From the IMG/VR virus record IMGVR_UViG_3300031785_002134, positions 1 through 26,793 of that record: a stretch of DNA of 26,793 bases. One strand, given 5' to 3'. How positions within the stretch are numbered: position 1 is the first letter of the stretch; each line of letters starts with the position of its first letter. Made by a program: the position numbers and the translations under genes. This DNA is from a virus. Shown one piece after another: positions 1 through 26,793 of this stretch. The notes beneath the pieces were generated by a model. That model made no database searches, was not told where the DNA came from, and was given only the letters and a program-made list of their open reading frames with translations.

Positions 1-581
1 CAGGTACTAATGAAGACCTATGTGCAGATAAAGGTGTAAGACATAATGTATCAAATACAATTATTGTAGATGATTGGGATAATGTTGAAAGATATGTTTT
101 TGAAAATAGACATTCATTTGCAGGTATTTCTTTCTTAGCAATGTCAGGCGATAAAGATTATAATCAAGCACCGAACACAGCAGTGATTACAGCAAAAGAT
201 ATGGTAAAGAAATATGGCAATGCTGCAATCTTTGCATCAGGTATGGTTGTTGACGCGTTAAAAGTCTTTAATAATTTATGGGATGCGTGTTCTACAGCAA
301 AAGGTTTTGGTGAAGATATATCTTTGGAAACTTCTGAGAATGCTATGAAGCGAGATTGGATAAGAAGATTTAAAAAGTTTGGAGATAATTATCTTAATTC
401 AGATGCAGATGTAGCAGAACATTGTTTGAAGGATGCGTACTTATTGCATAAGTGGAATAAAATACAATCAACACTTAAAACAGTTGATTGGAAAGAAGAT
501 ATAAAAGAAAGAAAGTATACTGATGTTGATACACTCGCTGCAGCCGCCTGCGCAGGTGGTGCCTGTGAAATCGATTTCTAA
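1..581 (+). CDS. C-terminal part of a probable adenosylcobalamin-dependent (class II) ribonucleotide reductase
   Basis: The reading frame is open from base 3, so the gene begins upstream of the window; about 192 residues are visible. The fragment reads like the end of a B12-dependent ribonucleoside-triphosphate reductase: a GISFL segment after a conserved N-R-x-S-F-A stretch, a Y-x-Q-A-P segment shortly after, and a C-terminal CAGGAC (Cys-X4-Cys) tail. In known class II enzymes such a CX4C pair re-reduces the active-site disulphide. The enzyme would make deoxynucleotides for phage DNA synthesis in the cytoplasm. The gene overlaps the next one by 17 bases and leads a tightly packed + strand operon that includes cytochrome b. 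The catalytic barrel (finger-loop and thiyl cysteine) lies outside the window, so the class assignment rests on the tail motif and overall resemblance. A class I large subunit is the main alternative. Confidence 0.7.
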   Translation, partial: GTNEDLCADKGVRHNVSNTIIVDDWDNVERYVFENRHSFAGISFLAMSGDKDYNQAPNTAVITAKDMVKKYGNAAIFASGMVVDALKVFNNLWDACSTAKGFGEDISLETSENAMKRDWIRRFKKFGDNYLNSDADVAEHCLKDAYLLHKWNKIQSTLKTVDWKEDIKERKYTDVDTLAAAACAGGACEIDF

Positions 582-741
582 AGTCGTTTCACCTTGTATA
601 AAAATATGTACTCTACAAAATGATTTTTGCATTGGTTGCGGCCGGTCAACACAAGAAATTGCAGAATGGTCAACAGCATCTAAAAAAAGAAAGGAAGAAA
701 TTCTTGAAAGATTACCAGATAGATTGCGAAGAATGTTATGA
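565..741 (+). CDS. DUF1289-family small cysteine-rich protein
   Basis: This is a 58-residue protein with the hallmark pattern of the DUF1289 family: S-P-C-I-K-I-C near the N-terminus, then F-C-I-G-C-G-R, then E-I-A-E-W, then a charged helix ending L-P-x-R-L. The four cysteines (CxxxC and CxxC) suggest a metal or Fe-S site. The family is common in proteobacteria and its function is not established. I chose the GTG at 565 because an AGGTGG sequence lies just upstream at 554-559 and the family motif begins a few residues later. An ATG at 523 in the same frame would add 14 residues that look like a read through the reductase tail. The gene overlaps the reductase end by 17 bases. Its presence in a phage suggests acquisition from a proteobacterial host. 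Confidence 0.75.
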   Translation: MKSISKVVSPCIKICTLQNDFCIGCGRSTQEIAEWSTASKKRKEEILERLPDRLRRML

Positions 742-838
742 AACTTCCTTTGTTGCATCATATAAAAAACCTGTTTACTGCCCGATCTGTGGCAGAAGAG
801 CCGAAGCCGAAGAAGTTCAATCCATGGATAAGGATTAA
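704..838 (+). CDS. Small zinc-ribbon protein with a probable TTG start
   Basis: This is a 44-residue protein with two CxxC knuckles, C-E-E-C and C-P-I-C-G, about 21 residues apart, followed by an acidic R-A-E-A-E-E tail. That is a classic minimal zinc ribbon. No ATG lies close before the first knuckle in this frame, but a TTG at 704 is preceded six bases earlier by AAGGAAG (691-697), the best ribosome site nearby, so I place the start there. An ATG at 620 would add residues that are just the DUF1289 gene read out of frame. Many T4-like phages carry similar tiny ribbon proteins of unknown role, possibly nucleic-acid or protein binders. It overlaps the DUF1289 gene by 38 bases and belongs to the same operon. 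Confidence 0.55.
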   Translation: MKDYQIDCEECYETSFVASYKKPVYCPICGRRAEAEEVQSMDKD

Positions 839-848
839 CAGTAAAAAG

Positions 849-926
849 ATGACTGACATCGAAAAAATGGATAAAGGCTTTAATGGAAAAACATATAGTA
901 TAAATGGAATAGACGTAGACTTTTAA
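849..926 (+). CDS. Micro-ORF (25 codons) coupled to cytochrome b
   Basis: A 25-codon frame begins at ATG 849 (M-T-D-I-E-K) and ends in a TAA that shares its last base with the cytochrome b start (TAATG at 924-928). I do not recognise the peptide. Its own ribosome site is poor: AAGGA lies 14 bases upstream. The frame stays open back to an ATG at 738, which overlaps the DUF1289 stop as ATGA, so a 62-residue product is also possible. That version would overlap the zinc ribbon almost completely. The case for a real gene is positional: cytochrome b has no Shine-Dalgarno of its own at a usable distance, and termination-reinitiation from this frame would explain how it is translated. Confidence 0.35.
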
Positions 927-2179
927 TGGCAAAAACTAAATTTAAAAACCCTATAGTAAACTGGATTGATTATAGACTTGGTTTATTTTCATTCTTAAAT
1001 CATGAGCTTACTGAATATCCAACACCTAAAAATTTAAATTACTTTTGGAACTTTGGTTCATTAGCAGGTATAACACTTGTTATAATGATAATTACAGGTA
1101 TTGTTTTAAGTATGCACTATACTGCTCATATTGATTACGCATTTGATTCTGTTGAAAGAATTATGAGAGATGTAAATCATGGCTGGTTGTTAAGATACAT
1201 TCATATGAATGGTGCAAGTTTCTTTTTTATAGTTACATACATACATATATTCCGTGGGCTGTACTACGGGTCGTATAAAGCGCCGCGTGAACTTCTTTGG
1301 ATTCTTGGTGTATTAATACTATTACTGATGATGGCAACTGCTTTTATGGGTTATGTTTTGCCTTGGGGTCAAATGAGTTTTTGGGGTGCAACGGTAATTA
1401 CAAATCTATTTAGTGCGTTACCATTAATAGGCGAAAGTGTTGTGACGTGGCTATGGGGTGGTTTTAGTGTCGACAATGCTACATTGAATAGATTTTTTAG
1501 TTTACACTTTGTATTACCTTTTGTAATAGTAGGTGTAGTAATTTTACACTTGATTGCACTACATAAATTCGGTTCAAATAATCCTATAGGAATTGATGTA
1601 AAAGGTAAACAAGACACTATACCATTTCATCCGTATTATACAATTAAAGATTTATTTGGACTTGGTGTATTTTTAACATTCTTTGCTGCAGCAGTATTTT
1701 TCTTTCCAAATTTTATGGGACATCCTGATAATTACATACCTGCGAATCCTTTAGTTACACCTGCACATATTGTACCAGAATGGTACTTTCTACCTTTTTA
1801 TGCTATATTAAGAGCTGTACCTGATAAATTAGGTGGAGTGCTTGCAATGTTTGGTGCAATCGTAGTATTGTTTATTTTACCTTGGTTAGATAGACAACCT
1901 ATAAGAAGTTCAAACTTTAGGCCACTATATAAAATGTTTTTTTGGATTTTATTTGCAGATTGTATATTATTAGGTTATCTTGGTGCAATGCCTGCCGAAG
2001 GTATATACGTAGTATTAAGTAGAATAGCAACTGGATATTATTTCTTTCACTTTTTAATATTACTACCTTTACTACCAAAGTTTGAACCTACAAGGGCTTT
2101 ACCTGTTAGTATTGGTTCTCCAATATTCGAAAGGTCATCGTATGCATCACATGTAATGGCGGCACGAGAAAAAAAATAA
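926..2179 (+). CDS. petB: Cytochrome b of respiratory complex III (ubiquinol:cytochrome c reductase), phage-encoded
   Basis: This is a complete 417-residue cytochrome b, the membrane core of the bc1 complex that oxidises quinol and moves electrons across the inner membrane. All signature residues are present. The heme ligand pairs H93/H107 and H194/H208 each have 13 residues between them; the second spacing fits cytochrome b rather than b6. The Qo-site segments [13 protein letters not shown] and PEWY (284-287) are intact. H213 and K241-D242 fit the Qi site. The N-terminal heme-binding half and C-terminal quinone half are fused with about eight membrane helices, followed by a roughly 33-residue soluble tail. 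The sequence resembles alphaproteobacterial and mitochondrial homologues. No Rieske or cytochrome c1 gene is nearby, so the product would have to join host partner subunits. Its start overlaps the preceding micro-ORF stop, and a GIY-YIG endonuclease gene follows eight bases later. The open frame and intact motifs argue against a decaying gene. Confidence 0.97.
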
Positions 2180-2187
2180 ATAACTAA

Positions 2188-2589
2188 ATGTGGTATTATA
2201 ATGGTAAACTCTTCGAGTCTACACCAAATGAATTTCAAGGATTCGTATATCAACTCACCGAAGTTTATTCCAACAAAAAATATATTGGAAAGAAGAACTT
2301 CTGGAAACCTAAAATTCTACCCATCACTAAAACACGTAAGAGACGTGTACGCACACGTGTTGAATCAAACTGGAAAGACTATTATGGGTCGTCCAATGAA
2401 GTATGCCAACTCATCGAAGAACACGGCAAAGAAAGGTTTAAACGTGAAATTTTAAAACTCTGTAAAACAAAAGGCGAAATGTCTTATTATGAAGCCAAGC
2501 TTCAGTTCGACCACAATGTATTGTTTAGAGATGACTACTACAATAACTTTATTGGTTGTAGAATACATGCAAAACATTTAACAAGTTAA
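2188..2589 (+). CDS. GIY-YIG family endonuclease (possible homing endonuclease)
   Basis: This 133-residue protein shows the GIY-YIG nuclease pattern: F-V-Y-Q-L-T at 19-24, K-Y-I-G-K-K at 31-36, a basic patch K-T-R-K-R-R-V-R-T-R around 48-57, D-Y-Y-G-S-S at 64-69, and a candidate catalytic glutamate E102 in the Y-Y-E-A-K segment. Similar short GIY-YIG proteins recur in marine T4-like phages. Such enzymes cut DNA and some spread themselves and their flanks into related phages. The gene starts eight bases after the cytochrome b stop, with no good ribosome site, which suggests dependence on upstream translation. Its position directly beside a host-derived gene raises the possibility that it helped mobilise that gene. 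Free-standing homing activity is inferred, not shown. Confidence 0.8.
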   Translation: MWYYNGKLFESTPNEFQGFVYQLTEVYSNKKYIGKKNFWKPKILPITKTRKRRVRTRVESNWKDYYGSSNEVCQLIEEHGKERFKREILKLCKTKGEMSYYEAKLQFDHNVLFRDDYYNNFIGCRIHAKHLTS

Positions 2590-2640
2590 TCACTTTTTCC
2601 TTTACATTTAAGTGAAACTGTGGTAGAATTAATATAATAG
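2587..2640 (+). promoter_or_regulatory. Early-type sigma70-like promoter cassette, copy 1
   Basis: A TTTACA -35 box at 2601-2606 is followed after 17 bases by a TAGAAT -10 box at 2624-2629. Upstream lies TTAATCACTTTTTCC, shared with two later copies. A second TATAAT (2633-2638) sits a few bases downstream, but no -35 box is at the right distance for it. The promoter lies between the endonuclease and the next small gene (ATG 2656, ribosome site AAGGAG). A host RNA polymerase sigma70-type holoenzyme should recognise it. Confidence 0.75.
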
Positions 2641-2655
2641 AAAAGGAGTTTTAAA

Positions 2656-2859
2656 ATGCCTAAGAAAAAATCTAATATAATCGATTTTAAAAAAGCAGCA
2701 GCTAAAAAATTTAATGAAGAAAACGAAATAGTTTTTACTGTTGACGATCAAACCTATTCTCTTGGTGAAATGGTTCATCAAGCTCATAATGATAATGGGA
2801 TTGAGTTTGTATTTAAGTTGGAGGAATTTGATGACGACGACGAACCAACCGTCCACTGA
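2656..2859 (+). CDS. Small protein of unknown function with basic N-terminus and acidic C-terminus
   Basis: This is a 67-residue protein I do not recognise. The first 18 residues are lysine-rich (M-P-K-K-K-S, then K-K-A-A-A-K-K), the middle has a short beta-like segment (I-V-F-T-V-D-D-Q-T-Y), and the end is strongly acidic (E-E-F-D-D-D-D-E). An AAGGAG ribosome site lies about eight bases before the ATG and promoter copy 1 lies just upstream, so it is probably expressed early. The last 29 bases overlap the next gene in another frame. The charge polarity would suit a small binder of host proteins or nucleic acid, but nothing in the sequence fixes a function. Confidence 0.75.
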   Translation: MPKKKSNIIDFKKAAAKKFNEENEIVFTVDDQTYSLGEMVHQAHNDNGIEFVFKLEEFDDDDEPTVH

Positions 2860-3043
2860 ATTTAATTACAGTGGCGTAGAAGTTGACTTGTTAAAAAAGC
2901 AGTTAGCTGAAGAAACTAAAGAAAAGTATGCGTTATATAAACGTATTAAAGAACTTACTGAAGAATTAGAAGTATATAAAAATAAAAGTCCAGAATTATC
3001 ACTTAATTCTGGACCAAATCAAATACAAAGGGAAAAGACTTAG
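2831..3043 (+). CDS. Small coiled-coil protein of unknown function
   Basis: This 70-residue protein starts at ATG 2831, chosen because GGAGG lies six bases upstream (2820-2824). An ATG at 2741 in the same frame would add a hydrophobic stretch that is only the previous gene read out of frame. The N-terminus is Thr/Ser/Asn-rich. Residues about 17-50 form a charged heptad-like helix (V-D-L-L-K-K-Q-L-A-E-E onward) that looks like a coiled coil. The C-terminus is polar. It overlaps the preceding gene by 29 bases and is followed directly by promoter copy 2, so the pair forms a two-gene early unit. I do not recognise a family. Confidence 0.7.
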   Translation: MTTTNQPSTEFNYSGVEVDLLKKQLAEETKEKYALYKRIKELTEELEVYKNKSPELSLNSGPNQIQREKT

Positions 3044-3126
3044 TTAATATGTTAATCACTTTTTTTAAATTAAATGCATTTTTTCCTTTACATTTGCTAA
3101 AAACTATGGTAGAATATATCTATAAT
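3044..3126 (+). promoter_or_regulatory. Early-type sigma70-like promoter cassette, copy 2
   Basis: TTTACA at 3087-3092 and TAGAAT at 3110-3115 are 17 bases apart. The upstream block TTAATATGTTAATCACTTTTT (from 3044) matches copy 3, but an AT-rich insert of about 20 bases separates it from the -35 box. Transcription should start near 3122, about 240 bases before the next well-supported ribosome site. This makes a long leader. Confidence 0.75.
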
Positions 3127-3358
3127 GGAAAAAGAATTAAATAAAAAAATGAAGGAAAATAATTATGACATAGCTATAAGTAACCACCAGGATGTTGTGA
3201 TGGACAATGAAATAACGAGAAGCACATCAGGATTTACAGGTACGGAACTACCCAGGGAATCATCGGTGGAGTATAAAACGTTCCCTAGCCTTACCATGGG
3301 GCGGACCCATCGGTCGGTAAGGTTAGATGTCTTGATCGCCGCCCCACAGAATTTGGAG
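3122..3358 (+). ncRNA. Candidate structured RNA leader with a GC-rich pseudoknot
   Basis: From 3241 to 3345 the GC content is about 55 percent, well above the AT-rich surroundings, and the segment is strongly self-complementary. CTAGCCTTACC (3285-3295) pairs with GGTAAGGTTAG (3316-3326) as an 11-pair stem with one G-U. Its loop segment TGGGGCGG (3297-3304) pairs perfectly with CCGCCCCA (3339-3346), giving an H-type pseudoknot. A competing inner hairpin ATGGG/CCCAT (3296-3300/3306-3310) is also possible. Upstream, GGTA/TACC (3239-3242/3249-3252) closes a loop whose GGAAC can pair with GTTCC at 3280-3284, in competition with AGGGAA/TTCCCT (3254-3259/3281-3286). The element ends just before the GGAGG ribosome site (3354-3358) of the next gene. 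It could be a cis-regulator, a riboswitch or a small RNA. I cannot match it to a known class. Confidence 0.5.
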
Positions 3359-3373
3359 GCAGCATATGCCTAG
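3125..3373 (+). CDS. Doubtful 82-codon ORF across the structured leader
   Basis: An open frame begins at ATG 3125, only nine bases after the promoter -10 box, so a transcript from that promoter would be essentially leaderless for it. The frame uses many codons otherwise uncommon here (CCC, CGG, GGG, ACG, TCG), all in the stretch with strong RNA pairing. The predicted product has no recognisable motif and runs a few bases into the next gene. I think the open frame is a side effect of GC-richness in a structured RNA, but a real small protein cannot be excluded. Confidence 0.2.
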   Translation: MEKELNKKMKENNYDIAISNHQDVVMDNEITRSTSGFTGTELPRESSVEYKTFPSLTMGRTHRSVRLDVLIAAPQNLEAAYA

Positions 3374-3578
3374 TCCATCAGAAATACAATCAATGCTTCC
3401 ACTATTTCTTCAACTCCTCTTCTTCGCGGTAGCTGGGGCATTGATTGTAGGTGTATTCTTTTCCATAGTTGGTTTTTTCTTTCGTAATGCAATTATAATT
3501 ATGATTATCATTGGTTTACTTTTTGCAGTCAACTATGGATATGTTGATATAACAAAAATTTTTGGAGCAGTACAATGA
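3366..3578 (+). CDS. Small two-helix membrane protein
   Basis: This 70-residue, very hydrophobic protein has two predicted membrane helices, about residues 11-39 and 41-56, separated by a single Arg-Asn turn (F-F-R-N). A short polar N-terminus (M-P-S-P-S-E) and a short C-terminus follow the usual layout of small phage inner-membrane proteins. The ATG follows GGAGG by seven bases and lies directly downstream of the structured leader, so its expression may be controlled by that RNA. It overlaps the next gene by ATGA. Two-helix proteins of this size include holins, but the location in an early-type block and lack of a nearby endolysin make that only one option. Confidence 0.7.
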   Translation: MPSPSEIQSMLPLFLQLLFFAVAGALIVGVFFSIVGFFFRNAIIIMIIIGLLFAVNYGYVDITKIFGAVQ

Positions 3579-3940
3579 GTATGCATTTAATGCCAGTATA
3601 TTATAATAATTTAAATAGTAAAAAAAGAAAAAAACCTTTTCGTAAAGCAGGCTGGCAAAAAGCTCAAGATGAACATGATAAGTGGCTTATGTCAAGAGGA
3701 GCACATCCAAGCCAAATCAAAAATAAAAAGAAATGTTCTGGCGTAAAAGCACCTAATTACAAAGAACATTCAAGATCTCTACCAACTAGTGACTACACCG
3801 GTCCTATAGTTGGTAAGTCCAAACAAAATACCTATACAGGTAGTTTCATTACTGGTATCGCTACAATGCATAAATCAAATATGGTACCAGTAAATAAGAA
3901 TACAAAAGGTTCTGATTATGCAACTATGAGGAGAAATTAA
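3575..3940 (+). CDS. Basic protein of unknown function
   Basis: This 121-residue protein is rich in Lys, Asn and Ser. A basic N-terminal part (S-K-K-R-K-K-P-F-R-K-A-G-W-Q-K-A) leads into an amphipathic helix ending D-K-W-L-M-S-R-G, then a Gly/Thr-rich, probably flexible second half. Its start overlaps the stop of the membrane protein gene (ATGA), so the two are probably translationally coupled. Promoter copy 3 begins right after its stop. I do not recognise a family. The charge suggests nucleic-acid or membrane-surface contact, but that is inference. Confidence 0.7.
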   Translation: MSMHLMPVYYNNLNSKKRKKPFRKAGWQKAQDEHDKWLMSRGAHPSQIKNKKKCSGVKAPNYKEHSRSLPTSDYTGPIVGKSKQNTYTGSFITGIATMHKSNMVPVNKNTKGSDYATMRRN

Positions 3941-4003
3941 TTAATATGTTAATCACTTTTTCCTTTACATTTGCTGAAAAGTGTGGTAGAATATAACTAT
4001 AAT
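3941..4003 (+). promoter_or_regulatory. Early-type sigma70-like promoter cassette, copy 3
   Basis: TTTACA (3964-3969) and TAGAAT (3987-3992) are 17 bases apart, with the shared upstream block TTAATATGTTAATCACTTTT from 3941. This is the most compact copy, and it drives the run of genes from 4025 towards gp33. Confidence 0.78.
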
Positions 4004-4024
4004 AAAAAATTGGGAGTTTAAATT

Positions 4025-4219
4025 ATGTTTAATTATGAAAAAATCATCAAACAATTAGAGTTAATGAATACTGGTGAAAGGCTAAGATTCTGCGAACTAT
4101 TATGTGAAAAGAATGATATGTTAGCTTTTGCCATATCAAATAATATTGAAGTCACCATGATGGATAAAGTCTTTCTTGAAAACGAAAAGAAAGTACAAAA
4201 GTCTTTAGGAAAGCTATAG
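4025..4219 (+). CDS. Small protein of unknown function
   Basis: This is a 64-residue, probably helical protein (M-F-N-Y-E-K-I-I-K-Q-L-E-L) with two cysteines in the R-F-C-E-L-L-C-E segment and a lysine-rich C-terminus. A GGGAG ribosome site lies about eight bases upstream and promoter copy 3 ends about 20 bases before the start, so it is the first gene of its transcript. The next gene begins five bases after its stop. I do not recognise a family. Confidence 0.7.
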   Translation: MFNYEKIIKQLELMNTGERLRFCELLCEKNDMLAFAISNNIEVTMMDKVFLENEKKVQKSLGKL

Positions 4220-4223
4220 GAAA

Positions 4224-4469
4224 ATGAAAAATCCTATAGCAAAATATTTAATGTGCTCTTATGCATATTATAAACTTGATAAAAATTTAATAACTGATCA
4301 AGAGTTTGATCAGTTAGCAAAACATATCTTGGATAATTGGGATGCTATTGATCATCCACACAAATATCTAATCACCAAAGATATGTTACAGGCGGGTACT
4401 TACTTAGGTGAATATCCAAATATTGTAAAAGGCGCAGTCGGAGATTATATAAGGGAGAATAAATTATGA
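4224..4469 (+). CDS. Small protein with weak resemblance to the N-terminal Ia domain of NAD-dependent DNA ligase
   Basis: This 81-residue protein contains A-Y-Y-K-L-D-K-N-L-I-T-D-Q-E-F-D-Q-L, which recalls the Y-Y-x-x-D-x-P-x-I-S-D-x-E-Y-D-x-L motif that binds NMN in bacterial NAD-dependent ligases. The rest of a ligase is absent, so it cannot be an active ligase. Short proteins of this type occur in marine T4-like phages without known function. It overlaps the next gene by ATGA (4466-4469) and lies five bases after the previous stop, in one operon running to gp33. The ligase resemblance is a motif observation only. Confidence 0.7.
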   Translation: MKNPIAKYLMCSYAYYKLDKNLITDQEFDQLAKHILDNWDAIDHPHKYLITKDMLQAGTYLGEYPNIVKGAVGDYIRENKL

Positions 4470-5608
4470 GTTTGACAGCATTAAAAGGTAGAAAGTCTAC
4501 AAAAAAAGTAGCAAGAGCAAAAGCTCGTACAGGCTTAGCTGGTGTTCCAGTTGACAAAGGTTTCAACGCAGTAAAAGATTACTTTCATTTACAGGTTGAT
4601 AGAAAAGATTGTATTCAACAAGTTAAAACTTGGGTTAAGAAAAACTTTCCGGAACCATCAAAATACATTTTAGCAAATCCAGAATATCATTTTTCAATGA
4701 CACATAATGCAGCTACTGCTTTCTGGTATAACAACGACTTATATAAAAATAATGATGCTGACGGCAATATCGCTAAAGAATTTTTAAATGGTTTATTTGA
4801 TAAGATGATACCTCTAATTGAAAAAGGTAAAGTCATATATGAAGAAAAACAAAAAACAATTAATAATGTTATTTCAATATCACCTGCAGTTAGGTTGATG
4901 AGAAAAATTAATAACACTATTATGCAAGAATTACTTGATCTTGAGGACAAGTGGATCGATGGTGAAGATGCCACTATTAATATTTATGATAGATTCAAGT
5001 ACCATGGCTTAACAAATACTGCAATAAGTCACGTTAAGCCGATGATTGAGGGTTGGCTTCTTGATTATGAAGACGCATATCACAAAAGATGCGATCAAGC
5101 TGTTGAAGGATACTCCCACCTGAAACGGTCAACCCTGAATCATAGAATTAAAGTTTGTAAAGCAATGCTTGAAGATCTTGAAAGAATAAGGTCTGCAACT
5201 AAAGCATCACGTAATGTTAAAGTTAAAAGACCTAAATCAATTGATAAACAAGTTTCAAGGGTTCAATACAAAAAAGAAGATAATGATTTTAAAATTGTAT
5301 CAATCAATCCAATTCAAATACCTACTAAAACTCGATTGTATGCATTCAATACAAAAAATAAAATGGTTACTGAATACATTACTGAAAGTCCAAATGGATT
5401 TGAAATATCTGGATCAACCATTAAAAACTTTTCAAAAGATTTAAGTAGAACAATATGTTTACGTAAACCACTTGATTTCTTACCGATTGTTTTACAGAAA
5501 ACACCAAATCAAATTAATGATGCTTGGAAACTACTTAAAACAAAAACTAAAGTACCTAATGGTAGAATAAATAAAGATACAATATTACTAAGGGTTTTAG
5601 ACAAATGA
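4466..5608 (+). CDS. Conserved-type phage protein of unknown function upstream of gp33
   Basis: This is a 380-residue protein with a strongly basic N-terminus (G-R-K-S-T-K-K-V-A-R-A-K-A-R) and a mostly helical middle. A second basic stretch lies near residues 250-265 (K-V-K-R-P-K-S). AGGGAGAA lies about seven bases before the ATG. It overlaps both neighbours by ATGA, so it is tightly coupled to the 81-residue gene and to gp33. Its place next to gp33 and gp32, and its basic patches, suggest a replication or transcription accessory role. I recognise no catalytic motif. T4 has gp59 between gp33 and gp32; this protein lies on the other side of gp33, is much longer, and I do not equate them. Confidence 0.8.
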   Translation: MSLTALKGRKSTKKVARAKARTGLAGVPVDKGFNAVKDYFHLQVDRKDCIQQVKTWVKKNFPEPSKYILANPEYHFSMTHNAATAFWYNNDLYKNNDADGNIAKEFLNGLFDKMIPLIEKGKVIYEEKQKTINNVISISPAVRLMRKINNTIMQELLDLEDKWIDGEDATINIYDRFKYHGLTNTAISHVKPMIEGWLLDYEDAYHKRCDQAVEGYSHLKRSTLNHRIKVCKAMLEDLERIRSATKASRNVKVKRPKSIDKQVSRVQYKKEDNDFKIVSINPIQIPTKTRLYAFNTKNKMVTEYITESPNGFEISGSTIKNFSKDLSRTICLRKPLDFLPIVLQKTPNQINDAWKLLKTKTKVPNGRINKDTILLRVLDK

Positions 5609-5847
5609 AGGTAGAAGAACAATTTCTAACTAAGTCTAAATTTACAAAGCTTATTGAAAATACAGTGGCTGATATGAAGATTCCTTATATGGATGCAATA
5701 TTACATGTTTGTAGCAAGAATGATATTGAACCAGAAGATGTAAGGAAGTTTATATCACCAGTTATTAGAGATAAGCTTGAAGCAGAGGCAATGGATTTAA
5801 ATTTCTTACCGAAAAAAAATTCCATTGATTCTTCACTTTTTGAATAA
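5605..5847 (+). CDS. 33: Late promoter transcription accessory protein (gp33-like)
   Basis: This 80-residue protein matches the short gp33 form of marine T4-like phages. A first helix (F-T-K-L-I-E-N-T-V) leads to Y-M-D-A-I-L-H-V-C, then I-E-P-E-D-V-R-K-F-I-S-P, and finally the telling L-E-A-E-A-M-D-L-N-F-L. T4 gp33 is about 112 residues. It binds the RNA polymerase beta flap and links the sliding clamp to late promoters. It would therefore serve the TATAAATA promoters in this window. The start overlaps the previous stop by ATGA. In T4, gp59 follows gp33; here gp32 follows directly after a 110-base leader. Confidence 0.85.
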   Translation: MKVEEQFLTKSKFTKLIENTVADMKIPYMDAILHVCSKNDIEPEDVRKFISPVIRDKLEAEAMDLNFLPKKNSIDSSLFE

Positions 5848-5957
5848 AGCTGTATATATAATATAGGTAGTTCTGAAGCTAGTGATAGTCGGACGGGATT
5901 ACATTAATATACAAGTAATATTTCAGTTAATATTTCAGTTAATAAGGAGACAATACT
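5848..5957 (+). promoter_or_regulatory. gp32 leader with tandem 12-base repeat (possible autoregulatory operator)
   Basis: The 110 bases before gp32 hold an AT-rich TATATATAATATAG stretch (5853-5866), then a more mixed stretch (5870-5900). Two exact copies of TAATATTTCAGT follow (5916-5927 and 5928-5939), plus a partial third (TAATA, 5940-5944) running into the AAGGAGA ribosome site. In T4, gp32 represses its own translation by binding an unstructured AU-rich repeat region next to a pseudoknot in the leader. The layout here is similar, so I infer the same role. No clear -35 box sits 16-18 bases from the TATAAT, so the promoter itself is uncertain. Confidence 0.45.
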
Positions 5958-6845
5958 ATGTCATTTGAAACATTAAAACGCAATCGCGGCACTAACATCA
6001 ATAAAATCATAGAAGCAGCACAGGCATCCGGTGGTGGTGAACAAAAATCCTACGTCGATGAAAGGATTTGGAAACCTACAGTAGATAAAGCCGGTAATGG
6101 TTATGCTGTAATCAGGTTCTTACCAGGGAAAGATGGTGCAATACCATTTGTAAGATATTGGGATCATGGCTTTAAAGGTCCTACTGGTTTATGGTATATT
6201 GAAAATTCACTTACATCAATCGGTCAAACTGATCCAGTCGGTGAACTTAATTCAAGACTTTGGAATTCTGGTATTGATGCTGATAAAGAAAAAGCAAGAT
6301 CTCAGAAAAGAAGATTACATTATGTGACTAACATATATGTAGTTCAAGATCCATCAGCACCTCAAAACGAAGGTAAAGTATTCTTATATAAATTTGGTAA
6401 GAAAATCTTTGATAAGATTATGGATAAAATGAATCCTGAATTTGCGGATGAAACTCCAATGGATGCATTTGATTTTTGGGAAGGTGCAAACTTTAAGTTA
6501 AAGATAAGAAATGTTGAAGGTTATAGAAACTATGATAAGTCTGAGTTTGCTACACCTACACCGTTCTTAGAATCAGATGAAGCTAAGTTGGAAGGTGTGT
6601 ATAATCAATTACATGATATCACCGAGTTCACTAATCCAAAGAACTATAAAACATATGATGAACTTAAAACTAAATTGATGAGAGTTCTTGGTGAAGATAT
6701 GAATGCAGGTTCTTATACTGTTCAAGAAGAAACTAAAATCAACGATCCAGTTGAGGCAGTTGCACCAGCAACAGTAGAAGAAATTGATAATGGTGATGAA
6801 GATACAATGTCTTATTTTGCTAAGTTAGCGAAAGAAGATGCCTAA
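5958..6845 (+). CDS. 32: Single-stranded DNA-binding protein (gp32)
   Basis: This is a 295-residue homologue of T4 gp32 (301 residues). It coats ssDNA in replication, recombination and repair. A basic N-terminal segment (L-K-R-N-R-G) corresponds to the cooperativity region. The core A-G-N-G-Y-A-V-I-R-F-L-P, then D-H-G-F-K-G, W-Y-I-E-N, and E-G-K-V-F-L-Y-K-F-G-K-K-I are all typical, and the C-terminus is acidic, as needed for partner contacts. The zinc ligands of T4 gp32 are absent: the whole protein has no cysteine. This also holds for other marine T4-like relatives I recall. An AAGGAGA ribosome site lies at 5944-5950. The stop codon overlaps the stop of the convergent gene on the other strand (CTAA). 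Confidence 0.95.
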   Translation: MSFETLKRNRGTNINKIIEAAQASGGGEQKSYVDERIWKPTVDKAGNGYAVIRFLPGKDGAIPFVRYWDHGFKGPTGLWYIENSLTSIGQTDPVGELNSRLWNSGIDADKEKARSQKRRLHYVTNIYVVQDPSAPQNEGKVFLYKFGKKIFDKIMDKMNPEFADETPMDAFDFWEGANFKLKIRNVEGYRNYDKSEFATPTPFLESDEAKLEGVYNQLHDITEFTNPKNYKTYDELKTKLMRVLGEDMNAGSYTVQEETKINDPVEAVAPATVEEIDNGDEDTMSYFAKLAKEDA

Positions 6846-8584
6846 GTACTAAAGTTAATTTGCTTAGATAAATTATCTCTACTGTCAGTAGCTCCAGATT
6901 GGTCAATGGCTATACTGGAGCTATTGTAATAATTATTGCTTGTATTATATGAATCATTTATCATGGTTGTGGTAGGATTACCAACTGGGTCAACCATATC
7001 AGTACCGGAACCTCCGGCTGGATTAGCTTCAAATTGATTTCTAATTCCACTAAGTGGATCTTTTTTATATGATTCTGCTAACCTTTCACCACGTTTCATT
7101 GCGGCTGCTTGAGCTCGAGCTGCTCTTGGATTACCTGCTTTTTTAAATTCACCGTCATCGGTGCCTAATAAAAAGTTAGCTAATTTTTCTGCAAGCATTT
7201 CACCTGCAAAGAAACCTATTCCACCACCTAATAAACCACCAATTAATGTACCTGGGCCTGGGAAAAAACTCCCGATAGCAGCACCTAACTTAGTACCAGC
7301 TACGCCACCAATCAAGCCCGCAAAAACTTTACTTAATGAAGCTGCATTTAATGTGCCAGTTGAAGCCATTTGAATAATTTCAGCAATACCAAATAACGAT
7401 GCTAATGGTCCAGTTCTACCAACAAATTTTATAAATTTTAATAGTTTAGGAAATTGTCTTAAACCTTTTAAATTTACATCCATTTGACGATCAAATCTGC
7501 TACCAGCACCAGTTTGTAATCTTCTCATATCTTTATCTACGCCAGTTAATGTTTTACCTGTTCCACCCTTAGTGTTAGTTGGTGTATTTGTAATTAATTT
7601 TTTACCAGCATATAAACCTGCACCTGTTACTAAAGCTCCAGTACCAAATGCTGTTGGATCAACTTCACCTTCAGTTGCATCATTTCCCATCAATTTATTC
7701 ATTAATAAACCACCGCCAGCCATAAGCATTATAGCTCTTCCAACGGGAGACGCTATTATTAATTTTGTAGCACCAGCGAGTAATCCTAATATTTTTCCAG
7801 GCATCAGTAATGTTGCAACACCACCTACTAGCGCAATACTTTTTGCTATATCTTTAACTTTATTTTCACTTGTACCTTCAAGTAATTTATTGATACTTTC
7901 TAATCCACCTGAAACTGCACTAGTTAAACCTGTAAAAAATTTACCTAAAGCAGGAAACTTTACTTTTAAATCTTTTAAGTTTGTTAATAATCTTCCAGCC
8001 TGTTCATCTATTTCATCATTTGATAGTAAACCACCTAAGACAAAACCAATTGCGCCAAATCTTGGTCCAAGTAAAAATCCAAGAGCACCGCCTTTTATAG
8101 CACCACCCAACATGTCTTTTACTTCTTTTTTAGCGTCAGGTCCTGTTAAAATCTCAGCTATACGATCACCAAACATAAAACCTAAACCTGCTATGCCTCC
8201 TCTAAATAATTTAGATCCTACGAGACTTGTTAAAAAAGCACCAGCTAAGCCTATTGGTATAATACCGCCTAATTTAGAAAATAAGTCTTTTCCTAAACCT
8301 AAGCCAGCTTTACCTAGTCCTAATGCTCTACCACCTACTGCGGCACCTGCTGCAGCAGCAGCAGAACCAGCTCGACTAATAACAGAAGCCTTTCGTTCAC
8401 GCTTTTCTTCAATCTCTTCTCTTCTATCGCGTGCATCTTGAGCCGTGTCACGTGTATCTTTAGATTTCAAGAAATCTACAAAATTAGATATTCCAGTATT
8501 TGTTTCTTTCTGTTGTTTTACAACATCTGAAAGTGCAATATTAGTTACACCTAAAGATGCATTGACTTCTGCTAATGTTGTCAT
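6842..8584 (-). CDS. Probable tail tape-measure / hub protein (gp29-like)
   Basis: This is a 580-residue protein; T4 gp29, the tape measure, is about 590. The first 70 residues are a charged helix with a possible coiled coil (D-R-R-E-E-I-E-E-K-R-E-R-K), followed by an Ala/Gly-rich stretch and several long Gly-rich hydrophobic segments across residues 75-480. The C-terminus is Asn/Ser-rich. Hydrophobic Gly/Ala-rich blocks are usual in tape-measure proteins. The strongest argument is position: the gene follows the gp26/gp51-like tail assembly chaperone pair with an ATGA overlap, as in many tailed phages. Sequence identity to gp29 is not evident to me. It may be another large tail protein. It ends tail to tail with gp32 and shares bases with its stop codon. 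Confidence 0.6.
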   Translation of the reverse strand: MTTLAEVNASLGVTNIALSDVVKQQKETNTGISNFVDFLKSKDTRDTAQDARDRREEIEEKRERKASVISRAGSAAAAAGAAVGGRALGLGKAGLGLGKDLFSKLGGIIPIGLAGAFLTSLVGSKLFRGGIAGLGFMFGDRIAEILTGPDAKKEVKDMLGGAIKGGALGFLLGPRFGAIGFVLGGLLSNDEIDEQAGRLLTNLKDLKVKFPALGKFFTGLTSAVSGGLESINKLLEGTSENKVKDIAKSIALVGGVATLLMPGKILGLLAGATKLIIASPVGRAIMLMAGGGLLMNKLMGNDATEGEVDPTAFGTGALVTGAGLYAGKKLITNTPTNTKGGTGKTLTGVDKDMRRLQTGAGSRFDRQMDVNLKGLRQFPKLLKFIKFVGRTGPLASLFGIAEIIQMASTGTLNAASLSKVFAGLIGGVAGTKLGAAIGSFFPGPGTLIGGLLGGGIGFFAGEMLAEKLANFLLGTDDGEFKKAGNPRAARAQAAAMKRGERLAESYKKDPLSGIRNQFEANPAGGSGTDMVDPVGNPTTTMINDSYNTSNNYYNSSSIAIDQSGATDSRDNLSKQINFST

Positions 8585-8766
8585 CTACTTTGCCTTTGCT
8601 CTTCTCTTGCTTTCTCTTCTAAATGATCATTTAGTAACATTAAATATACCTCTCTCTCCCACGGTAACATTCCTTCTAAGTCTGACAATGAATAGTTGAA
8701 ATGTTGCATCATTAAAAAATTCGTCTTGAAATAGTTCTCCAACGTTTCATGAGAGAGGTTAATTAA
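8581..8766 (-). CDS. gp51-like frameshift extension of gp26 (tail assembly chaperone)
   Basis: A -1 frame entered at the T8 run that ends gp26 stays open for 61 codons and contains the tail motif M-L-P-W-E-R-E-V-Y, which I recognise from small hub-assembly/chaperone proteins of marine T4-like phages. Its first residues (S-H-E-T-L-E-N-Y-F) also look like real protein. The only internal ATGs are at 8712-8707, in the middle of the conserved part, with no ribosome site. A frameshifted gp26 fusion (8581-9479, about 299 residues) is thus more likely than separate translation. The stop overlaps the start of the tape-measure gene (ATGA). Lambda G/GT and P2 E/E' use the same arrangement before their tape measures. 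Confidence 0.65.
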   Translation of the reverse strand, partial: LINLSHETLENYFKTNFLMMQHFNYSLSDLEGMLPWEREVYLMLLNDHLEEKAREEQRQSR

Positions 8767-9479
8767 AAAAAATCTTGTAATCCTTTCAATTCTACCGTGT
8801 TTTCATGTTCACATTTTTTACACATAAATTTTTGTTCGTGTTTCATTGTCGGCATTGATTCAACAAACTCGGTTATTTTTTCTAGTTGTTTATTAGTTAA
8901 TGAATTTACAAACTTTTCAATTTCTTCTCTTGGTTCTTGACTAATTATTATATTATCATCACCGCTTTGAACCGAATGCATACAAGATATCATTGATTCA
9001 AAAAGTAATTCAGTTTGTGATGCGTCAGTCTTTAAATAATTTGGATTCTTCAGCATATCATCATATGTTGGATATTTCATTTTAACACTTATAGTATCAG
9101 TAATTGGTACAACAGTTGTTTTTAATTCTGCTGCATCCATTTTTATATCTTCTAAATTAATTTGCACTTCATTTTCTTCATTACATTTTACACAAGCTGA
9201 TAATATTTTTGTTGTTTCACCAACAGATTTTGCTCTAACTTGTGTAAAAACATAATCAACGTCGAATGTTGCAAGTTGATTTGTTTTAATACCGGGTACA
9301 CATGTTTCTATACAATTTAACATAGCATTAAGAATCTGTTTCATATCTTGAGATTCATATGCTACTAATAAACTTTTCTGTTCTTTAACCAGAAAAGGTC
9401 TAAACTTGAATGATTGTTGTAACGAAGGTACAACTACATCATACATTGGTTTATCATTAGTTAATACTGGCAATGCCAT
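8763..9479 (-). CDS. 26: Baseplate hub / tail assembly chaperone (gp26-like)
   Basis: This 238-residue protein belongs to the T4 gp26 baseplate family (T4 gp26 is 208). Signs are the N-terminal F-R-P-F-L-V-K-E-Q-K-S-L-L segment, the family-typical D-V-D-Y-V-F-T-Q-V-R-A-K-S-V-G-E near 73-88, and paired CxxC knuckles at 96-99 and 220-223 that could bind zinc. AAGGAGT lies just before the ATG. It acts in tail assembly in the cytoplasm. The frame ends in G-L-Q-D-F-F and TAA within a run of eight T, which suits -1 slippage into the gp51-like frame. Confidence 0.85.
   Translation of the reverse strand: MALPVLTNDKPMYDVVVPSLQQSFKFRPFLVKEQKSLLVAYESQDMKQILNAMLNCIETCVPGIKTNQLATFDVDYVFTQVRAKSVGETTKILSACVKCNEENEVQINLEDIKMDAAELKTTVVPITDTISVKMKYPTYDDMLKNPNYLKTDASQTELLFESMISCMHSVQSGDDNIIISQEPREEIEKFVNSLTNKQLEKITEFVESMPTMKHEQKFMCKKCEHENTVELKGLQDFF
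8765..8772 (-). other. Candidate -1 ribosomal frameshift site
   Basis: Reading the - strand, gp26 ends GAT TTT TTT TAA. The heptamer T TTT TTT is in the right phase for tandem slippage (X-XXY-YYZ), and the stop codon follows at once. After a -1 slip, the frame continues TTA ATT AAC and remains open to 8581. A weak TCTC/GAGA stem lies about 15 bases downstream as a possible stimulator. Confidence 0.55.
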
Positions 9480-9489
9480 TTTTCACTCC

Positions 9490-10170
9490 TTATAGTATAT
9501 CAATTCCACCGAGAGGAGTATCAATATCCATATTGATAAAGTTTTGTCCACCTCTCGCTCTCTTCCAATTAGTAAAAGCAAACGTTACATTTAATTGTAC
9601 TAATCCATCAAGATCATTATTTAATTCAATAGCACTGGATGCAACTGGAAATGCTTCAATCAAATTGACTGAATAAACACTTCCACCTCCTAATCCAGCG
9701 TTAAATCTTATCGGTCCTATTTGCCTACTAAATCCTTTTAAAGGTTGTCTTAGTTGATGTATTGTTACCGTTTTTGCATATTCATTTTTATAGTTTGATG
9801 CTTGTCCTTCTTCATCAAGTATTGTACTTCTCCAACTATCAAAATAATCTTTTACTCCGTAATCATTCATGAGAAAAAACGTCATACTAATATCATCAAC
9901 TGCATAACCATAAGCCACCTTTTGTAGTTCCATACCAATTCTTCGTTCATTAGTTAAAATTTGTTTTGCAGGCATAGTTACATTTGAACATAATATATTT
10001 AATTCTCTTGGACTAGCTCCACCACCTACACCACCGAATGCACCTACAATACCTGCTAATAATCCTCCACCTACACCTACAGATGGCAATGTAACTAAGA
10101 ATTTATTATTTCTTGCAAATCCAAGTTTCGTATTCGCTAATGCTTTAATATCTTCTATACTATTAGCCAT
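9490..10170 (-). CDS. Tail-tube-fold protein, probably the baseplate tube initiator (gp54-like)
   Basis: The protein is 226 residues from ATG 10170 (M-A-N-S-I-E-D-I-K). I chose this start because AAAGG lies just upstream; the frame stays open for 36 more codons, but these only read the preceding gene out of frame. After an N-terminal helix, N-N-K-F-L-V-T-L-P starts the first strand. A Gly-rich loop follows, then C-S-N-V-T-M-P-A-K, M-T-F-F-L-M-N-D-Y and Y-S-V-N-L-I-E-A-F-P, and the C-terminus has F-T-N-W-K-R-A-R. These are hallmarks of the T4 gp19/gp54 tube fold. T4 gp54 is 320 residues and starts the tail tube on the baseplate. The tail tube gp19 itself is a less likely alternative. It overlaps the preceding gene by eight bases and lies ten bases before gp26. 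Confidence 0.65.
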   Translation of the reverse strand: MANSIEDIKALANTKLGFARNNKFLVTLPSVGVGGGLLAGIVGAFGGVGGGASPRELNILCSNVTMPAKQILTNERRIGMELQKVAYGYAVDDISMTFFLMNDYGVKDYFDSWRSTILDEEGQASNYKNEYAKTVTIHQLRQPLKGFSRQIGPIRFNAGLGGGSVYSVNLIEAFPVASSAIELNNDLDGLVQLNVTFAFTNWKRARGGQNFINMDIDTPLGGIDIL

Positions 10171-10753
10171 TTGATGCCTTTCTCGAATCTGAATATACAC
10201 GCCCAGCAGAAGCTTTTTCCCATTGTGCAGTTGGTAGAAATGTTGCAATCTCCCATTCTGGTGCAGGAACTTCTGCAAATCTTGATTTTACTTGTGATAG
10301 TAAGTAATGTTTAAAACACGGTTTAAAATATCTTAAATTTCTAGTTCCATTTAATAATTCATATGTCAATCTAAACTTTGTAGATTCATCATATTTTTTA
10401 TTATTAGTTACATTTAATAATGCATCCAAAAACTTTGCTCTTAAAATTGGTGGTAAGTAATGTAAATTAATTCCACGAAATCCACCTTCAGCAGGTTCAA
10501 CGGGTATAGTTAATGGAAACCTATCATAGTAGGGTAACTTCTTTTTATGCTTTGGATCGTAAAAATACATAAACATTGAGCCGTAACTATGTGATGCTCT
10601 ACGGTTTATTTCTTGTTCTCTCATTAAAGCATCACGATTTACTCTCGTTAATCTTTGTATTCTTCTACGAAACCATTCTCTCGATTCTTGTGTACGTGGA
10701 TTTATTCCAGCACGAAAAGCTTCAAGTTCAAGTTTCTGGAAAAGATTACTCAT
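10163..10753 (-). CDS. Virion protein, possibly DNA end protector (gp2-like)
   Basis: This 196-residue protein has a basic helical N-terminus (R-R-R-I-Q-R-L-T-R-V-N-R) and a distinctive core with Y-F-Y-D-P-K-H-K-K-K-L-P-Y-Y-D-R-F-P-L and G-I-N-L-H-Y-L-P-P, which I recall from a structural protein kept across T4-like phages beside gp4. In T4, gene 2 (DNA end protector) is next to gene 4, so gp2 is my best call. It is shorter than T4 gp2 (274). The match is from memory, not an alignment. The gene overlaps the VOC gene by eight bases and has an AAGGT ribosome site. Confidence 0.5.
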   Translation of the reverse strand: MSNLFQKLELEAFRAGINPRTQESREWFRRRIQRLTRVNRDALMREQEINRRASHSYGSMFMYFYDPKHKKKLPYYDRFPLTIPVEPAEGGFRGINLHYLPPILRAKFLDALLNVTNNKKYDESTKFRLTYELLNGTRNLRYFKPCFKHYLLSQVKSRFAEVPAPEWEIATFLPTAQWEKASAGRVYSDSRKASNG

Positions 10754-11162
10754 AATATGTACCTTGTATACTCTTAATCTCTAACATATTAAAATTTGGA
10801 TCTTCAACAAAAAAAGTTTCTTGTTGAGTTTCTTTACCTTCAAATCTTATATACGGTTTATCGTAAAAACCAACAGATGATTCTACATTCTTTTTTACTT
10901 TAGTATATATGTCCCATGGTAAATGTACACCAAAGTGTGGTACACATACTGCACCCATATCAACATCATGTCTTTCACGATCTGAAGACTTTTGCTTTCT
11001 TGGTTCACTTTCATGTAATGTTAATTCATTACCCCAAAAATCAATGTCTTGCCATTTACCTTCTTCAGAAGGACCAAGTTCGCAACCTAATATAGTTGTG
11101 TAAAAAGGTAGCGTTAGTTCCAACTTACCACCTTCTACAGCTAAATGAAAACAATTACTCAT
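10746..11162 (-). CDS. VOC-superfamily (glyoxalase/dioxygenase fold) protein
   Basis: This 138-residue protein is a complete two-repeat VOC domain. Candidate metal ligands are H6 (F-H-L-A-V), H76 (V-P-H-F-G-V-H-L) and E128 (N-M-L-E-I-K). The layout closely resembles a bacterial glyoxalase-like family with F-Y-x-x-x-L-G-C near the N-terminus and D-P-N-x-N-x-L-E near the C-terminus. VOC enzymes include glyoxalase I, extradiol dioxygenases and antibiotic-binding proteins, so the substrate cannot be told. It lies in a structural operon between gp4 and the gp2-like gene, with no ribosome site and a late promoter box five bases before its ATG. It was probably taken from a host and is expressed late. 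Confidence 0.85.
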   Translation of the reverse strand: MSNCFHLAVEGGKLELTLPFYTTILGCELGPSEEGKWQDIDFWGNELTLHESEPRKQKSSDRERHDVDMGAVCVPHFGVHLPWDIYTKVKKNVESSVGFYDKPYIRFEGKETQQETFFVEDPNFNMLEIKSIQGTYYE

Positions 11163-11167
11163 AAGAC

Positions 11168-11175
11168 TATTTATA
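11168..11175 (-). promoter_or_regulatory. T4-type late promoter box before the VOC gene
   Basis: The - strand reads TATAAATAG, the T4 late consensus, within the end of gp4. The VOC start codon lies only five bases further, so a transcript beginning at the usual distance would be leaderless. It could serve the VOC and downstream tail genes. The close spacing makes chance occurrence possible. Confidence 0.5.
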
Positions 11176-11674
11176 ACTTTTTTCTACGTTTTTTTCGAAA
11201 AGGTTTATATGGTTTATATTTACCAAGTTTACCCGGTGCTGGACCTTGAAGTAATTTCATTTCTTGTAATGTTTTTTCTGTCCATATTTGAAAGTCCCAA
11301 CCACGATCTTTTGCAAAGTCATTTGCAGCTTCCCATTTATTCATGTTACGTATATATGATAATCCTTCAGCAATATACTGTTTTGTTCTTCTTTGGCCTG
11401 TTGGTGGATGTGTCTCTTTTTCTGGTTTTATTTCAACTAAGATTGTTTTATCTTCCATTACTATCTTCATATCTGGAAAATACCTATGATATTTTTTATC
11501 AACTTCATAATAATAAGGAATGATAATTTCTTCTGAACTCCATTGTTTAACTTTAGGATTCTTATCACACCACTGAAAAACTGCCTTTTCCCATAAAGAT
11601 CTGTATATTATATTATTAACATCACCTTTGTACTTAGATGCATTTTTGATTGAGTATCTACCAGAATAAGCCAT
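11171..11674 (-). CDS. 4: Head completion protein (gp4)
   Basis: This 167-residue protein is an unmistakable gp4 (T4 gp4 is 150). It begins M-A-Y-S-G-R-Y, then K-Y-K-G, N-I-I-Y-R-S-L-W-E, W-S-S-E-E-I-I-I-P-Y, H-R-Y-F-P-D, V-E-I-K-P, and K-W-E-A-A with G-W-D-F-Q-I-W-T-E near the end. The family has a nuclease-like fold (E, D and E-x-K residues are retained) and acts on the filled head before tail joining. An extra basic tail (F-R-K-K-R-R-K-K-L) extends beyond T4. It is the first gene of the leftward operon. I see no good ribosome site or late promoter for it on the - strand. Confidence 0.93.
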   Translation of the reverse strand: MAYSGRYSIKNASKYKGDVNNIIYRSLWEKAVFQWCDKNPKVKQWSSEEIIIPYYYEVDKKYHRYFPDMKIVMEDKTILVEIKPEKETHPPTGQRRTKQYIAEGLSYIRNMNKWEAANDFAKDRGWDFQIWTEKTLQEMKLLQGPAPGKLGKYKPYKPFRKKRRKKL

Positions 11675-11683
11675 GTTTTTTGT

Positions 11684-11691
11684 TATAAATA
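11684..11691 (+). promoter_or_regulatory. T4-type late promoter before gp48
   Basis: TATAAATAG lies in the 53-base gap between the divergent gp4 and gp48 genes, 36 bases before the gp48 ATG. The ATAAGG ribosome site follows at about 11715. Spacing is ideal for late transcription of the whole baseplate module. Confidence 0.8.
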
Positions 11692-11727
11692 GAAAAATAA
11701 TACTTAATATATCTATAAGGATTTTAT

Positions 11728-13152
11728 ATGTCAGATATTGGATTAACTGGAGTACCTACGACTGGACTCAATAAAGTAGGAGGTATGGGAGAAGTACAAT
11801 CTGCCAATAACTTCCCAGGTATAGATGCTTTTGGTGGTGTGGGTAGAAAAATACCACAACAGCAAATTGATAATTTTGGTAATGAAATAAGAAATGTTAA
11901 TTTTAGTGATTTAAAATCTCAATTACAAAATGTTGCATCAACCGCAGAAAGCTTTCTTGATGGTGTATTTAATCGTTTAGGTAGAGGTGGAGATTTAAAA
12001 TATCCATTAGAAACTGATAACCCAGCATATCAAGCAAGAGTTAGTTTTAAAATGGTTTCAATGAAGTCACAAATAGACGGTGAATCATTAAAAAGATTTG
12101 AAAAAATTGCTACTGATAATTTAAAAACATCTCAAAGCGGCACAGCATTATCTGAAGATAAAGAAGCTTATTTAATGACTGGTGGATTAGATGATGCTAA
12201 TGCTTCAATTCGTGGCGTTGGAGGAAATCCTAACGCAGGTTTAGATGAAGCAGGTTATGTGCCAGCAACTGGACCAAAAGCAACTCGTGGCAGTGGTACA
12301 CTTACAGGTCAAGTAGGAGATGCTGTATCATCATTTAGAGATGCCGGTCTTACAAAAATATTTGGAGATAAAAAATTGGCCTCTAAGGCTGCTGCAGATA
12401 CGATGAATATAATTAAAGGTGGTTTGAAACCTGTTGAATTAAATGAGCCAGTTGTTGATATGTACTTTCCATTGACAATGCAATTTAACGATAACGCACA
12501 ATACGATAATGCTGCACTTGGTGCACTTGGTGCTGGTGCAGAAGGTTTAATACAACAAGGTGCAGGTGCACTTGAATCAACTTTAGGTGCTGCGCTTGAA
12601 GGAGGCAAAAGTGTTTTTGATGTTATAAGAGGTAACCAACAATTAAGAGAAGCTGGTTTAAGAGTTGGTGCAGCTAGATTGATAGACAAAGTTTCAATAT
12701 TTAATAGTGGTTTAGCAAATGCATTAACTTTACAAAATAGAACAATTATTAACCCAAATATAAGAGCATTATTTAGAGGTGTAGGTTTAAGAGAATTTAC
12801 TTTTCAATTTAAAATGATTGCTAAATCACAGTATGAAGCTAGAGTAATAAATCAAATAGTAAAACATTTTAGACAACAATTATATCCAGAAACTTATGAT
12901 ATATCAGTATTGGGAGGTGCATCAATTGGATTTAAATTTCCTAATATGTTTGACATAGATTTTAAATATAAAGGTAGACATAATAGAAATATTCCAAAAA
13001 TACATCTATGTTATTTAAGAAATGTAAGTACATCAATTAATCCTACCGGAGGAGCTTTTAGAAGAGATGGACAACCAAACGAAGTAGATTTAACTTTATC
13101 ATTTGTAGAGCATAAAACTCTAAATAAAAATGATATAATAAACGGATATTAA
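11728..13152 (+). CDS. 48: Baseplate tail tube cap (gp48-like)
   Basis: This is a 474-residue protein; T4 gp48 is 364. The C-terminal half carries the family core: F-R-G-V-G-L-R-E-F-T-F-Q-F-K-M, then S-Q-Y-E-A-R-V-I-N-Q-I-V-K-H-F-R-Q and L-Y-P-E, and finally L-T-L-S-F-V-E. The N-terminal half is Gly/Asn-rich with an extended region that T4 lacks. It caps the baseplate and nucleates the tail tube. The gene is preceded by a late promoter and an ATAAGG ribosome site, and is followed one base later by gp53. Confidence 0.85.
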   Translation: MSDIGLTGVPTTGLNKVGGMGEVQSANNFPGIDAFGGVGRKIPQQQIDNFGNEIRNVNFSDLKSQLQNVASTAESFLDGVFNRLGRGGDLKYPLETDNPAYQARVSFKMVSMKSQIDGESLKRFEKIATDNLKTSQSGTALSEDKEAYLMTGGLDDANASIRGVGGNPNAGLDEAGYVPATGPKATRGSGTLTGQVGDAVSSFRDAGLTKIFGDKKLASKAAADTMNIIKGGLKPVELNEPVVDMYFPLTMQFNDNAQYDNAALGALGAGAEGLIQQGAGALESTLGAALEGGKSVFDVIRGNQQLREAGLRVGAARLIDKVSIFNSGLANALTLQNRTIINPNIRALFRGVGLREFTFQFKMIAKSQYEARVINQIVKHFRQQLYPETYDISVLGGASIGFKFPNMFDIDFKYKGRHNRNIPKIHLCYLRNVSTSINPTGGAFRRDGQPNEVDLTLSFVEHKTLNKNDIINGY

Positions 13153-13153
13153 A

Positions 13154-13900
13154 ATGAAATATTTTAAAGATTTTCAAGATATATTTTATACATTTGGTAA
13201 TGAAGCATTACCAACTTTAACTCAAGATATAACAAGATATGTAGATGTTATTGATCAAATAAAAGATGATATTGCATTTTTAACTTTTTATACTATTAGA
13301 GAAGGAACGAGGCCAGATCAATTATCAGTTCAGTTATATGATACACCTTTATTTTATTGGACTTTTTATTTGCTCAATGATGATATTAGACAACAAGGTT
13401 GGCCTTTAGATAATCATGATTTTCAAGTGTATATTAAAAAAATATTTCCTAATACAGTATTAACAACAAGAGAAAATATTTCAACTAAGTTTAAAGTTGG
13501 TCAAACAGTAAATGGTGGATTTAGTGGTGTTACTGGTAAAATTATAAGAAGAAATCTAGATTTAGGACAAATCGTGATTGAAGGAACTAAAAATTTTAGA
13601 CAAGCCGGTGAAACAATATCATCTACAAATTCAAGTGGAACAGTTGAATCTGTTAATATAATTTCGAGTTCTGCAGAACACTTAGCTGCAAACTATTATA
13701 CAGACACTAGCGGAGGAATTGTTGATCTTGGTGTAGATAAAACAACTGGCAATTTAATTGATCCTGGTGCAACAAAAAACGAAATAACCAATGAGCAATC
13801 TTACTTTAATGTAAATGAAAGTTTACGTCAAATAAAAGTAATAAGACCAAATCTAATAAATACATTAGTTACTAGTTATAAGAAAGCAATAAGACAATAA
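13154..13900 (+). CDS. 53: Baseplate wedge subunit (gp53)
   Basis: This is a 248-residue protein; T4 gp53 is 196. The N-terminus shows F-Y-T-I-R-E-G-T-R-P-D-Q-L-S, Y-D-T-P-L-F-Y-W-T-F-Y-L-L-N-D, and G-W-P-L, the pattern of the gp53 family (partner-binding domain also shared with LysM-like folds). The C-terminus has L-R-Q-I-K-V-I-R-P, matching the R-Q-I-K-I-I of T4. Residues about 115-175 form an inserted beta-rich segment (V-G-Q-T-V-N-G-G-F-S-G-V-T-G-K-I) that T4 lacks. It lies one base after gp48 and one base before the gp27-like gene. Confidence 0.85.
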   Translation: MKYFKDFQDIFYTFGNEALPTLTQDITRYVDVIDQIKDDIAFLTFYTIREGTRPDQLSVQLYDTPLFYWTFYLLNDDIRQQGWPLDNHDFQVYIKKIFPNTVLTTRENISTKFKVGQTVNGGFSGVTGKIIRRNLDLGQIVIEGTKNFRQAGETISSTNSSGTVESVNIISSSAEHLAANYYTDTSGGIVDLGVDKTTGNLIDPGATKNEITNEQSYFNVNESLRQIKVIRPNLINTLVTSYKKAIRQ

Positions 13901-13901
13901 A

Positions 13902-15254
13902 ATGAGTTATGAAGTTGAACAGCAAAGTGAGTATCAACTCGTATCTGCTATATTATCTAATAGCGAAAGAAACGCTGGTTTCGATCTTGAAATTAAAAAT
14001 ATTATTAGTTCGTTTCAAATATTTGAACATATTGAAAAACCATATTTAACTGCACAATTTGTGGTGGTTGACACTGCAGATCTAATACAAGACTATGATT
14101 TTCAAGGTGCAGAAAAAATAACAATTGAAATAATACAAGCTGAAGAACAGAATGAAGGTACACAAATAACTAAAGAATTTTTAGTTGATAGAATTGAAGA
14201 TACAACGAGAGCTGATGAAACAACTGATTCTTTAATATTTCATTGCATTGAATATCATGCTTTTAAATCATCATTACAAAATATTAGTAGATCATATACT
14301 GGATCAGTTGGTAATATAATATCAAAAATCTACAGTGAATATTTAGAAAGAGATGTTTTAACTATAGGAAAAGATGGTGTTGGAACTATTAAAGTTATAA
14401 TTCCAAACATGAATCCTATTGAAGCATCAATATGGCTTAAGAAAAGAGCAGTTAGTGATATAGGCATGCCATATTATCTTTATTCTGTTTTAGGCGTTGA
14501 TAATTTAATTATGAGAGATTTAGGTTCAATAATGACTGATCCAGTGGTAAATAAAAATGTTCCATTTATTTATGCACCTAGTTCAACTTCTTCATTACAT
14601 GGTATTCAAAAATATTATAATATTTTAAATTTTAAAATATCTGAAACTGAAGATTTACAATCATTAATTAATGATGGTTTAGTAGGTGGAGAATATTATT
14701 ATTATGATACTATGACGGCAGTGCCGTATAGAGTAAAACACGATGTTGAAAGTGTGTTTAAAGAAATATCCACACTAAACTTGCTTGGTGGTGATAATGA
14801 AAGGTTTGTTTATGCACCAGATTATAAATTAAAAGATAAAAAAATTTCTCAATATGAGTCACGTTCAATAACTCAAATGTCTTCAAGCGGAGCTTTTGAT
14901 AATGGCATTCGTAAATTTAAAAGTTATCAGCAAGAAAATAGTTCTGCAAATCATAGAAAAAAAGTAACTGCTAAATCTATGAAGTCTTTTCTTTCAAAGT
15001 CACCAATTGAAATTACTGTAAAAGGCAGAGAATTTTTAACAGGTGATGAAAACTATACAATAGGTAAAGTTATTAGAATTCTTTTTATAGATAATACCAG
15101 CACAAATGAAAATACTAATCAAATTTTATTTGACAGTAAAAAATCAGGTGATTATGTAATTTGTGCAGCAAAACATGTTTTTGATAATGACAAATATAAT
15201 ACTATATTATTATGTGGAAGACTTGGTAATCTTGAGAAAGAAGTATTATTATGA
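13902..15254 (+). CDS. Baseplate central hub protein (gp27-like)
   Basis: This is a 450-residue protein; T4 gp27 is 391. The N-terminal part (L-E-I-K-N-I-I-S-S-F-Q-I-F-E-H-I, then Y-L-T-A-Q-F-V-V-V-D) and the long segment A-S-I-W-L-K-K-R-A-V-S are typical of hub proteins in marine T4-like phages. The C-terminus has I-E-I-T-V-K-G-R. gp27 forms the trimeric ring that carries the gp5 spike. Position supports this, since the gp5 gene follows with a 4-base ATGA overlap. The direct match to T4 gp27 is weak, so the symbol is withheld. Confidence 0.75.
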   Translation: MSYEVEQQSEYQLVSAILSNSERNAGFDLEIKNIISSFQIFEHIEKPYLTAQFVVVDTADLIQDYDFQGAEKITIEIIQAEEQNEGTQITKEFLVDRIEDTTRADETTDSLIFHCIEYHAFKSSLQNISRSYTGSVGNIISKIYSEYLERDVLTIGKDGVGTIKVIIPNMNPIEASIWLKKRAVSDIGMPYYLYSVLGVDNLIMRDLGSIMTDPVVNKNVPFIYAPSSTSSLHGIQKYYNILNFKISETEDLQSLINDGLVGGEYYYYDTMTAVPYRVKHDVESVFKEISTLNLLGGDNERFVYAPDYKLKDKKISQYESRSITQMSSSGAFDNGIRKFKSYQQENSSANHRKKVTAKSMKSFLSKSPIEITVKGREFLTGDENYTIGKVIRILFIDNTSTNENTNQILFDSKKSGDYVICAAKHVFDNDKYNTILLCGRLGNLEKEVLL

Positions 15255-16093
15255 GTAGATTTTTTTATGGAGATCAAAATAGGTGGTTTGTGGGTTTAGT
15301 CATAGACGTAAATGATCCTTTAAAACTTGATAGAGTTAGAGTTCGTATTCAAGGAATACATACACATGACACTTCATTAATACCTAATTCTGATTTACCT
15401 TGGGCTCAAGTAGCAATACCAGTTACTGAAGGTGGTAGTTCGGGACTAGGTGCTAATTCTAGTTTAAAACCAAGAGCTCAAGTGTTTGGTTTTTTTCTTG
15501 ATGGAAAAGACTCTCAGCTACCTTTAATAATAGGATCTATACCTAAAATTGAATCTTATGCAAATCAAAGTGGTGATGCAATTGAAGGTTTACCAAGTTT
15601 AAATGATAAATCAGGAACTGGTGATATTGATTTAGACTTAGACGGAAATTCAAATATCGAAAAAGCATTTAATTTTTTTGTATCTGAAGAAGGCGGTAAT
15701 TATACAATGGAACAAGCATGTGGAATAATTGGAAATTTTTGTGTAGAATCTGGACCTAATTTAAATCCAAAGGCAGTTAATGCATCAGAAGGTTCAACTG
15801 GAATTGCACAATGGAATCCAGCTGCGGCAGCTGGCAATAGATTAGGACAATTAATAGATTATTCCAATAGACTTGGTTTAAATCATTTAACTTTAGGTGC
15901 ACAATTATTATTTACGAAGTATGAATTAGAAACGTTTAATTATTTAGGCGATGGTCCATTAAGAAAAACAGATAATGTAAAAGATGCAACGATTGTTTTT
16001 CAAGATTCATATGAAAGACCAAATAAAGCCGCAGCAAATACTCAAAAAAGAATCAACTATGGTAAAGAAATATTTGATAAGTTAGTAGGATAA
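15251..16093 (+). CDS. 5: Baseplate hub OB-fold plus tail lysozyme (gp5-like, lacking the beta-helix)
   Basis: This is a 280-residue protein with two domains. Residues 1-105 form the gp5 OB fold: F-Y-G-D-Q-N-R-W-F-V-G-L-V, then D-R-V-R-V-R-I-Q-G-I-H, and F-G-F-F-L-D-G-K. Residues about 133-280 resemble the phage tail lysozyme family (Phage_lysozyme2): Y-T-M-E-Q-A-C-G-I-I-G-N-F-C-V-E-S, with E166 as the likely catalytic acid, then G-I-A-Q-W-N. It would cut peptidoglycan as the tail tube enters. T4 gp5 is 575 residues and ends in a triple beta-helix; that part is missing here and appears as a separate gene about 2.2 kb downstream. It overlaps gp27 by four bases. Confidence 0.88.
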   Translation: MSRFFYGDQNRWFVGLVIDVNDPLKLDRVRVRIQGIHTHDTSLIPNSDLPWAQVAIPVTEGGSSGLGANSSLKPRAQVFGFFLDGKDSQLPLIIGSIPKIESYANQSGDAIEGLPSLNDKSGTGDIDLDLDGNSNIEKAFNFFVSEEGGNYTMEQACGIIGNFCVESGPNLNPKAVNASEGSTGIAQWNPAAAAGNRLGQLIDYSNRLGLNHLTLGAQLLFTKYELETFNYLGDGPLRKTDNVKDATIVFQDSYERPNKAAANTQKRINYGKEIFDKLVG

Positions 16094-16094
16094 T

Positions 16095-18254
16095 ATGTCA
16101 ACTTTAGTAACAGAAACTTCAAGCCCAGTAAAATTAGAACCCGGTAGTTTTATTATTGATGTATATGATAGACAATATTGGGATCCTGAATATTACAAAG
16201 TAATACTTAAAGAACAAGGTCCAAAGTTCAGAGAATTTGCATTGCAAGAGATGGTTCATTATAATTTTAATGAAACCACTGGTGTTATAACATTTACAGG
16301 TGATTATGGAGAAGTTAGGATTGAATATCAAGAGCCATTAGATTTAAGTAATTACGGTGTAGGTGCTGTTCCTCAAAATAAAGTTAACAGTGATGTTAAA
16401 AGATCAAGAAAATTAAATGTAAATGAAACTAATATTGTAGAAGATCAACAAGCGAATAAAATTAGTAATGAAGGTTCTATTATTGGTAATTTTAATGAAG
16501 TAAATGGATTTAAATCATTATCATCATTTTCAAAAGAAGGTGAGGCAATAACAAAAAAGATTATGCCAGTTAAATTAACGAGTTCTGCTGGTGATGGTAG
16601 TTTAAAATCAATAAGCACAAATGTAAGCAAACTTACTAATATTTTTGGTGAAGCTCCAGTGGCAGATGCAACTGGCACACTTAAAAAAATTATTACTAGC
16701 GGTGCACCACAATCTTTGATGAAACAGATGCAAAAAAATTTTTCAAGTTTACCAATACAAAAAATAAGAACATATGCTTCAAATATTTCTATAAGTCCGT
16801 CAACTACAATAGAATCTCTTAAACCTGAAAAAGATCCTTCAAGAATTTCAATTGAAACAGTGTCTAAAATTTATAAAGATAAACTAAAACTTAAACTTAA
16901 TAGTGGAGGATTTGATTTAAATCCACTTGGTGCATTTCCTGGATTAGGAAGAAGTAAACAAAATCTTGCCGGTCAATTTATAGGATCAATATTAAATAAA
17001 ATAGGAAGTTTTTTTGGAAACATATTAAGCGGTATTAAAGTTTTTGATAATCCTACACCAACTATAACTGATTCTTTTGGTGGAAATGTAAAAGATCTTA
17101 TCGAAGTAGGAGGTGCAAGAACTAATATATCAAACTATATGACAAAAGGAAACTTAGTTGATATAAAGCCACCGAAAATTGAATATGTTTTACAAGATCA
17201 AAATGCATTCTTAGGCTATGCTACACCAGAAACTTATAAGTTTACATTTGTTAATTCTACTGAAGAACTTATAACAGAATTTAAGCAATGTTCAAGAGGT
17301 CCAACATCAACATCTGATGATGCAATAGGAGGTTTATTTGTTTATGCTACTAAAAAATTTACTGGACCTCCAGAAAAAGCAAATGCAGAAGCATTACAAA
17401 ATGGTGTTAAAGATGTTTTTTTAAGAATTGTAACAAAAGAAATAGAAGAAACAAACTCAGCCGCAGAAGGTAAGACAGCGGCTGAAACTGCTCTTGATAG
17501 AATAAGTATAAATCCAAATGAATATGGTATTAACTCACACTATTTAATATTAACAGATGGTAGTTTACAGAGAGGACGGCCAATTGATAAGCCAAGGTCC
17601 TCTGTTTCACATCCAAGATTTAGTAAAACAGGAATACAATTATCTTTCATATCAGGTGGAAAAATACCTAATAGTAAAATGTTTGAAACTTATGATAGAT
17701 TTTTGAAAGCTTGGTTTACTGTTTTTCCAGATTGTGGTGTTTATGACAACAATGAAGCAAATCCTGAAGATTCACCGAATCTTTTTGATGTAAGACAATC
17801 AGTAATATCAAAATATAATTTTGTTTATCGTTATGATGACTTATCTGAATTTGATGAATTTCCAACAAAAGTAGAAAGAGTAATTACTAAGCCTAAAACT
17901 GTTGCAATTACAAGTTCAACTATATCAAAACCAATATCTTTTGCAGAAGCAAATAAAAGAATAAATGATTTAGTAGAAAGTAAACAGTTTAATAATGATT
18001 TTAATAGTGCCATAAATAAAGCAGGTGCCACATTATCTCAACTAAACGGAGAAGATAGAGACTCTATAGCGATAAAATATGGTGCAGAAAATTTAGAGTC
18101 AGGTGATTTAAAAGCAAAAATGGATGCTGATTATAAAATTTTTCAAAACGGAATGAAAGAAAAAAATAAAGAGCTTAATAATATTATTGGCAAATTGAAT
18201 ACAAACGACAGAACAGTTAAATCGTTCGGTTTTACTTTAAATAGGAGTAAGTAA
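16095..18254 (+). CDS. Large baseplate protein with an amidase-like domain
   Basis: This is a 719-residue protein. Residues 1-90 form a beta-rich N-terminal domain. Residues 100-350 are low-complexity and Ser/Lys-rich. Residues about 372-570 resemble an N-acetylmuramoyl-L-alanine amidase (Amidase_2/PGRP) domain, with S-H-Y-L-I-L-T-D-G-S-L-Q-R-G-R-P-I-D (H482) and S-H-P-R-F-S (H506). The first zinc-ligand histidine expected in the I-V-V-H-x-T motif seems replaced by Y417 (L-F-V-Y-A-T-K). The C-terminal 150 residues are helical. The gene sits between the lysozyme and the beta-helix spike genes, and its final base overlaps the next start. I infer a hub-associated peptidoglycan-contacting protein, possibly without catalysis. 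Confidence 0.65.
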   Translation: MSTLVTETSSPVKLEPGSFIIDVYDRQYWDPEYYKVILKEQGPKFREFALQEMVHYNFNETTGVITFTGDYGEVRIEYQEPLDLSNYGVGAVPQNKVNSDVKRSRKLNVNETNIVEDQQANKISNEGSIIGNFNEVNGFKSLSSFSKEGEAITKKIMPVKLTSSAGDGSLKSISTNVSKLTNIFGEAPVADATGTLKKIITSGAPQSLMKQMQKNFSSLPIQKIRTYASNISISPSTTIESLKPEKDPSRISIETVSKIYKDKLKLKLNSGGFDLNPLGAFPGLGRSKQNLAGQFIGSILNKIGSFFGNILSGIKVFDNPTPTITDSFGGNVKDLIEVGGARTNISNYMTKGNLVDIKPPKIEYVLQDQNAFLGYATPETYKFTFVNSTEELITEFKQCSRGPTSTSDDAIGGLFVYATKKFTGPPEKANAEALQNGVKDVFLRIVTKEIEETNSAAEGKTAAETALDRISINPNEYGINSHYLILTDGSLQRGRPIDKPRSSVSHPRFSKTGIQLSFISGGKIPNSKMFETYDRFLKAWFTVFPDCGVYDNNEANPEDSPNLFDVRQSVISKYNFVYRYDDLSEFDEFPTKVERVITKPKTVAITSSTISKPISFAEANKRINDLVESKQFNNDFNSAINKAGATLSQLNGEDRDSIAIKYGAENLESGDLKAKMDADYKIFQNGMKEKNKELNNIIGKLNTNDRTVKSFGFTLNRSK

Positions 18255-19660
18255 TGGGTGAAGGAGATAATTTAACTAATAGTCAAGTAGAATCAATTAA
18301 AAATCCTGGTGACGGTCGTTCTGATCCTGATAAACAATTTCCAAAAAAAGAATATGTTGGAATTTCATCAGTAAATAATATCGCTCGTGGTACAAGAGTA
18401 TCAAATGTTTACATCGGTGGTAGTGTACCTGATGTAAATTTAGAGTTAAATAATGAACCTTCTACACAATATCCTGAAAATCAAGTTAAACAAACTGCTT
18501 CTGGTCATATAATTGAATATGATGATACTAATGGTAGAGAACGTGTAATGATAAGACACAGAACTGGATCAGGTGTCGAGATGAGAGCTGATGGTTCTGT
18601 AATATTTAGCTCAACAAATAATACTTTAAGAATAGTTGCAGCTAATGAAAAAGTCATTGTTGAAGGAGACGGTGAAGTCGTATATAATGGTAACTTAAAA
18701 ATGAGAGTTGCTGGTGATTTTGATTTAGAAGTAGGTGGTGATTTTAATGTTAATGTAGTAGGAAATAAAGAAGAAATAGTTAAAAGCTCTTATATAGAAT
18801 CAATAACAAAAAATAAAACTTTGACTGTCGGAGAAAATAAAGCAGAAACCATTTTAGGTGTAGATACATTAACAGTATTAAGTGATAAAAATGAAATTGT
18901 AAAAGGTAATTATGAAACAAACGTTGAAGGTATAGTTGAAATTGATGCTGGTGGAAAACTAATAATGTCAAGTGAAAATAAAACTATTTTGACATCACCT
19001 AATATGAATATATCTGCAAAAAATTTATCTGTCATAGGTGACAGTGGAACAGTCGGTGGACATGAAATTGTGTATTACGGTAAAACCGCTCATATACCGA
19101 GAGTTAATTCAACATCAATACATGCATCACAAGGTGTCATAGCTGATGTTGGAATGACTGCACCAACATTTAACGGTAATTTATCTGGTAATGCAAGTAC
19201 TTCAGGAAAAACTGCTGTGGCAACTGCATTAGGAGTAGGAGCTGGAAGTACACAAGCCACAGTAACTTTTACTGAAGCAACAAATAAAACAACTGATGAG
19301 CCTAATACTTCGGTATTAGCATCAGTTATGTCAGATCCAGAGTACGGTGTTAGACAAATTGAAATTGATACATTTGATGATTTAAAATTTTCAGTTAACA
19401 GAAGTAGAAATTATGGTGGAATAACAGTAAACGACTTAACTACAAAAAGTGTAAGATCAAAATTAAGAGATCCAAATACTATATCGAATGAAACATTTAT
19501 TGGTGAAATTGTTTCTGAAGGATTAGTATCAAAAGATTTTGCTAATGCGATACCTCCAAAATTCGGTAAAGCCGTAAGTGTAGATGATAAGTCACAAAGA
19601 GGAGTAGAACCACTAGGTCCATCAAATCCAAAATCAAAGGTATTTCAACATGGCACTTAA
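18254..19660 (+). CDS. Membrane-piercing spike, gp5C/VgrG-like beta-helix protein
   Basis: This is a 468-residue protein. Residues about 80-110 (S-G-H-I-I-E-Y-D-D-T, then E-R-V-M-I-R-H-R-T-G-S-G-V-E-M) match the entry to the gp5/VgrG needle. From there to about 290, short repeating beta strands (for example V-A-G-D-F-D-L-E-V-G-G-D-F-N-V-N-V-V-G-N) are typical of the triple-stranded beta-helix. The last 140 residues are a separate, non-repetitive region that I do not recognise. In T4 this needle is the C-terminal part of gp5; here it is its own gene. It overlaps the next gene by 11 bases. Confidence 0.8.
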   Translation: MGEGDNLTNSQVESIKNPGDGRSDPDKQFPKKEYVGISSVNNIARGTRVSNVYIGGSVPDVNLELNNEPSTQYPENQVKQTASGHIIEYDDTNGRERVMIRHRTGSGVEMRADGSVIFSSTNNTLRIVAANEKVIVEGDGEVVYNGNLKMRVAGDFDLEVGGDFNVNVVGNKEEIVKSSYIESITKNKTLTVGENKAETILGVDTLTVLSDKNEIVKGNYETNVEGIVEIDAGGKLIMSSENKTILTSPNMNISAKNLSVIGDSGTVGGHEIVYYGKTAHIPRVNSTSIHASQGVIADVGMTAPTFNGNLSGNASTSGKTAVATALGVGAGSTQATVTFTEATNKTTDEPNTSVLASVMSDPEYGVRQIEIDTFDDLKFSVNRSRNYGGITVNDLTTKSVRSKLRDPNTISNETFIGEIVSEGLVSKDFANAIPPKFGKAVSVDDKSQRGVEPLGPSNPKSKVFQHGT

Positions 19661-20582
19661 AGTAGATTTATTACCAGAATCTCAATATGATCCAACTTGG
19701 CAGAATAAGAATATTTCTGGCAGAACAAGATTATCTCAAAGCACAACATTGTCAAAATTTTTTGGTAGTTATAGTGATCCAAATATTTTAAGTCACTTAA
19801 GTAATTCAGATAAAATATTATTAGCAAAACAATATTACTTACACGCACAAGTACTTCAACTTGTTAATTCTTCGCCTGGATTAAAAGGTGCAAAAGGATT
19901 TGAAAAATTTAGAATGATAGTATCAGAAGGATATTATAGAGAAGGTCCTAATGAAGATTTAGATGTTACTGATGGTATAAATTATTTAAAAACAAATGGT
20001 AGAGCAGTTGTTTACGAATTGATTGGACAAGATGGAAAGATAGCTTTTGATAAAACATTTGATTTAGCTGTTTATTTAAAAAACAACATTGAATACGATA
20101 AATTAATTTTAAATTATGATAGTTATAATCCAGATGGAACATTGCACGTTGATATAATTTTAATTATGCCTGAAATTATTTCTCCATGGACTGTTACATA
20201 CAATAATATATTGGAAACACGTTTTAACAATTCAGTTCAAGCAACAGGTGAATTATTAGAAATTGGTGAAGAAGAAGAAGTTGAAGAAACTGCAGCTGAA
20301 CCATTAGATGAAAGTAAACCATTTGCAGTATTTGGAACAAGTAATTTTGGCTCAACTGCAGGTAAAAAAGGTTATTTTTATCCACTGTATACACAAAAAA
20401 GTAAGATTAGGGAATCAAGTCATATTCATACATTTATAGAATTACCTGGGATTACTTTTTATATGCCGTTATCAAATCAAAACCACTATATGCCTAGTTA
20501 TAATCCTAACTTATATAATTTATATCCGTCGGCTTCAAGTGAATCTTCTAGTGCATCAACAAGCGGTGCAGGTGAATACTGA
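19650..20582 (+). CDS. Baseplate-region protein with a degenerate M15-peptidase-like domain
   Basis: This is a 310-residue protein. Residues about 33-172 have the layout of an M15-type D,D-carboxypeptidase: T-L-S-K-F-F near the start, an I-V-S-E-G-Y-Y-R turn, N-G-R-A-V-V-Y-E-L, a helix with L-A-V-Y-L-K-N-N-I-E-Y-D-K-L-I-L, and L-H-V-D-I (H166). Active enzymes have H and D ligands in the S-x-H-x-x-G-x-A-x-D motif; both seem missing here. Residues 206-213 are a run of Glu. The C-terminal 25 residues are Ser-rich. It follows the spike gene and precedes a late promoter. A structural role with peptidoglycan binding is possible. The domain call is tentative. Confidence 0.5.
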   Translation: MALKVDLLPESQYDPTWQNKNISGRTRLSQSTTLSKFFGSYSDPNILSHLSNSDKILLAKQYYLHAQVLQLVNSSPGLKGAKGFEKFRMIVSEGYYREGPNEDLDVTDGINYLKTNGRAVVYELIGQDGKIAFDKTFDLAVYLKNNIEYDKLILNYDSYNPDGTLHVDIILIMPEIISPWTVTYNNILETRFNNSVQATGELLEIGEEEEVEETAAEPLDESKPFAVFGTSNFGSTAGKKGYFYPLYTQKSKIRESSHIHTFIELPGITFYMPLSNQNHYMPSYNPNLYNLYPSASSESSSASTSGAGEY

Positions 20583-20592
20583 TGTTTTTATG

Positions 20593-20600
20593 TATAAATA
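20593..20600 (+). promoter_or_regulatory. T4-type late promoter before gp25
   Basis: TATAAATAGA lies 17 bases before the gp25 ATG, with a TAAGGAAG ribosome site between. The wider block TTTTTATGTATAAATAGA (starting at 20584, one base differing) is nearly identical to that before the gp10-like gene. Confidence 0.85.
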
Positions 20601-20617
20601 GACCATAAGGAAGTACT

Positions 20618-21091
20618 ATGGCAACTAGAGTTTTTTCAAATGAAGATGGAAACCCAAATTCAAAAAGCATAATTGTTTCTAGAACAAAAGAAAATAAGGA
20701 TATTGATTTAAGCTTTACTTCAAAATTTATTGGAACAGATAAATCAGGTAATGTTATCAATGGTGATATTTTCAAGAAAACTAATGCAGCAGCGGTTAAA
20801 CAAGCTGTTAGAACTTTGTTATTAACAAATTATACCGAAAGACCTTTCATGCAGAGGTTTGGGGGAAACCTTTCAGATATGCTTTTTCGATTAAGTACAG
20901 AAGTAGATGATGCAAATTTGGAAGGTAGGATAATAAATTCCATTGAAAATTATGAACCAAGAGCGCAAATATTAAATATCAATTCAGTTATAAGTGCAGA
21001 TCAAAATGAAGTTAGAGTTACAGTTACATTTTTAATTTTAAGCACATTACAAACTGAAAGTGTAGAAATAAATTTAACAAGGTTAAGATAA
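20618..21091 (+). CDS. 25: Baseplate wedge subunit (gp25)
   Basis: This is a 157-residue protein; T4 gp25 is 132. The conserved core is clear: V-K-Q-A-V-R-T-L-L-L-T-N-Y-T-E-R-P-F, then F-G-G-N-L-S-D-M-L-F, and I-E-N-Y-E-P-R-A-Q-I with the family EPR triad. gp25 joins gp6 and gp53 in the wedge core and starts sheath assembly. A short N-terminal extension is present relative to T4. It begins a new transcript from the late promoter at 20593 and ends directly before gp6. Confidence 0.95.
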   Translation: MATRVFSNEDGNPNSKSIIVSRTKENKDIDLSFTSKFIGTDKSGNVINGDIFKKTNAAAVKQAVRTLLLTNYTERPFMQRFGGNLSDMLFRLSTEVDDANLEGRIINSIENYEPRAQILNINSVISADQNEVRVTVTFLILSTLQTESVEINLTRLR

Positions 21092-22990
21092 ATGACAACT
21101 ACAATACAATCAACAGACTTAGACTTTGACACTATAAAAACTAGACTGAAAGAATATTTTAAAAAACAAAATGAATTCAGTGACTATGATTTTGAGGCTT
21201 CAGGATTAAGTAACATATTAGATGTTTTAGCATTTAATACTCATATGAATGGATTGACTACTAACTTTGCACTTAATGAAAGTTTTTTAAATACTGCACA
21301 ATTAAGAAGTTCAATAATATCACACGCTGAAGCACTTGGTTATGTTCCAAGATCATATGCTTCTGCACTTGCTAAGCTCACACTTAGTATTACTATAGCT
21401 GATCCTAACGATAGACCAACATCAATTGAACTAGATAGAAACACTAAGTTTACTACTTCTATTGATAGTGTATCATATGATTTTTTAACTAGAGAAAAAT
21501 ATATTGCTACACCTGATGCTAATGGTCTTTATACATTTAAAACGTCAGATGGACTTTCAGACATTCCAATTTATGAAGGAATTGAAAAAACAAAAACATT
21601 TTTTGTTGGTGATACAACTGATACACAAATATATGTCATACCAGATGTTACAATTGATACCACAACAATTAGAGTATTAGTTCATGATACTGCTGTTAGC
21701 TCAACATTTGATACATATACAAATATAAACACTGCAAATAGAATTACTCCTTCTTCAACTCATTATCAAATTAAAGAAACACCAAACGGTTATTATGAAA
21801 TTATATTTGGAGATGGAATTAGTACTGGAAAAGCACCAGTTGCAGGAAATAAAATTGTTATTGATTATCTATCAACAAAAGGACCGGCTGCTAATGGTGC
21901 ATCAGTTTTTGAAACAACTGCTACAGTCGAAGGTGTAAGCTTAAATAATGTTACAAGTTCAGCCGCTGCAGGTGGTTCATTTAAAGAAGGTGTGGAATCA
22001 ATTAGACAAAATGCACCAATATATTTTACTTCACAAAGAAGAATGGTTACAGCTGAAGATTATAAATCACAAATTCTTACAAACTATGGATCATACGTTG
22101 AAGATGTTGCATCATGGGGTGGTGCTGACAATGATCCACCTGTTTACGGAAGAGTTTATGTTTCTTTAAAATTTAAATCTGATGTTGATGCTGCGACACA
22201 ACTTAGTGTTAAATCAAGAATATTAAGTGAATTAACTAGTAATTTTGCAATAGCAAGCATTGACACTGAATTCATAGATCCACAAACAACATTCTTAGAA
22301 TTGACAACCACTTTTAATTTTGATCCCGATTTAACAAGTAGTACAGCTTCATCTACTGCAGATTTAATACAAACAACAATAAATACGTATTTTGCAAATA
22401 ATTTACAAAAATTTGGTTTAGTTTTTAGAAGATCTAATTTATTAACAATAATAGATGATGTTGATCAATCAATATTAAATACAAAAATGGCAATTAAAGT
22501 ACAAAGACGTTTTACTCCTACTATTGGAGTTTCAAGAAATTATCAAATAAATTATCCAGTAAAATTAGCTGATATTGGTCCAGCTGTTGAAACTAACATT
22601 ACTTCATCAACTTTTACTTTTAATTCAAAAAGTTGTACTATTAGAAACAGAGCTAGATCAACAACGCTTGAAATAGTATCAGCTGGTGGAACAATTGAAG
22701 TTGACAACATAGGGGCATTCAATCCGGCTAGTGGAAGAGTTGATTTAGTAGGTTTTATACCAACTGCAATAGAAGGCGATTTTATTAAGTTATCAGCTAA
22801 ACCGGCAAATGAGAGTACTATAAGACCATTACGTGCAACTGTTATAGATATAGACACGGTAGCATCAAAAGCACAAGCGCAATTTGACTATCAAGAAACA
22901 CAAGTTGCTTTAGCTGGAAGTGGAATTTCTTCTGTAACAACATCCACTTCTTCATCAAGTTCAAGTAGTTCAAGTAGTTCAGGTTATTAA
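21092..22990 (+). CDS. 6: Baseplate wedge subunit (gp6)
   Basis: This is a 632-residue protein; T4 gp6 is 660. The N-terminus has L-K-E-Y-F-K-K-Q-N-E-F-S-D-Y-D-F, then L-S-N-I-L-D-V-L-A-F-N-T-H, N-E-S-F-L-N-T-A-Q-L-R, and A-L-G-Y-V-P-R-S, all typical of gp6. The gp6 dimers form the inner ring of the baseplate together with gp25 and gp53. The middle has R-M-V-T-A-E-D-Y, the gpJ-like core. The C-terminal end is a Ser-rich tail coded by a 9-base tandem repeat. Its stop overlaps the next start (TAATG). Confidence 0.95.
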   Translation: MTTTIQSTDLDFDTIKTRLKEYFKKQNEFSDYDFEASGLSNILDVLAFNTHMNGLTTNFALNESFLNTAQLRSSIISHAEALGYVPRSYASALAKLTLSITIADPNDRPTSIELDRNTKFTTSIDSVSYDFLTREKYIATPDANGLYTFKTSDGLSDIPIYEGIEKTKTFFVGDTTDTQIYVIPDVTIDTTTIRVLVHDTAVSSTFDTYTNINTANRITPSSTHYQIKETPNGYYEIIFGDGISTGKAPVAGNKIVIDYLSTKGPAANGASVFETTATVEGVSLNNVTSSAAAGGSFKEGVESIRQNAPIYFTSQRRMVTAEDYKSQILTNYGSYVEDVASWGGADNDPPVYGRVYVSLKFKSDVDAATQLSVKSRILSELTSNFAIASIDTEFIDPQTTFLELTTTFNFDPDLTSSTASSTADLIQTTINTYFANNLQKFGLVFRRSNLLTIIDDVDQSILNTKMAIKVQRRFTPTIGVSRNYQINYPVKLADIGPAVETNITSSTFTFNSKSCTIRNRARSTTLEIVSAGGTIEVDNIGAFNPASGRVDLVGFIPTAIEGDFIKLSAKPANESTIRPLRATVIDIDTVASKAQAQFDYQETQVALAGSGISSVTTSTSSSSSSSSSSSGY

Positions 22991-23976
22991 TGGCTAACAT
23001 AAATTACCATTATAATAGAAGACCTCGTAATTTTTTACGAAGAAAAGTTCGTGAATCTCTACCAGAACATTTTACTCAAGATTATCCAAAACTTATAACT
23101 TTTCTTGAAAAATATTATGACTACTTAGACTCTGACGGTTTGAGTTCGTTTGATCATAAACTAAGAAAAATATATCACACGAGAGATACACAAGAAATAT
23201 CATCTGATTTATTAGTTTACTTAATACAAGAAATAGCAGCTGGAAATACTGGTGAAAATTTTATTGATCCAAATTTTTATGCACAAAGAATTCATGAACT
23301 ACATAGAACAAAAGGGAGCAGATTTTCAATTGAAGAATTTTTTAGAGCTTTCTTTCAAGTGCATCCTGAAGTGGTGTTTCCAAAACAAGATATTTTTACA
23401 ATAGGCTATGATTCCGCTGGTCCTCTAAGTAAAATTGGTCCTGAATCAAATAAATTTATTAGAAATAATAAACTATATCAAGTTTTTTCAATCTTAGTAA
23501 AAAGTCCGATATCACAAGTTACGTGGCTTGAACTATATAAAAAGTTCGTACATCCAGCTGGTTTTTATATTGCTGGACAAGTTGTGACAGATGTTGAAGC
23601 TGTAGGTACATTTACTGCACCACTCGTAATTGAAGATAGTGCAAACAGAAAAGTTATTTCAACTGCAGCAATTACTGCTCAAGCTCCTTTTACTCAACTA
23701 ACAGCTTTATTTGATTCATCTGATGGAACAATATTTAGAGCAAGACTTGATGAAAAAGTCAGTGAATATCAAACACTTAGTGCTACACAACTTCAAGGTT
23801 TTTATAGAAATGTTGATGAACTTATTACTGCAAATTCATTTACATTTGATGATAGTGGCCAAGGAAAAGACTTCTTAGGTGCATTAGGAGATAGCGCAGA
23901 AGCGGCTGCACCGGACTTCTCACTAGAACTTGAAACAATGGATAATGAACAATTTGATTCATCTTTTAATTCATAA
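22990..23976 (+). CDS. Virion structural protein at the gp7 position
   Basis: This is a 328-residue protein with a basic N-terminus (R-R-P-R-N-F-L-R-R-K-V-R). A helical part follows with F-L-E-K-Y-Y-D-Y-L-D-S-D-G, then E-L-H-R-T-K-G-S-R-F-S-I-E-E-F-F-R-A-F-F, and a segment with F-V-H-P-A-G-F-Y-I-A-G-Q-V. I recall such proteins next to gp6 in marine T4-like phages, annotated only as structural. T4 gp7 is 1032 residues, so a direct equivalence is doubtful. The C-terminus is acidic and Ser/Asn-rich. It overlaps gp6 by one base and precedes a late promoter. Confidence 0.7.
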   Translation: MANINYHYNRRPRNFLRRKVRESLPEHFTQDYPKLITFLEKYYDYLDSDGLSSFDHKLRKIYHTRDTQEISSDLLVYLIQEIAAGNTGENFIDPNFYAQRIHELHRTKGSRFSIEEFFRAFFQVHPEVVFPKQDIFTIGYDSAGPLSKIGPESNKFIRNNKLYQVFSILVKSPISQVTWLELYKKFVHPAGFYIAGQVVTDVEAVGTFTAPLVIEDSANRKVISTAAITAQAPFTQLTALFDSSDGTIFRARLDEKVSEYQTLSATQLQGFYRNVDELITANSFTFDDSGQGKDFLGALGDSAEAAAPDFSLELETMDNEQFDSSFNS

Positions 23977-23990
23977 TGATTATTTTTATG

Positions 23991-23998
23991 TATAAATA
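23991..23998 (+). promoter_or_regulatory. T4-type late promoter before the gp10-like gene
   Basis: TATAAATAGA lies 22 bases before the ATG of the next gene, with an AGGAAG ribosome site at about 24010. It shares TTTTTATGTATAAATAGA with the promoter before gp25. Confidence 0.85.
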
Positions 23999-24020
23999 GA
24001 ACTATTATTAGGAAGATTTT

Positions 24021-24971
24021 ATGACAAGACAAAATATTGGTATAGGAAGTTCGGCTAATGACGGTAATGGTGATACATTACGAACGGCAGGTAGTAAGAT
24101 CAATGCTAACTTCAGAGAAATTTATACTTTTTTAGCTGATAGTAACAATTTATCAACTCAAATATCTTTAGAAAATGATGCAGTTGTTTTTGAAGGTTCT
24201 TCAACTGACGATTTTGAAACAAGATTAAAAGTAACTGATCCTACAAAAGACAATATCATAACGTTACCAGATTCTACAGGAACAGTTACACTCGATAATA
24301 CAATACAAACACTTACTAATAAAACTTTAACTGCACCGAAAATTAATCAAAACGTAGCGCTTACAAGTACTGCAACAGAATTAAATTTACTTGATGGTGT
24401 TACAGGTGTAATAGTTACACAAGCAGGTACACAAACACTTACTAATAAAACATTAACGTCTCCTACTTTAAATACACCAAAAGTTGGTACATCTATTAAT
24501 GATACTTCTGGTAATGAGGTTATAAAAATAACTGCAACCGGTAGTGCAGTAAACGAATTAACAATTGCAAATGGTGCTTCAACAACTGGACCTACGCTTT
24601 CTGCCACTGGAAGTGGAACAAACTTAAATATTATTATGACACCAAAAGGCACAGGTTCGGTTGAGTTGAACAAAGCTGCATTTTCAAGTGCAGAAGCAAC
24701 TTCAGCCGGAGCGGTAAGTGCAACAGCAACACTGATAATCGGAAATCGTAGCTCCGGCTCTACTTTAGCAGTAACATTACCAAATGGAACTACTATTGGT
24801 GAATATAAAATTTTTACAAATAAAGGCTCAGACGCTTTGGAAGTTACCCCCGACTCTTTTAGAGGTTCACAAACTAAGTTTACACTTGCACAATTTGATG
24901 GTTGCACTTGTATATGGGATGGAACCAGCTGGTTTTTAGTCGGAAACCAAGGCGAAGTAACGGTAGCATAA
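24021..24971 (+). CDS. Baseplate wedge/fibre protein with gp10-like N-terminus
   Basis: This is a 316-residue protein. The first 35 residues (R-Q-N-I-G-I-G, D-G-N-G-D-T-L-R-T-A-G-S-K-I-N, N-F-R-E-I-Y) match the start of T4 gp10, and more loosely gp9. Two copies of Q-T-L-T-N-K-T-L-T (96-104 and 138-146) form a repeat common in marine phage fibres. The C-terminus is a small beta-domain ending F-D-G-C-T-C-I-W-D-G-T-S-W. T4 gp10 is 602 residues, so only the wedge-attachment part is shared. I infer a protein that sits on the wedge and carries or acts as a short fibre. It is expressed from its own late promoter. Confidence 0.7.
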   Translation: MTRQNIGIGSSANDGNGDTLRTAGSKINANFREIYTFLADSNNLSTQISLENDAVVFEGSSTDDFETRLKVTDPTKDNIITLPDSTGTVTLDNTIQTLTNKTLTAPKINQNVALTSTATELNLLDGVTGVIVTQAGTQTLTNKTLTSPTLNTPKVGTSINDTSGNEVIKITATGSAVNELTIANGASTTGPTLSATGSGTNLNIIMTPKGTGSVELNKAAFSSAEATSAGAVSATATLIIGNRSSGSTLAVTLPNGTTIGEYKIFTNKGSDALEVTPDSFRGSQTKFTLAQFDGCTCIWDGTSWFLVGNQGEVTVA

Positions 24972-24981
24972 GGAATAGAAT

Positions 24982-26370
24982 ATGTCAGCAATAATAACAG
25001 ACCCTTTTAAAAAACAAGTATTGGATAATGTTGTTAATGAAGTGAAAAACTTAACAGCAAGATATTATGTGGGTATAGGAAAAAATGATCAGTGGAATTC
25101 AACTGAAACAGTTCCTACACCGACTGACACACCGAAAACTATAAGAGCTACACAATCTTCATTACAGTCAGTTAAAGCTGTTGCTGCAGCATCATTCGTT
25201 ATACCAAGATATAATTGGTCATCAGGTTCAATATATAATGGTTATGATGATGATATAAGTGCTATACCTTCAAACACATATTATGTTTTAACTGAAGATA
25301 ATGAAGTTTATATATGTCTACAGCAAAGTAAAAGTGCAACAGGAAGTCCAAATCCTTCTACTGTAAAACCTACAACTTCAACTAAAACAAAGGCCTTTAA
25401 AACTAGCGATGGGTATACATGGAAATTTTTATATTCATTATCAGCTTCAAGAGCAAGTGCATTTTTATCGGCAAACTTTGTACCTGTTGAAAAGGTCGAT
25501 TCTGCTGATCAAGTAGGACTTGACTTAAGTGGTATAGAACAAGGGCAAGTTGCAGATTCTGCAGTTGAAGGAAGAATCCTTAATATTGTTATAACAAATG
25601 GTGGCACTGGATATACTAGTAATCCAACTGTTACAATAACTGGAAATTCTGGAGCACTTGGAGATAGTGCACAAGCAACAGCTGAAGTAGTAGGTGGTGC
25701 AGTTACAAAAATTGATATGTTAAATGAAAGTGCTGGTTCTGGAAAAAACTTTATAAATGCAACTGTTACAATATCTAGTGGAGGTGGTAGCGGTGCAACT
25801 GCAAGAGCAGTTATTGGACCACCTAAAGGCATCGGTAAAGATCCTAGAGATGAATTAAAATCAACATCCATAATGTTTAATTCAAAACCTAGTGGTGCTG
25901 AAGATGGAAAGTTTTTAGTTGGAACAAACCAAGATTTTAGACAAGTTACATTAATTAGAAATCCACGTACTGATTCAGATGATGGAAACATTCTTACCGC
26001 GAGTACTGCAAAAGCATTAAAATTTTTAATAGCAGATTCAGCATTCGCAACTCAACTATCTATTGATGAATTAATTACAAATGGTAAAACACCACCAGCA
26101 AAAGCATATGTTAATGAAGCTGTAAACTTTGGTGCTGCTTCTGGCATGAAAGTTTTTTATCATCAAACTGATAGCACTGGGTTTACACCTTTTAGTGTTG
26201 GTGATACTCTTACAGATGAAGGTAGCACAACAGGTACTATTTCAGTAGTTGCAGATTCAAATGAATTGTATTTAAATAATACTGGAGAAGTGTTATACAT
26301 AGAAAATAGAGCACCAGTAATTAGAGCATCTGAACAGACTGAAGATATAAAAGTAGTGATATCACTTTAA
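24982..26370 (+). CDS. 8: Baseplate wedge subunit (gp8)
   Basis: This is a 462-residue protein; T4 gp8 is 334. The start (Y-Y-V-G-I-G-K-N-D-Q-W), then V-I-P-R-Y-N-W-S-S-G, D-G-Y-T-W-K-F-L-Y, and the end G-E-V-L-Y-I-E-N-R-A-P-V-I-R follow T4 gp8 closely. The extra length is a Gly-rich beta-repeat insert at about 185-275 (G-G-T-G-Y-T-S-N-P-T-V-T-I-T-G and a second, weaker copy). gp8 dimers bridge gp7 and gp10 in the wedge. It lies 10 bases after the previous gene. Confidence 0.9.
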   Translation: MSAIITDPFKKQVLDNVVNEVKNLTARYYVGIGKNDQWNSTETVPTPTDTPKTIRATQSSLQSVKAVAAASFVIPRYNWSSGSIYNGYDDDISAIPSNTYYVLTEDNEVYICLQQSKSATGSPNPSTVKPTTSTKTKAFKTSDGYTWKFLYSLSASRASAFLSANFVPVEKVDSADQVGLDLSGIEQGQVADSAVEGRILNIVITNGGTGYTSNPTVTITGNSGALGDSAQATAEVVGGAVTKIDMLNESAGSGKNFINATVTISSGGGSGATARAVIGPPKGIGKDPRDELKSTSIMFNSKPSGAEDGKFLVGTNQDFRQVTLIRNPRTDSDDGNILTASTAKALKFLIADSAFATQLSIDELITNGKTPPAKAYVNEAVNFGAASGMKVFYHQTDSTGFTPFSVGDTLTDEGSTTGTISVVADSNELYLNNTGEVLYIENRAPVIRASEQTEDIKVVISL

Positions 26371-26381
26371 TAGGATAATTT

Positions 26382-26793
26382 ATGGCGACAACGTTTACAC
26401 AAGCAACCCTAGCTAATACATATAGAGACGATTTTCGTGATAGTGATAACTATCATAGAATACTCTTTAACAGTGGTGTAGGTTTACAAGCTAGAGAATT
26501 AACACAACTTCAAACAATATTACAAAAGCAGATTGAAAGATTTGGTAATAATATTTTTAAAGAAGGAGCGGTAGTAAAACCCGGTGGTGTTAATATAAAT
26601 CCCCAATATGAATTTATAAAACTAGATGAAACTGATCCATCACATGTTTTACCAGAAGTTTCAACACTTGTAGGTAAAACTGTTGAAGGCCAATCTTCTG
26701 GTGTAATTGCAACAATTATTGAAGCAGTTGCTGCAGGTGGCGGCGATCCTGCAACTCTTTATGTAAAGTACACCAATACTAGTTCAGCGCAAA
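26382..26793 (+). CDS. DUF4815-type virion structural protein, start only
   Basis: The first 137 residues are seen; the gene runs off the window. The N-terminus (Y-H-R-I-L-F-N-S-G-V-G-L-Q-A-R-E-L-T-Q-L-Q) and I-E-R-F-G-N-N-I-F-K-E-G match DUF4815 proteins, which are large baseplate or tail-fibre-related proteins in marine T4-like phages. A following V-G-K-T-V-E-G-Q-S-S-G-V segment is a beta repeat like that inserted in gp53. A short TAGGATAATTT gap with an AGGA site separates it from gp8. The exact role (fibre adaptor or wedge) cannot be told from this part. Confidence 0.8.
   Translation, partial: MATTFTQATLANTYRDDFRDSDNYHRILFNSGVGLQARELTQLQTILQKQIERFGNNIFKEGAVVKPGGVNINPQYEFIKLDETDPSHVLPEVSTLVGKTVEGQSSGVIATIIEAVAAGGGDPATLYVKYTNTSSAQ

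Follow-up and report, generated by a model that had tools for sequence, protein, structure and literature searches.

A new family of structured phage RNA headed by a conserved Shine-Dalgarno sequence and mini-ORF

Positions 3165-3346 of a 26,793-nucleotide stretch of viral DNA (the window), which belongs to an uncultured marine T4-like phage, carry an RNA element of about 180 nt that is present in about 100 IMG/VR viral contigs, ranging from short fragments to a 328-kb phage. Comparison of the relatives establishes its fold, the mini-ORF at its 5' head, its occurrence as one copy per contig and the change of its neighbouring genes, and it likewise establishes that helix P3 is a variable hairpin usually locked by a pseudoknot (PK2). 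Judging from the sequences, we give an even chance to the explanation that this is a new family of phage RNA, which would be made from its own early-type promoter and act as RNA, not as one gene's dedicated leader, and in which the mini-ORF would hold a ribosome. The invariant Shine-Dalgarno sequence and mini-ORF heading so intricate a fold point to a ribosome-linked function.

Fold of the RNA and its variable 3' module

The initial annotation had described a structured RNA with an H-type pseudoknot at 3239-3358. Its 11-pair stem (3285-3295/3316-3326; CTAGCCTTACC/GGTAAGGTTAG) and its 8-pair stem (3297-3304/3339-3346; TGGGGCGG/CCGCCCCA) both lie where it had put them, in a stretch that is GC-rich as described (approximately 51-52% GC in 120-nt segments, compared to 25-30% around it). 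Both stems also passed the test of compensatory change, being kept by paired changes in homologous viral contigs. The extent had to be revised, as the RNA begins near 3165, about 75 nt further upstream, and the pseudoknot is only its 3' end. From 5' to 3', the order of elements is promoter, Shine-Dalgarno sequence, mini-ORF, linker, P0 5' strand, P1 arm, P2 arm, P0 3' strand, UARA, PK1 3' strand, P3 and PK2, with the following positions in the window:

3087-3115, + strand: early-type promoter TTTACA-17 nt-TAGAAT, from a consensus scan
3125-3373, + strand: overlapping ORF (MEKE...) spanning the RNA from end to end, confined to the window's clade; doubtful as a coding frame
3152-3156, + strand: Shine-Dalgarno sequence AAGGA of the mini-ORF; a match of at least 4 nt in 63 of 63 members checked
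3165-3173, + strand: mini-ORF ATG ACA TAG (Met-Thr-stop); in 64 of 64 members, in seven sequence variants
3174-3183, + strand: conserved linker from the stop codon to P0, ending in GTAA (CTATAAGTAA)
3184-3188, + strand: P0 5' strand CCACC, pairing with 3265-3269
3191-3198, + strand: P1 5' strand with one bulged T; 7 pairs, all with two-sided changes
3222-3228, + strand: P1 3' strand, partner of 3191-3198
3231-3234, + strand: P2a 5' strand GATT, pairing with 3258-3261
3239-3252, + strand: P2b hairpin GGTA-CGGAAC-TACC, whose loop supplies PK1; 11 variants, nearly all fully paired
3244-3248, + strand: PK1 5' strand GGAAC in the P2b loop, pairing with 3280-3284
3258-3261, + strand: P2a 3' strand AATC, partner of 3231-3234
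3265-3269, + strand: P0 3' strand GGTGG, from the swap test and two-sided changes
3280-3284, + strand: PK1 3' strand GTTCC, adjoining P3 and pairing with 3244-3248
3285-3295, + strand: P3 5' strand; full partner in 40 of 49 distinct variants versus 4% swapped
3297-3304, + strand: PK2 5' strand; at least 7 contiguous pairs in 39 of 41 versus 24% swapped
3316-3326, + strand: P3 3' strand, partner of 3285-3295
3339-3346, + strand: PK2 3' strand, partner of 3297-3304
3355-3359, + strand: Shine-Dalgarno sequence GGAGG of the downstream gene, read from the sequence
3366-3578, + strand: downstream gene for a 70-aa hydrophobic protein without a Pfam or PHROG family

At the core, P0, P1 and P2 form a three-way junction, and there is a second pseudoknot, PK1. 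The P2 arm comprises P2a (GRUU/AAYC), an internal loop and P2b, a 4-bp hairpin with the 6-nt loop NGGNNN, and the GGNNN of this loop pairs with the PK1 3' strand, which is separated from the P0 3' strand by the A-rich UARA. The unpaired nucleotides UACA, CARG and UARA are nearly invariant.

Alignment-free swap tests were run for P0, P1, PK1, P3 and PK2. The results showed full pairing of P0 in 30 of 34 distinct variants, compared to 6.2% swapped, and of PK1 in 40 of 42 variants, compared to 14%; for P1 the values were 33 of 40 for a member's own partner and 21% for swapped ones. P0 had been spotted by eye and was tested afterwards. For P3, the 8 nt at the start of the long stem were tested. 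For PK2, a threshold of 5 pairs was non-discriminating (61% swapped) because of G and C runs, and it was raised to 7 pairs. P2a is perfect in 61 of 61 members (GATT/AATC in 32, GGTT/AACC in 29). In alignment A1 (n = 38), which is purely sequence-based, 88.9% of pair cells held standard pairs, versus 70.1% when shuffled and at most 53% when slid. The covariance-model alignment (n = 43), which leans towards structure, gave 97.8% standard pairs and a covariation of 0.751 versus 0.232; each of the five P0 pairs and of the seven P1 pairs is altered on both sides. The swap tests agree with the alignments, and together with the compensatory changes they support the proposal of a structured RNA with a pseudoknot.

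Folding energy of the single sequence gave no support relative to shuffles (z = -0.39 for 3239-3358; z = -0.20 for 3160-3350), and the claim is therefore decidable by comparison alone; the folding energy of one sequence (z near 0) can overlook an RNA that is strongly conserved. From the sequence-only alignment, RNAalifold predicted P2a and P2b alone: in that alignment P0 and P1 do not line up between clades, and PK1 is a pseudoknot.

The GC-rich P3/PK2 pseudoknot is the most variable module of the RNA. In most members it measures 10-12 bp plus 7-8 bp; it is TGATC/GATCA in the L088 type and GCGAA/TTCGC in L344, and PK2 was not found in L092. L025 and L029 have near-identical 5' cores and different P3/PK2 modules, which suggests that the 3' module is exchanged by recombination. 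Four loci (L346, L127, L135 and L095) carry additional non-coding, stem-forming sequence directly 3' of PK2, which could be a second, optional domain of this RNA. The alternative pairings that had been taken as a sign of a switch are possible in the window's sequence, yet family-wide they do not exceed swapped controls (PK2 5' strand: own 8.5, swapped 7.8, sd 3.0), and a switch by alternative pairing was rejected on this ground.

The mini-ORF and the longer overlapping frame

We examined the sequence ahead of P0 in the 64 distinct members with enough upstream sequence. An ATG followed by an in-frame stop after one to three further codons stands just before P0 in every one of these, although the 64 are not independent events because the members are related. 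ATG ACA TAG accounts for 53 members, ATG CGG/AGG CGA TAA for 4, ATG TTG TAG, ATG TTA TAG and ATG GAT TAC GGA TAG for 2 each, and ATG AAA GAA CCA TAG for 1. Several lineages have altered the length or codons of the mini-ORF and retained its start and stop. In a sample of the same contigs, 3.1% of all ATGs have both such a stop and a Shine-Dalgarno sequence. The distance from the stop to P0 is 9 nt in 46 members, 10 nt in 14 and 5 nt in 4, while the codon content varies. The conserved UAG belongs in part to a conserved stretch possibly kept for RNA structure. The arrangement is that of a minigene leader (Shine-Dalgarno sequence, start, and stop after one to a few codons) and also that of a ribosome shunt, in which a stable structure comes immediately after a short ORF.

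Clear protein-level conservation of the frame 3125-3373, which the initial annotation had named as evidence against an RNA, was not seen. That the region codes for protein and the stems are incidental is the least likely of all explanations considered. It could appeal to the 18 sequences of the window's clade, in which the frame is open, begins with MEKE or similar, varies in length by multiples of three and mostly ends overlapping the start of the next gene. Across the 61 members, however, the frame is closed in 41 and open in 20, and in the 69-nt core common to the 20 open members the variable columns number 7, 10 and 10 at codon positions 1, 2 and 3, with no third-position excess; coding as the explanation was rejected on these two results. 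Every helix, moreover, shows compensatory changes, and the product has no Pfam family. We take the ORF to be a clade-specific overlap, possibly translated, and not the source of the conservation. It starts at or near the predicted transcription start and is possibly leaderless. A programmed bypass to the ACA of TTTACA was also rejected, since a reading of the alignment gave no consistent open frame after it.

Occurrence, promoter and neighbouring genes

For the 70-aa protein encoded downstream, probably a membrane protein, IMG/VR contigs yielded at least 93 relatives and INPHARED no match. In approximately half of the first 80 relatives the gene is immediately preceded by a similar leader, in which the two stems recur with changed sequence; the others have a different gene there. 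DNA patterns for the conserved leader stretch returned 85 and then 102 stretches; a loose pattern returned 120, and the loci fetched from it held no credible motif or covariance-model match. A pattern search of GTDB genomes gave one match, the metagenome-assembled contig L342, which is probably viral, with an ATPase resembling one beside the RNA in phage contigs. INPHARED isolates yielded no copy, BLAST with the leader giving AT-rich chance matches only. At least some of the host phages are members of the T4 superfamily: of 18 contigs tested, 7 have gp32 and two more, among them the 328-kb one, have gp23.

When 37 distinct viral records were searched with the covariance model, a single credible copy appeared in each of 32 RNA-bearing contigs, those of 328 kb and 131 kb among them; with the single copy of the window the total is 33. 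No copy was found by this search in five related contigs, so the RNA is not universal. It would normally occur once per genome; the count itself is per contig, as the contigs are mostly fragments.

A promoter with a start near 3122, as proposed earlier, is plausible: TTTACA (3087-3092) and TAGAAT (3110-3115) are separated by 17 nt, with TG before TAGAAT, and the homologues examined also have promoter-like sequence ahead of the RNA. The window has three early-type promoters that resemble one another (TTTACA-17-TAGAAT, with TG), at 2601-2629, 3087-3115 and 3964-3992 in repeats D1/D2, and of these the middle one alone precedes the RNA.

No terminator was found between the RNA and the downstream gene in the window. 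Across the family, the next gene may encode a small membrane protein, a 70-aa soluble protein, a ligase-Ia-like protein or others. L342 and L130 have a TTGACA-16-TATAAT-like site separating the RNA from the gene (consensus scan), and a promoter-like site was read by eye at the same place in L344 and L346. The earlier view that a small membrane protein is the regulated gene is not supported by these results: the RNA precedes unrelated genes in other phages, is present once per contig and is sometimes separated from the gene by a promoter-like site. A dedicated leader of one gene was rejected because the neighbouring genes differ and each contig has one copy. A riboswitch is expected as an aptamer before functionally related genes; here the core is conserved, but the genes are unrelated and the RNA is single. 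One copy, a differing next gene and intervening promoter-like sites fit a free-standing, ribosome-engaging RNA better than a switch, and together with the extra sequence after PK2 and a tRNA cluster near the RNA in L291 they point to an RNA that would matter in its own right.

Possible modes of action and related systems

In the explanation that we prefer, transcription would start from the early-type promoter, and a ribosome would initiate at the mini-ORF and terminate at once. Because of the stop-to-P0 spacing and the usual footprint, the leading edge of the terminating ribosome would stand approximately at the foot of P0, and the ribosome would thus stay at the 5' end without unfolding the RNA. 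Held there, it may protect the RNA, the compact fold may meet the translation machinery early in infection, or both, and this protection or delivery would come before read-through into whichever gene is next. The ends of the RNA, its abundance and its ribosome binding are what we infer in this account. A bolder version, in which the RNA captures ribosomes on its frame of two to four codons against the knotted fold and either remodels the infected cell's translation in trans or shunts ribosomes, we regard as doubtful; ribosome capture by such a fold is, to our knowledge, not a known mode of action of a phage RNA. If trans-acting, the RNA would represent a new way for phage RNA to handle host translation; if cis-acting, it would be a portable control module for early genes.

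A cis-acting leader stays a serious rival, possible but clearly short of an even chance. It would bind a metabolite or protein, and P3/PK2, about 20 nt before the start codon, would block or admit the 30S subunit. Against our preferred explanation, no terminator was found after the RNA and most loci do have a ribosome-binding site within a few tens of nt of it, as in a cis-regulatory leader. In favour of the leader, PK2 in the window also ends 19 nt before the ATG at 3366 and 8 nt before its Shine-Dalgarno sequence, and the pairing of a conserved core and a variable 3' module recalls an aptamer plus expression platform. Such a leader is harder to reconcile with downstream genes for unrelated small proteins, a single copy per contig in place of a regulon, the promoter-like sites that intervene in four loci and the lack of a conserved competing pairing. 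Less likely than this leader, and doubtful, is a mere stabiliser, in which the mini-ORF and knots park a ribosome at the 5' end and only protect the early transcript, like the axe-txe and LEE operon minigenes. The universal Shine-Dalgarno sequence and mini-ORF at the 5' end would suit this role, which overlaps with the preferred explanation, and minigenes have been reported to stabilise mRNA in cis (PMC8708949), but a covarying three-way junction with two pseudoknots seems more than protection needs, and one copy per contig also speaks against it.

We consider it improbable that ribosomes terminate on the mini-ORF before P0, skip the fold and restart at the downstream ribosome-binding site. 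Although the layout is that of the plant pararetrovirus shunt (PMC5902531) and the stop-to-P0 spacing is conserved, the downstream genes have their own Shine-Dalgarno sequences, and in L342, L130, L344 and L346 a promoter-like site intervenes. A self-cleaving or self-splicing ribozyme, which the complex pseudoknotted fold and nearly invariant unpaired UACA, CARG and UARA might suggest, is less probable again, with no Rfam ribozyme or intron match and no exon-like coding continuity.

Rfam 15 gave no family for the window at the gathering cut-off and two chance matches only at E up to 5, and none for eight divergent loci at E up to 1, in agreement with the initial annotation, which had recognised no known riboswitch class. 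The family was not found in the open-access literature searched. Its novelty is that of an RNA family, since phages were already known to have structured RNAs, and minigenes too had been described. The T2/T4 gene 32 leader has a pseudoknot upstream of a ribosome-binding site in a T4-like phage, whereas the new RNA precedes other genes, and the gp32 gene of the window's phage starts at 5958. The lambda bar minigenes are two-codon minigenes. Others, axe-txe mg2 and LEE1, combine a Shine-Dalgarno sequence and a two-codon ORF in a leader and are reported to stabilise or tune the RNA (PMC8708949). The likeness of the new RNA to them is one of workings, without homology, and that paper does not describe minigenes as joined to a conserved three-way junction with pseudoknots. 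In the plant pararetrovirus shunt, a 5' short uORF ends before a stable stem (PMC5902531). In the new RNA, too, a short ORF comes to its end just ahead of a stable fold, but the shunt involves eukaryotic scanning ribosomes and a large stem-loop, and there is no homology.

The structured RNAs manA (RF01745) and wcaG (RF01761), from marine metagenomes and T4-like phages, were found by covariation and proposed to act upstream of genes (PMC2864571). The RNA described here shares with them its structured nature, its occurrence in marine T4-like phages and its covariation, and differs in having no Rfam match in the window or the eight loci, unrelated small downstream genes and a mini-ORF head. ROOL and GOLLD are elaborate RNAs of phages and prophages, of unknown function and often near tRNA islands (PMC12286853). 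They resemble the new RNA in their elaborate fold but are much larger, and the new RNA has no match to them in Rfam. We know of no conserved mini-ORF in ROOL or GOLLD. At L291:7768-8002, genes for tRNA-Arg, tRNA-Pro and tRNA-Cys lie less than 200 nt downstream of the RNA, recalling the placement of ROOL and GOLLD; no tRNA or tmRNA gene was found in the window.

Two other genes of the window were noted. Positions 926-2179 encode a 417-aa cytochrome b (Pfam Cytochrome_B, E 3e-79; Cytochrom_B_C) in this T4-like phage. The gene is also present in the related contig L061, and among INPHARED phages only one record, of a Helicobacter phage, has such a gene, at its end. A phage with a respiratory gene merits attention. 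Positions 4224-4469 encode an 81-aa protein that resembles the N-terminal NAD-binding (Ia) domain of NAD-dependent DNA ligase only (PF22745, E 4e-8) and is conserved in related phages.
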